From the NCBI RefSeq assembly GCF_900163655.1, contig NZ_FWFG01000048.1:62001-126000 (forward strand): DNA of 64,000 bases, given 5' to 3'. The notes beneath the pieces are model-generated. The model saw only the letters and a list, made by a program, of their open reading frames with translations, did no database searches and was not told where the DNA came from. The translations under genes were made by a program, and so were the position numbers. Below, in pieces: positions 1 to 64,000 of this stretch; the first letter of the stretch is position 1; the number at the start of each line of letters is the position of its first letter. Source of the DNA: Brachybacterium nesterenkovii. GTDB lineage: Bacteria; Actinomycetota; Actinomycetes; Actinomycetales; Dermabacteraceae.

Positions 1-4
1 TCGG

Positions 5-1471
5 TCAGCGGCCGGTGCCGCCGTAGACGACGGCCTCGGCGGCGTCGGAGTCGAGGCCGAAGGCGGTGTGGATCACGCGCACGGCGTCGTCGAGGCGCTC
101 GATGTCGGTGACCGCGGAGATGCGGATCTCCGAGGTCGAGATCATGTCGATGTTGATCCCGTTGTCCCCCAGGGCGCGGAACAGCGTGGCGGAGACGCCC
201 GGCGACTGGCGCATGCCGGCGCCCACGAGGGACACCTTGCCGATGCGGTCGGTGTAGCGGACCTCGGAGAAGCCGACCTCGTCCTTCGCGGCCTCGAGCG
301 CGGCCAGCGCCGCGGTCGCGTCGGACTCCGGGAGCGTCAGCGAGATCGCGACGGTGTCGTCGGTGGTCGACGTGTTCTGGACGATCATGTCGATGTTCGC
401 GCCGGTGGAGGCGACGATGTCGAACACCCGGGCGGCCTTGCCGGGCATGTCGGGGACCTCGACCACGGTGATCTTGCCCTCGCTGCGGTCGTGCGCGACC
501 CCGGAGATGATCGGCGCCTCGAGGCCCTCGGCGTTCCAGCTGTCCACGGCGTTCTCCTCGTTCTCGAATGCGTCCATCGGTGCGGCGGCGCCCCCCGGCT
601 CCGCCGGGGCGGGATCGTGCGTCGGGGCGGAGTCGCCCGTCGGCGCCGCGTCCCCCGCGGGTGCGGCGACGGCGCCCAGGCGGGGCAGATCGCCGATGCG
701 GCAGGTGGTCTCGGGATCGATGGGGATCATCCGCTCCCCGTCGTCGCTGACGATCGTCCCGACGTTGCCGCTGAACGAGCTGCGCACGTGCAGCGGGATC
801 CCGTGGCGGCGCCCGTACTCGACGCTGCGGACCATGAGGATCTTGGCGCCGTTGGCGGCGAGCTCGAGCATCTCCTCGCACGAGACGACGGGCACGCGGC
901 GGGCCGCCGGGACGATGCGCGGGTCCGCGGTGAACACGCCGTCGACGTCGGAGTAGATCTCGCAGACGTCGGCGTCCAGGGCCGCGGCGAGCGCCACCGC
1001 GGTCGTGTCCGAGCCGCCGCGGCCCAGCGTGGTGATCTCCTTGGTGGTCTGGGAGACGCCCTGGAAGCCGGCGACGATCGCGACATCGCCCTCGTCGATC
1101 GCATCGCGGATGCGCCCCGGAGTGACATCCAGGATGAGGGCGCGGCCGTGGGTGGCGTCGGTGATGACGCCGGCCTGCGAGCCCGTGTAGGCACGGGCGC
1201 CGATGCCGCGGGAGTTCAGGGCCATCGACAGGACGGCCATGGAGATGCGCTCGCCCGCGGTCAGCAGCATGTCGAGCTCGCGCGGGGGCGGGTTCTCGGT
1301 GACCTGCTGGGCGAGGTCGATGAGCTCGTCGGTGGTGTCGCCCATCGCGGAGACCACGACCACCACCTGGTGGCCGGCGCGCGCGTACCGCGCGATCCTG
1401 TCCGCGACGCGGACGATGGACTCCGCATCGGCGACGGAGGACCCGCCGTACTTCTGGACGACCAGGCTCAT
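5..1471 (-). CDS. lysC: Aspartate kinase with linker insertion
   Basis: Phosphorylates L-aspartate, the first step towards lysine, diaminopimelate, threonine and methionine. The N-terminus MSLVVQKYGGSSV is the kinase signature. The catalytic domain covers about residues 1-245, and two ACT domains for allosteric feedback cover about 325-485. At 488 residues it is longer than the roughly 420 usual in actinobacteria. The excess is an Ala/Pro/Gly/Asp-rich linker at about 255-318, ending in an acidic stretch after Met299, just before the first ACT domain. The ATG is preceded by a GAGAGGG ribosome site, and TAGACT 33 nt further upstream is a plausible -10 box. In relatives asd usually follows; that would lie beyond the left edge. 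Family assignment is certain; the effect of the linker is unknown. Confidence 0.96.
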   Translation of the reverse strand: MSLVVQKYGGSSVADAESIVRVADRIARYARAGHQVVVVVSAMGDTTDELIDLAQQVTENPPPRELDMLLTAGERISMAVLSMALNSRGIGARAYTGSQAGVITDATHGRALILDVTPGRIRDAIDEGDVAIVAGFQGVSQTTKEITTLGRGGSDTTAVALAAALDADVCEIYSDVDGVFTADPRIVPAARRVPVVSCEEMLELAANGAKILMVRSVEYGRRHGIPLHVRSSFSGNVGTIVSDDGERMIPIDPETTCRIGDLPRLGAVAAPAGDAAPTGDSAPTHDPAPAEPGGAAAPMDAFENEENAVDSWNAEGLEAPIISGVAHDRSEGKITVVEVPDMPGKAARVFDIVASTGANIDMIVQNTSTTDDTVAISLTLPESDATAALAALEAAKDEVGFSEVRYTDRIGKVSLVGAGMRQSPGVSATLFRALGDNGINIDMISTSEIRISAVTDIERLDDAVRVIHTAFGLDSDAAEAVVYGGTGR

Positions 1472-1978
1472 CGCTGCCCTCTCTCTGCGCTCGGTGCTCC
1501 GGGCAGTCTACGGAAGACGACGACGCCGCCTGCGGCTCGTCCGCGGGCGACCCGCGGAGGGAGAGGCGGCCGCGGAGCGGCGCAGGCCCCTGAGAGCGCC
1601 GCTCCCGGCGGGGGCACCGTTGTCGGGCGGGCTGCTCCTGGGCGGGGTGCCGTCTCTGACCCGGGGCACGCCGCTCCTGGGGGTGCCTGCGTGCGCGCGG
1701 TGTGGGATGCTGGCGGCGCCGCTTCCCCCCGGCTCCGCCCGCGGCACCCCGCCCCTTGCCGCGTCCTGATGCGCCCGCTCCCCGCTCCCCCATCGTCGGC
1801 TCCGGGCGGACCTCCTCTGCACCGGTCCTTCGGGGCCACGCCCTACGGTCCCGGCGAACGGCGAACGATGTCCTTCTCCCCCGCTTCCCGACGACGCACG
1901 CGCGAGCGCACGCGCCGGACGACGCTCCCGATCCACCCGCTGCCCCCGTGCCCGGCCCCCGGCGAGGCAACGGGCACG
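1472..1978. other. Intergenic region, lysC to broken surface protein
   Basis: About 500 bp between divergent genes. Apart from the lysC leader and -10 box I see only GC-rich, low-complexity sequence and no convincing gene. Confidence 0.5.
1505..1510 (-). promoter_or_regulatory. Candidate -10 box of lysC
   Basis: TAGACT read on the minus strand, 33 nt before the lysC start, leaves a short leader that contains the ribosome site. The same hexamer precedes ffs in this window. No convincing -35 element is visible. Confidence 0.4.
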
Positions 1979-4160
1979 ATGCGGCGCACCATCATCCCCG
2001 GCCCCTTGGCCCGCCCGGTCCTCGTGGCGGGCTTCGCGACGATCGCCCTGACGGGCATCCTGCTCGGCGCCTCCGAGGCGCGCGCGGGCGAGAGCCCCGT
2101 GACGACGGTCTCGGCATCGGACAGCGCTGCGGCGCCCGCGGAGAGCGCACCGGTCTCGGGCGCCGCCGAGCCCGAGAGAAGCGCCGCGTGACGCGGCCAC
2201 GACCGAGCAGACGACCGACCCCTCGTCCACGGCTGCGGAATCCGGGACGGCGTCCCCCGTGGCTCCGACCGATCTGCCGACGGAGGGCTCGCTCGCCGAA
2301 GCCCAGCCCGAGCAGGGCGCGGCGCCGGCTGGCACCGACAGCGCGGCGGCTCCGGCCGCGGCGGCACCGAGCGCCGAGGCCCCCGCCGCGACGACCGGCC
2401 CGACCGCCGCGGACACGCCGATCACCGCAGCGGCCCTGACGCTCGCCCCGGAGACGACGCCCGCGGCACCCGCACCGACGATGCCCCTGCGCGCGGTCGC
2501 CGCTCCCGCGCAGGTCGGCTTCACCGACGTCCCCGCCGGGACCAGGTACTACGACCAGATCCTGTGGGCGCAGTCCCAGGGGATCGTGACCGCCGAGCCC
2601 GACGGGACGTTCCGCCCGACGGCGAGCACCACTCGCGCCGAGTTCCTCGCGATGCTCTACGCCCTCCGCGGCCCCTCCACCTGGACGTCCCCGTCGACCA
2701 GCCCGTACACCGATGTCGCGACGACCGACCGGTACTACCGCGAGATCACCTGGGCCTACGGCACCGGTCTGGACACCGGCTACGCAAACCGCACCTACCG
2801 TCCGACGACGGCGATCTCTCACGATGCCGCGATGACCCTGCTGTACCGCCTCTACCGCCTCTACCGCTTCGAGGGCGCTCCCGGCCCGGCCCGCTCCCCC
2901 TTCATCGACGTGACTCCGCAGTCCCCGAGCTACACCGAGATGTCCTGGGCGTACGCCAACGGCTTCGTCACCGTGTCCTCCAAGGGCGAGTTCCGCCCCA
3001 GCAGGACCATCACCCGGGGCGAGATGACTGCGGTCCTGTACCGGGTGGTGGGCGGACGCCCGTCCCGCGCATCCGTGATGCTGTCCGGGCCGACCGGCTC
3101 CTACTGGCGCACCCACAACGGCGGCAGCGCGGTGGGCGCCCCGACGGGGCACGCCTACCGCTACGGCAACGGTCTGCGCCAGGACTTCGCCGACGGCTCG
3201 ATCCTGTAGTACTCCCCGGTGACGGGCGGGGTCACGTTCGTGACCGGTGACCAGCTGGCCGAGTACGACGCCCGCGGCGGCGCCTCGACCTTCGGGATGG
3301 TCACGAGCGACCGCACCCACCGCGGCGCCACGGCCTACCAGCAGTTCGACAACGGCGGCATCTACTCGACCGACGGCTGGACCTTCACGGTCACGGGCAC
3401 GCTCTATCGGCGCTACCTGGCGGCCGGCGGCATGGGCGGCTACCTCAACGCCCCCATCGGCGACGTCCGCACCGGCAGCACCGGCATCACCTACCAGAGC
3501 TTCAAGGGCGGGCAGCTCACCACCCCGGACTACTGGGACTCCCCGCCGCCCACCACCCCCGCGGGCGGGGCGAAGTACACCTACCCGACGCTCTCGAGCG
3601 GCTCGACGGGCGACTACGTCCGCGCCGTGCAGGCGAAGGTGGGGGCCCCGATCGACGGGAGGTACGGCGCCTCGACGGTCGCCGCGGTCAGGGCCTTCCA
3701 GCAGGCCCAGGGGATCCCCGTGACGGGGACCGTGGACCTGCGCACCTGGGCGCGGATCATGTCCTCCCCCAATCGGGTGTTCGACGGCACGAACGGCCGC
3801 CTGGCGCCGGAGCAGCTGACCATCGTCGCCCCGAACTGGACGCTGCCCACCGACGCGGCCCAGGCGTTCCTCGCCATGCAGGACAAGTTCCGCCGCGACA
3901 CCGGCGGCACGTTCACGCTGAACGACGCCTACCGGCCGTTCGACCGGCAGGTGCAGCTGTTCGTGGCCTACGGGGCACCGCGGGCCTCGGTGCCCGGCAC
4001 CTCCAACCACGGGGACGCGACAACGGGAGCGATCGACATCTCCCTCGAGCGCGACGACGCCACCTACCGTTGGCTGCTCGCCAATGCGATCCTCTTCGGC
4101 TTCGGCCAGAGCGCCTACCAGAACTCCAGCGAGCCCTGGCACTGGCAGCACACGTACTGA
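1979..4160 (+). pseudogene. Broken SLH/LGFP/PG-binding M15 carboxypeptidase
   Basis: Remains of a secreted cell-wall protein. From the ATG at 1979 there is a signal peptide (MRRTIIPGP start, hydrophobic core, ARA cleavage region), then an Ala/Pro/Thr-rich stalk. Three SLH-type repeats follow (FTDVPAGTRYYDQI, PYTDVATTDRYYREI, FIDVTPQSPSYTEM), then LGFP-like repeats (about 3090-3520), a PG_binding_1 domain (about 3580-3760), and a C-terminal M15 D-Ala-D-Ala carboxypeptidase. The zinc and catalytic signatures SNHGDATTGAIDIS and EPWHW are both intact. Two lesions break it. An extra base near 2175 (GAGAGAA where GAGGAA restores the frame) shifts the reading frame, and an in-frame TAG at 3207-3209 sits where an LGFP repeat expects tyrosine (TAC follows). 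The downstream part is open in the same frame up to TGA. Either a true pseudogene or, less likely, two sequence errors. Confidence 0.88.
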
Positions 4161-4216
4161 GCCGGACATTCCGTCCGCCCCGGAGCGGGTGCCTCCGCGC
4201 GATTGCACGGATGCAG

Positions 4217-4248
4217 GAAGGGCGGGCGCCGATCGGCACCCGCCCTTC
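4217..4248 (+). terminator. Terminator-like hairpin
   Basis: A 10-bp perfect stem (GAAGGGCGGG / CCCGCCCTTC) encloses a smaller palindrome, GCCGATCGGC. It lies 57 nt after the broken surface-protein gene and before the convergent DedA gene. There is no U-tract, as is common in high-GC actinobacteria. Confidence 0.6.
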
Positions 4249-4336
4249 ACCGTCCTCGCCGGTCGCCGGTGCGCGCCGCGGGGATCCGGCGGTCAGCCTC
4301 GCGGCGTCCCCCGCGTCACTCCGCGGCGATCCTGCG

Positions 4337-4972
4337 TCACTCCGCGGCGGTCCCGCGGCGGGTGCGCAGCCATCGGCGTCCGCCCTCGATCGCCATCGGC
4401 AGCACGGAGATGAGGACGATCAGCAGCACGGCGGCCTCGAGGTGGTCGCGGATGAAGGCGACCTGACCGAGGAAGTAGCCGAGTATCACGAGCAGGAACA
4501 CCCAGAGGATCGCGCCGACCGCGGACCAGGTGAAGAACACGCGGCGGGGCATCTGGCCCACGCCCGCGACGACCGTGATGAACGTGCGGACGATCGGCAC
4601 GAAGCGCCCCAGCACGAGGGCGCGGCGCCCGTAGCGGTCGAAGAACGCGATGGTCTGGTCGAAGTACTTGCGCTTGAGGAAGCGGCCGTCGCGCTCGTAC
4701 AGCTTGGTGCCGGCGGCGCGGCCGATCTCGTAGCCGACGACGTTGCCGCCGAAGGCCGCGACCCACAGCGTGATGAGCGAGAGCCACAGCGGCTGACCCA
4801 GCTGGCCGTTGTGGGAGAACATCCCGACGGCGAACAGCAGGGAGTCGCCCGGCAGGATCGGGAAGAACAGCCCGCACTCGATGAAGACGATCACGTGGGC
4901 CACCCACCAGAAGGCGTCGCCGAAGCGCTCGAGCAGCTGGACGGGGTCCATGAGCAGGTGGATCAGGTCCAC
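4337..4972 (-). CDS. DedA family membrane protein
   Basis: 211-residue inner-membrane protein of the DedA/SNARE-associated (VTT) superfamily, whose members act in membrane homeostasis, probably as lipid carriers dependent on proton motive force. Seen here: E-CGLFFPILPGDSLLF, the conserved re-entrant loop motif, then GGNVVGYEIGR, and the C-terminal family motif GRFVPIVRTF-TVVAGVGQM with its essential arginines. Four or five hydrophobic segments are evident. The start is a GTG with the ribosome site CAGGAG 5 nt upstream. It stands alone, convergent with the broken carboxypeptidase gene. Function within the cell is inferred from the family only. Confidence 0.92.
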   Translation of the reverse strand: MDLIHLLMDPVQLLERFGDAFWWVAHVIVFIECGLFFPILPGDSLLFAVGMFSHNGQLGQPLWLSLITLWVAAFGGNVVGYEIGRAAGTKLYERDGRFLKRKYFDQTIAFFDRYGRRALVLGRFVPIVRTFITVVAGVGQMPRRVFFTWSAVGAILWVFLLVILGYFLGQVAFIRDHLEAAVLLIVLISVLPMAIEGGRRWLRTRRGTAAE

Positions 4973-5120
4973 GGCGTCTCCTGCGGGGTCGTCGGGGCGG
5001 CCGACGGGACCGCGACCTCGGACATCGTGCCCGCCCGGAGGGGGCGGATGCCAGCACTCGTGGCGCAGGCATCACGCGGGTCGTGGGGAGAGGATGCGCA
5101 GGCGCGGTGAAGGGCGGGCG

Positions 5121-5200
5121 CCGCAAGGCTCCCGGGGGCGCCGCAAGGCTCCCGCGGGCGCCGCAAGGCTCCCGCGGGCGCCGCGACGCTCGCGCGGGGA
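5121..5200. repeat. 20-bp tandem repeat, about four copies
   Basis: The unit CCGCAAGGCTCCCGCGGGCG occurs three times nearly perfectly and a fourth time degenerate, in the gap upstream of dedA and just after the FAD/Fe-S oxidoreductase. No coding frame is evident. Confidence 0.8.
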
Positions 5201-5225
5201 GCGCGGTCGTGCGCGTACCCCGTCG

Positions 5226-8123
5226 TCAGCGGGTCGCGCGCTCGAGCGCCACGAGCGCCGACTCGTAGGCCTTCCCGGTCGCGTGCTCCATCCCCAGCTC
5301 GCAGGTGCGGTTGCCGCTCAGGTGGGCATCGGCGTCGACGGCGAGGACGTCCTCGCGCTCCTGGGCGGTGGCCGCCTCCGTGAGCTCCGGGTGCAGGAAC
5401 CCGCGGTCGCCGGCGAAGCCGCAGCAGGTCGCCACGGGCCGCACGACCTCGCGGGCGCTCGCGCTCGCGACGGCCACGAGATCGTCCTCGAGCCCCAGGT
5501 GGGCCATCGAGCAGGTGGGGTGCAGGACGGCGCGCTCAGCGGGACTCGTCGTCTCCAGGCGCGGCAGGATCTCCCGGCGCGCCCAGGTCAGGGCGTCGAG
5601 GATCTCTATGCGCGCATGGCGCTGTCGCTGCTCGGGCGTGAGATGCGGGAGGATCTCGCGCGCCATGCCGAGGGTGCAGGAGGAGGCGTCGACGACGATC
5701 GGGCGCCGCCCGCCGTCGCTGAAGCGCCACAGGGCCTCGAGCAGGCGGCGCGCCATGATCTCCTCGCCGCGCTCGAAGCCCTTGGAATGCCAGACGGTCC
5801 CGCAGCACAGGTCCCCGACGCCGTCGGGGATGGAGACGGGCACCCCGGCCCGCTCCCCCAGCGCGACGACGGCCTCGACCACGCTCAGCGCGGCCCCCGC
5901 ATCGGCGGGGACCCCGAAGATCCGGTTGATGCACGCGGGCAGGTACACGGCGCCCGCCCCGTCGTCCGCGGTGGTCGGCAGGGGCCGGGCTCCGCGGGGC
6001 ATGGTGCCGATCCACGCGGGCACCAGATCGGAACCGCCGACCCGCCGCGCGAGCGCCGACGCCGCGCCCAGGGGCCGATCCCCGACCCTGCGGGCGACCG
6101 CCCCGAGGGCCCCCACCCCGATGCGGGCGACGCGCGTGACGGCGCCCCAGCGCCGGGCGGCCTCCGCGGCGAGGCCCTCGGCGACGCGGCCGTGGCCGGC
6201 ACGGCGCACGTGCTTCATCGCCGCCCCGGTGTCGATGTCGACGGGGCAGGCGATCGCGCACGAGGAGTCGCCCGCGCAGGTCTCGACGGCCTCGTAGGAG
6301 AAGTCCGCGGCGAGGCGCTCGACGAGCTCCCCGCTGCCGCCCTGACGGGCGATCTCCCGCTCGAGGACGATGCGCTGGCGCGGCGTCGTCGTGACGTCGC
6401 GGCTCGGGCAGACGGGCTCGCAGAAGCCGCACTCGATGCACGGGTCCAGCTCGGCCTGCACCGGCGACAGCGACTTCAGGTGGCGCACGTTGGCCAGCGG
6501 GTCGTCATCGAGGATCACGCCGGGCGAGAGGATCCCCGCGGGGTCGATGAGCTCCTTGACCCGCCGCATGAGGCCGACGATCCGGTCCCCCCACTCCTTG
6601 CGCAGGTACGGGGCCATGTTGCGGCCGGTCGCGTGCTCGCCCTTGAGGGAGCCGTCGTAGCGGTCGACGATGAGGTCCGCGACGTCGTCCATGACGGCCC
6701 GGTAGCGCGCGAGCTGGGTCTCGTCGGTGGTGTCCACGAGCAGAATGAAGTGGAGGTTGCCGGCGCTCGCGTGGCCCTGGACCGCGCTGGGGAAGCCGTG
6801 GCGGGCCAGCACCTCCCCGAGGTCCACGGCGGCATCGGCCACCGCGTCGGGCTGGACGCAGACGTCCTCGGCGAGCACGACGGTGCCCTGCGGACGCGCG
6901 CCGCCGATCGCGGGCAGGACGCCGCTGCGCACCGCCCAGTAGCCGCCCGCGGTCCTCGGGTCGCGCGTGAACTCCCCGCCGATCACGCCCTCGCCGAGCT
7001 CGGCCATGACGCGCTCCTCGAAGGCGGCGAGCGTCTCCTCGTCATCGGCCCGGAGGTCGGTGAGCACGCCGGCGACGCCGTCGGCGAGCTCCTGCTGCCA
7101 GGCCGGGGCCCCGGGGATGTGCGCGGTGTCCCGCAGGCTCTGGCAGTCCATCAGCTCGGCGGTGCGGGCGCCGGCGCGCATGAGCACGGGCACCGCGGCG
7201 GCAGCCGCGTGGAGGTCGGCGAAGAGCAGGAACGCCGTCGTGGACAGGCGTCCGATCGGGACCGTCTCCATCCGCGCCTCGGAGACGAAGCCGAGGGTCC
7301 CCTGCGAGCCGATGAGCAGGCGGCGCAGGATCTGCACGGGAGAGCCCTCGTCGCAGAAGGCGTCCAGGCGGTAGCCGTTGGTGTTCTTGATGGAGAACTT
7401 CGAGCGCAGGCGCGCGACGAGGGCGTCGTCGCCGCGGATCTCCTCGCGCAGGGCCTCGATCCCGGCGACGAGCTCGGGCTCGGCCGCGCGCAGGCGCTCG
7501 TCGGCGTCGGGTGCGGCGGTGTCGACGATCGTGCCCGACGGGAGCGCGAACACCATCGAGCGCAGCGTCGCGTACGCGTTCCAGCGGGTCCCCGCAGCCA
7601 TCCCCGAGGCGTTGTTGGCGATGACGCCGCCGACGGTCGCGGCGCCGCTCGAGGCGGGGCCGGGCCCCAGCTTGCGGCCCAACGGCACGAGCTGCGCATT
7701 GGCCCGCGCCAGCACCATCCCGCAGCCGACGGCGAGCACCTCGCCGCCGTCCTCGGGGCGCGCCCAGGAGAAGCGGCGGCGCACGTCCACGAGGATCCCG
7801 TCGCCCTGGGACTGTCCGTTGAGGCTGGTCCCGGCCGCGCGGAAGGTGATCGTGCGGCCGTGGGAGGCGGCGTAGCGGCAGATCGCCGCGACGTCCTCGA
7901 TGCTCCGCGGCTGCACGACGGCCTGAGGGATCATGCGGTACGGGCTGGCGTCGCTCGCGTACCGCACGAGGTCGCTCGCGGAGGTGAGGACTTGCTCGGT
8001 GCCGAGGAGGGCGCGCAGGTCGGCGGCGAGGGGCGCGGGCGTGCCGTGGGCGAGCGCCTGCTCGGCCCGGTCGGCCGGGCAAGAGCCGGCGACGGGGAGC
8101 TGTCGCAGCAGGGGCGAGGGCAT
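5226..8123 (-). CDS. FAD/Fe-S oxidoreductase, D-lactate dehydrogenase-like
   Basis: A 965-residue fusion of a GlcD-type FAD-binding oxidase with a GlcF-type iron-sulfur half, the layout of membrane-associated D-lactate or D-2-hydroxyacid dehydrogenases that pass electrons to quinone. The FAD domain (about 60-260) includes FRAAGTSLNGQSQGDG and GGVIANNASGM. The FAD-oxidase C domain follows. Two ferredoxin clusters are marked by CIECGFCEPVCP and CAGDSSCAIACP, and two CCG domains by DLCCGTVWHSKGF and CCGFAGDRGF. The ATG at 8123 was chosen because GGGAGGT lies 6 nt upstream; the open frame extends further but with no similarity to the family. It is monocistronic, divergent from the ABC transporter. 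The exact substrate cannot be read from sequence. Confidence 0.9.
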   Translation of the reverse strand: MPSPLLRQLPVAGSCPADRAEQALAHGTPAPLAADLRALLGTEQVLTSASDLVRYASDASPYRMIPQAVVQPRSIEDVAAICRYAASHGRTITFRAAGTSLNGQSQGDGILVDVRRRFSWARPEDGGEVLAVGCGMVLARANAQLVPLGRKLGPGPASSGAATVGGVIANNASGMAAGTRWNAYATLRSMVFALPSGTIVDTAAPDADERLRAAEPELVAGIEALREEIRGDDALVARLRSKFSIKNTNGYRLDAFCDEGSPVQILRRLLIGSQGTLGFVSEARMETVPIGRLSTTAFLLFADLHAAAAAVPVLMRAGARTAELMDCQSLRDTAHIPGAPAWQQELADGVAGVLTDLRADDEETLAAFEERVMAELGEGVIGGEFTRDPRTAGGYWAVRSGVLPAIGGARPQGTVVLAEDVCVQPDAVADAAVDLGEVLARHGFPSAVQGHASAGNLHFILLVDTTDETQLARYRAVMDDVADLIVDRYDGSLKGEHATGRNMAPYLRKEWGDRIVGLMRRVKELIDPAGILSPGVILDDDPLANVRHLKSLSPVQAELDPCIECGFCEPVCPSRDVTTTPRQRIVLEREIARQGGSGELVERLAADFSYEAVETCAGDSSCAIACPVDIDTGAAMKHVRRAGHGRVAEGLAAEAARRWGAVTRVARIGVGALGAVARRVGDRPLGAASALARRVGGSDLVPAWIGTMPRGARPLPTTADDGAGAVYLPACINRIFGVPADAGAALSVVEAVVALGERAGVPVSIPDGVGDLCCGTVWHSKGFERGEEIMARRLLEALWRFSDGGRRPIVVDASSCTLGMAREILPHLTPEQRQRHARIEILDALTWARREILPRLETTSPAERAVLHPTCSMAHLGLEDDLVAVASASAREVVRPVATCCGFAGDRGFLHPELTEAATAQEREDVLAVDADAHLSGNRTCELGMEHATGKAYESALVALERATR

Positions 8124-8360
8124 CGGTGACCTCCCGGGGCGGGGCGAACAGACGGTGGGACAGGCAGCGAGCCGGGGCGGGCAGACGGTGCGCACGAGGC
8201 GGGCGACGGGCGCGCACGTGGTGGAGATCACCAGTATCGCCCCTGGCGTGGCATGATCCATCCACCGGCGCTCTCGGGGGACGGCGCCGCGCACCATCCG
8301 CCGGGCCGCCGATGCACGAGGGCCGCCGCGGACCGGCACCGACCGTTCAGGGGGACCACG

Positions 8361-9485
8361 ATGACTCTTCCGCAGTTCAGACCGCCGCACGAGGGCGATC
8401 ACGCCGCGCCCGGCGGGGCCTCGTCGCCTCATCCGTACGGCGCCGTCGCGCCATCGGGCCCTGCCATCGCTCCCGAGCCCGGTCCGATCCGCGGCGCGGG
8501 ATCCGTCCCCGGTCCGTCGGCTCCGGCCGCGGCGGACGCCCCCGGCATCCAGGTCGACGGCGTGCACCGCGCCTTCGGCAGCGTGCAGGCCGTCGCCGGG
8601 ATGAGCCTCACCGCGCACCGCGGACGGGTGACGGCGCTCGTCGGTCCCAACGGCTGCGGGAAGTCGACCCTCATGCTCATGCTCGCCTCGCTGCTGGCCC
8701 CGGACACCGGGACCGTACGCATCTGCGGGTACGACCCGCTCACGCACCCCGCCGAGGTGCGGCGCCTGGTGGGGTGGATGCCCGACCAGTTCGGCACCTG
8801 GGACTCGCTGAAGGTCCACGAGGTGCTGTCGATCGTGGGCCGCGCCTACTTCATGCCGAGCGCGGACATCCGCCAGCGGATCCCCGAGCTCCTGGCCGAG
8901 GTGGACCTCGAGTCCCTCGCCACCCAGCCCGCCCGCGTGCTCTCCCGCGGGCAAAAGCAGCGCCTGGGCCTGGCCCGCGCGCTCATGCACCGCCCGCAGG
9001 TGCTGATCCTCGACGAGCCCGCCTCGGGCCTCGACCCCTCCTCGCGCCGCAACCTGCAGCGGATCGTGCGCTCCGTCGCCGCCGGCGGCGGCACGGTCCT
9101 CGTCTCGAGCCACATCCTCACCGAGCTCGAGGAGATGGCCGACGACGTCGCGGTCATGGACCAGGGCGCCCTCGTCGACCAGTCGAGCGTGCGCGACCTA
9201 GCGCACCGCCCGCGACCCTGGCGCCTCGAGTCCGCCTCCACCACCCGCCTGCACGACGCCCTCGCCGCCGTCGGCCTCCAGGACGTGGCCGTCATCCCGC
9301 CGGACCAGGCCGTCAGCGGCCACGCCGAGGCGATCGTCATGGCCCGCGACGAGGAGGCGGCCGCGCGCCTGCTGGCCGATCTGGTGCGCGCCGACGCCGC
9401 TCTCGTCGCCTTCGCACCCAGCGCGGGGCGCCTCGAGTCCGCCTACCTGTCCACCGAGGCCGCCCAGCGGAAGGGAGCCCTGTGA
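8361..9485 (+). CDS. ABC transporter ATP-binding protein
   Basis: 374-residue ATPase of a CcmA/NatA-type exporter. After a Pro/Ala/Gly-rich extension of about 55 residues come Walker A GPNGCGKST, the Q-loop region, the signature LSRGQKQRLGLARAL, Walker B VLILDEPASGLDP and the switch histidine in SSH. The C-terminal 80 residues resemble the regulatory tail of this subfamily. The ATG at 8361 follows a GGGGG stretch that can serve as a ribosome site. The stop overlaps the next start as TGATG, so the permease is translationally coupled. The substrate is unknown. Confidence 0.92.
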   Translation: MTLPQFRPPHEGDHAAPGGASSPHPYGAVAPSGPAIAPEPGPIRGAGSVPGPSAPAAADAPGIQVDGVHRAFGSVQAVAGMSLTAHRGRVTALVGPNGCGKSTLMLMLASLLAPDTGTVRICGYDPLTHPAEVRRLVGWMPDQFGTWDSLKVHEVLSIVGRAYFMPSADIRQRIPELLAEVDLESLATQPARVLSRGQKQRLGLARALMHRPQVLILDEPASGLDPSSRRNLQRIVRSVAAGGGTVLVSSHILTELEEMADDVAVMDQGALVDQSSVRDLAHRPRPWRLESASTTRLHDALAAVGLQDVAVIPPDQAVSGHAEAIVMARDEEAAARLLADLVRADAALVAFAPSAGRLESAYLSTEAAQRKGAL

Positions 9486-10561
9486 TGAGCCTGCGACCCC
9501 GGGGCGTCGGCCTCATGATCGACCTCGAGCTGCGCCAGCGCGTCCGCACCGTGCGCTGGTACATCGCGCTCGGCATCTGGTTCCTGCTGCTGACCGGCAT
9601 GTCCGTCCTCATCGGCCTGGCCTCGATGTGGCTCGGCACGGGCAGCGTCTTCGGAGACGACCTCCGGCTGGCCGGGGCGATCGTGTTCAGCGCGAGCGTG
9701 CTGCTGCTGATCTTCGCGATGCTGCTGGTGATCCCGGCGATGTCCTCCGCGGCCATCAACGGCGACCGGGCCGACGGGACGCTGGCGACGCTGCAGGCGA
9801 CGCTCCTGTCCCCGCTGGAGATCGTCGTGGGCAAGGTCCTCGCGGGGTGGATCACCGGGCTCGCCTTCCTCGTCGCGGCGCTGCCCTCGGTGGTCCCGGC
9901 GGCCCTCCTGGCGGGGGCGAGCCCGTTCTACGTCGCCCGGGTGATCGCCATGATCGCCGCGCTCACGCTGTGCATCACGGCGATCGGCGTGGGGCTGTCC
10001 TCGCTGACGAACCGCCCGCTGGGCTCCGTCGTGCTGTCGTACCTGGTGGTGCTGGGCACCACCACGATCCTGCCGATCGTGTTCGCCTGCGCGGCCCCGT
10101 TCGTCGTGTGGAAGCACGAGGTCACGGTCTACGAGACGGAGTACACGTCCGGCTCGATGGACGCCGGGCGCTGCGTGAAGACGCAGGAGGTGCGGGACGT
10201 GGTCCGCACCGATCTGCTGATGCCCCTGCTGTGGCTGAACCCCTTCGTGATCGTCGCGGACACGGCACCGCAGATCCCGATCGGCCAGGACGACATCGGC
10301 CCCGGCGACATCGACGCCCTGCGCGGCATCTCCACCCTCGTCCGCTACCTGGCCCACCCCACGCACCCCTCGCACTTCGTGGAGTGCTGGGACACCGAGG
10401 CGGAGGGCTACCCGAAGGACCTCGAGCAGCCGTGGACGCTCCCGGTGTGGCCGATGGGCCTGGGGGCGCACGCCCTCGTGGCGGCGGGCGCAGTGGCCGT
10501 GGCGACCTATCGGATCAAGGCCCCGGTCAGGCGCCTGGGCACGGGCACGCGCATCGCCTGA
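9485..10561 (+). CDS. ABC transporter permease
   Basis: 358-residue integral membrane partner of the preceding ATPase (one-base overlap). Six hydrophobic segments are visible at roughly residues 25-55, 65-95, 115-140, 150-175, 185-205 and 320-345. The motif SSAAINGDRADGTLATLQATLLSP, an NGDRADGTL-type cytoplasmic coupling region, is typical of ABC-2 type permeases. A long soluble loop of about 100 residues, with two cysteines, lies before the last helix. The two genes form a complete exporter if the ATPase dimerises. The transported compound cannot be inferred. Confidence 0.88.
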   Translation: MSLRPRGVGLMIDLELRQRVRTVRWYIALGIWFLLLTGMSVLIGLASMWLGTGSVFGDDLRLAGAIVFSASVLLLIFAMLLVIPAMSSAAINGDRADGTLATLQATLLSPLEIVVGKVLAGWITGLAFLVAALPSVVPAALLAGASPFYVARVIAMIAALTLCITAIGVGLSSLTNRPLGSVVLSYLVVLGTTTILPIVFACAAPFVVWKHEVTVYETEYTSGSMDAGRCVKTQEVRDVVRTDLLMPLLWLNPFVIVADTAPQIPIGQDDIGPGDIDALRGISTLVRYLAHPTHPSHFVECWDTEAEGYPKDLEQPWTLPVWPMGLGAHALVAAGAVAVATYRIKAPVRRLGTGTRIA

Positions 10562-10656
10562 CGCGGCGGGTAGGCGCCCGAGACCGCGGGCAGGCACCCG
10601 AGGCCGCAGGGTGAACCGCTCGGACGTCCTGCCGCGCTGCCGCCCGGGACACCCCT

Positions 10657-10731
10657 GTCCCAAATCTGCAGTCCAGCAGCATCTGCCTCGCATATGCCAG
10701 GGCGCATGCCGCTGGACTGCAGACTCTGGAC
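10657..10731. repeat. 75-nt dispersed palindrome, family A copy 1
   Basis: Intergenic imperfect palindrome, with 13-bp perfect arms (TCTGCAGTCCAGC and its complement at 10665-10677 and 10711-10723) around a GCATATG centre. Three more copies of identical length lie at 22518, 45012 and 47068. Confidence 0.85.
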
Positions 10732-10823
10732 GCCCCCGCACTGGGACCAGTCGGCTCAGCGGTGGCCAGGGCCCCTGCCAGCGGTCGGCTCAGCGGTGGC
10801 CAGGGCCCCTGCCAGCGGTCGGC

Positions 10824-12560
10824 TCAGCGACGGCGCGGCCGGCCGAGGTCGGTGAGGTCCTCGGGGATCGAACCGTCATCGCGGCGGACGCGCCGCGGGA
10901 TCGGGGTGAGGCTCGAGCCCGTGGCCCCGAAGTCGGGGAGCTCGCCGTCGGGCAGATCACGGGCAGGATCGGGCCGGCCAGCCACCCCGGCGGCGCTTCC
11001 TCCAGGGCCATGGCCGCTGCCGACCAGGTCAGGGCCGCTGCCGACGGGGCCGGATCCACTCCCGACGGGATCCAGCCCATACGCGTCCCCGGCCGCCGCC
11101 CGCAGGCGCTGACGGACGACGGGATCGGCGGCCAGCTCGCTGCGGGTGCCGGCCTCGGGAGCGATGCGCGCGGCCGGGCAGCGGCGCCGCATGTGCGCTG
11201 ACGCGGGCCCGTAGACCACATCCCGCAGACGGGCGCGCATCCGCCACAGGAGAATCCCGAACAGCACCGGGATCACCAGCACGAGGTCGAGGACGATCCA
11301 GATCCACGCCATCGCGTCCAGGCCCCCGACAGCGGCGAGAGAGAGCACGAGCAGCAGGAGGGCGGCGAGCGCGATGGCCGTGTCCGCGGTGGCGATCACC
11401 GTGCACACCCGGCGCTCCCACGGGTTGACCAGGGCGCGGTCGTTCCAGGCCGGGTAGGTGCGCAGGTCGGTGACCTGGGAGCGCAGGCCATCGGCCGTGC
11501 GCATCGCGATCCAGGGCACGAGCGCCATCGCGGCGACGGCGAGCGCGAGCAGCGTCCCGCCGACAATCCACGTCGCCAGGCTCAGGCCGGTGTCGATGCG
11601 GCTGCCGAGCGACGGGTCCGACACCCTCCCGAACACCACGACGGCATCCCCGAAGCCGAACACCAGCCAGGCCAGCGGGAGCACGACCGCGCCGGCGGTC
11701 ACGGCCAGCGCCCGGAGGGTCTCCAGGAGGCTGCGCCACAGCAACCGCGGGACGTCGAGCGGCGCGCTCGGCGGCAGGTGGCGGCGGTCCTGGGCGAGCG
11801 CGCCCCCCGCGTCGCGCTCCCCCAGGACCGCGGTGACGTCGAGGAGGGCGCGCGCGGCGATGGTCGCGCACCAGGTCAGGCCGATGCCGCCCGCGAAGCC
11901 GGCGAGCACGCCGTAGCTGAGGTCGCTCCACGCGAGCGGCGCCTGGCAGAGGACGGCGAGGCCCAGCACCCCGATGGTCGCGGCGACGGGCGCCAGCAGG
12001 ATCCGCGCCCAGGTGCGGGCGATGCGGCGGCGGAAGGCGAGGTCCGTGAGCTCGTGGCGGGGGTTCAGGCGGGCGATCCGCGCGGATGCCACGGGCACCA
12101 GGGCGATCGAGGCGGCGGTGCCGAGGATCGGTACGAGCGGCAGCGCCGCGGTGACGCCCCACGGGGACAGCCCGAGCGTGCGCAGGAGAGTGCCCAGCGA
12201 GATGTCCGAGCCCAGGTAGAGCGGGGACAGCGCCCACATGGTCGGCGAGGTTGACTGCACGTAGCCGATCACCAGCAGGAACCAGAGGGCCGCGATGACG
12301 AGCGCGGGCTTCCACACCTGGCGCAGCAGGCGCCGGGTGAGCTCGCGGCGGGATTCGAGCAGGATCTCGTCGGGCAGGGCGGGCTCGTCAGGGCCGATGC
12401 GCGGGGGCGGCGGCAGCGCGGTGAGCGGCGCGATGCGGCGCATCGGGACCGCGGGGGCCGGAGCGCCCAGGGCGCTGGCACCCTGCGCCCCGGGGACGGG
12501 CTGCGACGGCGCGCCCGGACCGGTGTCGCCCGGATGCCCCGGATGCTGTGCGCCCGTCAT
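10824..12560 (-). CDS. Multi-spanning membrane protein, unknown
   Basis: 578 residues, not recognised. An N-terminal Pro/Gly/Ala-rich cytoplasmic segment of about 75 residues is followed by some eight to ten hydrophobic helices between residues 80 and 465. A hydrophilic C-terminus of about 115 residues contains a Gly-Ser-Gly-Pro-Val repeat and an arginine-rich end. The gene starts 19 nt after recR on the same strand, so it probably belongs to the dnaX-recR transcript. This suggests only co-expression, not a recombination role. Codon use and GC content match neighbours, so recent transfer is not suggested. Confidence 0.78.
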   Translation of the reverse strand: MTGAQHPGHPGDTGPGAPSQPVPGAQGASALGAPAPAVPMRRIAPLTALPPPPRIGPDEPALPDEILLESRRELTRRLLRQVWKPALVIAALWFLLVIGYVQSTSPTMWALSPLYLGSDISLGTLLRTLGLSPWGVTAALPLVPILGTAASIALVPVASARIARLNPRHELTDLAFRRRIARTWARILLAPVAATIGVLGLAVLCQAPLAWSDLSYGVLAGFAGGIGLTWCATIAARALLDVTAVLGERDAGGALAQDRRHLPPSAPLDVPRLLWRSLLETLRALAVTAGAVVLPLAWLVFGFGDAVVVFGRVSDPSLGSRIDTGLSLATWIVGGTLLALAVAAMALVPWIAMRTADGLRSQVTDLRTYPAWNDRALVNPWERRVCTVIATADTAIALAALLLLVLSLAAVGGLDAMAWIWIVLDLVLVIPVLFGILLWRMRARLRDVVYGPASAHMRRRCPAARIAPEAGTRSELAADPVVRQRLRAAAGDAYGLDPVGSGSGPVGSGPDLVGSGHGPGGSAAGVAGRPDPARDLPDGELPDFGATGSSLTPIPRRVRRDDGSIPEDLTDLGRPRRR

Positions 12561-12579
12561 CGGTGGCCCGCTCCCCCGC

Positions 12580-13173
12580 TCAGACGGCGCGGCGACCGGC
12601 GAAGGCCCGGCCCAGCGTCATCTCGTCGGCGTAGTCGAGGTCACCGCCCACAGGAAGGCCCGAGGCCAGGCGGGTGACGGTCAGCTCGAGCGGCTGCAGC
12701 AGGCGCGAGAGGTAGGCGGCGGTGGCCTCGCCCTCGATGTTCGGGTCCAGCGCGAGGATGATCTCCTGGGTCTCGCCGGATCCGAGGCGCGCCATGAGCT
12801 CGGTGATCCGCAGGTCGTTGGGGCCGACGCCGCCGATCGGGTCAATCGCGCCGCCGAGCACGTGGTAGCGGCCGCGGAACTCGCGGAGGCGCTCGATGGC
12901 GACGATGTCCTTGGACTCCTCGACCACGCAGATCACCTGGTCGTCGCGACGCGGGTCGGTGCAGATGCGGCAGCGCTCGTCGGCCGAGACGTTGCCGCAG
13001 ATCTCGCAGAAGCGCACGGTGTCCTTAACCGTCACGAGCACCTCGGCGAGCCGACGGACCGAGGCCTCGTCGGCGTCGAGCAGGTGGAACGCGATGCGCT
13101 GGGCCGACTTGGGGCCGATGCCCGGCAGCCGGCCGAGCTCGTCGATGAGGTCCTGGACGATGCCTTCGTACAC
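12580..13173 (-). CDS. recR: Recombination mediator RecR
   Basis: 197 residues, the normal length for RecR, which with RecF/RecO loads RecA at gaps in DNA. Visible are the helix-hairpin-helix [20 protein letters not shown], the four-cysteine zinc finger CEICGN...CRIC, the Toprim domain with [12 protein letters not shown], and the C-terminal [19 protein letters not shown]. The GTG at 13173 gives the family N-terminus [20 protein letters not shown] ends 7 nt before it and no strong ribosome site exists, so the message may be leaderless in addition to read-through from dnaX. Confidence 0.96.
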
Positions 13174-13180
13174 GCCTGCC

Positions 13181-13186
13181 ACTCTA
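13181..13186 (-). promoter_or_regulatory. -10 box for leaderless recR
   Basis: TAGAGT on the minus strand lies exactly 7 nt before the recR GTG, the spacing expected when transcription begins at the start codon. Confidence 0.45.
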
Positions 13187-13304
13187 GGCGAGCGGTCCGA
13201 CGGACCTGGACAGCCGATGGGGCGGGGCGACGGGCGCCACACGCGGCGGGGAGCAGCGGGCGGCGGTCACGCTCGGGGCAGCCGGGACAGCCCGGGGCAT
13301 CGGA

Positions 13305-13386
13305 ACGGACGCAGCCGGACGGATGCAGCCGAATGAACGCCGCCGGACGGGGCCGCCGGACGGACGCCGCCGGACGGAGGCCGCCG
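13305..13386. repeat. Degenerate GCCGCCGGACGGA tandem repeat
   Basis: About six imperfect copies of a 12-15 bp unit fill the gap between dnaX and recR. No function is evident. Confidence 0.55.
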
Positions 13387-13400
13387 TCAGGGCGGGCCCG

Positions 13401-16400
13401 TCACCGGGTCTCGTCGATGACCTCGAGCACCTGTCCGCCCAGCAGCTGCTCGACGAGCTCCTGCGGGCGGCGCGTCGACACCTGGGCGTCCTCGTCGTCA
13501 CGGGTGGCACCGCCGGTCAGGTCCTCAGGCGCTCCGGGCTCGGCGTGGCCCGCGCCGCGTCCGCGCTGCGTTGCCGGGGTGGTGCGGCGCGAGGCGAGCG
13601 CGGCCTCGCGGGCGAGCGCCGCGCCGGAGGCACCGTGCGGGCGAGCCTGCTCCTGTGCGGTGTCGGGCCACGGCGCCCGGTCGGGCCGCTGCGAGGGTGC
13701 GGTCTGTATCTGCTCGGGCGGGGCGCTCTGGGCAGACGGGACGCTCTGCGCGGACGAGGCGCTCGGTCCGCCGCCCGTGCCCAGCGTGATCGGCGCACCC
13801 CAGCCGTCGTCCGCTTCGGCAACCGCCGATGCCGGAGGAGACGATGGCGCAGGCTCCGACTCGGATGCGAAAGCGGGGGCAGAAGCCGGAGCGGGGGATG
13901 TCGAGGCGGGCGGCGCCGACGGGGCGACGGGCTCATCGCGCCCCACCGCGATGTCCGGGGCGACGTCATCGGCACCGGTCGCCGACGGACGGGATGGCTC
14001 CTGCTCGCCCGCGGCCGTGGCCGGGGACCCTGCGGAGCGCTCTCGGGGCTCGGTGCGCACCGGGCGGCCCTCAGCGAGGGCCGTGCGCAGGGCCGTCTGG
14101 CCGTGGGTGCGCGGCTCGTCGTCGGGGACGTCGTCGCGGGAGTCGTCGGGGATCGTGAGCGGCGTCAGGTCCCCCGCGCCCGCCGGAGCGGCCGGAGCGG
14201 AAGCGCTCTGTTCGCCGGTCTGCGCCGGTGCGGACGTTCCCGCGGGAACGTCGTCGGGCTCTTCCGGCACCGCCTGCGCGGCACCGCCGTGGTCCCAGGG
14301 GTCCGGCGGGTAGGGGTCATCCGGCTCGGGCGGGAAGTCTTCGTCGGGAACGTACGGCGGCACCGGGGCGGACGGCCCCCGACCCTGCGGGCGGCCGGGC
14401 TGCGCGGTCTGTCCATGCCCTTGGCCCTGGCCTTGGCCTTGGCCTTGGCCTTGGCCTTGGCCCTGGCCCTGGCCCTGGCCCTGGCCCTGGCCCTGAGCAT
14501 TGTGCCTCGGGCCGCCGTTCGACGGCTGCGGGCGCACTGCGGGTCCGCCCTGTCGCGAAGCGGCCTGCGGATCGGCGTTCGACGGCGCATCCCGCGGCGG
14601 CTCACTGCCCGGCCCACTCGGCCGACGTCCACCGGGCTGAGGCCCTCCAGGTCGCGGCCCCCCGGGCTGGGACGCGCCCGGCTGGGCCCCGCCCGGTCGG
14701 GGCCCGTCGTTCCCACCTGCCGGAGGCCCCGCGGGTCCCTCGCCGACGACGCCCTCGACCGTCACGTCCCGGCGCATCACCCGCCGCACCGCATCCGCCA
14801 CGTTGGCGGCGCCCGTACCCCGCTGGAACGCGGCGAGGAGCCCCTCCGTGCGAAAGGCGAGCACGAGCGCTCCCCCGCGGACGGAGTGGACCTCCGCGTT
14901 CTGGGAGACGAGCGCCCACGAGGGGCGGCGGATCTGCTGGAGCTCATCGAGGATCGCGGACCAGTGCCCGCGCACCTCGTCGGCGTCGAGGCCGTCCCCG
15001 GCAGGGGAACCAGCAGGGGCGGGAGAAGCGGTATCGGCACCGGCGTCGGTTCCGGGAGCGGGAGCGGGAGCGGGAGCGGGAGCGGGAGCGGGAGCGTCGG
15101 ACGATGCGCTGCCCGTCGCAGGGGCACCCTCGGTGACATGCGGCGCATCCGGTGCAGCCGTCACGGCAACGGGATCCGCCGACGCCCGCCCGCCATGAAC
15201 GCCCTGCTCAGGGGCGATGCCGCCGTGCATCGGCGCGGCACGGTCGACGTCCGCTCGATCCGCGGGGGTCTCGTGCGCAGTTCCGCCGTCGGGCGCGCGA
15301 TCGTCACCGGATCCGCCCTCCCCGAATCCGCTCTGGTCGGATCCGCCCTGGCCTGATCCGCCCTGGCCGATCGGGGCCACCGGCCCCCAGCCGTCGTCCA
15401 CCACGGGCGCCGCGGTGCCCGCCGTCTGCTCGCGGCCAGCGGGCTCTGCCACCTGCGCGGGGCTCCCTCCCGGGACACCGTCGCGTGCGCGCCGCGCGGC
15501 CTCCGCCTGCTGCTGGGCGATCTGCCGGGCCCGGTCTCGTCCCGAGGCGGCTCCCGCGCCTCCGGCCGGAGCGCCCGAGGGTCCACCGCTCTGCGCCATC
15601 GGTGCACCGCCCGAGGACGATGCACCGGCGTGCGCCGCGGGTGCGGCCTGGGCGCGCTCGTCGCGCAGCACGAGACGCGCGGCGAGCAGCTCGAGGTGCA
15701 GGCGCGGGGAGGTCGCACCCGACATGGTCGACAGGGTCTCGTGCACCAGATCACCGCAGCGCGAGAGATCCGCCGGGTCGGCACCCTGGATCTGGTCGCG
15801 CATGCGCGCGAGCTCATCGGCGGGGTGCTGAGGCAGGAGATCCTCGCCGCGCTCGGGGACGGCGGCCAGCACGATCAGGTCGCGCAGTCGCTCGAGGAGG
15901 TCCTCGACGAAGCGCCGCGGCTCCTGGCCCGAGGAGATCACCTGCTCGACCGCCGCGTACATCGCCTGCGCATCCCGCCGCGAGATCGCCTCGACCGCGG
16001 CGTTCAGGAGGGCCGTGTCGGTGAAGCCCAGCAGGGAGATGGCCGTGGCGTGGTCCAGGCCGTCCTCCCCCGCCCCGGCCATGAGCTGGTCGAGCACGGA
16101 GAGGGTGTCGCGGGCCGAGCCGCCGCCGGCGCGGACCACGAGGGGCAGCACGCCCTCCCCCGCGGGCACGTGCTCGGCGGCGCAGATCTCCTCGAGGTAC
16201 GGGGTGAGGATCTGCGGCGGGATCAGCCGGAACGGGTAGTGGTGGGTGCGGGAGCGGATGGTCCCGATGACCTTCTCGGGCTCCGTCGTCGCGAACACGA
16301 ACTTCACGTGCTCGGGCGGCTCCTCCACGAGCTTCAGCAGCGCGTTGAAGCCGGCCGACGTGACCATGTGGGCCTCGTCGATGATGAAGACCTTGAAGCG

Positions 16401-16757
16401 GTCGCGGGCCGGGGCGAAGGTCGCCCGCTCGCGCAGCTCGCGGGCGTCGTCGACACCGCCGTGGCTCGCGGCGTCGATCTCCACCACATCGAGGCTGCCG
16501 GGGCCGCCGCGGGCGAGGTCGCGGCAGGAGTCGCACTGCCCGCACGGGGTGTCCGTCGGCCCCTGCTCGCAGTTCAGGCAGCGCGCCAGGATGCGCGCGC
16601 TCGTCGTCTTCCCGCAGCCGCGCGGCCCGGAGAAGAGGTAGGCGTGCCCGACGCGCCCGGAGCGCAGGGCGCGCATGAGCGGCACCGTGACGTGCTCCTG
16701 GCCGATGACATCGGCGAAGGTCTCGGGGCGATAGCGGCGATACAGAGCGGTGACCAC
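13401..16757 (-). CDS. dnaX: DNA polymerase III subunit gamma/tau
   Basis: Clamp-loader ATPase that couples the replicase. The N-terminal 370 residues are canonical: YRRYRPETFADVIGQ, Walker A GPRGCGKTT, the zinc-binding cysteines CLNC...CGQCDSC, Walker B VFIIDEAHM, and sensor-1 FATTEPEKV. At 1118 residues it is far longer than the usual 650-800. The excess is a disordered C-terminal tail rich in Pro, Gly, Ala and acidic residues. It contains a run of about 14 Gln-Gly pairs near residue 770, encoded by a hexanucleotide repeat, and a Pro-Ala run encoded by GGGAGC repeats. A folded tau-like segment (SAILDELQQIRRPSWALV) lies at about 545-640. It starts with GTG; TAGCCT ends 6 nt upstream, suggesting a leaderless transcript. 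Confidence 0.96.
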   Translation of the reverse strand: MVTALYRRYRPETFADVIGQEHVTVPLMRALRSGRVGHAYLFSGPRGCGKTTSARILARCLNCEQGPTDTPCGQCDSCRDLARGGPGSLDVVEIDAASHGGVDDARELRERATFAPARDRFKVFIIDEAHMVTSAGFNALLKLVEEPPEHVKFVFATTEPEKVIGTIRSRTHHYPFRLIPPQILTPYLEEICAAEHVPAGEGVLPLVVRAGGGSARDTLSVLDQLMAGAGEDGLDHATAISLLGFTDTALLNAAVEAISRRDAQAMYAAVEQVISSGQEPRRFVEDLLERLRDLIVLAAVPERGEDLLPQHPADELARMRDQIQGADPADLSRCGDLVHETLSTMSGATSPRLHLELLAARLVLRDERAQAAPAAHAGASSSGGAPMAQSGGPSGAPAGGAGAASGRDRARQIAQQQAEAARRARDGVPGGSPAQVAEPAGREQTAGTAAPVVDDGWGPVAPIGQGGSGQGGSDQSGFGEGGSGDDRAPDGGTAHETPADRADVDRAAPMHGGIAPEQGVHGGRASADPVAVTAAPDAPHVTEGAPATGSASSDAPAPAPAPAPAPAPGTDAGADTASPAPAGSPAGDGLDADEVRGHWSAILDELQQIRRPSWALVSQNAEVHSVRGGALVLAFRTEGLLAAFQRGTGAANVADAVRRVMRRDVTVEGVVGEGPAGPPAGGNDGPRPGGAQPGASQPGGPRPGGPQPGGRRPSGPGSEPPRDAPSNADPQAASRQGGPAVRPQPSNGGPRHNAQGQGQGQGQGQGQGQGQGQGQGQGQGHGQTAQPGRPQGRGPSAPVPPYVPDEDFPPEPDDPYPPDPWDHGGAAQAVPEEPDDVPAGTSAPAQTGEQSASAPAAPAGAGDLTPLTIPDDSRDDVPDDEPRTHGQTALRTALAEGRPVRTEPRERSAGSPATAAGEQEPSRPSATGADDVAPDIAVGRDEPVAPSAPPASTSPAPASAPAFASESEPAPSSPPASAVAEADDGWGAPITLGTGGGPSASSAQSVPSAQSAPPEQIQTAPSQRPDRAPWPDTAQEQARPHGASGAALAREAALASRRTTPATQRGRGAGHAEPGAPEDLTGGATRDDEDAQVSTRRPQELVEQLLGGQVLEVIDETR
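14418..14494 (-). repeat. Hexanucleotide repeat in dnaX (Gln-Gly run)
   Basis: About thirteen CCTTGG/CCCTGG units on the plus strand encode a Gly-Gln run. Six-base steps keep the reading frame, so slippage would change tail length without inactivating the gene. Confidence 0.9.
15054..15095 (-). repeat. GGGAGC hexanucleotide repeat in dnaX (Pro-Ala run)
   Basis: Seven perfect tandem GGGAGC units encode alternating Pro and Ala in the tau tail of dnaX. Confidence 0.9.
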
Positions 16758-16763
16758 GGGCCC

Positions 16764-16769
16764 AGGCTA
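16764..16769 (-). promoter_or_regulatory. -10 box for leaderless dnaX
   Basis: TAGCCT on the minus strand ends 6 nt before the GTG of dnaX, where no ribosome site is present. Confidence 0.45.
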
Positions 16770-16868
16770 CGGGAGCGGACCGACGGACGAGCACGGCATC
16801 CCCCACGGGCTCCGCGTCGTCGTCGGCCGACCGGGCGAGCAGTCCTCTCCCGGCGCACTCGGAGATGC

Positions 16869-17756
16869 TCAGCGCCCGACCCTGGAGACGGCGAGCCGAC
16901 GCACCGCGACCGCGGCCCCGAGCCACAGCACGCATGCGACCAGCTCGAGCAGCAGCCAGCCGGAGGCGGGACGCTCCTCGAGCGGCACGGTGAGGTTCTG
17001 CTCGAGGGCCACGCGCAGCGAGTTGAGCAGGCCGTGGCCGAGCACAGCAGGCCATACGCTGGCACCCGCCTCGCGCAGGGCCGCGAGCAGCGGGCCGACG
17101 GCGAAGACGGCCAGGAGGTAGGCGGTCGCATCGCGCACGCTGAAGCCGAGAGCGAGGACGATCGGCAGGTGCTACAGCGCCCACAGCGCCGAGGTCCACA
17201 GCGCCGCCGCCCAGAACCCCCGAGGCGCGAGACTCTCGTGCAGCCAGCCGCGCCAGGCGGTCTCCTCTCCGAACGCGAACAGCGACTGCATCACGGCCAC
17301 GACGGGGACGGCGAGCGCCACGGCGAGCAGGGAGCCCGACGGGGCCCACAGGCTCGCCCCCGTCACGGCGCCGAGCAGGATCCGCAGCACGGGGACGAGC
17401 GCGAACGCGGCGAGGGCGGCGGCGAGGCCGATCAGCAGGCGCCGACGGTCTCGGACCACGAGCCCGAGGGCGTCCCGCAGGCGCTGATCACGACGACGGA
17501 CGGCGAGCACCGCGAGCAGCGGTGTCAGCTGCGCCAGCGGTACCGCCAGGCCCAGCGCCTCCTCGGGCACCGGCCCGAGGGCGAACGGGACCGACAGCAG
17601 GGTCGAGGCCCCGATCGCGAGCACGGCGAAGCCGAGCACCCGCATCAGCGCGATCGGCCCGGGGCCACGGCCTGCGACGGAATCCGGAACGGGGCGACCG
17701 ACCGGTTCCGGCGCCGGGCGGCGGACAGGAGCGGGGGCGCTCGGGGCGAGATGCAT
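16869..17756 (-). pseudogene. CPBP intramembrane protease, nonsense codon
   Basis: Membrane protease of the CPBP (CAAX/bacteriocin-processing) family. Motif 1, EETAWRG with the catalytic glutamates and arginine, is intact at about 17240. The motif 2 histidine follows in HLPIVLALGF, and motif 3 in GHGLLNSL. Between them an in-frame TAG at 17172-17174 interrupts LWAL-stop-HLP, where relatives have tryptophan, so TGG to TAG is the simplest explanation. The reading frame is otherwise open from the ATG at 17756 (ribosome site GAGGAG) to a TGA at 16869. It lies between ffs and dnaX. A truncated product would lack the catalytic histidines. A single-base sequencing error is the alternative. Confidence 0.82.
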
Positions 17757-17985
17757 CTGGTCTCCTCGGCGGGTCATCAGGACCCGTGCGGCCCCGCCGT
17801 CGATGCTTCCCGCGGACGCGGCGCCGCGGCATCCGGCGCTCCCTCCGATCGCCCGGGGGATAACCCGATGCGGCTCGTGCGGGATCGCGCACGCATCGGC
17901 GTGGTCGCGCTCGCTCCGACCACCGCGTCCGTCCTGGCGCGGATGGCCCCCCGCCGAGCGCACGACAGCACCCCGGGCAGGCGAC

Positions 17986-18075
17986 GACCCCCCGTGCACC
18001 TGCCAGAGCCCGCCTGCCCTTGCTGCCGTCAGGCCCTGGGGGAGTTCAGCGAGATGACACCGCACGAGGGGTCGC
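17986..18075 (-). ncRNA. ffs: Bacterial small SRP RNA (4.5S)
   Basis: RNA scaffold of the signal recognition particle. The conserved core CCAGGGCC-TGA-CGGCAGCAAGGG, followed by GGCGGGCTCTGGCAGG, matches the asymmetric and symmetric loops that bind Ffh. The ends pair in a 12-bp helix: GACCCCTCGTGC near the 5' end and GCACGGGGGGTC at the 3' end. TAGACT lies 5 nt before the predicted first base. Location upstream of dnaX is common in Gram-positive bacteria. Ends are accurate to a few bases. Confidence 0.92.
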
Positions 18076-18080
18076 TGTGG

Positions 18081-18086
18081 AGTCTA
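18081..18086 (-). promoter_or_regulatory. -10 box of ffs
   Basis: TAGACT on the minus strand, 5 nt ahead of the predicted 5' end of the SRP RNA. Confidence 0.5.
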
Positions 18087-18362
18087 CCCAACGCCACGGC
18101 CCTCCCGCGAGCCCGCAACGGGTCGCGTGCCCGACGAAGGTCACCGTTCGGACACGGCTTGACCGATTGCGCCGCGCGATGCGCTCAGTGCACTACGTTA
18201 TCCACCGAGCAGTCTGTGACCCCGGCCACTCGAGCCCTCTCGAGCTGCCGACCCGCCGTGCGAGCCCCCTCGCACGCACTCCCCCCATCCCCGACGGCAG
18301 CAAGGGCAGCGACCATCCCCGGTGCGCGGCCCTCCGTCGCCCCCTCCACTCGAGGAGTCCTC

Positions 18363-19919
18363 GTGATCCAGAACCTCATCGACGGCGCGAACGGCCTCAT
18401 CTGGTCGCTCCCGCTCGTCCTGCTCTGCCTCCTGGCGGGCCTCTACTTCAGTCTGCGCACCGTGTTCCTGCAGGTGCGCTGCATCCCCGACATGCTCGCC
18501 CAGCTCCGCGACGGCGAGGCCTCCCAGGACGGCACCTCGTCCTTCCAGTCGCTCATGATGTCCCTCGCGGGACGCGTGGGCATGGGCAACATCGGCGGCG
18601 TCGCCACGGCGATCGCGATCGGAGGCCCCGGGGCCGTGTTCTGGATGTGGACCGTCGCCTTCCTCGGCGCCGCGACCTCGTTCATCGAGTGCACGCTGGG
18701 GCAGATCTACAAGGAGAAGGACGTCGACACCGGCGAGTACCGCGGCGGACCGGCGTACTACATCGAGAAGGCCTACAAGCACACCGCTGCCGGACCGCTG
18801 TTCCTCGTCTACGCGATCGTCTTCGCCGTCGTCACCATCTTCGCGATGTGCTACTTCCTGCCGGGCGTCCAGGCCAACGGCATCGCCTCGTCGATGTTCG
18901 CCGCGTGGAACCTGCCCCACTGGATCACGGCGGTCGCCCTCGTGATCGTGCTCGCGTTCATCGTGATCGGCGGCGTCAAGCGCATCGCGACCTTCGCCGT
19001 GATGGTCGTTCCCGTCATGGCGGTGCTCTACATCATTGCGGCGCTGATCGTGTTCCTCATCAACGTCGACCAGATCCCCCACGTGTTCGGGATGATCTTC
19101 TCGTCGGCCTTCGGCGCCCACGCGGTCTTCGGCGCGATCGTCGGCAAGGCCGTCGAGATGGGCGTCAAGCGCGGCCTCTACTCCAACGAGGCGGGCCAGG
19201 GCACCGGCCCCCACGCCGCCGCGGCGGCCGAGGTCTCCCACCCCGCCAAGCAGGGATTCGCGCAGGCCTTCGCCGTGTACATCGACACCCTGTTCGTCTG
19301 CACCGCCACCGCGTTCCTCATCATCTCCACCGACATGTATCGCGTGTACGGCCCCGAGGGCGACACCGGCCCCACGATCTACGAGGGCAAGGTCCCGGCG
19401 GACGTCGACTACGGTCCCGAGTTCGCGCAGTTCGGCTTCGACACCGTCTTCTCTGGCATGGGCCCGACCTTCGTGGCGATCGCCCTGCTGTTCTTCGCCT
19501 TCACCACGATCGTCGCGTACTACTACATGGCCGAGGTCAACCTCGCCTACCTCTCCCGCTGGATCCCCAACCGCACGGCCCGCCGCGTGGTCCTGCACCT
19601 CCTGCAGGCCCTCGTGCTCATCTCCGTCGTCAACGGCGCGGTGACCACCACGGGCGCCGCCTGGGCGCTCGGCGACATCGGCGTGGGCGCGATGGCATGG
19701 CTGAACATCGTCGCGATCCTGATCATGCAGGGCCCCGCCCTCAAGGCCTTCAAGGACTACCAGCGCCAGAAGAAGGAGGGCCTGGACCCGCAGTTCGATC
19801 CGCGGCCCCTCGGGATCCGCAACGCCGACTTCTGGGAGCACCGGGCCGACGGCCTGGTCCGCCAGGGGCAGAGCGGCGCGGAGCTCGACGACATCACCGG
19901 CGGCAGTTCCCGCTCCTGA
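18363..19919 (+). CDS. Sodium:alanine/glycine symporter (AGCS)
   Basis: 518-residue secondary transporter of the AGCS/AlsT family, importing alanine or glycine with sodium. Family signatures seen: SSFQSLMMSLAGRVGMGNIGGVATAI, GGPGAVFWMW, EYRGGPAYYIEK and the highly conserved GLYSNEAGQGTGPHAAAAA. About eleven membrane segments are present. The C-terminal 50 residues are hydrophilic. The start is GTG, supported by GAGGAG 5 nt upstream. It is followed by a strong hairpin at 19969 and then a second amino-acid symporter on the same strand, so this region is devoted to amino-acid uptake. Substrate choice between Ala and Gly is not resolved. Confidence 0.94.
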   Translation: MIQNLIDGANGLIWSLPLVLLCLLAGLYFSLRTVFLQVRCIPDMLAQLRDGEASQDGTSSFQSLMMSLAGRVGMGNIGGVATAIAIGGPGAVFWMWTVAFLGAATSFIECTLGQIYKEKDVDTGEYRGGPAYYIEKAYKHTAAGPLFLVYAIVFAVVTIFAMCYFLPGVQANGIASSMFAAWNLPHWITAVALVIVLAFIVIGGVKRIATFAVMVVPVMAVLYIIAALIVFLINVDQIPHVFGMIFSSAFGAHAVFGAIVGKAVEMGVKRGLYSNEAGQGTGPHAAAAAEVSHPAKQGFAQAFAVYIDTLFVCTATAFLIISTDMYRVYGPEGDTGPTIYEGKVPADVDYGPEFAQFGFDTVFSGMGPTFVAIALLFFAFTTIVAYYYMAEVNLAYLSRWIPNRTARRVVLHLLQALVLISVVNGAVTTTGAAWALGDIGVGAMAWLNIVAILIMQGPALKAFKDYQRQKKEGLDPQFDPRPLGIRNADFWEHRADGLVRQGQSGAELDDITGGSSRS

Positions 19920-19968
19920 TCGCCCCTGCGGTCGCCTCGGCGACCTCCGCCCCCTGCGGCGACAGCCC

Positions 19969-20004
19969 GACGGCGGGCACCGGCAGCGTCCGGTGCCCGC
20001 CGTC
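19969..20004 (+). terminator. Terminator-like hairpin after AGCS gene
   Basis: A perfect 15-bp stem (GACGGCGGGCACCGG and its complement) with a 6-nt loop, 50 nt after the AGCS stop. Confidence 0.75.
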
Positions 20005-20052
20005 GTGTGTCCGGATTCCGAGCACGAGGGGTGCAAAGCGCGGACCCCTCCT

Positions 20053-20058
20053 TACCCT
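20053..20058 (+). promoter_or_regulatory. Candidate -10 box of NSS operon
   Basis: TACCCT between the upstream hairpin and the NSS gene leaves a leader of about 35-40 nt containing the AAAGG ribosome site. The -35 element is not clear. Confidence 0.35.
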
Positions 20059-20100
20059 GGACCGTCCCAGTCCTTCCACGCCCGGCCGAAAGGCTCTCGC

Positions 20101-21762
20101 ATGTCCTCCTCCACCACTCCCGACGCCCCCGCGCACACGGCGACCGCGGACCGCGGCGCCTTCTCGGGCCGCTCGGCGTTCATCTTCGCCGCGATCGGCT
20201 CGGCCGTCGGCCTGGGCAACATCTGGCGCTTCCCCGCCGTGGCCTACGAGAACGGCGGCGGCGCGTTCATGATCCCCTACCTCGTCGCGCTCATGACGGC
20301 GGGCATCCCGCTGCTGTTCCTCGACTACGCGATCGGCCATCGCTGGCGCGGCTCCGCCCCGCTGGCCTGGCGCCGCGTCAAGCGCTGGACCGAGTTCATC
20401 GGCTGGTGGCAGGTGCTCATCTGCGTCGTCATCGCGGCCTACTACGCGCTGATCCTCGCGTGGGCCGGCGACTACATCTTCTTCTCGCTCAAGCAGTCCT
20501 GGGGCGACGACGCCGCGGCGTTCTTCGGCGAGTTCACCCAGGCCCCGGCCCCCGAGGCCTCCGGGCTGACCGGCCAGATCATCTGGCCCATCTTCATCTC
20601 GATCGTCGTCGTCTGGGTCGCCGTGCTCGCCACGATGGTCCTGGGCGTGGAGAACGGCGTGGCCAAGACCTCGATGGTCTTCATCCCGCTGCTGGTCGTC
20701 ATGTTCCTGGTGCTCGTGATCCGGGCCCTGTTCCTGCCCGGCGCCCTCGAGGGCCTCGATGCCCTGTTCACCCCGAACTGGGGCGCGCTGCTGAACGGGC
20801 AGGTGTGGGTCGCGGCCTACGGGCAGATCTTCTTCTCCCTGTCCGTGGCCTTCGGGATCATGCTCACCTACGCCTCCTACCTGAAGAAGAAGTCGGACCT
20901 CACGGGCTCGGGCCTCGTGGTGGGCTTCGCCAACTCGGGTTTCGAGATCCTCGCGGGCATCGGCGTCTTCGCGGCGCTGGGCTTCATGGCCCAGGCCCAG
21001 GGCGTCGAGGTCTCCGAGGTCGTCTCCGACGGCGTCGGCCTGGCGTTCATCGCCTTCCCGACGATCATCGGCGAGGCTCCCGGCGGCGCGCTGATCGGCG
21101 TGCTCTTCTTCGGCTCGCTCGTGCTCGCGGGCTTCACCTCGCTGATCTCGATCGTCGAGGTCGTCATCTCCGCCGTCCACGACAAGTTCGGCACCACGCG
21201 TGCGGCGGCCTCGGTGATCGTGGTCGTGCCGCTGGCGATCGTCTCCACGCTGCTGTTCTCCACGAGCCAGGGCCTGCCGATCCTCGACACGCTCGACGCC
21301 TTCGTGAACCAGTACGGCATCGTCGCGGCGGCCCTCGTCTCGACGATTATCTTCGCGTGGGTGCTGCGCGGGCTCCCCACGCTGCGCGATCACCTCAACC
21401 ACCGCGGCAGCTTCAAGGTCGGCACGATCTGGATGCTGTGCGTCGCGATCATCGACCCGATCGTGCTGGCCGTCTCGGTGTTCTTCGCGACCAAGGAGCT
21501 GCTGGCCACCGGTGCGCCGTACGGCGGCTACCCCGGATGGTTCGTCGGCCTCCTCGGCTGGGGCATGGCGGCCGCGCTGATCGTGGTCGCGATCATCCTG
21601 TCGATGCTGCCGTGGTCGCAGCGCTCCCACCTCGACAAGGCCGACTCGGACGGCGACGAGGTCGCCCCCGAGGTGGTCCGGGGCGTGGGCCTGGACGACG
21701 CGGGCACCGACAACCCCCACCAGATGCGTCCCCACGGGCACGCCGCCGCTGCGGTGCGCTGA
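20101..21762 (+). CDS. metP: Sodium-dependent amino-acid transporter, NSS family
   Basis: 553-residue neurotransmitter:sodium symporter homologue. TM1 carries the unwound sodium/substrate site GSAVGLGNIWRFP. Also seen are NGGGAFMIPYL, the TM6 region SLSVAFGIMLTYASYLKKKSD, and the twelve-helix pattern. The next gene encodes a 35-residue membrane peptide of the MetS family. In Corynebacterium glutamicum the MetP/MetS pair is a methionine and alanine importer, so the same role is inferred here. The long hydrophilic C-terminus, ending in a His/Ala-rich stretch, is unremarkable for actinobacterial members. The ATG follows AAAGG. Confidence 0.9.
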   Translation: MSSSTTPDAPAHTATADRGAFSGRSAFIFAAIGSAVGLGNIWRFPAVAYENGGGAFMIPYLVALMTAGIPLLFLDYAIGHRWRGSAPLAWRRVKRWTEFIGWWQVLICVVIAAYYALILAWAGDYIFFSLKQSWGDDAAAFFGEFTQAPAPEASGLTGQIIWPIFISIVVVWVAVLATMVLGVENGVAKTSMVFIPLLVVMFLVLVIRALFLPGALEGLDALFTPNWGALLNGQVWVAAYGQIFFSLSVAFGIMLTYASYLKKKSDLTGSGLVVGFANSGFEILAGIGVFAALGFMAQAQGVEVSEVVSDGVGLAFIAFPTIIGEAPGGALIGVLFFGSLVLAGFTSLISIVEVVISAVHDKFGTTRAAASVIVVVPLAIVSTLLFSTSQGLPILDTLDAFVNQYGIVAAALVSTIIFAWVLRGLPTLRDHLNHRGSFKVGTIWMLCVAIIDPIVLAVSVFFATKELLATGAPYGGYPGWFVGLLGWGMAAALIVVAIILSMLPWSQRSHLDKADSDGDEVAPEVVRGVGLDDAGTDNPHQMRPHGHAAAAVR

Positions 21763-21875
21763 CCCGCCGGACTGCGCAGTCCGACCCGTGCAGCCGACGC
21801 GCGCACGGACGGACGGCGCCGTCGCCCAGCCCCTCCCTCCCCGGTCCCCGGACCGGCTTCCAGCAAGGAGTTCCC

Positions 21876-21983
21876 ATGTCGGCATCTGCCATCGTCATGA
21901 TGATCGTCGCGATCGGCGGCGTCTGGGGCGGCCTCGCCGCCGCCGTCGTCAACGTCGCACGCCACCCGGAGGATCTCGACTGA
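21876..21983 (+). CDS. metS: MetS-like small subunit of amino-acid importer
   Basis: A 35-residue peptide, MSASAIVMMIVAIGGVWGG..., with a single transmembrane helix followed by VARHPEDLD. Such peptides are the MetS family of small subunits required by NSS-type methionine/alanine importers. AAGGAG lies 5 nt before the ATG, and the gene sits 113 nt after metP on the same strand. Small size and the matching partner make the call strong, although its short sequence gives limited evidence. Confidence 0.86.
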   Translation: MSASAIVMMIVAIGGVWGGLAAAVVNVARHPEDLD

Positions 21984-22007
21984 GACCCCTCCCCTGATCG
22001 ACGTGAG

Positions 22008-22035
22008 CGCCCGGTCCGCGCTCGGGGGCCGGGCG
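22008..22035 (+). terminator. Weak hairpin after metS
   Basis: A 7-bp GC stem (CGCCCGG / CCGGGCG) 25 nt after the metS stop. Plausible terminator, low certainty. Confidence 0.35.
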
Positions 22036-22203
22036 TCGTCGCATCCGGCCCGGGTTCCGACCCCAGCGCAGGTTCCGGTCCGACGACGGGCCCCGCCTCG
22101 GCTCCGGCACAACGCTGCGAATGTGAGATGCACCCGTCCCGGGGCCGAGCTGGGCGATCCGCGACGGCATCCTGTAGTCTGATGCCTGCTCTTCGGAGCG
22201 CCT

Positions 22204-22288
22204 GGAGGATTCGCATAGCGGCCTAGTGCGCACGCCTGGAACGCGTGTTGGGTGAAAGCCCTCGGGGGTTCAAATCCCCCATCCTCCG
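22204..22288 (+). tRNA. tRNA-Ser (anticodon GGA)
   Basis: Acceptor arm GGAGGAT pairs with ATCCTCC. The anticodon loop CTGGAAC gives GGA, reading UCC and UCU. The T arm is GGGGG-TTCAAAT-CCCCC, and the long variable arm is typical of serine tRNAs. The 3' CCA is not encoded. A strong hairpin follows at 22301. Confidence 0.97.
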
Positions 22289-22300
22289 CCCGGGAAACGC

Positions 22301-22335
22301 CCCCTGACCTGCGATAACGATCGCAGGCCAGGGGG
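22301..22335 (+). terminator. Terminator hairpin after tRNA-Ser
   Basis: CCCCTG-A-CCTGCGA pairs with TCGCAGG-C-CAGGGG around a 6-nt loop, starting 12 nt after the tRNA. There is one internal mismatch and no U-tract. Confidence 0.8.
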
Positions 22336-22517
22336 CGTTCGGCATGTCGGGAGTGCGGCTCGCGGCACCGGGAGACGCCTGTGCGGCCGGACCGCCCGCC
22401 CGGGCCCCTGATACCGCGGCCCGGGTTCCGCCTCAGCTCGAGGCACCTCGCACCCAGGCTCCGACGCAGCTCGAGCGCTTCCATTCCCCCGCGCCGCACC
22501 CCGGCTTCGGCGTGCGC

Positions 22518-22592
22518 GTCCAGAACATGCTCCCCAGCGGCATGCGCCCCGGATATTGCAGGGCGCATGCCGTCTCACTGCATCTTCTGGAC
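22518..22592. repeat. 75-nt dispersed palindrome, family A copy 2
   Basis: Begins GTCCAG and ends CTGGAC. The perfect inner arms GGCATGCGCC and GGCGCATGCC flank a centre with GATATT. It lies between the tRNA-Ser and metallopeptidase genes, in a 460-bp gap that otherwise holds only the tRNA terminator. Confidence 0.85.
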
Positions 22593-22751
22593 GCCAGACG
22601 CTCGTGAGCGCACCCGGGCGGCGTGCCAGCGGGCCGCCCGCAGCCGACCGCCCGCCTGGGCAATCGCACCCCCGGCCCCCTCCCTCTGAGTACGCTGGCG
22701 CCGAGGCCCGGAGACCGTCCGTGCGCCGCGACACGACCGCGCAGAAGGACC

Positions 22752-23729
22752 ATGAGACCCCAGGGCCGACACCTCGCACACGGCGCCGAGGCGACGCATC
22801 GTCACCCGGCGCTGGTCCTGTGCGCAGCAGTCCTGACCGGCCTGTGCGTCGTCGGCCTCACGGGGTTGGCGTTCCTGGGGCATCTCGACGACCTCGCCGC
22901 CCCGTACGCCTCGACCACGAGCCCGCGCCAGCATGCCGACGGCGCAGGTTCCGGCACGAGCGCCATCGCCGGCAGCGCGGCCTCGGTGGCGCCGGGCACC
23001 GTGCCGACCTCGCACGCGGACGATGCGGCCTGGCTGGACCTGGTCCGCAGCCCGATCACCGGGCTCGGCGTCCCCGAGCGCACGCGGTGCGACCTGCCCG
23101 CACCCGATCCGACCGGCTCGACGCCCGCGCTCGAGCAGAGGCTGACGGTTCTGACCTCCTGCCTGGACCGCGCCTGGCAGGGACCGGTCCAGCGCGCGGG
23201 GCTGGAGTTCAGCCCGGTCGCGGTGCGCGTGCTCGATCCGGCCCAGACCAGTCCCGGCCAGTGCGAGCAGGCCGAGACCGTGGTCCCCGCCGCGTACTGC
23301 GAGGCCGATCGGACCATCTACGTCTCCCCCGCCGCCGCCCGGCAGGACGCCGAGGTGCCGGACATCGGCGACCTCCTGCTCGTCGCGGCCGTCACCCACG
23401 AGTACGGCCATCACCTGCAGTCCCTGACGGGTCTGGCTGGCGCCGTGCACGCGTACACCGCGGATCACCCCGAGGCCGAGCCCGAGCTCACGCGCCGCCT
23501 GGAGTCGATGGCCACCTGCCTGGGCGCGAGCACGCACGGCCTCCTCGACGGGTCGCCGCAGGTCACCCAGGGGTTCTACGAGCACATGGTCGACGCCGAG
23601 ACGTACCGCCCCGATCCCGCTCACGGATCCGGCGCCACCCAGGCGCGATGGGCGCGGGCGGGCTACGACGATCCCGGCGTCACCGGGCGCTGCGCGACGT
23701 TCTCCGCCCCCGACGAGCTCGTCGCCTGA
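22752..23729 (+). CDS. Neutral zinc metallopeptidase, membrane-anchored
   Basis: 325 residues of the YpfJ-type neutral zinc metallopeptidase family (Pfam zinc metallopeptidase group). A short cytoplasmic N-terminus and one hydrophobic helix (about residues 20-42) anchor it, and a Ser/Ala-rich linker follows. The extracytoplasmic domain carries the zinc motif HEYGHHLQ, preceded by AAYCEADRTIYVSP, a family hallmark, and a later glutamate in LESMATC as possible third ligand. Four cysteines may form disulfides. The ATG has AGAAGGA upstream, and TACGCT at 22691 could be a -10 box. Substrates of the family are unknown. It is monocistronic and convergent with feoC. Confidence 0.88.
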   Translation: MRPQGRHLAHGAEATHRHPALVLCAAVLTGLCVVGLTGLAFLGHLDDLAAPYASTTSPRQHADGAGSGTSAIAGSAASVAPGTVPTSHADDAAWLDLVRSPITGLGVPERTRCDLPAPDPTGSTPALEQRLTVLTSCLDRAWQGPVQRAGLEFSPVAVRVLDPAQTSPGQCEQAETVVPAAYCEADRTIYVSPAAARQDAEVPDIGDLLLVAAVTHEYGHHLQSLTGLAGAVHAYTADHPEAEPELTRRLESMATCLGASTHGLLDGSPQVTQGFYEHMVDAETYRPDPAHGSGATQARWARAGYDDPGVTGRCATFSAPDELVA

Positions 23730-23859
23730 GGCAGCAGGTCATCCTCCGAGGGCGCACGCGCGCCGCCTGCGGTAACGGGGGCGCGGGCTCGCGGGACATG
23801 CGGCGGGAGTGCACCGGTTCGAGCAGGAACGGGGAGCGCGACCCCGCCAGAACGCACTC

Positions 23860-24144
23860 TCAGCGTGCCCGCAGCTCCAGCACGCGGGCGCCGTCGGGCG
23901 CGCGGCTCGCGCACGGCGCCGGGCCGGCGGCCGCGACGGGGCAGGAGCCGCAGCCTCCGGACGCGCAGCCCGCGCCGGTGCTCGAGACCGTGAGCGCGCC
24001 CGTGCGCTCGAGCTGCACGAGCACGGCCCGCACCACCGGTACGGGCAGGTCGGTGGCCTGCGCGATCATCGGCGGGGTCGACGCGCCGTCGCGGACGGCG
24101 GCCATCACCCGGGTGGCGGGTCCTCGCGCCCGGACCCCGGTCAC
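23860..24144 (-). CDS. feoC: FeoC-like winged-helix protein
   Basis: 94-residue partner of FeoB. The N-terminal two-thirds form a winged-helix fold (VMAAVRDGASTPPMIAQATDLPVPVVRAVLVQLERTGAL), and the C-terminus carries a cysteine cluster, CASGGCGSCP, plus one more Cys. These resemble the [Fe-S]-binding wing of FeoC, thought to regulate FeoB stability or activity. The GTG start overlaps the feoB stop by 4 nt (GTGA), so translation is coupled. It is the last gene of feoABC. Confidence 0.8.
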   Translation of the reverse strand: MTGVRARGPATRVMAAVRDGASTPPMIAQATDLPVPVVRAVLVQLERTGALTVSSTGAGCASGGCGSCPVAAAGPAPCASRAPDGARVLELRAR

Positions 24145-26105
24145 CAGATCAGCCTGCCGATCTGGAACACGGCGACCGCGAGGGTCCATGCGATGCACAG
24201 CTGCATCGCGACCCCGAAGACGGTCCAGCGCAGGCCGATCTCGCGGCGCTGGGCGGCGAGGGTCGCCACGCACGGCGTGTAGGCGAGGAGGAACACGAGG
24301 AAGGCCCAGACCGCGGGGCCGGTGTGCCCGCCGGAGGAGTCCGCGAAGGTCGCGCGCAGCTGCACCGCGAGCGGCGAGGAGCCCTGCTCGCGGGCGTCCA
24401 GGGAGCTGGGGTCCTCGAGCGCGTAGGTCTGCGCCCAGGACGAGATGACGGCCTCCTTGGCCACGAAGCCGGTCACGAGGGTCCCGGCGGTGCGCCAGTC
24501 GCCGAAGCCGGCGGGCGCGAGCACCGGGGCGACCGCCTGGGCGCCCGCGGCGTACAGCGAGTCCTCCGGCGGGACCTCACCGAGCGCATGGTCCCCGGTC
24601 GCGGGGATCGACTGCAGCGCGAAGACCACGATGACGGTCGCGACGATCACGCCCCCGGCGGTCTGCAGGAAGCCGTGCAGGCGCACCCAGGTGCCCGCGG
24701 CGAGGATCCGCGGCGAGGGCACCTGGTAGGGGGGCAGGTCCATGACCAGCGGCGCCGAGCCCATCGTGCGCCACAGCGTGCGTCGCAGCGCGAACCCGGT
24801 CGCGATCACCAGCAGGATCGAGATGACGTACATCGCGAACACGACGGTCCCGGCATGCTCGGGGAAGAACGTTCCGGCGAGCATCACGTACACGGTCAGG
24901 CGCGCCGAACATGAGGTGAAGGGCACGAGCAGGGCAGTGAGGATCCGCTGGCGCGTGTCCGACAGCACGCGGGTCGCCGAGATCGCCGGGACGTTGCACC
25001 CGAAGCCGACGATGAGGGGCAGGAACGCCCGCCCCGGCAGCCCGAGGGCGCGCATGGCGCGATCGGCGACGACGGCGGCGCGGGCCATGTACCCGGAGTC
25101 CTCGAGCGCGGCGAGCAGCGCGAACATGATCGCCATGAGCGGGGCGAAGGTCAGCAGCATCCCGACGCCCGCGACGAGGCCGTTGAGCACGAGCCCGGTG
25201 ACGAGGGGGTGGTCGATGCCCAGAGCCGCGAGCAGCGCCGCGCCCGCGTCGGTGACGGGGCCGCTGAACAGGGCGTCGAGGCCGTCCTGCAGGGGCGCGG
25301 CCACGATGGTGGTCAGCTGGAACACCGCCCACATCGCCGCGAGGAACACGAGCGGTCCGGCGATCGGGTGGAGCACGATGCGGTCGATCCGCTCGCTGGC
25401 CGAGGGCCGGGCCGGGCCGTCGCCTGTGCCCGGCGAGCCGGCGAGCGCCGGGGCGAGCGCGGCCTCGATCCACGCGAAGCGATCGTCCATCGCGGCGAGC
25501 TCATCGTCCGCCGGGGCGTCGGTCGGGCGCGGCGCCATGGTGCGGCTGCGCAGGGCGTCGGCGACGGCGGCGGCGAGCTCCTCGACGCCGGTCCCCCGGC
25601 GCGGGTCCACGGCGACGACGGGACAGCCGAGGCCCGCGGCGAGCGCCTCGGCGTCGACGGCGGCTCCGCGCCGGGCGGCCACGTCGTTCATGGTCAGGGC
25701 CACGACGACGGGGAGGTCGAGCTCGCGCACCTGCGCGCACAGGTAGAGGGAGCGGGCGGGGTCGACGGCATCGGCGGCGATGACGACGGCGGCGGGGCGC
25801 TCCGCGGCGGGGGCGTCGACCAGGATCGAGCGGGTCAGGGCCTCGTCGGGCGACTGCGGGTCCAGCGAGTAGGTGCCGGGCAGGTCGATCACGTCGACGC
25901 GCTCGTCGCCCACGTGCCAGCGGCCCCGACCGGTCTCGACGGTGGTGCCGGGCCAGTTGCCGACGCTGCGGCGCAGGCCCGTCACGGCGTTGAACAGGGT
26001 GGTCTTGCCGACGTTGGGGCAGCCGATGAACGCGACCGTGGGCGCGCCCGCGGTGGGGGCGACGGAGCCGCCGCCGTGGCAGGAGGACTGGACGGTCTCA
26101 GGCAC
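24141..26105 (-). CDS. feoB: Ferrous iron transporter FeoB
   Basis: 654-residue Fe(II) importer of the cytoplasmic membrane. The G domain has G1 GCPNVGKTT, G2 region NWPGTTVE, G3 DLPGTYSLDP and G4 TMND. The membrane part carries the two Gate-type signatures: GFGCNVPAISATRVL, with the essential cysteine, and FTSCSARLTVYVMLAG. It also has PCVATLAA, the last conserved cysteine motif. The start is a GTG overlapping the end of feoA by 8 nt with no ribosome site, so it is probably coupled. Iron control is indicated by the box over the feoA promoter. Confidence 0.96.
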   Translation of the reverse strand: MPETVQSSCHGGGSVAPTAGAPTVAFIGCPNVGKTTLFNAVTGLRRSVGNWPGTTVETGRGRWHVGDERVDVIDLPGTYSLDPQSPDEALTRSILVDAPAAERPAAVVIAADAVDPARSLYLCAQVRELDLPVVVALTMNDVAARRGAAVDAEALAAGLGCPVVAVDPRRGTGVEELAAAVADALRSRTMAPRPTDAPADDELAAMDDRFAWIEAALAPALAGSPGTGDGPARPSASERIDRIVLHPIAGPLVFLAAMWAVFQLTTIVAAPLQDGLDALFSGPVTDAGAALLAALGIDHPLVTGLVLNGLVAGVGMLLTFAPLMAIMFALLAALEDSGYMARAAVVADRAMRALGLPGRAFLPLIVGFGCNVPAISATRVLSDTRQRILTALLVPFTSCSARLTVYVMLAGTFFPEHAGTVVFAMYVISILLVIATGFALRRTLWRTMGSAPLVMDLPPYQVPSPRILAAGTWVRLHGFLQTAGGVIVATVIVVFALQSIPATGDHALGEVPPEDSLYAAGAQAVAPVLAPAGFGDWRTAGTLVTGFVAKEAVISSWAQTYALEDPSSLDAREQGSSPLAVQLRATFADSSGGHTGPAVWAFLVFLLAYTPCVATLAAQRREIGLRWTVFGVAMQLCIAWTLAVAVFQIGRLIW

Positions 26106-26472
26106 GGGCCGCGGCGTTCGCGCTCGGCTCGCCGGTGCCCGCGTCCGCCCGGTGGGCGGCGACCGCGCCGGTGCCGCCGGCGCACATCGGGCTCCCGGTC
26201 GCGTCCGCGGCGCCGGAGGCGGCGAGGCAGGTGCCGTCGGCGCTCGCGAGGCACACGGTGATGCCCGCGCAGGTGGCGCGGTCGATCGCGACGCGGCTCG
26301 GGCCCGTCCGCAGCAGGAGCCCGCCGCCGGCGGTCCGCTGGACGGCGCTGATCGGCGCTCCCCGGCGCACGCCGAGCTCGAGGAGACGGCGGCGCAGGCC
26401 GATGTCCGCCGGGAGGGCCTCGATGTCGAGGTCCCGGTGGAGCGGTGCGTCGAGAAGCGAACAGACGGTCAT
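26098..26472 (-). CDS. feoA: FeoA SH3-like protein
   Basis: 124 residues, first gene of feoABC. The core fold is recognisable: DIEALPADIGLRRRLLELGVRRGAPISAVQRT, then RVAIDRATCAGITV. The C-terminus is extended by about 40 residues with cysteines (CLASADGTCLAA, SPMCAGG), longer than the roughly 75-residue classic FeoA. The ATG at 26472 has no ribosome site; TACCCT ends 7 nt before it, which suggests a leaderless message. A 16-bp palindrome overlaps this -10 element. Confidence 0.88.
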   Translation of the reverse strand: MTVCSLLDAPLHRDLDIEALPADIGLRRRLLELGVRRGAPISAVQRTAGGGLLLRTGPSRVAIDRATCAGITVCLASADGTCLAASGAADATGSPMCAGGTGAVAAHRADAGTGEPSANAAARA

Positions 26473-26479
26473 GCGAAAA

Positions 26480-26498
26480 AGGGTAAGGCATGCCTCAC
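26480..26498 (-). promoter_or_regulatory. feoA -10 box overlapped by DtxR/IdeR-like operator
   Basis: On the minus strand GTGAGGCATGCCTTAC (26483-26498) is a near-perfect palindrome, matching the AGG-centre-CCT core of DtxR/IdeR iron boxes. It runs into TACCCT (26480-26485), the likely -10 of feoA. Binding there would block transcription under iron repletion. Recognition is by eye only. Confidence 0.6.
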
Positions 26499-26572
26499 TC
26501 GCGCGGAAGCCGATGGTCCCGCACTGTCCGCCGTGTGCCCCGGCGAACACGCCTCTTGCTATCGGGCGCAGG

Positions 26573-26592
26573 TTAGTTTAGTTTTCCCCTAA
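26573..26592. promoter_or_regulatory. Second iron-box-like site between divergent operons
   Basis: TTAGTTTAGTTTTCCCCTAA resembles a DtxR/IdeR 19-mer (TTAGG...CCTAA). It is the most AT-rich stretch in the neighbourhood, midway between feoA and the flavin-monooxygenase gene, so it could act on either. Confidence 0.45.
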
Positions 26593-26756
26593 CGGATCGC
26601 GCCGCGGACTGCACAGCACGGAGCAGCAGGCGACGCGCAGGATGCACCGAGCACGCCGCATTCAGCGCACCGTGTCGTGCATGCGGCATCGGGAACGCCG
26701 CATCGGGCACCCACCCCGAGCGCGATCATCGAGGACGACGCACCAGGAGGCGCACC

Positions 26757-27914
26757 ATGCAGTTCGGCATCTTCACCATCGCGGACATCACCCGCGATCC
26801 CACGACCGGCCGCGTTCCCACCGAGCACGAGCGCCTGAAGACCATGATCGCCGAGGCCGAGCTCGCCGAGCAGGTGGGCCTGGACGCCTTCGCCCTGGGC
26901 GAGCACCACAACCCGCCGTTCGTGACCAGCTCCCCCACCACCACGCTCGCCTACATCGGCGCGCGCACCGAGAAGATCATCCTCTCGACCGCGACGACGC
27001 TCATCACCACCAACGACCCGGTGAAGATCGCCGAGGACTACGCGATGCTGCAGCACCTCACCGAGGGCCGCGTGGACCTCGTCATGGGCCGCGGCAACAC
27101 CGGCCCGGTCTACCCGTGGTTCGGGCAGGACATCCGCAAGGGCCTCGAGCTCGCGATCGAGAACTACGAGCTGCTGCACCGCCTGTGGCGCGAGGACGTG
27201 GTCGACTGGCAGGGCGAGTTCCGCACGCCGCTGCAGCAGTTCACCTCCACCCCGCGCCCCCTCGACGGCGTGCCTCCGTTCGTGTGGCACGGCTCGATCC
27301 GCTCCCCGCAGATCGCCGAGCAGGCCGCGTACTACGGCGACGGCTTCTTCCACAACAACATCTTCTGGCCCATGAGCCACACGAAGCAGATGGTCGAGCT
27401 CTACCGCCGCCGCTTCGAGCACTACGGCCACGGCAGCGCGAAGCAGGCGATCGTGGGCCTGGGCGGCCAGGCGTTCATGCGCAAGGACTCCCAGGCGGCC
27501 GTCGCCGAGTTCCGCCCCTACTTCGACAGCGCCCCGGTCTACGGCGGCGGCCCCTCGCTCGAGGACTTCACCGCGCAGACCCCGCTGGTGGTCGGCTCCC
27601 CCGATCAGGTGATCGAGCGCTACCTGACGATGGCCGACCACGTGGGCGACTACCAGCGCCAGCTGTTCCTCATGGACCACGCGGGACTGCCGCACCAGAC
27701 CGTCATGGAGCAGATCGAGCTGCTGGGCACCGAGGTGGTCCCCGTCCTTCGCCGCGAGCTCGACGCCCGCCGCCCCGCCGACGTGCCGGACGCCCCCACC
27801 CACGCCTCGCTCGTCGCCGCGGCCGAGGCCGAGCGCGGCGCCTTCGACCCGACGTACCGTTTCGAGACCGGGGACAACTGGACCGGCCTGCGGGCCGAGG
27901 ACGCGAGGGAATGA
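26757..27914 (+). CDS. LLM flavin-dependent oxidoreductase (CE1758-like)
   Basis: 385-residue bacterial-luciferase-like monooxygenase (F420/FMN TIM barrel). Family features: MQFGIFTIADITRD at the N-terminus, LGEHHNPPF, LSTATTLITTNDPVKIAEDYAMLQHLTEGR, and VMGRGNTGPVYPWFG. AGGAGG lies 6 nt before the ATG. The stop overlaps the next start (ATGA) and the next gene is an FMN reductase, so the two form a two-component flavin system in which the reductase supplies FMNH2. Substrate unknown. Divergent from feoABC across two iron-box-like sites, which suggests iron-responsive control. Confidence 0.9.
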   Translation: MQFGIFTIADITRDPTTGRVPTEHERLKTMIAEAELAEQVGLDAFALGEHHNPPFVTSSPTTTLAYIGARTEKIILSTATTLITTNDPVKIAEDYAMLQHLTEGRVDLVMGRGNTGPVYPWFGQDIRKGLELAIENYELLHRLWREDVVDWQGEFRTPLQQFTSTPRPLDGVPPFVWHGSIRSPQIAEQAAYYGDGFFHNNIFWPMSHTKQMVELYRRRFEHYGHGSAKQAIVGLGGQAFMRKDSQAAVAEFRPYFDSAPVYGGGPSLEDFTAQTPLVVGSPDQVIERYLTMADHVGDYQRQLFLMDHAGLPHQTVMEQIELLGTEVVPVLRRELDARRPADVPDAPTHASLVAAAEAERGAFDPTYRFETGDNWTGLRAEDARE

Positions 27915-28759
27915 TGACCGAGACGCCGAGGACGGAAAGCCCGACCACGACGGGACGGAACGTGACGGGCCCGACCACGACGGGACGGAACGTGACGGGC
28001 CCGACCACGACGGGCGCGACGACGACCGCCGCGCAGCAGGGCGCGGACGCCGCCGCCGGTGCAGCCGCCGCGCGCCCGCTGCGCCTGCTCGTGCTGGCCG
28101 CCGGACTCTCCACCCCGAGCTCCACCCGCATGCTCGCCGACATGCTCTCGGGCGCGACGCGCCGGGCCCTCGAGCACGCCGGGAAGGCGGTGGAGGTCCG
28201 CACGATCGAGCTGCGGGAGATCGCTCGGGACGCGACCGACATGCTGCTGTCCCGCGTGGCATCGCCCCGCCTGCAGGAGGTGATCGACGCCCTGGGCTCG
28301 GCCGATGCCGTGATCGCCGTGACGCCGATCTTCAACACGGGCCCGTCGGGCCTGTTCAAGACGTTCGTCGACGCGCTCGACACCGAGCTGTGGCGCGGCA
28401 CGCCGGTCCTGCTCGGCGCCACGGCCGGGACCAGCCGCCACGCCCTCGCGCTCGAGCACGCCATCCGGCCCGTCTTCGTCTACCTCAAGGCCCAGCTGGT
28501 GCCGACCGGCGTGTTCGCCGCGAGCTCGGACTTCGGGGCGATGCAGGCCGACGAGTCCGACGAGCAGCCGCTGGCCCTGCGCGCCGCCCGCGCCGCCGAC
28601 GAGCTCGCCGCCTTGCTGACCTCTCCCGCCGCCGCGGCCGCTCGCGCCGCCGCGGAGGCGGCGCCCGAGCCGTCCGGGGCCGACGGCGATGCCACCGGGC
28701 TGGACGCCGAGTTCGCCGACTTCACGCCGATGGACGCCCTGCTGCACCGGCACCGGTGA
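27911..28759 (+). CDS. NAD(P)H-dependent FMN reductase (CE1759-like)
   Basis: About 282 residues, of which the last 225 are a flavodoxin-like NADPH-dependent FMN reductase: LLVLAAGLSTPSSTRMLADML, then TPIFNTGPSGLFKTFVDAL, the flavin-binding loop, and LGATAGTSRHAL. The N-terminal 55 residues are low-complexity Thr/Gly/Ala, with a 10-residue repeat TTTGRNVTGP encoded by a 30-bp tandem duplication. Two ATGs (27911, 27914) overlap the previous stop, so the exact first codon is uncertain. It pairs with the upstream monooxygenase, and a strong hairpin at 28779 closes the operon. Confidence 0.88.
   Translation: MMTETPRTESPTTTGRNVTGPTTTGRNVTGPTTTGATTTAAQQGADAAAGAAAARPLRLLVLAAGLSTPSSTRMLADMLSGATRRALEHAGKAVEVRTIELREIARDATDMLLSRVASPRLQEVIDALGSADAVIAVTPIFNTGPSGLFKTFVDALDTELWRGTPVLLGATAGTSRHALALEHAIRPVFVYLKAQLVPTGVFAASSDFGAMQADESDEQPLALRAARAADELAALLTSPAAAAARAAAEAAPEPSGADGDATGLDAEFADFTPMDALLHRHR
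27941..28016 (+). repeat. 30-bp tandem repeat in FMN reductase gene
   Basis: Two perfect 30-bp units and a partial third (starting CCGACCACGACGGGAC) encode repeated TTTGRNVTGP in the disordered N-terminus. Confidence 0.9.
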
Positions 28760-28778
28760 CCGCGCCCTGTCCGTGCCC

Positions 28779-28815
28779 GCCGCCGCGCGCTCCCGCTCCG
28801 GGGACGCGCGGCGGC
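28779..28815 (+). terminator. Terminator hairpin after FMN reductase
   Basis: An 11-bp perfect stem (GCCGCCGCGCG / CGCGCGGCGGC) with a 15-nt loop, 20 nt after the stop and just before the sirtuin promoter. Confidence 0.7.
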
Positions 28816-28820
28816 GTCCG

Positions 28821-28826
28821 TAGGCT
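28821..28826 (+). promoter_or_regulatory. -10 box for leaderless sirtuin gene
   Basis: TAGGCT ends 6 nt before the GTG of the sirtuin gene; no ribosome site lies between. Confidence 0.5.
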
Positions 28827-28832
28827 TGGCCG

Positions 28833-29843
28833 GTGACCCGGATCGAGCAGAACCCCGCCCCGGCCGCCAGCACGGGCGATGCCAGCGGCACGGACGTCGG
28901 GCGCTGGTTCGCCACCGCGACCGCGCCGGGGGCCGCGGTGGCCCGGGGCCTGCCGCGCCTGCCCGCCTGGGGCCCGGACCCGCGCGGCGGCTACGGGATC
29001 GTGAGCGCTCCGGAGGTGGTCGACGAGGCGCTCGCCGTGCTCCGCCGCGCCTCCCCGGCGGCCGTGCTGACGGGCGCGGGCATGTCCACCGGCGCGGGCC
29101 TGCCGGACTATCGCGGAGCCGATGCCGTGCCCCGCTCCCCCATGACGATCCAGGAGTTCACGGGCTCCGACCTCGCCCGGCGGCGGTACTGGGCGCGCGC
29201 CACCGTCGGCTGGTCCCACTTCACGCGCGCACGCCCGGGCCGCGCGCACGAGCTCCTCGCCCAGCTGGGACGCGCCGTGCCGCTCACCGCCGTCATCACC
29301 CAGAACGTCGACGCCCTGCACCAGGCCGCCGGCTCCGATCCGGTGATCGACCTGCACGGACGGCTCGATACGGTGCGCTGCTTAGGCTGCGGCGCGAAGA
29401 TCTCCCGCGCCGTGCACCATGAGCGCCTGCTCACGATGAACCCGCAGGTCGCGCGGCGACTGCCCGAGCTCGCGGCCGAGACCGCGCAGGCGCCCGACGG
29501 CGATGCCGAGGTGGACCGCACCGCGGACTTCCGCTACCCCGTGTGCGCGCTGTGCGGCGGGATGCTCAAGCCCGACGTGGTGTTCTTCGGGGAGAGCGCC
29601 GAGCGCGCCCGGGTGGACGCGGCCTTCGAGGCCGTGGCCGACAGCGGCGCGCTGCTCGTCCTCGGCTCGAGCCTCACGGTCATGTCGGGGCTGCGCTTCG
29701 TGCGGAGGGCGCGGGCCGACGGCCTGCCCGTCGTCATCGTCAACGACGGCCCCACCCGTGGGGACGAGCTCGCGACCGTGCGGGTGCACGGTCGGATCGA
29801 GGACGTGCTGAGCACCTGGTACGCGCGCCTCGCCGGGGCCTGA
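28833..29843 (+). CDS. Sir2-family NAD-dependent protein deacetylase
   Basis: 336-residue sirtuin. The NAD pocket shows GAGMSTGAGLPDYRG and TQNVDALH, and the catalytic histidine is in DLHGRL. Zinc ligands are CLGCG and CALCG, separated by about 50 residues including an insertion. KPDVVFFGE, VLGSSLTVMSGL and VIVNDGPTRGDE complete the Rossmann fold. An N-terminal extension of about 60 residues is longer than in compact bacterial sirtuins. It removes acyl groups from lysine using NAD. The GTG start with an adjacent -10 box suggests leaderless expression. Convergent with the LacI gene, 15 nt apart. Confidence 0.93.
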   Translation: MTRIEQNPAPAASTGDASGTDVGRWFATATAPGAAVARGLPRLPAWGPDPRGGYGIVSAPEVVDEALAVLRRASPAAVLTGAGMSTGAGLPDYRGADAVPRSPMTIQEFTGSDLARRRYWARATVGWSHFTRARPGRAHELLAQLGRAVPLTAVITQNVDALHQAAGSDPVIDLHGRLDTVRCLGCGAKISRAVHHERLLTMNPQVARRLPELAAETAQAPDGDAEVDRTADFRYPVCALCGGMLKPDVVFFGESAERARVDAAFEAVADSGALLVLGSSLTVMSGLRFVRRARADGLPVVIVNDGPTRGDELATVRVHGRIEDVLSTWYARLAGA

Positions 29844-29858
29844 GCGCCGCCGCGTCCC

Positions 29859-30839
29859 TCAGACCGAGCGCCGGCGGATCATCCGCAGCCCCGCGGTCGC
29901 CTCGTCGCCGGTCGCGCTCTCGCCCATCTGCGCCAGGCCCCGCGCGAACAGGCGATGGGCGATGGCCTGCGCGTCCAGGGCGATCGTCGTGAGCGGCGGC
30001 TCGAGGAACGCGGCCATGGGCTCGTCATCGAGGCCGATCACGGCGAGGTCCTCGGGCACACGGATGCCCTCGGCGTGCGCGGCGGCGAGCAGCGCCCCGG
30101 CCCAGAAGTCGTTGTAGCAGACCACGCCGTCCACGGGCTCCGGCCCGCGCACCCAGTCGCGGACGATCGGGCCCAGTGCCGTGTCGGCGTCCTCGCGGAT
30201 CTGCGGCACGCGGTGCTCGCGGGGGACGGGGAGCCCTCGCCGGGCGCACGCGGCGGCGACACCGGCGCGGCGGTCGGCCTCGAAGATCCCCAGGGACTCC
30301 TCGACGGCCCCGAAGTAGGCCAGGCGGGTGCGGCCGGCCGCGACGAGCGCGGCGACCTGCATCTCGGTGACGGCGGCGCCGGAGGCGACCTCCTGCACGC
30401 CGCTCCAGCCGTCGACCCACGGGGTGCCGAGGCGCTCGATGACCTCGCGGTCGGCGTCCTCGAGCCCGACGACGGCGAGGGCCAGGCGCGGCCACAGGTG
30501 GGAGAGCGTGAGCTCGAGGCTGCTGGAGGACCCGGTCTGGAAGGTGACGAGCGAGAAGCCGCGCGCGGTCGCGAGCGCCGTGAGGGTGTCCATGATGTCG
30601 CCGATGTTGCGGCCGAAGGGCATGGAGCGGGTGATGACGAGGATGACGGGCGGCGCCTGTCCGCGCAGGGCGCGGGCGCTGTGGTTGGGCACGTAGTCGA
30701 GCGCGGCGGCGGCCTCGCGCACCCGCTGCCGCGTGGCCTCGGGGATCGAGATGCCGGGGCGGTCGTTGAGCACGTAGCTGACGGTCGCGCGGGAGACGCC
30801 GGCGCATGCTGCCACGTCGGCGCTGGTCGCGCGCTTCAT
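29859..30839 (-). CDS. LacI-family repressor of glycan cluster
   Basis: 326 residues. The N-terminal helix-turn-helix ATSADVAACAGVSRATVSYVLNDRPGISIPEATRQRV and hinge YVPNHSARALRG are typical of LacI; the rest is a periplasmic-binding-protein-like sensor. The ATG at 30839 was chosen because AGGAG lies 7 nt upstream and the family begins here. It is divergent from the transporter and glycoside hydrolase genes at 30963-40973, so it most likely represses them and responds to a released sugar. A palindrome-like site at 30871 lies in the shared promoter region. Confidence 0.92.
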   Translation of the reverse strand: MKRATSADVAACAGVSRATVSYVLNDRPGISIPEATRQRVREAAAALDYVPNHSARALRGQAPPVILVITRSMPFGRNIGDIMDTLTALATARGFSLVTFQTGSSSSLELTLSHLWPRLALAVVGLEDADREVIERLGTPWVDGWSGVQEVASGAAVTEMQVAALVAAGRTRLAYFGAVEESLGIFEADRRAGVAAACARRGLPVPREHRVPQIREDADTALGPIVRDWVRGPEPVDGVVCYNDFWAGALLAAAHAEGIRVPEDLAVIGLDDEPMAAFLEPPLTTIALDAQAIAHRLFARGLAQMGESATGDEATAGLRMIRRRSV

Positions 30840-30870
30840 CTCGTGCTCCTCTCGCGCGCCGGTCATTCCC

Positions 30871-30884
30871 GGTTCTGATCAACC
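30871..30884. promoter_or_regulatory. Possible LacI operator
   Basis: GGTTCTGATCAACC is an imperfect 14-bp palindrome in the gap between the divergent LacI and transporter genes. It is one of few symmetrical sites there. No consensus is known to me for this regulator. Confidence 0.35.
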
Positions 30885-30962
30885 CTGGCCCACATCGTGG
30901 CCCCGCCCGGCGCGCCGCAGCGCCATCCCCGTCACCGTCGACACCACCCGGAGGCCCCCTCC

Positions 30963-32274
30963 ATGAACCCCAGCGCCACCCCCGACATCACGCCGCCTAA
31001 CGCGACCTCCGGGCTCGGGCCCACCAGCCGCACCCTCGAGCCGGCGGGTGAGCACCACGTGACCGGCGCCGCGCTCCACAAGCTCGTGTGGTCGATGCTC
31101 ATCACCTCGATCGCCCTCTTCGCCTGCTACATGGCCGCCGGCTCGGTGCTGCTGCCCGCGCAGGTCAACGAGCTGGACCCCTCGGCCAAGGAGGCGAACC
31201 TCGCGATCGTCACGTCGGTCTCGAGCTTCGCGACGATGTTCGTCCAGCCCCTCGTCGGCGCCCTCTCCGACCGCACCCGCTCCAAGCTCGGCCGCCGCGC
31301 CCCGTGGATGCTCGGCGGCGCTTTCCTCGGCGGCATCATGCTGATCCTGCTGCCCCACATCGGGCGCGGCGTCGCGATCATCGCGGTCATGTGGGTGCTC
31401 GCTCAGGTCTCCCTCAACGCCTCCAGGGCCCGCTGTCCGCGCTCGTCTCCGACCGCCTGGACGAGGACTTCCGCGGCACCGCCTCCGCGTTCATGGGCGT
31501 TGGCTCGACCGTCGGCATGACGCTCGGCATCCTCATCGCCGGGCAGTTCGTCGCGAACATGGGGGTGGGCTACCTCGTCGTCGCCCTCGCCGTGATGATC
31601 ACGACGGCCCTGCTGATCCTGCTCAACCAGGACCGCTCCTCGAAGGACCTCGCGGTCGAGCCCTTCCGCCTGGGCTCCTTCCTCAAGGGCTTCTGGGTCT
31701 CGCCCCGCCTGCACCCCGACTTCGCCTGGGCCTTCGCCCAGCGCTTCGCGATGTTCCTCGGCGCGATCGGCCTGACCGGCTACATGTTCTACATCCTGCT
31801 CAGCTACGTGGGCATGGACCCCGTCACCGCCGGCGGCTTCATGGGCCTGCAGTCCCTCGTCTACGCCGCCTCGTCCGTGGTCGCGACCTTCATCGCCGGC
31901 CCGCTCTCCGACAAGCTCCAGCGCCGCAAGATGTTCGTCGTCATCGCGACGCTGCTCATCGCCATCGGCTGCATCTTCCCGCTGCTCATGCCCACCACCA
32001 CCGGCATCCTGCTGTACTCGGTGGTCGCCGGGGCCGGCTTCGGCGCCTACATGGCCGTGGACGTGGCCCTCGTGGTCGACGTGCTCCCCTCCCCCGAGGA
32101 GGCCGCCACGTGCCTGGGCATCATCAACATCGCCAACAACGTGCCCCAGATGCTCTCGCCGATCATCTACGCGGGCCTCATCGCCGCCTTCGGCTACTCC
32201 TCGCTGTGGGTCGGGCGATCGTGATCGTCATCATCGCCTCGCTCCTCGTCCTGCCGATCAAGAAGGTGCGCTGA
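30963..32274 (+). pseudogene. MFS/GPH sugar transporter with two frameshifts
   Basis: Twelve-helix sugar permease of the major facilitator or glycoside-pentoside-hexuronide type. The first part runs from the ATG at 30963 through TMFVQPLVGALSDRTRSKLGRRAPW, the loop 2-3 signature. Near 31423 one C seems missing: TCCAGGGCCC, where TCCCAGGGCCC gives LNASQGPLSALVSDRLDEDF. The middle part then continues in another frame to about 32212. There a missing G (GTCGGGCG) shifts it again, and restoring it gives SLWVGAIVIVIIASLLVLPIKKVR and a TGA one base before the GH43 start. Two single-base losses in G/C runs may be sequencing errors; if real, glycan uptake by this operon is lost. Confidence 0.85.
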
Positions 32275-32275
32275 C

Positions 32276-33862
32276 ATGGCCGAGAACGACGCCCTGCCTA
32301 ATCCGCTGATCCCCGGCTTCCACCCGGATCCGAGCGTCTGCTTCGTCGACGGCTGGTACTACCTGGCCACCTCGAGCTTCGAGTACCTGCCGGGCATCCC
32401 GGTCTTCCGCTCGCGCGATCTGCGCGAGGTCGAGCTGATCGGCCACGTGGCCGTCCGCGAGGGCCAGCTGGGCGTTCCCGGCGTGCCCACCGGCGGCGGC
32501 GCCTGGGCGCCCACGATCCGCCATCACGACGGCCGTTTCCACCTCGTGGTGCCCGACATGCTGGGCACCGGGCGCGGGAACGTGCTGTTCACGGCCGACG
32601 ACCCTGCCGGCACCTGGTCCGACGGCGTGGTCATGGAGGCCCTGGGCATCGACCCGGACATCGCCTGGGACGAGGACCGCACCTGCTACGTGACGATGTC
32701 GGGCTTCATGCTCGACGACGAGACCGGCGAGCTGAACCACCTGGGCATCACCCAGGTGACCATCGACACCGAGACCGGGAAGGCCCTGTCCGAGCCGATC
32801 CGCCTGTGGTCCGGCACCGGGGGCATGTTCCCCGAGGCCCCGCACCTGTACCGCCGCGGCGAGCACTGGTACCTGATGATCGCCGAGGGCGGCACCGAGC
32901 GCGGCCACTCCGTGACGATCGCCCGCGGCCCCTCCCCCTCGGGCCCCTTCTCCGGCGCACCCCACAACCCGCTCGTGACCGCCCGCGGCACCGACCGGGC
33001 CGTGCAGAACACCGGGCACGGGGACCTGATCGAGATGGCCGACGGCTCCTGGGCGATGGTGCTGCTGGGCACCCGTCCGCGCTCGACCACCCGGGCGTTC
33101 GCGCCGATGGGCCGCGAGACGTTCATCGTGCCCGTGACCTGGGTGGACGGCTGGCCGTACGCGGAGCCGGTGCGCCTGGACGACCGCCACGCGCCGCACG
33201 AGCACGTCGTCGACCTGGGCGGTGCCGCCCCCGCGGGCGAGCAGGGCTTCGACCCCGAGCTGATCGCGGTGCGGCGCTTCCCGTGGGAGGTCGCGGACGC
33301 CGCGGCTCGACCCGGGGCCCTGCGGCTCACGGGCCGCGGCGTCGGCATGGAGGACCTCGCCCCGGACTTCATCGGGATCCGCCAGAGCACCGAGGGCCTC
33401 GAGCTCGAGTGCGAGCTGGATCTGCGCGCGGGCGCCGGCGGGCTCTCCCTCCGCTTCGACGAGCACTCCCACCTCGATATCGAGGCGGGCGGCGCAGAGG
33501 GGACCGTGCGCGCGAGCATGCACACCTACTCCCTGGCGCAGTCCTGGGAGGTGCTGCTGCCGGATGCCGGGACCGACGGGGACGCCACGGACGGCCCGCT
33601 CGCCCGCCTGGCCCTGCGGATCGTCGCCGAGCCCTTCGTGGTCGGGGCGCTGAACATGAACGCCTCCTGCGACACGCTCCGCGCGCAGGTGCGCGGAGCC
33701 GACGGCTGGATCGACATCGCCTCCGTGGACGGCCGCTTCCTGAGCTCGGACGTGTGCGAGTCGTTCACCGGTCGCGTGGGCGGGCCCTACGCCCGCGAGG
33801 GCGTGGTCGACGTGCTCGCGCTGCGCCGCCGCGGCCAGGACATCGAACGCGCCATCCGCTGA
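32276..33862 (+). CDS. GH43 beta-xylosidase / arabinofuranosidase
   Basis: 528-residue glycoside hydrolase of family 43. The five-bladed propeller carries the three catalytic acids in their usual settings: Asp in GFHPDPSVC (base), Asp in GIDPDIAWDED (pKa modulator) and Glu in FPEAPHLY (acid). The C-terminal 200 residues form the beta-sandwich seen in xylosidase-type GH43 enzymes. No signal peptide, so it acts on imported oligosaccharides. It starts 2 nt after the transporter stop. Preference for xylosides or arabinosides cannot be settled from sequence. Confidence 0.93.
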   Translation: MAENDALPNPLIPGFHPDPSVCFVDGWYYLATSSFEYLPGIPVFRSRDLREVELIGHVAVREGQLGVPGVPTGGGAWAPTIRHHDGRFHLVVPDMLGTGRGNVLFTADDPAGTWSDGVVMEALGIDPDIAWDEDRTCYVTMSGFMLDDETGELNHLGITQVTIDTETGKALSEPIRLWSGTGGMFPEAPHLYRRGEHWYLMIAEGGTERGHSVTIARGPSPSGPFSGAPHNPLVTARGTDRAVQNTGHGDLIEMADGSWAMVLLGTRPRSTTRAFAPMGRETFIVPVTWVDGWPYAEPVRLDDRHAPHEHVVDLGGAAPAGEQGFDPELIAVRRFPWEVADAAARPGALRLTGRGVGMEDLAPDFIGIRQSTEGLELECELDLRAGAGGLSLRFDEHSHLDIEAGGAEGTVRASMHTYSLAQSWEVLLPDAGTDGDATDGPLARLALRIVAEPFVVGALNMNASCDTLRAQVRGADGWIDIASVDGRFLSSDVCESFTGRVGGPYAREGVVDVLALRRRGQDIERAIR

Positions 33863-33865
33863 CCC

Positions 33866-33898
33866 CTGCGGGCGCGCCGGTCCCCGGTGCGCCCGCAG
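33866..33898 (+). terminator. Intercistronic hairpin after GH43
   Basis: A 15-bp stem with one mismatch (CTGCGGGCGCgCCGG / CCGGtGCGCCCGCAG) and a 3-nt loop directly after the GH43 stop. It may attenuate the downstream genes or stabilise the upstream message. Confidence 0.65.
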
Positions 33899-33969
33899 CG
33901 CCGCTCCCGCTTCCCGCATCCGGACGGGCGCCGCCGCCCGACCGGGAACGCCCCTTCCAGGAGGACCCC

Positions 33970-36375
33970 ATGACCGCCACCGATCCGACGTCCAGCGCGG
34001 CGCACCCCGTGCGCACCGCCCCGTGGGACGAGCGCCTCGGCTTCGGCGCCGCCTACTACCACGAGTACCACCTGAGCGACCGCCTGGACGAGGACATGGA
34101 CCTCATGGCCGCGGCGGGCTTCACGCTGATCCGCGTGGGCGAATCCGTGTGGTCCACGTGGGAGCCGAGCGAGGGGGTGTTCGACCTCGACTGGCTCGAG
34201 CCGGTCCTGGACGCGGCGCATGCGCGCGGCATCGACGTCATCATCGGCACCCCCACCTACGCGGTGCCGCCGTGGCTGCGGATCGCGTACCCGGAGACCG
34301 CGCTCGAGCTCGCGACGGGCGCGCCCAAGCCCTACGGAGCGCGCCAGGACGTCGACTACTCCCACCCGACGTTCCGGCGCCTCGCAGAGCGGGTGATCGC
34401 GAAGATCGTCGAGCGCTACCGCGAGCACCCGGCCGTCGTCGGCTGGCAGGTGGACAACGAGCCCGGTCTCGCGCTGATCCACAACGAGGGCGCGTTCCGC
34501 GGCTTCGTGGAGTCGCTGCGCAAGCGGTTCGGCGGGGACGTCGAGGAGCTGAACCGGCGCTGGGGGCTCGTCTACTGGTCCCACCGCCTCACGGACTTCG
34601 ACGAGCTGTGGCGGCCCGAGGGCAACACCACCCCCAGCTACGACCTCGCCTGGCGGCGCTGGCAGGCCGAGCTCTCCCACGACATGATCCGCTGGCAGAC
34701 GGAGCTGGTGCGCTCCCTGGTCCCCGAGCATCACGTCATCACCACCTGCATCGCGGCCAACCAGTCCGGCCAGGACGTCACCGTGATCGCCGATCCGCTC
34801 GACGTCGCGGGCGCCAACGTCTACTACGCGGCCCAGGAGGGGCTCGCCCTGCCGGGGCCCGACGAGCTGCACCCGATGGGCGCCCCCGCGTGGATCCTGT
34901 GGTCGGGCGCCGCCTACCCGTCCTACCTCGCGGACGTCGCGCGCGGCATGAAGCAGGGCCCCTTCGTGGTCACCGAGACGAACGCGACGAACATCGGCTT
35001 CTCCGCCGATCAGCTGCCCTCGTGGCCCGGGCAGCGGCGCCAGGCGGTCTGGACGCTGCTGATGCGCGGCGCCCGGATGGTCGAGTACTGGCACTGGCAC
35101 ACCAACCGCTTCGGCGTCGAGACCTACTGGTCCGGCGTGCTGGGCCATTCCCTGCAGCCGGCCCGCGCCTACGACGAGCTCGCCGCGGTGGGCGCCGAGC
35201 TCGCGGCCCTGCGCGAGGACGTCACGGGCCTGACGCCGCTGAGCGATGTGGCGATCCTGGTCGACGCCCCCTCGCGCTGGGCGATCGAGTGCCAGCCGCC
35301 GTTCCACGCTGGCGACACCGCGACGTTCTTCGGGGACCGCGACGCCTCCGAGAAGATGCTCGCGCAGACCTACCGGGGCCTGTTCGACGCGGGCCTGTCG
35401 GCGGACATCGTCGCCCCGCACCAGCTGCCCGAGGACCCCGCCGCGATGGTGCGGGAGCATCCGGTGCTGATCGTGCAGTCGCTGTACATCGCCTCCGATG
35501 CGCTGCTCGCGCACCTGGTCGCCTACGCGGAGGCGGGCGGGCACCTGGTGCTGACGCCTCGCACGGGCGTGGCCGATGAGGACGCCGTGGTGCGCGCCGA
35601 GGTGCTGCCGGGGGCCCTGCGAGGCCCGGCCGGCGTGCGGTACACGGAGTCCACGGCGGTGCGGCGCCCGACCGCGGTGGGCGGTGCGCATGCTGATGCC
35701 GGTCCCGCGACGGGTGGCCAGGCCCCGGTGGAGGAGGCTGCGGGTTCTCGCCCGACCATCGCGGGCGGCGCGCTCTGGTACGCCGACTGCCTCGAGACCG
35801 AGGGCGCCGAGGTGCTCGCCGGTTACGGGGACGACCCGTTCCTGGGGCGCTTCGCCGCCGTGACCACCGCCCGCTGCGGGGAAGGCCGCGTGACGACCAT
35901 CGGCTGCGTGCCCGACCGGCCGCTGTCGGCCTCTCTCGCCCGCTGGATCGCGCGCACATCGTTGCCGGAGGACCCGTGGCGGAGCACGATCGCCGGTCTC
36001 GCCCCGGCACCGGAGGGCGGTGACGGGCCGGTGGAGCGCGCGCATCCGACGCTCTCGCACAGCGCGGCGCGCCTGCGCGACGGGCGCGTGCTGCACGCCC
36101 TCCACAACTGGTCGTGGGAGCCTGCCGAGGTGGGCGCCCCGACCGCCTGCACGCGACGACAGCCCGACGGCACCTCCGTCGAGCTCGCCGCGGGCGCCCC
36201 GATCGTCCTGGGACCGTGGGACACGGCCCTGCTCATCACCGACGCGCCCGACTCCGACGCCGCACCCCGGTCGCCGGAGCCGTCCGCGGCATCGCGGCCG
36301 TCGGCCTCGCCCCGCACGACCGGCACGACCCGCACGACCAGCACGACCCGCCCGACCGGCACGGAGGAATCATGA
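33970..36375 (+). CDS. GH42 beta-galactosidase
   Basis: 801-residue cytoplasmic beta-galactosidase of family 42. The TIM barrel (residues about 15-400) has the acid/base Glu in GWQVDNEPG and the nucleophile Glu in FVVTETNATN. It is followed by the trimerisation domain (about 415-640) and a small C-terminal beta domain. The last 40 residues are a Thr/Arg/Pro low-complexity tail encoded by short ACGACC-type repeats. GGAGGA precedes the ATG. Its stop overlaps the start of the esterase gene (ATGA). It probably removes galactose from side chains of imported plant glycans. Confidence 0.93.
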   Translation: MTATDPTSSAAHPVRTAPWDERLGFGAAYYHEYHLSDRLDEDMDLMAAAGFTLIRVGESVWSTWEPSEGVFDLDWLEPVLDAAHARGIDVIIGTPTYAVPPWLRIAYPETALELATGAPKPYGARQDVDYSHPTFRRLAERVIAKIVERYREHPAVVGWQVDNEPGLALIHNEGAFRGFVESLRKRFGGDVEELNRRWGLVYWSHRLTDFDELWRPEGNTTPSYDLAWRRWQAELSHDMIRWQTELVRSLVPEHHVITTCIAANQSGQDVTVIADPLDVAGANVYYAAQEGLALPGPDELHPMGAPAWILWSGAAYPSYLADVARGMKQGPFVVTETNATNIGFSADQLPSWPGQRRQAVWTLLMRGARMVEYWHWHTNRFGVETYWSGVLGHSLQPARAYDELAAVGAELAALREDVTGLTPLSDVAILVDAPSRWAIECQPPFHAGDTATFFGDRDASEKMLAQTYRGLFDAGLSADIVAPHQLPEDPAAMVREHPVLIVQSLYIASDALLAHLVAYAEAGGHLVLTPRTGVADEDAVVRAEVLPGALRGPAGVRYTESTAVRRPTAVGGAHADAGPATGGQAPVEEAAGSRPTIAGGALWYADCLETEGAEVLAGYGDDPFLGRFAAVTTARCGEGRVTTIGCVPDRPLSASLARWIARTSLPEDPWRSTIAGLAPAPEGGDGPVERAHPTLSHSAARLRDGRVLHALHNWSWEPAEVGAPTACTRRQPDGTSVELAAGAPIVLGPWDTALLITDAPDSDAAPRSPEPSAASRPSASPRTTGTTRTTSTTRPTGTEES

Positions 36376-37957
36376 CCACCACCCCCACCGACGCGAGGAC
36401 CCGCGGGGCTTCACCTCCGACGCCTTCTGCGGCATCCCGTTCGCGGCGCCGCCCCAGGGCGCCCTGCGCTTCGCGGCCCCGCAGGAGCCCGCGCCGTGGA
36501 CCGAGCCCCGCGATGCCTCCGCCTACGGCCCGACCCCGCAGCGGGTGCCGTTCGGCGAGGTCACCGCCATCCCCGAGCCGACGATCCCCGGCACCGAGAC
36601 CCTGAGCGTCAACGTGTTCACCCCACCGCTGGCCGACGCCGAGCGCGAGGGCGCCCGCCTGCCGGTGCTCGTGTGGATCCACGGCGGCGGCTACAGGGCC
36701 GGCAGCGCCGCGAGCCCCTGGTACGACGGGGCGGCGTTCGCCCGCGACGGCATCGTGACCGTGACGATCTCCTACCGCCTGGGCCTGGACGGCTTCGGCT
36801 CCGTGCCCGGCGCCCCCGACAACCGCGGACTGCGCGACCAGATCGCCGCCCTGACCTGGGTGCGCCGTGCGATCGGCGCCTTCGGCGGGGACCCGGAGCG
36901 CGTGACCATCGCCGGCCAGAGCGCCGGCGGCGGCTCCGTCCTGGCCCTGCTGGCCTCCCCCGCCGCCGAGGGCCTGTTCCGCGCCGGGATCTCCCAGTCC
37001 GGTGCGCTGCGACGCATGCCGCTCGAGACCGCGCGGGAGCGCACCGCGCGCCTCGCGCAGATCGCGGGCGTCGAGCCGACCCTCGAGGGTCTCGCGACCC
37101 TGGACGATGCGGCGATCGACGCGGCGCAGGCCGCCCTCGAGGGCGAGCTCGGCGCCGCGGCCCAGCAGGCGGCGGCCGCCTCCGCGGCGCCGCTGGCCGA
37201 CTGGGTGGCGGAGAACCTCGCGGGCGCGGACATGCCGGGCCTGGCCTTCTACCCCGTGGCCGACGACGAGATCCTGCCCCGGGAGATCCTGGACGCCCTG
37301 GCCGACCCGCCGGCGCGGCGCCCGCTGCTGGCGGGGGCCGTGGCCGATGAGTTCTCGATGGCGGGCGGCGCTCTCGCAGGGATGCTCGGCGGCGCCGACG
37401 TCGTCGAGGCCCTGGGCTCCACCGTGGTCGGGGATCTCGCCGGGCGTCTGGTCACCGAGCTCAACCGCGGGCACCCAGCGGCGGACGCCCTGGGCGGGAT
37501 CATCACCCTGGGCACGTTCCGCCTGCCGCTGCTCGAGGTGGCCGACCGCAGCGCGGGCCCCATCTTCGTCTACGACCTGCGCTTCGCGCCGCGCGGGGGC
37601 ACCGCGAGCCACTGCATCGACGTGCCCTTCGTCTTCGACGCCCTGGGCACCGCGGCCGAGCACGTCACGGCGCTGTGCGGCGAGCAGCCGCCGCAGGAGC
37701 TGGCCGATGCGGTCCACGGCGCGTGGGTGCGCTTCATCGCCGACGGCAAGCCGGGCTGGCCCGCCTGGGAGACCGCCGAGGGGCGCGGCATACGCCTGGG
37801 CGGGCCCGAGGCGTCGGGCGACTGCGCCGTCGAGCCCCTGCTGGGCCTCGAGCGCGCGCTGGCCGAGCGCCTCGCGGAGGCCGCACCGGTCGCCGAGCCC
37901 GATCCCGCGTCTTCCATCGCCCCTGCCCCTGATCACTCCCCGGAGGAGAACCGATGA
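36372..37957 (+). pseudogene. Type B carboxylesterase, N-terminal frameshift
   Basis: Alpha/beta-hydrolase of the carboxylesterase type B family, likely removing ester groups from glycans. The conserved FCGIPFAAPPQGALRF, the oxyanion motif WIHGGGY, the nucleophile elbow GQSAGGGS, the acid in VADEFS and the histidine region ASHCIDVPFVF are all present. The coupled ATG at 36372 reads only MTTTPTDARTRG in frame before the sequence moves to another frame. One missing base in the CGCGGGGC run near 36405 would restore MTTTPTDARTRGGFTSDAF. Unless this is a sequence error, translation from the coupled start fails. The C-terminus overlaps the next gene by 4 nt. Confidence 0.8.
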
Positions 37958-38982
37958 GCGCCCAGAACCCCGCCGTCACCGACACCACCACCGCCCCGGC
38001 GACCGCGCAGGCCGCCCTGCCCCAGATGCCCGAGATCCGCCCGCGCGTGCGCGTGATCAGCGACAACGACTACATCGGCGACCCCGACGGCCTCGTGCAG
38101 CTGGCCCACCACGCGCTCAGCCCCTCCGTCGAGCTCGTCGGCGTGATCGCCTCGCACCTGCGCGAGGGCGACCCGTTCGACCCCTCGGGCCGCTCCGCCG
38201 AGCGGGGCGTCGGCGCGGCCCGCGAGGTGCTGCGCCTGGCCGGGCGCGAGGACGTGCGCGTCGTCGCGGGCTCCGAGAAGGCCGTGCCGTCCGCGGACGC
38301 GGCCGTGATCGCCGCCGAGCGCGGCGGCAGCGAGGCCGTGCGCTTGATCGTCGACGAGGCGCTGCGGGAGGATCCGCGACCGCTGTACGTGTGCTGCGGC
38401 GGCTCCCTCACGGAGATCGCGAGCGCGCTGGCCGCAGCCCCGGAGATCGCCGAGCGCCTCACCGTGGTGTGGATCGGCGGAGCCGAGCATCCGGCAGCGC
38501 CCGTCGCGCCGGGCGTGCCGCCGGTCGAGTACAACACCGCGATCGATCCCGTCGCCGCGCGCCTGGTGCTCAACGCCTCGGCAGTGGAGCTGTGGCAGGT
38601 CCCGCGGGACGCCTATCGGCAGACCATCGCCTCGTTCGCGGAGCTCACCGTGCACATGGCGGGCGCCGGGGAGCTCGGCGCGCACCTGTTCGCGGCCCTC
38701 TCGCGGGTCACGGCCGAGGTGTCGGCCCTGGGCATGGACCCCGGGGAGGCCTACGTGCTCGGGGACTCCCCGCTGGTGCTGCTCACGGCGCTGCAGACGG
38801 CCTTCGAGCTCAGCCCCGCGTCCTCGTCCTTCCGCCGCCGCCCGGCCCCGGTGCTGACCGACGAGGGCGCGTACTCGGGCGAGGTGATGGCCGATCGCGA
38901 GATCACCGTGTGGGAGCGCCTCGACGTGGCCCTCATGCACCTCGACCTGTACGCCAAGCTGGCCCTGCGCGCCCGGGCCTGA
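37954..38982 (+). CDS. Nucleoside-hydrolase-like protein, atypical active site
   Basis: 342 residues related to inosine-uridine-preferring nucleoside hydrolases. The N-terminal calcium site, normally D-x-D-P-G-x-D-D, reads SDNDYIGDPDGLVQL, so the paired aspartates are replaced by Asp-Pro-Asp. Later family-like segments are LYVCCGGSLTEIASAL and VVWIGGAE, with N-T-A-I-D-P-V-A where nucleoside hydrolases bind ribose. It lies inside a glycoside hydrolase operon (4-nt overlap with the esterase, 41 nt before GH3). A role on a sugar-derived N- or O-glycoside rather than on nucleosides is therefore possible. Family membership is good; reaction unknown. Confidence 0.78.
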   Translation: MSAQNPAVTDTTTAPATAQAALPQMPEIRPRVRVISDNDYIGDPDGLVQLAHHALSPSVELVGVIASHLREGDPFDPSGRSAERGVGAAREVLRLAGREDVRVVAGSEKAVPSADAAVIAAERGGSEAVRLIVDEALREDPRPLYVCCGGSLTEIASALAAAPEIAERLTVVWIGGAEHPAAPVAPGVPPVEYNTAIDPVAARLVLNASAVELWQVPRDAYRQTIASFAELTVHMAGAGELGAHLFAALSRVTAEVSALGMDPGEAYVLGDSPLVLLTALQTAFELSPASSSFRRRPAPVLTDEGAYSGEVMADREITVWERLDVALMHLDLYAKLALRARA

Positions 38983-39023
38983 TCCGCCACCACCACCGCC
39001 GACCACCCCTCCAGGAGCCCCCG

Positions 39024-40973
39024 ATGACCTCCCGCCCCGATCTGGCCCTGCTCACCGCCGACGACGGCACGCGCTTCCGCGACCTCGACCACGACGGCGT
39101 CATGGCGCCGTTCGAGGACCCGCGGCTCTTGCCCGACGAGCGCGCCGCCGACCTGACGTCCCGCCTGAGCCTCGAGGAGAAGGCCGGGCTCATGTTCCAC
39201 AGCATCATCGAGATGTCCCCCGACGGGGAGCCGCTGACCGGCCCCGGGATGATCGCGACGATGGGCACCGAGGACATGGTGCTGCGGCGTCGGATCACGC
39301 ACGCCAACGTGCACGCGCTGGCGTCGAGCGGGCGTGCCACGGCCCGCTGGGCCAACACGGTCCAGGAGATGGCGGCCCAGGGGCCGCATTCGATCCCCGT
39401 GACGATCAGCTCCGATCCGCGCCACTCGATGGTGCAGAACGAGGGCGCCGCGTTCTCCGCGGGGGTCATGTCGGCCTGGCCGGAGCCCCTCGGCCTCGCG
39501 GCCCTCGACTCCCCCGAGGCGGTGCGGGAGTTCGCGGACATCGCCCGGCGCGAGTACCGGGCCGTCGGCATCCATGCGGCGCTGCACCCGCAGATCGACC
39601 TGGCGACCGAGCCGCGGTGGGGCCGCCAGTTCCACACCTTCGGCCCCGACGCCGAGCGGGTCTCGCGGATCGCCGAGGCCTACCTCGACGGCTTCCAGCT
39701 CACGGCGGAGCTGGGCCCGGAGTCGGTGGCCTGCATGGCCAAGCACTTCCCCGGCGGCGGCCCGCAGAAGGATGGGGAGGACCCCCACTTCCCCTACGGG
39801 CGCGAGCAGGTCTACCCGGGCGGGCGCTTCGAGATGCACCTCGAGCCGTTCCGCGCGGCCATCGCCCGCGGCGTCAGCGCCCTCATGCCCTACTACGGAA
39901 TGCCCGTCGGCCTGGTGCGCAACGGAGAGGCGATCGAGGAGGTGGGCTTCGGCTACAACCGGCAGGTCATCACGCAGATCCTGCGCGAGGAGCTGGGCTT
40001 CGACGGCGTCGTGTGCACGGACTGGGGCCTGGTCACGGACATGCACGCGATGGGCAAGCCGCTGCCGGCCCGCACCTGGGGCGTCGAGCACCTGGACGCC
40101 GACGAGCGGATCATCAAGGCCGTCGGCGCCGGGGTGGACCAGTTCGGCGGCGAGGAGTGCCCCGAGCGGATCGTCGCGCTCGTGCGGGACGGGCGGATAG
40201 ACGAGGCCCGCATCGACGCCTCCGTGCGCCGCCTGCTGCGGGTGAAGTTCCAGCTGGGGCTGTTCGACGACCCGTTCGTGGACGAGGACGCGGCCGAGCA
40301 GATCGTCGGGCTCGAGGAGTTCCGGGAGAGCGGGGCACGGGCGCAGGCGGCGTCGGTGATCGTGCTGAAGAACGGGGCGGATGCGCGGGCGGCGACCGCG
40401 GGGCAGGCTCCTGCGGCGGAGCGGGGCGCCGCGTCGGCGGCTGAGCGGAGCACCGCGTCGGCGGCGACCCTCGGCCCGGTCGTGCTGCCGCTGCCTGCGG
40501 ATGAGCGCCGCGTGTACGTCGAGGGCTTCTCCGAAGCCGCGGCCTCGCGGCTCGGGACGGTCGTGGCGGATCCCGCGGACGCCGATCTCGCGGTGGTGCG
40601 GCTCGCCGAGCCCTTCGACCCACGCGACGACCTGCTCCTGGAGTCCTTCTTCCACCAGGGCTCGCTCGAGTACCGCCCCGGCCTGGTCGCCCGTCTGCGG
40701 ACGGTCGCCGAGCAGGTGCCGCTCATCGTCGACGCGACGCTGCTGCGCCCGGCGATCCTCGCGCCGATCGCGGAGATCGCGACCGTGCTGGTCGGCAGCG
40801 CCGGGGTCTCCGACGATGCCCTGGTGGACGCGCTGACCGGTGCGGTCGAGCCGATCGGGACGCTGCCCTTCGAGATCCCCTCCTCGATGGACGCCGTGCG
40901 CGCCTCCCTCACCGACGTCCCCGGCGGCACCGCGGATCCGACGTTCCCGGCGCGCTTCCGCGCGGGGAGCTGA
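39024..40973 (+). CDS. GH3 beta-glycosidase
   Basis: 649-residue family 3 glycoside hydrolase. The N-terminal barrel shows SLEEKAGLMFH, HPQIDLATEPRWGR, MAKHFPGGG and the nucleophile aspartate in VVCTDWGL. The second domain begins at about residue 430 (ASVIVLKNG) and is interrupted by an Ala/Glu/Arg low-complexity insertion at about 450-485. There is no C-terminal fibronectin-like domain. AGGAG lies 7 nt before the ATG. Last gene of the LacI-linked cluster; probably a beta-glucosidase or beta-xylosidase finishing oligosaccharide breakdown. Confidence 0.9.
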   Translation: MTSRPDLALLTADDGTRFRDLDHDGVMAPFEDPRLLPDERAADLTSRLSLEEKAGLMFHSIIEMSPDGEPLTGPGMIATMGTEDMVLRRRITHANVHALASSGRATARWANTVQEMAAQGPHSIPVTISSDPRHSMVQNEGAAFSAGVMSAWPEPLGLAALDSPEAVREFADIARREYRAVGIHAALHPQIDLATEPRWGRQFHTFGPDAERVSRIAEAYLDGFQLTAELGPESVACMAKHFPGGGPQKDGEDPHFPYGREQVYPGGRFEMHLEPFRAAIARGVSALMPYYGMPVGLVRNGEAIEEVGFGYNRQVITQILREELGFDGVVCTDWGLVTDMHAMGKPLPARTWGVEHLDADERIIKAVGAGVDQFGGEECPERIVALVRDGRIDEARIDASVRRLLRVKFQLGLFDDPFVDEDAAEQIVGLEEFRESGARAQAASVIVLKNGADARAATAGQAPAAERGAASAAERSTASAATLGPVVLPLPADERRVYVEGFSEAAASRLGTVVADPADADLAVVRLAEPFDPRDDLLLESFFHQGSLEYRPGLVARLRTVAEQVPLIVDATLLRPAILAPIAEIATVLVGSAGVSDDALVDALTGAVEPIGTLPFEIPSSMDAVRASLTDVPGGTADPTFPARFRAGS

Positions 40974-41098
40974 ACCGCGGGGCGCTGAGAACCGCAGGGC
41001 ACGGCATCGCGGGGAGCTGATTCACCGGGCACGAGTGCTCAGGCGCCGCCGGTGCTGTGCGGCTCTGGACGGGCCGAGGGTCGGTGCTCGGCGAACGC

Positions 41099-41164
41099 GG
41101 GGTCGACGGCGAGCTCGGGGGCGACGGCGAGCACGGGGTCGACGGCGAGCACGGGGCGACAGCC
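41099..41164. repeat. 18-bp tandem repeat
   Basis: GGGGTCGACGGCGAGCAC repeated three times with small changes, plus a partial unit, in the gap between the GH3 gene and the toxin gene. Confidence 0.75.
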
Positions 41165-41185
41165 GGCGCTTCCGCTGAGCGCGGT

Positions 41186-41575
41186 TCAGCGTCGCGCGTC
41201 GACCACGCCGCTGCGCCCCATGCCCAGCAGCACGCTGTCCGAGGTCAGCAGCTCGGCGCGCTCTGCCGATGCCTGTGCCAGGAGCATCCGATCGAACGGG
41301 TCGTGTCGACGGAGGTCCGGGTCCTCGAGCAGCGTCGCGGCGTGGTGCGCCGTGAACGGCAGCTCACGCAGCCCGGACTCCGCGAAGATGCGCGGGAACG
41401 CGTCCGCGCCGGGGAGGGCGATCCGACCGAGCATGTGCTTGATCGCGATCTCCGAGACGGAGACCGCCGAGAAGCAGACCTGATCCGCTGATCCGATGCG
41501 CTCTCTCGCCTCCGGTCCGAGACGGGGGCTGTCCGCGACGAGCCACAGCAGCGCATTCGTGTCGAACAGGATCAT
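41186..41575 (-). CDS. vapC: PIN-domain toxin, VapC type
   Basis: 129-residue ribonuclease toxin. The PIN fold shows MILFDTNALLWLV with the first catalytic Asp, SAVSVSEIAIK with the conserved Glu, and HDPFDRMLLAQA plus LLTSDS with the later acidic residues. The ATG at 41575 was chosen because it overlaps the antitoxin stop by 4 nt (ATGA). Paired with the upstream antitoxin gene as a type II toxin-antitoxin system. VapC toxins cleave tRNA or rRNA. Confidence 0.93.
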   Translation of the reverse strand: MILFDTNALLWLVADSPRLGPEARERIGSADQVCFSAVSVSEIAIKHMLGRIALPGADAFPRIFAESGLRELPFTAHHAATLLEDPDLRRHDPFDRMLLAQASAERAELLTSDSVLLGMGRSGVVDARR

Positions 41576-41814
41576 GCGTCCTGCGCCCCGTAGAACATCT
41601 CCGCGATCTCCTCGTCGTGCCCGTCGAAGACATCCGGGTCGTGATCCGCGGCGTCCGGAGCCAGCCCGTAGACCACGCGCAGGGGGCGGTGCGGCACGAG
41701 ATCGACGAGCGGCGCCCCCGCCCGCGCGATCGTGATCTCCTCCCCCTCGAGGACGCGGGCGATGAGCGCGGAGAGGTTCGACTTGGCCTCGTGCATGTTG
41801 ACCCGCGTGGACAT
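41572..41814 (-). CDS. Phd/YefM-type antitoxin
   Basis: 80-residue antitoxin. The start MSTRVNMHEAKSNLSALIARVLEGEEITIARAGAPLVDLVP is the classic Phd/YefM DNA-binding domain, and the acidic C-terminus is expected to wrap the toxin. No ribosome site precedes the ATG. TATCGT ends 6 nt upstream, suggesting a leaderless, probably autoregulated transcript. Confidence 0.9.
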   Translation of the reverse strand: MSTRVNMHEAKSNLSALIARVLEGEEITIARAGAPLVDLVPHRPLRVVYGLAPDAADHDPDVFDGHDEEIAEMFYGAQDA

Positions 41815-41820
41815 GCGACC

Positions 41821-41826
41821 ACGATA
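41821..41826 (-). promoter_or_regulatory. -10 box of toxin-antitoxin operon
   Basis: TATCGT on the minus strand, 6 nt before the antitoxin ATG. Just upstream, a roughly 26-nt direct repeat (GTCCA...GGATCGGCGAGGCCC) lies at 41848-41905. Confidence 0.45.
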
Positions 41827-42001
41827 CCGGGCCCGGTCGGGCCCGGTCCAAGTCTGGATCGGCGAGGCCCCGTCCAGGCCCGGATCGGCGAGGCCCGGTG
41901 CGGCTCGGAGCCGGGCCGCCCCCGGGTCGAGGCGCGCGAGACGGCCCTCACGCAGCCCCGAGCGACACACCGACCTTTCCGATGACGTCGCATGGCGATA
42001 T

Positions 42002-42019
42002 CATCGTTTTTTGACGATG
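42002..42019 (+). promoter_or_regulatory. AT-rich palindrome before cation efflux gene
   Basis: CATCGT-TTTTTG-ACGATG, preceded by GATAT, 41 nt before the CDF start. It is an unusually AT-rich inverted repeat for this genome and a reasonable operator for a metal-sensing repressor. The regulator is not identified. Confidence 0.4.
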
Positions 42020-42059
42020 CCGCTGTGGCGGCACCGATCCGGGAGGGGGCGCGACCGCG

Positions 42060-43175
42060 ATGGGCACTGCGGACGAGGGTGAACGGCCGGGCCGCGGTCA
42101 CTCCGACTCCGGCGGGAGTCCCCTCCGCCCGGACCATGCGCACGCGGGCACGGGCACCCCCGGCCACGAGCTCGCACACCCGGGCGCGCAATCCCCGCCC
42201 CAGGCGCACGCGCACCCGAGCAGCCATTCCCCCTCCCCTGCACACGGCCACGGCCACGGCCACGGCCACGGCCACGGCCACGGCTCATCGTCCACCGCGC
42301 GCCTCGCCATCGCCGCCGCCCTGACCTGCGGGATCGTCATCGCCCAGGCCGTCGGCACCGTGCTGACCGGCAGCCTCGCGCTCCTCACCGATACCGCGCA
42401 CGCGCTCGTCGACGCCTCGGGCCTGATCATCGCGCTGACCGCCGCCGCGCTCATGCGCCGCCCCGCCACCAGCACCCGCACCTGGGGCCTGGCCCGGCTC
42501 GAGGTGCTCGCGGCGCTGGCGCAGTCGAGCCTGCTGATCGGCGTCGGCGTCTACACCGCGATCGAGGGGATCTCGCGTCTGGCCTCCCCGCCCGCGGTCG
42601 CCGCGCGGGAGCTGCTGGTGTTCGGCGTGATCGGCCTGGCCGCCAACGTCTTCGCGATCCTGGTCCTCGCGGGCGGGCGCGATGCGAGCCTGAACCTGCG
42701 CGCCGCCTTCCTCGAGGTCCTGAACGACGCGCTCGGCTCCGCCGGCGTCATCGCCGCAGCGATCATCATCGAGACCACGGGCTTCCTGCGCGCCGATGCG
42801 CTCGCGGGCCTGTTCATCGCCGCCCTGATCGTCCCGCGCGCCCTGCGGATCCTGCGCGAGACCGTCCGCATCCTCCTCGAATCCGTGCCGGCGGGCATCG
42901 ATCTCGACGATGTCCGCAGCCACCTGCTCGAGCTCGAGCACGTGCGGGGCGTCCACGACCTGCACGCCTCGACGATCGGCACCGGCCAGCCCGTGCTCTC
43001 GGCCCACGTGGTGGTCGATGCCAGATGTTTCGAGACCGCCCATGCGCTGCAGATCCTGCGGGACGTCCACGAGTGCGTGCGCACCCACTTCCCCGTCGCC
43101 TTCGAGCACGCCACGATCCAGCTCGAGACGCTCGAGATCGCCCGCGCCGAGGAGCCGCACGGCCTGCACGCGTGA
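42060..43175 (+). CDS. Cation diffusion facilitator (Zn/Cd/Co efflux)
   Basis: 371-residue CDF exporter with six helices. A 75-residue cytoplasmic N-terminus is rich in His, Pro and Gly and ends in seven His-Gly pairs encoded by a GGCCAC hexanucleotide repeat, presumably a metal buffer. The transport site is seen in LLTDTAHALVDASG (TM2, HxxxD) and FLEVLNDALGSAG (TM5, where relatives have HxxxD and this protein has NDALG). The C-terminal domain ESVPAGIDLDDVRSHL...VHDLHA is typical. Proton-coupled export of Zn(II) or similar is inferred. Confidence 0.92.
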   Translation: MGTADEGERPGRGHSDSGGSPLRPDHAHAGTGTPGHELAHPGAQSPPQAHAHPSSHSPSPAHGHGHGHGHGHGHGSSSTARLAIAAALTCGIVIAQAVGTVLTGSLALLTDTAHALVDASGLIIALTAAALMRRPATSTRTWGLARLEVLAALAQSSLLIGVGVYTAIEGISRLASPPAVAARELLVFGVIGLAANVFAILVLAGGRDASLNLRAAFLEVLNDALGSAGVIAAAIIIETTGFLRADALAGLFIAALIVPRALRILRETVRILLESVPAGIDLDDVRSHLLELEHVRGVHDLHASTIGTGQPVLSAHVVVDARCFETAHALQILRDVHECVRTHFPVAFEHATIQLETLEIARAEEPHGLHA

Positions 43176-43199
43176 GGCGAGCGCCGGGAACGGGACCCC

Positions 43200-43280
43200 G
43201 TGCTGGAACTGGTAGCCATACGTGCAGACACTCCTCATGAGAGCCGCGTCTGCACGTATGGCTACCAGTTCTGTCAGCAC
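43200..43280. repeat. 81-nt palindrome, family B copy 1
   Basis: A 23-bp perfect inverted repeat (arms 43207-43229 and 43248-43270, containing TAGCCATACGTGCAGAC) with an 18-nt loop, extended by GTGCTG/CAGCAC. It lies between the convergent CDF and MFS genes and contains the MFS stop codon. It may also work as a bidirectional terminator. A diverged copy of the same length is at 45761. Confidence 0.9.
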
Positions 43281-44485
43281 CGCACCGGCGCGTCGGACCA
43301 GGCGGGGATCAGGCGGTTCATCCGCTCGGACATCGCCAGGCCCAGGCCCGCGAACAGCAGCAGCGCCACCGGGAACAGCCACAGGCCGACCCACCCCGCG
43401 ACGGCGCCGAAAGCCGGCGGCATCAGCGTCGTGCCGAGGTAGGCGGCTGCCATCTGGATGCCGATGATCGCCTGGGAGTTGTTCTTCCCGAAGTTCGCGG
43501 GCGTCGAGTGGATGATCGCCGGGTAGATCGGGGCCGAGCCGAGGCCGGCGATGACCAGGCCGGCGAGCGCGAGGACGGGCGTGGGCAGCGGCAGCAGGAG
43601 CAGCAGCGCGCCGATGCCGACGAGCGTGAAGCCGCCGCGGATCAGCTGACGGTCCCCGATGCGATCGGCGACGAAGCCCGCGAGGAAGCGTCCGCCGGTG
43701 ACGCCGAGGAGGTACATCGCGGCGAACGTCGCCGCCGTCGCGGTGTCCACCCCGCGAGCGGAGACGAGGTAGGTCGAGGCCCACAGCATCGCGGTCGACT
43801 CGAGGGCGCAGTAGGCGAAGAACGTGGCCAGGATCAGCACGACGCCGGGGATCCGCAGCGCGGTCGCCAGCGGCACATGCCCGCCGGGACGCTCCTCGGC
43901 CTCGCCGTTCTCGTCGACCGGCACCGGGCGGGCGCGATCGACCTTCCCCCACAGCGGGATCGCGACGACCAGGGCGATCACTAAGGCCACCTGGATGATG
44001 CCGACGGTCAGGTAGGCGCTGGACCAGCCCGCCCCCATCGACAGGGCGGTGCCCATGATGAACGGGCTAATCGAGGCGCCGACGCCCCAGAAGCTGTGCA
44101 GCCAGTTCATGTGGCGGGCCGCGTAGTGCAGTGCCACGTAGTTGTTGAGGGCGGCGTCGACCGCTCCGGCGCCCAGGCCGTACGGGATCGCCCACAGGCA
44201 CAGCATCCAGAACGCGCTGGAGAACGAGAATCCCAGCAGGGCGACGGCCGTCATGCCCACGCTCACGGCCGTGACGACGCTCGCGCCCAGACGCCGGGTG
44301 AGGCGCTCCGAGGCGAGGCTCGAGACGATCGTGCCGGCGGCGATGATCATCGAGACGATGCCGGCGAAGGCGACGGGGACGTCGAGCTCGCCGTGCATGG
44401 CGGGCCAGCCGGCGCCGAGGAGGGCGTCGGGGAGGCCGAGGCTGATGAAGGCGATGTAGATGATCGCGAGGAGGAGCGCGTACAC
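43274..44485 (-). CDS. MFS transporter
   Basis: 403-residue twelve-helix major facilitator resembling the fucose/glucose permease-like or FucP-type branch. Seen: LGLPDALLGAGWPAMHGELDV, GLGAGAVDAALNNYVALHYAARHMNWLHSFWGVGA, a strong subfamily signature, and GLGSAPIYPAIIHSTPANFGKNNSQAIIGIQMAAAYLGT. Predicted sugar or drug:proton antiport or symport. The start is GTG with only a weak AAAGG far upstream. The last codon and stop fall inside the family B palindrome. Substrate unknown. Confidence 0.88.
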   Translation of the reverse strand: MYALLLAIIYIAFISLGLPDALLGAGWPAMHGELDVPVAFAGIVSMIIAAGTIVSSLASERLTRRLGASVVTAVSVGMTAVALLGFSFSSAFWMLCLWAIPYGLGAGAVDAALNNYVALHYAARHMNWLHSFWGVGASISPFIMGTALSMGAGWSSAYLTVGIIQVALVIALVVAIPLWGKVDRARPVPVDENGEAEERPGGHVPLATALRIPGVVLILATFFAYCALESTAMLWASTYLVSARGVDTATAATFAAMYLLGVTGGRFLAGFVADRIGDRQLIRGGFTLVGIGALLLLLPLPTPVLALAGLVIAGLGSAPIYPAIIHSTPANFGKNNSQAIIGIQMAAAYLGTTLMPPAFGAVAGWVGLWLFPVALLLFAGLGLAMSERMNRLIPAWSDAPVRC

Positions 44486-44765
44486 GGCGGGAGGCGGTGC
44501 CTTTCGGGGACGGCTGCTGCGGACGGCAGGCGGCGCGAGCAGGAGGGACCGGGGTCGACACGTCTGCGGATGAGCTCGCGAGGGGCGTCGATCGCACGGC
44601 GACCGGGCGCTGCCCCATCGCCGTGGGACCAGGGTACCCAGAAATAGGTGACCACATTTATTTAGTCGGGCGCCGCGTCCTCCGCCGGGCGCTCAGGTCG
44701 CCCACGGAGCTCCGGTCCGACTCGCGCTCCGTCTCCCATCCGCTCCCGACATCCGGTCCGTTGTT

Positions 44766-44947
44766 CCCCACCTCCGATCGGTGCTCCGCCTCCGATCCGT
44801 TCCCGACCTCCACTCCGCTGTTCCCCGTCTCCGGGCCGCGCTCCGTCCCCCGTCCGCTCCCCACCTCCGATCGGTGCTCCGCCTCCGATCCGTTCCCGAC
44901 CTCCACTCCGCTGTTCCCCGCCTCCGGGCCGCGCTCGGTCCCCCGTC
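44766..44947. repeat. 93-bp tandem duplication, intergenic
   Basis: Two copies of a 93-bp unit (starting CCCCACCTCCGATCGG) about 96% alike, inside a 650-bp gap between the MFS and VOC genes. The unit itself is built from CTCCGATCC-like sub-repeats. No gene is supported here. Confidence 0.85.
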
Positions 44948-45011
44948 GTCGCCTCCTGCGCGGAACGGCACACGCACCGGTGTCCCTTCGCCGCGCACTC
45001 CTGCGGTACGC

Positions 45012-45086
45012 GTCCAGAATCTGCAGTCCAGCGGCATGCGCCCCGCATATGGCGAGGCACGTGCCGTCTCGATGCATTCTGCGGAC
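45012..45086. repeat. 75-nt dispersed palindrome, family A copy 3
   Basis: Begins GTCCAGAATCTGCAGTCCAG, centre CCGCATATGG. It shares its first half almost exactly with copy 1 and its later GTCTC-GATGCAT part with copies 2 and 4. Confidence 0.85.
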
Positions 45087-45138
45087 CGAGCCGCCCGGTC
45101 CCACATCCCATCGCTGCGCGCTGTGGTCTCCTGGTGCC

Positions 45139-45558
45139 ATGGCTCCCGCTCCCGCCCTCGTCCCCGAGCTCGCCGTCACCGACTGCGCCGCCTCTCGGCG
45201 ATTCTGGTGCGACCTGCTGGGCTTCATCGTGCTCTACGACCGTCCCGAAGAGGGCTTTGCCTATCTGGCCTGCGGCGATGCGCACGTGATGCTCGACCAG
45301 ATCGGCCTGGGGCGGACATGGCGCACCGGCGGATTCGAGAAGCCGCTCGGGCGCGGGATGAATCTGCAGATCTCCGTGGACGACCTCGACGCACCGCTGG
45401 CTCGTCTCGCCGCGGAGGACTGGCCGCTGTTCCTCGAGCCCGAGGAGGTCTGGTACCGCACCGGCGGGGAGGAGTCTGGCGTGCGGCAGTTCCTCGTGCA
45501 GGACCCCGACGGGTATCTCGTGAGGCTGCAGACGTCGCTCGGGCGCCGCAAGGTCTGA
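45139..45558 (+). CDS. VOC-family (glyoxalase/bleomycin resistance) protein
   Basis: 139 residues with two beta-alpha-beta-beta-beta units. PELAVTDCAASRRFWCDLLGFIVLYDR is the family opening, and FLVQDPDGYLVRLQ closes the second unit. Such proteins sequester bleomycin-type antibiotics or catalyse varied metal-dependent reactions; the usual metal residues are not all evident, so a binding role is as likely as catalysis. No good ribosome site precedes the ATG. It stands alone, surrounded by repeats. Confidence 0.88.
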   Translation: MAPAPALVPELAVTDCAASRRFWCDLLGFIVLYDRPEEGFAYLACGDAHVMLDQIGLGRTWRTGGFEKPLGRGMNLQISVDDLDAPLARLAAEDWPLFLEPEEVWYRTGGEESGVRQFLVQDPDGYLVRLQTSLGRRKV

Positions 45559-45588
45559 GCAGCACCGCTTCCGGGGCCGCGCCATGGC

Positions 45589-45650
45589 CCGGGGAGCGGC
45601 TCAGCCCCGGGAAGCGGCTCAGCCCCGGGGAGTAGCTCAGCCCGGGCCGG
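45589..45650. repeat. 18-bp tandem repeat after VOC gene
   Basis: CCGGGGAGCGGCTCAGCC-like unit, three to four copies with small changes. Confidence 0.75.
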
Positions 45651-45760
45651 GATTCATACCGTCGACAACGCGGTCGACCCTGCGACCGCCCCACGCGGGC
45701 CGATGGCCCGACGGGAGCACACGGCGTCGGCGAGCACCGCCGACATGTATGCCCACCAGC

Positions 45761-45841
45761 GTTGCGAGAACCGGTAGCCATACGTGCAGACACCGCCTCC
45801 ACGGGCGTCGTCCGCACGCATAGCGACCACTTCTGTCAGCG
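45761..45841. repeat. 81-nt palindrome, family B copy 2
   Basis: Same length and layout as 43200-43280. The left arm GGTAGCCATACGTGCAGACA is identical. The right arm has diverged (CGCACGCATAGCGACCACTTCTGTCAGC). Confidence 0.8.
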
Positions 45842-46024
45842 CTCCCCCGCCACTCGTGCACGAGGGCTTTTCCCCGCACCCGACGCCCGGCGATCACGGT
45901 CCGCCGCAGAGCGACCATCACCCTTCTCCTCGGCCCGCCCCGTGAACGCATGCACCGCCGCCGCGCGCACCACGCGCGGGCTCCTCGCGGGCACGCGCCC
46001 CATGAGCACGCGCACGCGCCGCGG

Positions 46025-46786
46025 TCAGAGATCCTCGAGCGCCTCCGGGGTCTCCGGGAGGATCTGGCCGCCGTCGACCACGATGCCCTGGCCGGTGATG
46101 TACCGCGCCCCGTCGAAGGCGAGGAAGGCGACGGCCTCGCCGATGTCCGCGGGCTCCCCGAGGAACCCGGCGGGGACGGAGCGCGCCATCCGGTCCATGT
46201 ACTCCTGCCCCAGCTCCCGCAGCCCCGGGGTCACGATGTTGCCCGGGAGCACGGCGTTGACCGTGACGGAGCGGCGGGCCAGCTCGATCGCCGCGGAGCG
46301 CACGAAGCCCATCTGCGCGGCCTTCGTCGCCCCGTAGTGCGACCACGCCGGGAAGCCCGTGATGTTCCCGGTGATCGAGCTGGTCACGACGATGCGCCCT
46401 CGGCCGGACGCCTCGAGTGCGGGGATCGCGGCCTGCACGGCGTGGATCGTGCCCTTGACGTTGATGTCGAAGATGGCGTCGATGTCCGCATCGGTCATAG
46501 CGTCGATCCGGGCCTGCGGGTACACCCCGGCGTTGGACGCCAGGATCGACAGTCCGCCCAGCTCGGCGACGACGTCGGCGACCACGCGTCGGCACGCATC
46601 GGCGTCCCGGACGTCGAGCACATGGGCGATGGCCCCTGTCTCGCGGGCCTGCGCGCACTCCTCCTCGGTGACCCCGGTGACGGCCACCCGGGCGCCGTGC
46701 GCGCGCAGGCGCTCGGCGATCCCGGCGCCGATGCCGAGCGTCCCTCCGGTGACCAGAGCGGTGCGGCCCTCCAGCAGTGCGGTCAT
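46025..46786 (-). CDS. Short-chain dehydrogenase/reductase
   Basis: 253-residue classical SDR. The NAD(P) site is TGGTLGIGAGIA, followed by SNAGVY (the NNAG motif), the catalytic Ser in TSSITGN, Tyr-x-x-x-Lys in HYGATKAA, and the C-terminal GQGIVVDGGQILPE. AGGAGG lies 8 nt before the ATG at 46786. Members oxidise or reduce sugars, polyols or acyl chains; the substrate cannot be read here. Monocistronic. Confidence 0.92.
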   Translation of the reverse strand: MTALLEGRTALVTGGTLGIGAGIAERLRAHGARVAVTGVTEEECAQARETGAIAHVLDVRDADACRRVVADVVAELGGLSILASNAGVYPQARIDAMTDADIDAIFDINVKGTIHAVQAAIPALEASGRGRIVVTSSITGNITGFPAWSHYGATKAAQMGFVRSAAIELARRSVTVNAVLPGNIVTPGLRELGQEYMDRMARSVPAGFLGEPADIGEAVAFLAFDGARYITGQGIVVDGGQILPETPEALEDL

Positions 46787-47067
46787 TCCCGATGCCTCCT
46801 CATGCGTCGCTGCGATGCGGCGCCGCGTCGGGGGGCCGTGCGTGCGGCCCTGCGACGCCTGGCTCCCTCCATCCACCGTAGCCCGGGGGCGGCGGGGGCG
46901 GGGCGGGGTCCGTGAGCCGGTGAGCGGGCCGGTTGCGAGCGCCGGGAGTGAGCCGTGCTGGCGGGCGGGAGCGGGCAGGGTCGCGTGTGCCGGGGAACGG
47001 TGGCGGCACGTGTCGGGGACAGGCTGTGCGAGGGCCGCGCACGTGGGGGAAGGACGGGGCGAGAGCC

Positions 47068-47142
47068 GTCCAGAAAATGCAGTGGGACGGCATCTGCCTC
47101 GCCCATGGCGGGTCGCATGCCGCCTCGATGCATGTTCGGGAC
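47068..47142. repeat. 75-nt dispersed palindrome, family A copy 4
   Basis: Begins GTCCAG and ends CGGGAC; GGCATCTGCCTCGCCCATGG centre, with the CGCATGCCG-CCTCGATGCAT right half. It is the only recognisable feature in the 413-bp gap between the SDR and the next membrane-protein gene. Confidence 0.82.
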
Positions 47143-47199
47143 GAGGCGGCGAGCATGGCGGGGTCGATCATCACCGCACCCGCCCGTCGACGCGGTCCC

Positions 47200-48075
47200 T
47201 CAGCGATGCACTCGCCGCGCCAGCAGCGCGAGCGCCCCGATCCCGAGCAGCTGGATGACGACCGAGACGACAGTGGGCACGAGGCCCAGAAGGTACCCGG
47301 CGTACATCGCGAAGGAGTGCAGGAAGAGGAAGGAGACCGCCGTCGAACAGACGGTGGCCGCGACCGCGACCACGACGGCACCGAGCAGCAGGATGGGGCG
47401 GTAGCGGCGCGCGAGCACCCAGGCGCCGATCACGAGCGAGACCTCGATGAGGCCGATGACACCCGTGGACAGCAGGTGGAACACGCGGAAGGTCTCGACC
47501 TCCATCTGCGCCAGCGCCATGCCTGCGAAGAGCGAGAGGACGTATGCGGCACCGATGCCCCACACGAGGGCGCCGACCACGGCGCCTGTCGCCCAGGCCC
47601 TCGAGGCCACCGGCGTCCGCATGAGCCAGATGCCGACGACGAGGACCGCAGTGACGGCGAGCGCCGTTCCGAAGGGGACCAGGCGCGCGAGAAGGTATCC
47701 CGCACCCATCTCGCCGGGGGCATTCAGCAGCGAACGAATGATGAGGGCCGAGATCAGGGCCGTCGGGATGCTCGCGGCGATCCCCAGGAGGAACACCACG
47801 ACCCCGACTGTGTCGCGCGGGCCGCGGGGCCCCGGAGTCGCTGCGCTCGGCGTCCCCGGTACGGGGCCAGCAGACGGTGCGCCGGCCGCGAGGTCCGTCG
47901 ACGGTGCTCCTGCCACGGCGCCCGTCGACGGCGCACCCGTCGGGGAGGCGCCCATCGCCGTCGGGCTCGGATCACCTGGCGTCTGCGACGTCGCTCCCGG
48001 ACCCGTCGGCCCCTGACCGCTCGGTCCCGCCGGTGAGATCGCAGAGGGGTCCTGCATCGGCCGCCATCCGTCCAT
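47200..48075 (-). CDS. Small integral membrane protein, unknown
   Basis: 291 residues, not recognised. The N-terminal 90 residues are a disordered Pro/Gly/Ala/Ser/Thr segment with a repeated GAPSTG-like motif. Six hydrophobic helices follow, spaced about 30 residues apart. The shape resembles many actinobacterial uncharacterised membrane proteins with cytoplasmic Pro-rich tails. Two ATGs are possible (48075 and 48057). The 285 bp upstream, towards the Dyp peroxidase gene, hold no other gene. Confidence 0.7.
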   Translation of the reverse strand: MDGWRPMQDPSAISPAGPSGQGPTGPGATSQTPGDPSPTAMGASPTGAPSTGAVAGAPSTDLAAGAPSAGPVPGTPSAATPGPRGPRDTVGVVVFLLGIAASIPTALISALIIRSLLNAPGEMGAGYLLARLVPFGTALAVTAVLVVGIWLMRTPVASRAWATGAVVGALVWGIGAAYVLSLFAGMALAQMEVETFRVFHLLSTGVIGLIEVSLVIGAWVLARRYRPILLLGAVVVAVAATVCSTAVSFLFLHSFAMYAGYLLGLVPTVVSVVIQLLGIGALALLARRVHR

Positions 48076-48360
48076 GTCCTGCCCCGTCCTGTGCGCGGGC
48101 GACCTTGTTCGCCCTCCCGATCAGCCCGATCCGGGCCCCAAGGGAAGAGTATCGCCGCGGCACCGGGGACCCGGCCCTGCCGGGGCCGACACGGCGAGGG
48201 CGCAGCCGACCGAGGCGGAGCGCTCGACCTCACCGGACCGTTCCATCACGGCGAACGGTTCGGCCGAGACGAACGGCCCGGCCGAGGGAGACGGCTCCCA
48301 TCCGCTCGGGCGCCCCGCTGAGCCCCTGTCCACCGGTGTGCCGGACCCCGACCGCCCTCT

Positions 48361-49806
48361 TCACCCCAGCACGGCCTCGCCGACGAACTCGCCCTCGGCG
48401 CAGCCCGGCGGGATCCCGAACACGGCCGAGCCGATCGGCGTGGTCCACGTGTTCAGCAGGTCGAGCTCGTCCAGGCGCCGCTGCATCGGCACGAACTGCT
48501 CGAGCACGCTCGCCTGGAACGCGACGAAGATCAGGCCCGACGACGAGATCGCGCCCGCCCCCGCGCCCACCGGCTCGTCGTAGCTGTAGGGCCGACGCAG
48601 GATCGTCTGCCCCCCGTTCGGGCTGTCGACGCCCCGGGCCCGGCGCATGTGCGAGAACTCGGGGATGGCCGCGAAGCCGTTGGGGCCGAGCTTGTCGAAG
48701 TCGGGCTCGTCGTGCTCGGCGGTCCCGGTCAGCGGCGCCCCGGTGTCCAGGCGGCGGCCGATGGCGAGCTCGCGGCCGGGCCGGTCGAGCTCGTCCCAGG
48801 TGTCGAGGTCCATGGCGATGCGGCGCAGCACCATCGAGGTGCCGCCCGCCCACGGTCCGTCGGGGATCCACACGGTGTGGCGGAACGACTCCTCCCCGGG
48901 CTGCGGGTTCACGGTGCCGTCGACCTGGCCGAAGAGGTTGCGCATCGTCGTCCCGGGCTTCACGGAGCCGTGGGCCTGGTGGAAGCCCTGCTGGGTCCAG
49001 CGGAGGTCCGCGAAGGCGCGCAGGTCCTTCAGCAGCATCCGCACGGCGTGGGCGACGGTGTGGGGCTCGCCGGCGGAGACCTGGAGCAGGAGGTCGCCGT
49101 CGCACAGCGTCGGCTCGAGGCGGTCGATGCCGAACGCCGGCAGCGGGGCCAGCCACGTCGGTACCTCCCGCTCAGCGGCCCGCACGAGGGCAGGTCCGAA
49201 GCCGACGGTGATCGTGAGCGACGCCGGGACCTCCGCGAGCTCGGGCTCGGTGTCCGCGAGGGCCCCGCGGCCGGCGGTCAGGCGCGCCGCGTCGTCGGTG
49301 AGGATGCGCAGCATGCGGATCACGTCGTCGCGCACGGCCCCCGGTCGCAGGTCGAGGGACACGAAGGTGGCGTGCGCGGCGGGCGGGGTCTCGATGCCGG
49401 CCTGGTGCTCGCCGTGGAAGGGGATCGTGGTCGCGCCCATCAGCGGGGCGGCCTCACCCCCGGAGGGGGCGCCGACGCGGTCGCGGACCGCGTCGGCGCC
49501 GGCCAGGGCAGCGGCGCCGAGCACCGCTCCCCCGGCCGCGGCTCCGCCGATGAGCACCCCGCGGCGACCCGGCCGCGACGCGGCAGGATCCTGCTGCCCG
49601 TCGGGGCCGGCCGCGGACTGCGGTGCCGCCGATGCGGCCGATGCGGCGGATGCGGCGGCGTCCTGCCGCTCATCCGGCTGGGCCGCAGACCGGCGGTCGG
49701 CGGATTCGGTCACGTGCTGCGGGTCCGCCGCGTCTCGCGGATCCCCTAGGTGCTGCGGGTCCGCCGGGTCCTGAGGGGCCGTCGGCTGGCGTGGGTCGTC
49801 CTGCAT
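48361..49806 (-). CDS. Tat-exported Dyp-type heme peroxidase
   Basis: 481 residues. After a disordered Asp/Gln/Ala-rich leader, GRRGVLIGGAAAGGAVLGAAALAGADA is a twin-arginine signal. The peroxidase domain shows the distal motif GQVDGTVNP with the catalytic Asp, the proximal heme histidine in IPEFSHMRRA, and ILRRPYSYDE with the distal arginine region. The family includes EfeB and DtpA. Its start overlaps the stop of the copper-chaperone gene (TGATG), so the two are made together. In Streptomyces lividans a Dyp peroxidase (DtpA) acts with PCu(A)C- and Sco-type copper proteins, so a link to copper delivery or peroxide handling outside the membrane is plausible. Confidence 0.92.
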   Translation of the reverse strand: MQDDPRQPTAPQDPADPQHLGDPRDAADPQHVTESADRRSAAQPDERQDAAASAASAASAAPQSAAGPDGQQDPAASRPGRRGVLIGGAAAGGAVLGAAALAGADAVRDRVGAPSGGEAAPLMGATTIPFHGEHQAGIETPPAAHATFVSLDLRPGAVRDDVIRMLRILTDDAARLTAGRGALADTEPELAEVPASLTITVGFGPALVRAAEREVPTWLAPLPAFGIDRLEPTLCDGDLLLQVSAGEPHTVAHAVRMLLKDLRAFADLRWTQQGFHQAHGSVKPGTTMRNLFGQVDGTVNPQPGEESFRHTVWIPDGPWAGGTSMVLRRIAMDLDTWDELDRPGRELAIGRRLDTGAPLTGTAEHDEPDFDKLGPNGFAAIPEFSHMRRARGVDSPNGGQTILRRPYSYDEPVGAGAGAISSSGLIFVAFQASVLEQFVPMQRRLDELDLLNTWTTPIGSAVFGIPPGCAEGEFVGEAVLG

Positions 49807-50390
49807 CAGTGCCCGCCGTCCGAGCCCATGCCGCCCATGTCCTCCATGCCGCCGCCGTCGGAGGCGCCGCCGTAGTTCTCCTTGGCGCCGGTGAACTCCT
49901 TGACGGCGGCGGTGAAGGGGATCGTGGTCCCGTCCTCGAGCTCGAGGGTCACCTCGACCTCGTCGCCCGGCTTCAGAGGACCGGTGAGCTGCATGAGCAT
50001 GATGTGGTTCGCGCCCGGCTCGAGCGCGAACTCGCCGCCGGCGGGGACGACGAATCCGTTCTCGGCCTTCTGCATGCTCGATGCTCCCGTGGAGTCGGTG
50101 ATGGTCTCGTGCAGCTCGCACATCCCGGCGGCCGGGCTCTTGGCACCGGTCACGTGCACGTCCTTGTCGGTCGTGTTCTTCAGGACGCCGAAGACGCCGG
50201 TCATATCGGACTCGGCGGCCTTGGCCCACGGGTCGGTGACGCTCAGGGCCGACGCGGTCGCGCCGGACGAACCGCCGTCCGAGGCGCCGGAGGCCGTGCC
50301 GCCGTCGCACGCGGCGAGCAGGGGCAGGACCGGGAGGGACACGAGGCCGAGCAGCGCGGCACGGCGGGTGGGGGCGGTGGTGCGGGTCAT
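49806..50390 (-). CDS. Copper chaperone PCu(A)C lipoprotein
   Basis: 194 residues. A signal peptide with lipobox LLAAC (Cys at about 28) anchors it outside the membrane. The PCu(A)C domain has the copper ligands in GMCELHETITD...SSMQKA...EPGANHIMLM, i.e. the His/Met-x10-Met-x21-His-x-Met pattern. The C-terminus ends in MEDMGGMGSDGGH, an extra Met/His tail able to bind copper. AAGGAG lies 5 nt before the ATG. It is overlapped by the Dyp-peroxidase gene and follows a Met/His-rich membrane protein gene on the same strand. Confidence 0.94.
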   Translation of the reverse strand: MTRTTAPTRRAALLGLVSLPVLPLLAACDGGTASGASDGGSSGATASALSVTDPWAKAAESDMTGVFGVLKNTTDKDVHVTGAKSPAAGMCELHETITDSTGASSMQKAENGFVVPAGGEFALEPGANHIMLMQLTGPLKPGDEVEVTLELEDGTTIPFTAAVKEFTGAKENYGGASDGGGMEDMGGMGSDGGH

Positions 50391-50567
50391 GGGTGCTCCT
50401 TGGATGGGCGTGCTCGCGCATCGGTGCGCGGGCGCAGGACGAACGGTGTCGAAGAAGGGATGGGGCCGATGAGCGATCCCCGGTGGATGCCGCGGTGCCG
50501 AGCCGGTGGCAGCCGTGCCGGTGGGAGCCGTGCGGTAGCAGCCGGTCCGTGTGCAGACGCCGCGGGC

Positions 50568-50663
50568 GCCGGTCCCGTCGATCGCGCGGGTGCCGGTCCC
50601 GTCGATCGCGCGGGTGCCGGTCCCGTCGATCGCGCGGCTGCCGGTCGCGTCGATCGCGCACAG
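50568..50663. repeat. 24-bp tandem repeat, four copies
   Basis: GCCGGTCCCGTCGATCGCGC-GGGT three times and a fourth diverged copy, in the 520-bp leader region of the copper-chaperone gene. Each unit contains CGATCG. Nothing else is recognisable in this gap. Confidence 0.9.
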
Positions 50664-50910
50664 GGCGCGGCCGTCCGCTCGGCACTCCGATGACGGGGCA
50701 CAGATGACGGGGCACAGAGCCGGGTTCCGCAGGTCTTGCGGTGCCGACCGCGAGGCGGTCTGCCCGGGCCCCTGGACGTGCGGTCCGCACGGACACGGAA
50801 CCCCTGCCGCAGATGGGCGCGGCGGGTCCGGCAGCGCCGGGGCGGGGCGTGGTCGCATCGAGGGTCCGGCGGGCCTGCGCTCGGACGCGGGGTCAGCGGC
50901 GACGACGGGC

Positions 50911-51651
50911 TCAGACGGCCAGGAGCAGCGGTGGCCCGCGCCGCCGCAGGGGGTCCAGGAGCGCCTCGCGGAGGCGGGCGCCGATCTGCTGGGGTGCACG
51001 ATCCCGGGCCGCGGGCACGGCCGGGAGCGCGAGAAGGGGGCGCGGCAGGTGCGGGGCGATGTGCGCGAGCGCGCGGGCGATCAGGCCCAGGCAGCGCAGG
51101 AGCACGACCTCCCCGCGGTGCAGCAGCGAGATAGTGACGAGGGCGGCGGCGACATGGCCCAGCAGCATCATCGGCCCCATGCCGACGGCGTGCGCGAGAT
51201 GGGCAGCGGCCGACGAGTCCGGGGTCGCCGCCGTCGCGGGCATCGTCATGCCGCCGTGGAGCATCGCGCCGTCCGGCATGACGCCGTCAGGCATCGCGCC
51301 CGGTGGCACCGCCCCGTTCACAGCCGCCCTGCTCGCAGCCGCCCCATACCCGGCATGGTGGCCCGAGGGCAGGCCCCCGGCGGCGAGCGCGAGCTGCACT
51401 CCCCCGCCGATGCTGAACAGCAGGTGGAACAGGACCTGGCTCGCTGCGACGGAGACGCTCATGCCCACCAGGCTCGGCCGGCGACCGATCGCCAGGACGC
51501 ACACCGAGACCGACAGCCACCACGGCAGCAGGATCCCCAGCAGCGGCACGGACTCGGCGCCGCCGAGGAGGTGGCCGATCAGGGCGACGGCGGTCGCGAC
51601 CGACGCGGCAGCGGTGCCGCGCAGGATTCGCAGGCCGCGTCCGTCGCTCAT
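50911..51651 (-). CDS. Met/His-rich membrane protein, possibly copper-related
   Basis: 246 residues, not assigned to a family. Four or five hydrophobic helices; the loop between the third and fourth (about residues 95-150) is rich in Met and His (SGHHAGYG, MPDGVMPDGAMLHGGMTMP). MGMGPMMLLGHVAAAL at about 155-170 adds more. The C-terminus is Arg/Pro rich. Together with the next gene (PCu(A)C) this suggests a copper-handling role, but this is inference from composition and position. CACAAT lies 6 nt before the ATG and no ribosome site is present. Confidence 0.75.
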   Translation of the reverse strand: MSDGRGLRILRGTAAASVATAVALIGHLLGGAESVPLLGILLPWWLSVSVCVLAIGRRPSLVGMSVSVAASQVLFHLLFSIGGGVQLALAAGGLPSGHHAGYGAAASRAAVNGAVPPGAMPDGVMPDGAMLHGGMTMPATAATPDSSAAAHLAHAVGMGPMMLLGHVAAALVTISLLHRGEVVLLRCLGLIARALAHIAPHLPRPLLALPAVPAARDRAPQQIGARLREALLDPLRRRGPPLLLAV

Positions 51652-51795
51652 GCTGACATTGTGCCTGGAAACCCGCGCGAGCGGGGCACGGTGCGGTCGA
51701 GGGGGCCGGGGCGACGGGAGTTCCGGGCCGCGGGAGCACGGGCGGCTCAGAAATCCAGGGCATCAGGAGCGCAGACGACGCGGTTCCCCCACCCC

Positions 51796-51874
51796 GATGG
51801 GAAGTGCCGCATGCATGCGTGCCGATAGCCGGTATATGGGCCTATCGGCGCGTATTGCTGCGGTACTTCCCATC
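51796..51874. repeat. 79-nt imperfect palindrome, unique
   Basis: Outer arms GATGGGAAGT / ACTTCCCATC and inner arms GCCGATAG / CTATCGGC around a GTATATGG centre. It lies between the esterase gene and the Met/His-rich protein gene. Similar in size to families A and B but different in sequence. Confidence 0.8.
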
Positions 51875-51905
51875 GCCTCCGTACGACGACTACCCGCGCC
51901 CCCGC

Positions 51906-52982
51906 TCACTCCCCCAGCAGCGCCGCCATCCGGTCGAGCGACTGCGCCGCCGTCGACAGCCCCACCCGATTCAGGTGCCCGTGCGGCACCCCGCGCCGGA
52001 TCTCGAACGTGACGTCGACGCCCGCGTCGCGCAGCTGCTCGGCATACGCCCGGCCGCTCCGGCGCAGGTCGTCGAACTCGTCGACCTCGATGTACGTGGC
52101 GGGCAGGGCGCGCAGGGCGTCCTCGTCGGCGAGCGCTGCGAACTCGTACGGCGTCGCCGTCTCGACGGGCCCGCCCAGGTAGTTCTCGTTCATCGCGACG
52201 GTCGTCTCGGTGTGGAAGCGCAGCACCCCCGGCGTGACGGCGAGCGCCGCCGCCTCCTCCGGCGTGGGCTCCGGGAACACGGCGTGGACGACGGGGTACA
52301 TGAGCAGCGCGCGCCGCGCGGGGGCGCCCTCGTCGGCGAGGCGCTGGGACAGGGAGGCGGCGAGGGCGCCGCCTGCGCTGGCCCCGCCCACGGCGATCCG
52401 CGACGGGTCGATGCCGAGGTCCGCCGCGTGCTCGCGCACCCAGGTGAAGGCCGCATGCGCGTCGTCGAGCGGGATCGGGGCGTGCACCCCGGTCTTGCCG
52501 CGGGGGTTGGTCGTGGCGGGCGCGCCGCCCATGTCGGCGGGCACGTCGCACAGGCGGTAGAAGACGGAGACGACGACGGCGCCGGCGCGTCCGGCGATGC
52601 CGCGGGCGACCTCGTGGGCCTCGGGCATGTCCAGATCACCGCCGATGAACGCTCCGCCGTGCAGCCACACGAGGCATGGGCGCGGCGCACCGGGATCGCT
52701 GACCGCACCGGCCCGCGGATCGTCGGCCGCACCGTCCCGCGCTTCGTCGCTCGGGGCGTAGATGCGCACCGGGACGGGGCCGTGGGGGCCGGGGAGCTCG
52801 CGGTCGGGGATCTGCAGATCCCAGGTCTCGGGGTCGCCGTGCGGGGCGTCCCAGGCCCGCATCGCCGGGTGATCGAATTGCATCGGCCCGAGGTCCCGGA
52901 TCAGCGGAAGGCGCTCGGCGAGCTCGGGCAGGAAGCCCGGGGCGTCGTCGTGCGTCGTGGCGGGGCTGTCGGTGGTGGTCAT
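51906..52982 (-). CDS. Alpha/beta hydrolase, hormone-sensitive-lipase type
   Basis: 358-residue esterase. WLHGGAFIGGDLDMPEAH is the HSL oxyanion motif and GGASAGGALAA the nucleophile elbow with catalytic Ser. The Asp in YIEVDEFDDLR and His in GVPHGHLNRVG complete the triad. The ATG at 52982 is supported by AAGGAG 5 nt upstream. Cytoplasmic, no signal peptide. Acts on short-chain esters in general; the natural substrate is unknown. Monocistronic. Confidence 0.92.
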   Translation of the reverse strand: MTTTDSPATTHDDAPGFLPELAERLPLIRDLGPMQFDHPAMRAWDAPHGDPETWDLQIPDRELPGPHGPVPVRIYAPSDEARDGAADDPRAGAVSDPGAPRPCLVWLHGGAFIGGDLDMPEAHEVARGIAGRAGAVVVSVFYRLCDVPADMGGAPATTNPRGKTGVHAPIPLDDAHAAFTWVREHAADLGIDPSRIAVGGASAGGALAASLSQRLADEGAPARRALLMYPVVHAVFPEPTPEEAAALAVTPGVLRFHTETTVAMNENYLGGPVETATPYEFAALADEDALRALPATYIEVDEFDDLRRSGRAYAEQLRDAGVDVTFEIRRGVPHGHLNRVGLSTAAQSLDRMAALLGE

Positions 52983-53146
52983 CGGGACTCCTTCGTCATG
53001 CGGTCGGGTGGAGTGATGGTCGCGCGAGCACGCTGTGTCCGCCACGGGGCATCGAACAGTTGACATGGTCACCGTCGCACATGCGATGGTCGGACCGGTG
53101 ACGTGACCAGCGAGCACCAGGCGACCGAGCCGGGCACGTGCACGAT

Positions 53147-53229
53147 GTGGTCGATTTTCGTCGGCACGGCGACGCGGAGTGGTCGATCTCCGTCGGAAAG
53201 ATGCCGCTGCCCCGACGAAGATCGACCAT
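53147..53229. repeat. Palindromic element with three 18-mers
   Basis: GTGGTCGATTTTCGTCGG at 53147, a near copy at 53179 in the same orientation, and an inverted copy at 53212-53229. The last two form a hairpin with about 20-bp arms. It lies in the 322-bp gap between the esterase and transporter genes; no gene or known motif is seen there. Confidence 0.75.
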
Positions 53230-53304
53230 TCCGCAGGGCGGCGCACGCCAGACGCACGCCCTCGGCGAGGACACCGGCGTCACCTCTCCGACGGGGTCCT
53301 CCCC

Positions 53305-54629
53305 TCAGCGTGCGACGCGCTGCACGTAGCGCTCGAGCTCGATCTGCTCGAGCGATTTGCCGCGCGTGTTCGGGGCGCCGATCACGCCGATCAGGAGTGC
53401 AGCCACGAGGAAGCCGAACATGATCAGTCCGACGAAGGGCACGCCTCGCTCGGCCAGCATGGTCGGGAAGAAGTAGCTGAGGATCCCGACGGCGATGCGC
53501 GCCACGAAGAACAGGACGCCCTGGGCGCTGGCCCGGTACGGGGTCGCGAACATCTCCGCCGTCCACAGCGCGTAGAAGGCCTGCGCACCGATGCCGGCCG
53601 ACGCGCCCCACAGCACCGCGAAGAGGATCAGCAGCGGCATGGTCACATGCGCGAAGACGAGAAGCACCCACGCTGCGATGCCCAGCACCGCTCCGATCGC
53701 GTAGAGGACGCGCCTGTCCATGCGGTCGCCGAGCATCATGAACCCGACATAGGTGACGACCACCGTCATGGTCCATAGGAGCACCTGCAGGAGGTTCTGC
53801 TGGGCGGGATCGGTGACACCGGCGGTCTGGTAGACGCGCGGCATGAAGATGCCCATCTGACCGGCCACGGTGTTCCACAGGCTGTAGACGCCGATGAGGA
53901 ACAGCAGGGCGGTGATGTTCTTGGGGTGCGAGAGCAGTTCGAGGAAGCCGCGGTGGCGCACCGCGGCGCCGCCGGCCCGGGCGGCCTCGTCGCGGGCCTT
54001 CTTGTGGTCGCTCCAGATCGTCGACTCCGCGAGGCCGCGGCGCACCCACCAGGTGATGAAGGCGATGACGAACAGGTGGGCGAAGATGATCCGCGACCCG
54101 AGCAGGCCGAGCGGGACCAGCGCGGTCGCGATCGCGAACACCACGGCCGGGCCGAGCGACCAGGCCAGCTGGGCGGTGCCCACGTGCCGGGCGCGCTGAC
54201 CCTCGGGCGCCTGCTCGGCGATGTAGGTGATGTAGGTCCAGGCCACGGGCACGCCGGCGCCGACCGCGATGCCGGTCAGGACCACTCCCACCAGCAGCAT
54301 CCAGGGCGCCGCCGCGAACACCACCAGCAGCGTGCCGAGCATGTAGAGGATCAGGTCGTAGGTGTAGATGAACTTGCGTCCGTAGCGGTCGCCGAGCGGC
54401 CCGCCGATCATCGCGCCGACGGCGGCGCCGAACGCGTTGGCGGAGATCGCGGCGACGAGGCCGACGGTCCAGTCGGTGAAGCCGAAGTGCTCCTGCCAGA
54501 GGCTGAGGCTCGTGGCCAGGCGAGAATCGATCCGGCCTCGATGTAGTTGGACATGGCGACGGCGATCGTCGCCTTCCAGCCGCGGACGGTGCCGGGCTTC
54601 GGGCCGGCGACGTCGGGGGTCGTGGTCAT
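53305..54629 (-). pseudogene. MFS transporter of rhamnose locus, frameshift
   Basis: About 440-residue sugar-porter-like MFS protein. The N-terminus from the ATG at 54629 (ribosome site GAGGAG) reads MTTTPDVAGPKPGTVRGWKA...NYIEAGSI. It then loses the frame near 54520, where one base appears missing (CGCCTGGCC for CGCCCTGGCC, which would give LATSLSLWQ). The remainder is intact: GGPLGDRYGRKFIYTYDLILYML, PVAWTYITYIAEQAPEGQRARHVG, and the C-terminal PNTRGKSLEQIE. It is next to rhamnose mutarotase and so probably imports L-rhamnose or a rhamnoside. Possibly a sequencing error in a G run. Confidence 0.85.
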
Positions 54630-54778
54630 GGGTTCTCCTCAGGTGTTCGGGAATGGACTGGGGCGGGTGCGGAGGACGGTGTTCATCCGACCGCGTTGGT
54701 GCGGTCGATGGCGATGGGGCCCACGACGGTGGGCGCGGGCACGGCGGAAGGCTGTCAGCGGGATCCGCTGGGGATCGG

Positions 54779-55153
54779 TCAGGCGAGGTGGAAGTACTGC
54801 GGAAGGATCTGCTTGTCCCCGCCGCCGGGGGTGAAGTACTCGGCCATGGCGGCCTCCCAGCGGAGCGAGACGCTCGCGCGGGCGATCGCCTCCTGTGCGG
54901 CGTCGCAGTCATCAGCCTCGAAGTAGCCGACGACGATGCCGTCCTCGGGACGGAGGAACAGGGAGTAGTTGCGCCAGCCGGCGTCCGTCAGGGCCTCTCG
55001 CATCTCGGCCCACACGTCCTGGTGGGCTTCGACGTAGTCGGCAAGGCGCTCCGGCTGCACGTGCAGCAGGAAGCAGCAGCACGAAGCGCTGCGGGCGTCG
55101 GTCGCTGCGAGCAGGGAGGCCAGGCGTGCGACGTCGGCATTCTCGGTGGTCAT
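54779..55153 (-). CDS. rhaM: L-rhamnose mutarotase
   Basis: 124 residues. Catalyses interconversion of alpha- and beta-L-rhamnose. HVQPERLADYVEAHQDVWAEMREALTDAGWRNYSLFLRPEDGIVVGYFEAD is the conserved core with the catalytic His and Tyr, ending in FHLA as usual. GAGGAGG lies 6 nt before the ATG. Two operator-like sites for a LacI protein lie in the gap to the divergent rhamnose isomerase gene. Follows the broken transporter gene on the same strand in reverse order (mutarotase first). Confidence 0.92.
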   Translation of the reverse strand: MTTENADVARLASLLAATDARSASCCCFLLHVQPERLADYVEAHQDVWAEMREALTDAGWRNYSLFLRPEDGIVVGYFEADDCDAAQEAIARASVSLRWEAAMAEYFTPGGGDKQILPQYFHLA

Positions 55154-55257
55154 GCGGCTCCTCCTCGAGCTCTCGGAGGGCGGGTCCTCCTTCGGCCCCG
55201 CCTCTGACGTCGTCGTCGCGGGACCCATGCGGTCCGCATCGACCGGGACTCACCTTG

Positions 55258-55301
55258 TGAGTCGTTTCACGCGATGCTCATGTCCTTCATGAGTCGTTTC
55301 A
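55258..55301. promoter_or_regulatory. Two LacI operator-like sites, 32 bp apart
   Basis: TGAGTCGTTTCA occurs at 55258-55269 and again at 55290-55301, each followed by CGCGA. The 32-bp spacing is about three helix turns, so both face the same side. They lie between rhaM and rhaI and resemble the CG-centred operators of LacI proteins. TGCAACGTTTCA at 57512 upstream of the rhamnosidase gene is related. Confidence 0.65.
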
Positions 55302-55381
55302 CGCGACATCGACGACGAGTTCCGGAACGACCCCAGAGACCATCGCGACCCACCTACCGAGCTCTCACCGAGGAGAACCCC

Positions 55382-55942
55382 ATGACCGCCCACCCCCTCG
55401 AGGCCCTGCCCGAGGACGTCGCCCGCGACCTCGCGGAGTTCACGATCGAGGTCCCCAGCTGGGGGTACGGCAACTCCGGCACCCGCTTCAAGGTGTTCAG
55501 CACCCCGGGCACGCCCCACGACCCCTTCGAGAAGATCGCCGACGCCGCCCAGACCCACGCGTACACGGGCAGCGCGCCGCGCGTGTCGCTGCACTACCCC
55601 TGGGACCGGGTCGAGGACTTCGGGAAGCTGGCCGACTTCGCCCGCGAGCAGGGCGTGTCGATCGGCATGATCAACTCCAACACGTTCCAGAACGACGACT
55701 ACAAGTTCGGCTCCCTCACCCACGGCGACGCCGCGATCCGCCGCAAGGCCATCGACCACCACCTCGAGTGCATCGACGTCATGCGCGCCACCGGCTCGAA
55801 GGAGCTGAAGATCTGGCTGGCCGACGGCACCAACTATGCGGGCCAGGACTCGATCCGCGCCCGCCAGGACCGCCTGGCCGAGTCCCTCTCCGAGGTCTAC
55901 GCGGGCCTCGCCGACGACGAGCGCCCCTCGATCGAGGCCTGA
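55382..55942 (+). pseudogene. rhaI: L-rhamnose isomerase, C-terminally truncated
   Basis: 186 residues matching the N-terminal half of an actinobacterial L-rhamnose isomerase (usually about 390). Present: EVPSWGYGNSGTRFKVF, HYPWDR, IGMINSNTFQ, YKFGSLTHGDAAIRRKAIDHHLECI, and LKIWLADGTNYAGQ. Sequence then ends at PSIEA and TGA. The second half, which holds most metal-binding residues and would continue after ADDERP, is missing, and the next gene begins 36 nt further on the other strand. No fragment of the remaining enzyme, nor of rhaB or rhaD, follows. A deletion is the likely cause. Almost certainly inactive. Confidence 0.88.
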
Positions 55943-55978
55943 CCGGGCCAGGCCTCGCCCGCCGTCTTCGGGCCCGGG

Positions 55979-57031
55979 TCACGCCCCGCTGGACTCCCGC
56001 ACCACGAGCTCGGGCTGGAACACGATCCGTCGGTGCTGCGCCTCGGCGCCCTGCGCGATCTCCTCCTCGAGGAGCGCGAGCGCGGTGCGGCCCATGAGGT
56101 CCGCCGGCTGGGACACCGAGGTCAGCGGCACGATCGCCGAGCGGGCGAACTCGATGTCGTCGTAGCCGACGATCGCGATCTCCTCGGGCACGGCCACCTC
56201 GTGGCGGAAGGCGCACGCCTGCAGGACGCCGACGGCCAGGAGGTCGTTGACGCAGAACACGGCGTCGGGACGCTCGGCCCGCGGCATCGAGACGATCCGC
56301 TCGCCCACCTCGCGCCCGGCGAGGACGGTCAGGGCGTCGGCCTCGAGCACCTCGAAGCGGGCACCGGCCTCCTCGGCGGCGGCACGGGCGCCCGCCTCGC
56401 GCTCGGCGACCTGGCGGATGTCGCGGCGTGCGGCGACGACGGCGATGCGGCGGCGTCCGGCGCCCACGAGGTGCTCGACGGCCATGCGCCCGCCGGCCAC
56501 GTCGTCTACGGAGACGGAGGGCATCTCGGGGTCGCCTGCGAGGTCACGGCCATCGGCGATGCCGTCCTCGACCAGCACGACGGGCGTGCCGCGGCGGCGG
56601 ATGGCGGCGGGCAGATCGCGATCGCCGCCCGTGGACGCGAGGAGGATGCCGCGCACGCGCTGCTCCTCGAACAGGGACAGGTACAGGCGCTCGCGCTCGA
56701 GGCGGTTGGCGGAGCTGCCGGCGATGACGGCGAGCGCGGAGGCTTCGGCGGCGGCCTCCATCCCGCCGACGACGTCGGCGTAGAAGGGGTTGGCGAGGTC
56801 GAGGACGACGGCGCCCACGGTGCGGGAGCGGCCCATCTTGAGCTGGGGGGCGGCGTCGTTGCGAACGTAGCCGAGCTCGGCGATCGCGGCCTCGACGCGG
56901 GCGCGACGGTCGGCGGAGACCTGCTCCGGGCGATTGAGCACGTTGGAGACGGTGCCGACGGATACCCCCGCGGCGCGCGCCACGTCCTTCATGCCGACGG
57001 GCTTCTTGCCGACGGGGCGTGTGGTGGCCAC
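55979..57031 (-). CDS. LacI-family regulator of rhamnose locus
   Basis: 350 residues. Helix-turn-helix MKDVARAAGVSVGTVSNVLNRPEQVSADRRARVEAAIAELGYVRNDAAPQL, with the LacI hinge; the sensor domain continues with GAVVLDLANPFYADVVGGMEAAAE and VFCVNDLLAVGVLQ. The GTG at 57031 is preferred to the ATG at 56992 because GGAGG lies 5 nt upstream. It is divergent from the GH78 gene and next to rhaI, so it likely controls both through the TGAGTCGTTTCA-like sites. Confidence 0.9.
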   Translation of the reverse strand: MATTRPVGKKPVGMKDVARAAGVSVGTVSNVLNRPEQVSADRRARVEAAIAELGYVRNDAAPQLKMGRSRTVGAVVLDLANPFYADVVGGMEAAAEASALAVIAGSSANRLERERLYLSLFEEQRVRGILLASTGGDRDLPAAIRRRGTPVVLVEDGIADGRDLAGDPEMPSVSVDDVAGGRMAVEHLVGAGRRRIAVVAARRDIRQVAEREAGARAAAEEAGARFEVLEADALTVLAGREVGERIVSMPRAERPDAVFCVNDLLAVGVLQACAFRHEVAVPEEIAIVGYDDIEFARSAIVPLTSVSQPADLMGRTALALLEEEIAQGAEAQHRRIVFQPELVVRESSGA

Positions 57032-57672
57032 CGAATCCTCCGTTCCCGCGGCCGCCGTCGGCGCCGTCCAGGGCCATCGTCCGGGCGGCGGCCCCGACCG
57101 GGCGCCGGCGGCAGGCCACCCTGCCGTCGATGGCACCGAGCGAGGCGTCGTCCGGGTCGTTGTGGCGACCATGCACCGGTCGCCTGCCGCGCGGGGAGCG
57201 CGCGGCGGTGAGGCGACGGTATCGCACCTGCGGCCCCGGGCCGCCCGCATCGGGCAGATGGGCCAGCACCGAGACCGGAACGCCCGCCCGGGGAGCAGGG
57301 AGCAGGGAGCAGGGACACAGCCTCGATGCGCCCCGGGGCGCATCCCTCGCACGCGCGCCCCACTCCATACCGCCGATGCCCGTTCATGCCCGTCCGCGCC
57401 CGCCCGCGCCCGTCCGCGCCCGCCCGCGCACGCTCGCCCGCCCACGCTCGCCCGCACACATGCCCGGCTCCCCTGCCTGCCGCGCCCCCGTCTCCGCCTT
57501 AGGCCACATCTTGCAACGTTTCACGCTCTGTCATCGAATGGTTCCCGAGCCCGCTCCTGCGCGATCCCGCCCGGCCCCGTTCCCGGCGGCAGTCGCGCAC
57601 CGCGGACCCCGCGCCCGGGGCCGCCGCATCGGCCGCCCGCGGGCCGCATCACCCGTCGAGTCGAGGAAGACC
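57032..57672. other. Regulatory gap between LacI and GH78 genes
   Basis: Holds one operator-like site (57512-57523), a short GGAGCA tandem (57293-57313) and a CCCGCGCCCGTCCG-type simple repeat (57385-57450). No gene is supported. Confidence 0.6.
57512..57523. promoter_or_regulatory. LacI operator-like site before GH78
   Basis: TGCAACGTTTCA, palindromic around ACGT, resembling the two TGAGTCGTTTCA sites upstream of rhaI. It lies 150 bp before the rhamnosidase start. Confidence 0.55.
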
Positions 57673-59965
57673 ATGACCGCACCTGCCGCATCCGGCACCA
57701 CCGCCTCCGCACCCCTGACCGTCCTCGAGCAGGCCGTCGCCATCGCGGCCGGCGACCCCGAGGGCCGCCTGCCCGTCCCTGCGCACCTCGATCGCCCTCG
57801 AGCAGGACGCGGCCCGCATCGCCTCCGCCGAGCTGCTCGCGACCGCCCACGGCGTCTACGAGGCGAGCATCGACGGCGCCCCCGTCACCGACTCCGTCCT
57901 GAACCCGGGATGGACCGCCTACGACGACCGCCTGCAGGTCCAGCGCTTCGACGTGACCGATCTCCTGCGCTCCGCCTCGTCCGCGCCCGAGCTCAGCATC
58001 CGCCTCGCCGGCGGCTGGTGGCACGGCAACCTCGGCTTCGAGGGCGCCAACGCGAACTACGGCCCCGACACCGCCCTGCTCGCGGCCCTCGTCATCACCT
58101 ATGAGGACGGCGCCGTCCAGACCGTCGTCACCGATGAGTCGTGGAGCGCGACCCTCTCGACCGTCGAGCACGCCTCTCTCTACGCCGGCCAGCGGGAGGA
58201 CCGCCGCCTCGAGGCGGAGGACGCCGCGGTGCGCGCCGTCGAGATCGACCGCGCGACGCTCATCGAGCAGGCCTCCCCGCTCATCGGCCGCCACGAGGTG
58301 CTGCGCCCGCAGCGCATCTGGACCTCCCCGTCGGGCAGGACCCTCGTCGACTTCGGGCAGAACCTGGTGGGATGGATCCGCTTCGCCGTCGCGGGCCCCG
58401 AGGGCACCGAGATCGCGCTGCGCCACGCCGAGGTGCTCGAGCACGAGGAGCTCGGCACGCGGCCCCTGCGCGGCGCCGAGGCGACCGACCGCCTGGTGCT
58501 GGCCGGGACCGGGGAGCCGGAGGCGTTCGAGCCCACCCTCACCTTCCACGGCTTCCGCTACGCCGAGGTCACGGGCTGGCCCGGCGAGCTCACGGCCGAT
58601 GACCTCGAGGCCGTCGTCGTCCACTCGCGCATCGAGCGCACCGGCACCTTCGAGTGCTCGAACGACGATGTGAACCAGCTGGTCAGCAACGTGGTGTGGG
58701 GTCAGAAGGGCAACTTCCTGGGCGTCCCGACGGACTGCCCGCAGCGCGACGAGCGCCTCGGCTGGACGGGCGACATCGCCGCCTTCGCCGCGACCGCCGC
58801 CTACCAGTTCGACGTCTCGGACTTCCTGCACTCGTGGCTGCTGGACCTCGCGGCGGACACGCGCACCAACGACGGCGGCTGGGTGCCGTTCGTGATCCCC
58901 GATGTGCTGCGCCACGCGAACTTCCCCGAGGAGTTCGCGGCCCAGGCCGACGCCTGGGGCGGGGTCACCGCGATCTGGGGCGACGCCTCCGTGTGGGTGC
59001 CGCAGGCCTTGTGGAACGCCTACGGCGACCTCGACGCCCTGCGCGCCGAGTACCCGGGCATGGTGCTGCACCTGGAGTCGGTCGAGAAGGTCCTCTCCCC
59101 CTCGGGCCTGTGGGACCAGGGCTTCCAGTTCGGCGACTGGCTCGACCCCGACGCCCCGCCGGACCAGCCCGCTGCCGCGAAGGCCGACACCGGCGTGGTC
59201 GCGACCGCATGCCTCATCCGGTCCGCCCGCTTCGCCGCCGAGACCGCGCAGCTGGTCGGCGAGAGCGCCGACGCCGAGCGCTGGCAGTCCCTCGCCGACC
59301 GCGCCCACGCGGCGTTCGTCGCGGCGTACGTGAGCGAGGACGGCCGGATCACCTCCGACTGCGCGACGGTGTACGCCCTCGCGATCGCCTTCGACCTGCT
59401 GGAGGGCGATGTGCGGGCGAAGGCGGGCGACCGCCTGGCCGAGATTGTCGCCGAGGCCGGCTACCGGGTGTCCACGGGCTTCGCGGGCACGCCGTTCGTG
59501 ACGTGGGCGCTGTCGGAGACGGGCCACGCCGATGCCGCCTACCGCCTGCTGCTGGAGCGAGAGTGCCCGTCGTGGATGTACCCGGTGTCGATGGGCGCCA
59601 CGACGATCTGGGAGCGCTGGGACTCGATGCTCCCGGACGGCTCGATCAACCCCGGCGAGATGACGAGCTTCAACCACTACGCCCTGGGCGCCGTGGCCGA
59701 CTGGATCTACCAGGTGGTGCTCGGCATCCGTCCGGCGGAGCCCGGCTACCGCCGCGTGCGCATCCAGCCCGTCCCCGGCGAGGGCGTCACGTGGGCCAAG
59801 GGCGCACTCGACACGGTCTCCGGCCGCGTCGAGGTCTCCTGGAGCACCGGGGCCGGCGGCGCGCTGCGCCTGGAGACGACGATCCCCGAGGGCGTGCCCG
59901 CGACGATCGTCCTGCCCGACGGCACGGGGCACGAGGTCACGGGCGGGTCGCACACGTTCGGCTGA
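57673..59965 (+). pseudogene. GH78 alpha-L-rhamnosidase, N-terminal frameshift
   Basis: Removes terminal L-rhamnose from plant glycosides. The main part is intact: LNPGWTAYDDRLQVQRFDVTDLL (N-terminal lectin-like domain), DFGQNLVGWIRF, PTDCPQRDERLGWTGDI with the catalytic acid region, GDWLDPDAPPDQPAAAKADT, MYPVSMGATTIWERWDS, and SFNHYALGAVADWIY. The likely ATG at 57673 gives MTAPAASGTTASAPL... in another frame. The switch to the enzyme frame, LRTSIALEQDAARIASAELLATAHGVYE, needs one base removed near 57775. The usual fibronectin-like N-terminal module is also absent. A later ATG at 57953 would lose about 60 residues of the first domain. Frameshift may be real or a sequence error. Confidence 0.85.
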
Positions 59966-60195
59966 GGCGGATCCCGGCGCGCCCTCCGGACAGGGATGGC
60001 GGAGCGGCGCGCGGGTGACGCCCGCTCCCGTGCAGACCGGTCCCGTGCAGACATTCGGCGCGCTGGGGACGCCCGGCCATGCGACGGGACGACGGGCGGG
60101 CGGGGCACCGAGGGACGCCCAGCCCGCCAGCTGCCCCTCGCCTGTTCTGGTCGTTCCACGGGGTGCCGACCGGTCTGCCCGTCGGTCCGCAGCCC

Positions 60196-60252
60196 GTTCT
60201 GGTCACTCCCGGTCGGAATTCACGCCCGATAGCGACGACTTCTGACCAGAAC
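60196..60252. repeat. 57-nt inverted repeat (GTTCTGGTCA arms)
   Basis: GTTCTGGTCA and TGACCAGAAC enclose a centre with GATAGCGACGACTTCTG, which resembles the right end of family B. A further GTTCTGGTC lies at 60144. Located after the GH78 gene. Confidence 0.65.
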
Positions 60253-60289
60253 GCGCTCCCACGCTGAGGGGCGCATCCCCGAGCGCCAT

Positions 60290-60340
60290 GATGGGACTCA
60301 GATCAGGCCCGATGTGAGTCGCAGAGCGGCGCTGGATGGG
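60290..60340. repeat. Dispersed element F, copy 1
   Basis: GATGGGACTCAGATCAGG-CCCGATGTGAGTCGCAG then ...GATGGG. A related sequence is at 63751 (GATGGGTGCCAGATTCGGCC...TGAGTCGCAG). A GACTCA/TGAGTC hairpin is internal. Confidence 0.6.
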
Positions 60341-60393
60341 ACGACGGGCACGAGAGCGCCTTTCGGACACCCCTGCGCTTCCGCAGCCTGCCG

Positions 60394-61329
60394 TCAGCGC
60401 CGCCAGACGTAGGGCGTGGTCGTCGAGACCTTCACCAGGCCGGAGCGCTCGAGGATCGGCCGGGAGTCCTCCGTCGAGTCGGAGTGCACGAGAGTGCGCC
60501 CCATCGCGAGGGCCTCGCGGGCACGGGCGGCGGTCAACGCCCGGTAGATCCCGCGGCCGCGGTATGCGGGCAGCGTCGCGCCGCCCCAGATGCCGACGAA
60601 GCGGGTCCCGGGCACGGGCTCGAGGCGGCCGCCGCAGACGATCACGCCGTCGACCTCCGCCGCCCACAGCTGCATGCCGTCGGCGCGGTCGGCCTCCCGC
60701 TCGAGCCGCGCCAGGATCTCCTCGGCGCGCACCGGGTCCACGTCCTCGCCGAAGGCACGGTCGACCGCGGCGCACACCGCGCGGACATCATCGGGCTCCG
60801 TGGCGCGACGGATGACGACGCCCGCGGGAGCATGAGCGTCGAGGAGCGCGGTGAGCGGGCCGATCATGATCGACTCGGTCTCCTCGGGCACGAAGCCGCG
60901 GGCGACGAGCGACTCGTGCAGGCCCGGGCCGACGTCGTGGCCGCGGGTCTTCCACTCGACCTCGGTGCAGGCGGTCTGATCGCGGAAGTGCGCGAGGGCG
61001 GCGTCGACGAGTCGCCCGATTGCGGTCGCGTCCGCACCGCCGAGGTCGCGGTAGGTGATGAAGCCGCGCCCGCCCGCGAACTCGGCCAGGCGCAGCGGAC
61101 CGAGCAGCTCGACCCGGAGCGCGCTCGGCGTCTCGGCCTCGGTGCGCAGCTCCTCGTCGTAGGCGCGCAGCAGCGCGGCGGGGTCGGGGGCGTCGGAGAC
61201 AGGAGCCCGCCGCGCCTCAGCAGAGGCCGATGCCCCGGCCTGCGCGGCAGAGACAGCATCCGGAGGGGAGGCGGGAGCAGGGTCGGGGACGGCGGGGTCC
61301 GGGGCGGGAGCAGCGTTCATCGTGGTCAT
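60394..61329 (-). CDS. GNAT-family N-acetyltransferase
   Basis: 311 residues. A disordered Ala/Pro-rich N-terminus of about 55 residues precedes a helical and beta region, and the C-terminal GNAT fold at about 175-310. The acetyl-CoA loop is GGATLPAYRGRGIYRALTAARA, the classical Q/R-x-x-G-x-G/A motif. The N-terminal half may be a second, degenerate GNAT fold. The ATG at 61329 has AGGA 10 nt upstream; 61320 is an alternative. Substrate unknown. Confidence 0.85.
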   Translation of the reverse strand: MTTMNAAPAPDPAVPDPAPASPPDAVSAAQAGASASAEARRAPVSDAPDPAALLRAYDEELRTEAETPSALRVELLGPLRLAEFAGGRGFITYRDLGGADATAIGRLVDAALAHFRDQTACTEVEWKTRGHDVGPGLHESLVARGFVPEETESIMIGPLTALLDAHAPAGVVIRRATEPDDVRAVCAAVDRAFGEDVDPVRAEEILARLEREADRADGMQLWAAEVDGVIVCGGRLEPVPGTRFVGIWGGATLPAYRGRGIYRALTAARAREALAMGRTLVHSDSTEDSRPILERSGLVKVSTTTPYVWRR

Positions 61330-61483
61330 CGTGGTCGATCCTGCGCCCTCGCATCCCCCGCGTCCACCGCAATTCCGCCCGCTGCATCCGGCCTGCGTTC
61401 CACCTGTCGCTCCCGAGGCGCGGGGAGCACCGATCGCATCGGGCTGGGACGGCGAGTCCCGCACAGTCGCACCAGCCAGGAGC

Positions 61484-61687
61484 CGGACGACGAGCACTCC
61501 CGGCTCCTGCTCTCGATCGGACGACGCGCCCCGGCCTCCGCCTCTCCGGTCCGACGACAGGACCTGACTGTGCCGCCCATCGCGTCCGACGACGCGCACC
61601 CCGGCCTCCGATCGGACGACGAGCACTCCCGGCTCCTGCTCTCGATCGGACAACGCGCCCCGGCTCCCGCCTCTCCTGTCCGACGAC
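61484..61687. repeat. 75-nt direct repeat, 129-bp offset
   Basis: Two copies (61484-61558 and 61613-61687), over 90% alike, starting CGGACGACGAGCACTCCCGG. They lie in the 431-bp gap between the GNAT and APC genes, and the CCGACGACG motif recurs between them. Confidence 0.85.
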
Positions 61688-61760
61688 GCGCCCGCGCTGT
61701 CGCGGTTCGTCGGACCCGCCGCGCATGATGGGGCGATCCCCTCCCGGAAGGACCATCTCC

Positions 61761-63188
61761 ATGGCGGAGCTCAAGAAGTCCCTCGGCATGACCTCCCTCA
61801 TCGCCCTCGGCGTCGCGGGCGTGGTCGGGTCGTCCTGGATCTACACGTCGTCGACCTTCTTCGCGGACCTCGGCGCGGGCGGCATGATCATCGGCCTGCT
61901 CATCGGCGCGGCGCTCGCGGCCTGCGTGGCCCTCGCCTACGGGGAGCTGACCTCGGCGATCCCGCGCGCCGGCGGGGAGGTCGTGTGGGGCTACACCGCG
62001 CTGGGCCGCCCGTTCGGCTTCGCGACCGGCTGGTTCCACATCGGCGCCTACATCTCCTCCCTCGCGTTCTACGTGACCGCCTTCGGCACCCTGCTGGGCA
62101 AGTACGTCCCCGGCATGGACGCGATGCCGCTGTACTCGATCGCCGACGAGGCCGTCACCGCTCCCGTGCTGATCGCCGGCCTCGTGCTCACCGCGATCGT
62201 GTTCGCGCTCAACTGGTGGGGCGTGTCCCTCGGCGCCCAGATCCAGGTGGTCCTGTTCGCCGTGATGATCGTGATCGGCCTGGCGCTGGCCGGCACCGCC
62301 CTGGTCCACGGATCGCCGTCGAACCTGCTGCCCCTGTGGACGCCCGAGCAGGAGCCCGTGACCTCGACCCTGCGCATGGTGGTCCCCGGCATCACCTACG
62401 TCGTCGGCTTCTCCCTCGTGGCCGTGCTCGCCGAGGAGTCGAGCCTCCCGCCGGCGCGCGTGGGGCGCGCGGTCGTCCTGACCGTCGCGTGCGCCGCGGC
62501 CTTCTACGCGACCGTGCTGCTCGCGACCGCGTACGTCGTGCCGTGGGAGGACGTCGCGGGCATGGAGCTCGGCACGATCGACGCGTTCACCGCCGCCGGC
62601 TTCCCGCTGCTGGGCCTGGGCGCCTTCCTCATCGCCGTGCTCGGCCTGGTCACGAGCTTCATCGGGCTCTTCGTGGCGTCCAGCCGCGTGGTCCTCGCCC
62701 TCGCGCGCGCCCGCATGCTCCCCCATGGCCTCGCCCGCATCGACGAGCGCTCCGGCGTCCCGCGCCGCGCCCTGCTGTTCGTGCTCGCCGTGACGGTGGC
62801 CTTCGGCCTGCTGGGTCCGGGCGCCATCGTCTGGTTCCTCGACGCCGGCGGCGTGTTCCTCGGCATCGTCTGGCTGCTGGTGTGCATCGCCAAGTACCGG
62901 ATGCCCGCCCGCTACCCGGGCCTCGAGTACACGTACCGTGCGCGTCCCGCGTTCCTCCCGGCCGTCGGCGCGATCGGCGCGACCCTCGTCATCGCGTTCA
63001 CCGTCATCCCGGTCCCCGGGGTCGCGATGTCGCTCGTCTGGCCCGCCGAGTACATCCTGCTGGGCGCGTGGGCACTCCTCGGGACGGTGCTCTACCTGGT
63101 CACGCCCGCGCCGACCGATCAGGAGGGCACGTTCCGCGAGATGCTCGGCCCCCACGCCGACAAGCTCCTGGCCGCGCGGCGGGGCTGA
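61761..63188 (+). CDS. APC-family amino-acid permease
   Basis: 475-residue permease of the amino acid-polyamine-organocation superfamily, about twelve helices. Typical features: LGMTSLIALGVAGVVGSSWIY (the unwound TM1 with GxG-like motif), AYGELTSAIPRAGGEVVWGYTALG, and FGLLGPGAIVWFLDAGGV. AAGGA lies a few bases before the ATG at 61761. The substrate may be an amino acid or amine. It is followed at once by the remains of a LysE exporter gene. Confidence 0.9.
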   Translation: MAELKKSLGMTSLIALGVAGVVGSSWIYTSSTFFADLGAGGMIIGLLIGAALAACVALAYGELTSAIPRAGGEVVWGYTALGRPFGFATGWFHIGAYISSLAFYVTAFGTLLGKYVPGMDAMPLYSIADEAVTAPVLIAGLVLTAIVFALNWWGVSLGAQIQVVLFAVMIVIGLALAGTALVHGSPSNLLPLWTPEQEPVTSTLRMVVPGITYVVGFSLVAVLAEESSLPPARVGRAVVLTVACAAAFYATVLLATAYVVPWEDVAGMELGTIDAFTAAGFPLLGLGAFLIAVLGLVTSFIGLFVASSRVVLALARARMLPHGLARIDERSGVPRRALLFVLAVTVAFGLLGPGAIVWFLDAGGVFLGIVWLLVCIAKYRMPARYPGLEYTYRARPAFLPAVGAIGATLVIAFTVIPVPGVAMSLVWPAEYILLGAWALLGTVLYLVTPAPTDQEGTFREMLGPHADKLLAARRG

Positions 63189-63201
63189 GCCCGCCGCGCT
63201 G

Positions 63202-63591
63202 ATGGACAGCGCGCCCCGGGCCCTGGATTCGACGGGGTCCCGGCGGCGCCTCCCATCTCAGCCCTTCTCCGCAGCCCCGTCGCCGAGCACCGCGTCGAGC
63301 GCGCCCCGGTCGGGGGTCGCGCTGACCACGCTCGCGCTGACGTTCCTGAACCCGCACGTGTATCTCGACACCGTGCTGATGCTCGGCACGATCGCGTCCG
63401 GGCACGGGCCCGTCGGCCGCTGGTGGTTCGCCGCGGGCGCGATGGCCGGGAGCATCCTGTGGTTCTCGCTGCTGGGGCTCGGCGCCCGCGCCCTCGCCCC
63501 GCACCTCGCGCGCCCGGCGGTGTGGCGGGTGCTGGACGTGCTGATCGGCGTGATGATGCTGGTGATCGCGGCGCTGCTCGTGCTGCGCTGA
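63202..63591 (+). pseudogene. LysE/ArgO exporter, C-terminal stub
   Basis: The last ~95 residues match the C-terminal half of lysine/arginine exporters: LTTLALTFLNPHVYLDTVLMLGTIA, WWFAAGAMAGSILWFSLLGLGARALAPHLARP, and a last helix. LysE proteins are about 200-230 residues, and the N-terminal three helices are missing. What precedes, PRALDSTGSRRRLPSQPFSAAPSPSTASSAP, is not like the family. The 5' half seems to have been lost where the APC gene now ends, 13 nt upstream. It is unlikely to export anything. Confidence 0.82.
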
Positions 63592-63750
63592 GGCGGCCCC
63601 GCCTCCAGCACCCGCGCACGCCCGCGCTCCAGCTCCTGCTCGCGCACCCGCACCCATTCCCGCTCTCACGCGCGCACCCGCCCCTGCCGAGCACCGCCTT
63701 CGCCTGCCGAGCACCGCCCCGCACCCGCACCCGCACCTGCCGAGCGTCAC

Positions 63751-63809
63751 GATGGGTGCCAGATTCGGCCCTAGATGAGTCGCAGCATGACACTCGGCGG
63801 AGAGATGGG
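63751..63809. repeat. Dispersed element F, copy 2
   Basis: GATGGGTGCCAGATTCGGCC...TGAGTCGCAG...GATGGGC, related to 60290-60340. Just before it, CACCCGCACC and CTGCCGAGCACCGCC short repeats fill 63660-63745. Confidence 0.6.
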
Positions 63810-63836
63810 CAGAGATGCGCCCCTCCCCCGCAGGAC

Positions 63837-63842
63837 TACCCT
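63837..63842 (+). promoter_or_regulatory. -10 box for leaderless VOC gene
   Basis: TACCCT ends 6 nt before the ATG at 63849, with no ribosome site between. Confidence 0.45.
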
Positions 63843-63848
63843 CGCGAC

Positions 63849-64000
63849 ATGGACATCCAGTGCATCGCGGGCTTCGGCCCGATCGGCCCCGACGCGGGCA
63901 CGACCCACCGCTTCTGGTCGCAGGACCTCGGCATCCCCTTCGACGAGCTCGCCCCCGACTACTTCCACGCCCAGGACCTCGACGGCGCGAGAGTGTTCGG
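63849..64000 (+). CDS. VOC-like protein, cut by window edge
   Basis: The first 50 residues only. MDIQCIAGFGPIGPDAGTTHRFWSQDLGIPFDEL resembles the opening of a glyoxalase/VOC domain (strand, then helix with F/W-x-x-x-L-G). The rest lies to the right of the window, so length and function cannot be judged. Confidence 0.65.
   Translation, partial: MDIQCIAGFGPIGPDAGTTHRFWSQDLGIPFDELAPDYFHAQDLDGARVF

Follow-up and report, generated by a model that had tools for sequence, protein, structure and literature searches.

Between two converging transporter genes of Brachybacterium nesterenkovii lies a long palindrome, and a diverged copy of it recurs within the same stretch of DNA. Such a sequence could be the terminator of its two neighbors and nothing more, or a dispersed element that now also serves as their shared 3′ end. 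We approached this question within the window, by which we mean the entire 64,000-nucleotide stretch analyzed (contig NZ_FWFG01000048.1, positions numbered from its first letter), and extended the analysis to the remainder of the genome, to congeners and to larger genome collections.

A perfect 24-bp hairpin between converging transporter genes

The palindrome that founds what we call family A is an 80-nt unit (copy 1, 43199–43278) with the plan TG-nn-stem-loop-stem-nn-CA. Its two perfect 24-nt arms (43206–43229 and 43248–43271, + strand) form 24/24 pairs around an 18-nt loop, the middle of which holds a tip mini-hairpin of 3 bp and a tetraloop (43234–43243, + strand), and two unpaired bases separate the stem from each of the outer TG and CA. 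As RNA the unit folds at a predicted −65 kcal/mol (z −8.8), a value that none of 200 shuffles equaled. Copy 1 also has the top palindrome score of the 64-kb window, 24 versus a maximum of 14.5 in three order-3 Markov simulations; this palindrome is not a product of chance. The inverted repeat described in a first-pass annotation is thus real, with arms of 24 rather than 23 bp. That annotation gave both copies a length of 81 nt, and the two do have the same length, but the conserved unit spans 80 nt (43199–43278 and 45761–45840). Similarly, the right arm of copy 2 is decayed as described, leaving 18 of 24 stem pairs, but the left arm is not strictly identical to that of copy 1, matching it at 23 of 24 letters with a single T/C difference.

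Copy 1 was also said to sit between convergent genes and to supply the stop codon of the MFS gene, and both statements hold. A cation-efflux (CDF) transporter gene (42060–43175, + strand), whose stop lies 23 nt ahead of the unit, faces an MFS transporter gene (43274–44485, − strand), whose stop codon (43274–43276, − strand) falls inside it. Similarity to eight congeneric MFS homologues extends to residue 393–399 of 403, so the unit touches only the last, variable MFS residues. The CDF–MFS gap measures 98 nt, of which only 23 nt lie outside the unit and leave no space for another sizeable hairpin. This makes a 3′-end role likely at 43199, and copy 1 probably forms the 3′ end of both converging genes. 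The genes flanking copy 2 are convergent as well, with a glyoxalase/VOC-type gene (45139–45558, + strand) upstream and a short-chain dehydrogenase gene (46025–46786, − strand) converging on it.

Family A is dispersed through the genome

Searches by BLAST, pattern and structure model of the whole draft (3,021,972 bases in 119 contigs; G+C of 0.728 in the surveyed part) identified 18 family A copies. One more model match, the 19th (C117:60434), was rejected, as it clusters with a different palindrome family. Most copies start with TG and finish with CA, and most arms contain GGTAG within the paired arm. Two copies belong to one 225-nt duplication, 96% identical, on contig C11. The genome-wide arm search proposed in the first pass bears out a dispersed family: an 18-letter arm with up to three mismatches matched 25 places, all within family A units, while the reversed control matched one. 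Dispersal within this genome is well supported.

Small, non-coding, inverted-repeat sequences dispersed near genes are also typical of MITEs such as ERIC, RUP and NEMIS (named in PMC3733652). Family A might likewise be what is left of the two ends of an insertion sequence, mobilized by the transposase of that element, and its inverted-repeat form, the TG...CA ends of most copies and its multi-copy, species-restricted occurrence suit this origin. However, all 25 arm matches lie in palindromes and none ends a longer element, although repeated insertion sequences could go unseen in a draft of 119 contigs, and no target-site duplication was recognized by eye among 17 of the own copies. We therefore regard a MITE origin as rather unlikely.

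Pairing is retained while the letters change

When 37 congeners were searched at the plain DNA level, the window copy gave no match, so structure models were needed to find relatives. Model R3, built from units of this genome and of the sister species G012, matched 9 of 38 genus genomes at E up to 0.01, the own genome included (8 of 37 congeners), with 11 places in G012, three in G009, two each in G033 and G036, and one each in G023, G024, G029 and G037. Strong matches occurred only in G012 (best E 1.5e-20) and G033 (1.4e-10). The other six congeners (G009, G023, G024, G029, G036 and G037) gave weak matches, with best E of 1.7e-6 to 1.1e-4, which may be long palindromes of other kinds and not true relatives; apart from G024, the six share a CGCATCCACTGGCG-like arm, with G029 judged on the first 16 letters.

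In an order-wide sample of 297 genomes, 11 matched at E up to 0.001, namely the own genome, three congeners and seven others. Among the latter, G306, which belongs to a different family, had six places, with a GAACCGGTAG-type arm in the two units examined; several other matches of this sample look like unrelated long hairpins. The own genome alone matched at E up to 1e-4 in a class-wide sample of 394 genomes, where stricter filters lose weak matches. Neither a double-arm family A pattern, which matches four own places outside the window, nor a looser A-type frame, which matches 11 known places (five own, six G012), found any place in 84,980 named genomes; that collection may omit the own or very near genomes, and the result therefore shows only that the family is narrow.

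The eight aligned G012 units are exactly 80 nt long, and their arm letters differ from those of the own units yet remain complementary. Arm columns 22–31, for instance, read about ATGGTCRGNC in G012 versus ACGTGCAGAC in the own genome, and arms in other congeners diverge further. When 18 own and eight G012 units were aligned without gaps (26 units, 30 pairs), 88.8% of cells were paired versus 80.5 in shuffles, and 17 of 30 pairs had changed on both sides versus a shuffled mean of 13.3. The same alignment contained 74 cells changed on both sides versus 34.5 in shuffles and revealed a covariation of 0.313 versus 0.176, with slid partners affording at most 0.114. For 17 units of the own genome alone, 10 of 30 pairs had changed on both sides versus 6.0 in shuffles. 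This excess over shuffles indicates that pairing has been kept through letter replacement. Across aligned family A units the tip mini-hairpin is paired in 78–80% of cells, with both sides varying.

Stem mismatches can indicate whether such pairing is maintained as RNA. In transcript orientation, the 21 tandem units had 25 G-U and 22 A-C mismatches (p 0.77), and for the 47 tandem palindromes the counts were 40 and 27 (p 0.14), which gives no clear sign of RNA-level selection. Mismatches without RNA strand polarity would fit a site kept palindromic by a DNA-binding protein, perhaps in a gyrase- or nucleoid-type role, and dyads such as these suit dimeric proteins. The pairing and two-sided change of the loop tip, however, and the wide difference in arm letters between the two sister species argue against a protein site, which we consider very unlikely.

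Family A lies mostly at gene ends and lacks the T-run of a terminator

Gene context was compiled for 40 units, comprising all 18 own copies, 10 of the 11 G012 places and 12 units from seven other genomes, and leaving out the single G029 place and four of the six G306 places. Genes were called with a home-made codon-usage caller, which used G012 as its training genome when applied to the other genomes; the context of one own copy (C73:58211) was unstable between gene calls. Neighboring genes were convergent at 17 units, co-directional (tandem) at 21 and divergent at two, with a stop codon within 90 nt of the unit in 28 of 40 and absent within that distance in 12. Family A is found mostly just downstream of genes.

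A broader survey of long palindromes (score of at least 14, length of at least 45 nt, ordinary strong hairpins included) in gaps of at least 60 nt compared their placement with that expected from gap length. Convergent, tandem and divergent gaps held 29, 30 and 3 palindromes in the own genome versus 11.2, 32.1 and 18.7 expected (p 9e-10), and 31, 41 and 6 in G012 versus 18.6, 41.0 and 18.4 (p 2.5e-4); genic or contig-end palindromes (17 of 79 own, 21 of 99 in G012) stand outside these counts. Among 47 palindromes in tandem gaps, drawn from the own sequence and from 400 kb of G012, 36 were closer to the stop upstream and the other 11 to the start that follows.

Intrinsic bidirectional terminators place a strong hairpin between converging stop codons, and copy 1 is such a hairpin. 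In contrast to an intrinsic terminator, family A has no T-run on either side, none of the 36 sides of the 18 own copies having five T in eight bases, and its sequence belongs to a repeated family. A terminator consensus scan returned no site, but it admits loops of 3–8 nt only and so does not cover the family A hairpin. Rfam models found nothing at gathering score over window positions 42900–47300, the only hits being three microRNA-like matches that scored well short of it.

Strong hairpins of other kinds abound in these genomes. In gaps with versus without a long palindrome, ordinary hairpins per kb amounted to 3.23 versus 3.89 (convergent), 2.34 versus 3.19 (tandem) and 1.62 versus 2.05 (divergent) in the own genome, and to 1.64 versus 3.17, 2.35 versus 2.90 and 1.01 versus 2.46, respectively, in G012. 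Since the depletion extends to divergent gaps, where no terminator is needed, it provides no argument for a terminator role. Avoidance of promoters could by itself account for much of where the units lie, with no need of a terminator function.

Overall, these data permit an assessment of whether the units are plain terminators working in both directions, each of which arose at its present site and has only a favored hairpin sequence in common with the others. Placement at 3′ ends, avoidance of divergent gaps and the general abundance of strong hairpins would all follow. Plain terminators would not, however, be expected to form 80-nt families with many similar copies per genome and other letters in the next species, or to conserve TG and CA beyond two unpaired bases, and they would carry a T-run. 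We judge this explanation unlikely.

Many palindrome families coexist, and orthologous gaps differ in those they hold

Family A had been called a second palindrome family; it is a distinct family, but not just a second one. Within the window, family B (F4) palindromes lie at 10657–10731 and 22516–22594 and, decayed, at 45006–45086, and a decayed B-like palindrome at 47067–47143 was missed by the genome search for family B. A family F7 palindrome with a gtatatg-type loop (51795–51875) and a family F5 palindrome of the form GGTCGATC..TCGTCGGAA (53174–53234) are present as well. We counted 67 extragenic long palindromes in 727 kb of the own genome and 78 in 1.2 Mb of G012. Similarity clustering of these surveyed parts of the two genomes resolved 17 families with at least two members (103 palindromes) and 42 singletons. 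Fifteen of the 17 families occur in one species only, and those common to both are family A, in two forms, and one two-member family. Including genic palindromes, the density is 10.9 per 100 kb in the own genome and 8.3 in G012 versus 0.6–1.9 in Markov simulations. Samples of 80 kb gave 2.5, 7.5 and 5.0 per 100 kb in three other congeners, 1.25 in another genus and 5.0 in another family, so not all relatives are poorer in palindromes.

Eight of the 18 own family A copies lie in mixed clusters with other repeats, two of these eight representing the one duplication. Element Z, a 67-nt inverted repeat with about eight places and one fragment genome-wide, occurs within 200 nt of six of the 18 copies, and two more copies are accompanied by palindromes of other families, 34 and 65 nt away. 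On the surveyed contigs, with the duplicated pair counted once, four of five Z loci fall within 200 nt of a family A unit, with a chance probability of about 2e-5. Mixed clusters of palindromic repeats near genes resemble BIMEs as characterized in parts of PMC3733652 and PMC2817692, but the units here are larger and have no fixed order or orientation.

Orthologous gaps were compared using 161 adjacent ortholog pairs whose arrangement is the same in G012 as in the own contigs. Of the 71 gaps that reach 60 nt or more in each species, four have a palindrome in both, seven in the own genome only, three in G012 only and 57 in neither, a significant co-occurrence (Fisher p 0.009) that was also obtained for the 51 gaps of at least 100 nt (p 0.0013) and the 30 of at least 150 nt (p 0.03). 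In none of the four doubly occupied gaps is the family the same in both species. The convergent gap at window positions 10562–10823, for example, holds the family B palindrome at 10657–10731, and its G012 ortholog a family A palindrome. Five orthologous gaps hold a family A unit in one species, and in none does the other species have one; the pattern that would have spoken for a plain terminator according to the first pass, a hairpin at a single site conserved in sister genomes, was therefore absent. Two gaps with the unit missing in one species were read closely and neither contains a clean insertion, the differences exceeding the unit. In one case an A and an A′ unit both follow the same gene, but we do not take this apparent pair for the same insertion, the units lying 31 versus 399 nt from the gene with no alignment between them. 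Hairpins are gained and lost, and certain gaps are favored, as expected if those gaps either need a 3′-end hairpin or attract insertion.

Family A is REP-like but departs from known REP systems

The closest published counterparts of family A are REPs and REPINs as characterized in the available text of PMC3116915 and PMC3733652. Shared features are a roughly 80-nt symmetrical hairpin with two conserved inverted arms, a looser spacer and compensatory changes, an extragenic location at gene 3′ ends in mainly convergent or co-directional gaps, and the coexistence of several families per genome, many of them species-specific. Family A stems are 24 bp long, in contrast to REP stems of 6–13 bp. According to sections of PMC3733652, GTAG-type REPs are linked to RAYT transposases, and descriptions of tagged REPs come chiefly from Proteobacteria, with a few other phyla also represented; Actinobacteria do not figure among the phyla that it lists there, nor does the word appear in the main text. 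Our literature search, which covered few subscription journals, found no account of such elements in Actinobacteria.

A Y1/RAYT transposase (Y1_Tnp) was detected in none of 38 genus genomes (5 positive controls of 14) and in none of six chosen genomes. Neither GTAG nor CGTC occurs as an unpaired end tag; in family A, GGTAG lies within the paired arm, and the arms that matched in other congeners lack it. The copy number of 18 falls below the more than 100 REPs per genome given in PMC2817692. With three defining features thus failing, namely RAYT, unpaired GTAG and copy number, we describe family A as REP-like and not as REP. The same observations bear on the possibility of a true REPIN family driven by a RAYT that has since disappeared or that the profile fails to recognize. 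Its REPIN-like size and plan (PMC3116915, in part), the GGTAG in most own arms, the compensatory changes and the 3′ placement would agree with such a family, as would CGTC-type REPs, reported in passages of PMC3733652 without a dedicated transposase. The absence of Y1_Tnp from the searched genomes and the position of GTAG nonetheless make it improbable. The original suggestion of a mobile element co-opted as a terminator is supported in part: a dispersed family mostly at gene 3′ ends was confirmed, whereas movement and termination are inferred; neither a transposase nor a T-run was detected.

Implications

Overall, we favor as the probable reading that family A belongs with the REP/REPIN-like extragenic palindromes, although it exceeds classical REPs in size, and that it has multiplied in this genome and may act as a 3′-end hairpin in place. 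An 80-nt non-coding hairpin would multiply through a trans-acting agent, which may act on its folded or cruciform form, and copies would survive after genes, where harm is least or benefit most. Once in place, the stem may function as a two-way 3′-end hairpin for the CDF and MFS genes, as either a transcription stop or an mRNA end block.

A broader and more tentative proposal, which we consider possible though not the likelier outcome, is that the genus hosts a class of RAYT-independent large extragenic palindromes, with many families side by side in each genome, whose hairpin plan stays fixed while both arms are rewritten together between species and which replace one another in the same gaps at gene ends. 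If so, a new enzyme or copying process would multiply and re-match hairpins at gene ends, examples being hairpin-templated repair or an unrecognized recombinase. Varied, fast-changing large palindromes in high-GC bacteria with no detectable RAYT would offer a clean test of hairpin spread and a natural source of two-way gene-end hairpins that lack a T-run.

An inverted-repeat element beside family-A palindromes

Six of the 18 copies of family A, the 80-nt REP-like palindrome, have within 200 nt a second inverted-repeat element of 67 nt, here termed Z, which takes the form GGAAGCGGGACTCC...GGAGTCCCGCTTC with CATCTGCCGACCATATG internal and whose side and order relative to the palindrome vary. Z elements lie at 9983-10049, 122-187, 650-716 and 1011-1072 of sequence pieces L140, L137, L115 and L016, respectively, and at 9609-9675 and 11663-11727 of L154. 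L154 also holds a 225-nt duplication that includes a family-A palindrome and a Z element (9449-9673 and 11504-11727; 96% identity); its copies lie 2 kb from each other on a single contig.

Other palindromes and repeats

Family F9, obtained by similarity clustering, comprises nearly perfect palindromes of 54-72 nt with an atat or atgt loop (L136 11936, L142 9942, L148 9251 and L152 17925); this loop type also occurs in the congener G012, there in a distinct family, F3. Within the window, an inverted repeat at 60191-60257 (AGCCCGTTCTGGTCA, 15 nt, 14/15 paired, flanking 37 nt) appears to be a different type of palindrome, small and spaced. Two direct repeats of 90 nt each, 98% identical and spaced 93 nt, with many CTCCGATCC-like motifs, lie at 44765-44947, in the region that separates the MFS gene from the glyoxalase gene. 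Tandem arrays of 24-nt units (CGCGGGTGCCGGTCCCGTCGATCG) and of TGGCCT/TGGCCC hexamers occupy 50561-50656 and 14410-14493, respectively.

Matches to the family-A model in G306

Six matches to the family-A structure model were found in G306, a genome from another family of the same order. In the two of these six that were examined (1501-1579 in both L189 and L197), the palindrome spans 79 nt, its arm is of the GAACCGGTAG type and its outer ends are GTGTGTT...AAC(A/C)CAC.
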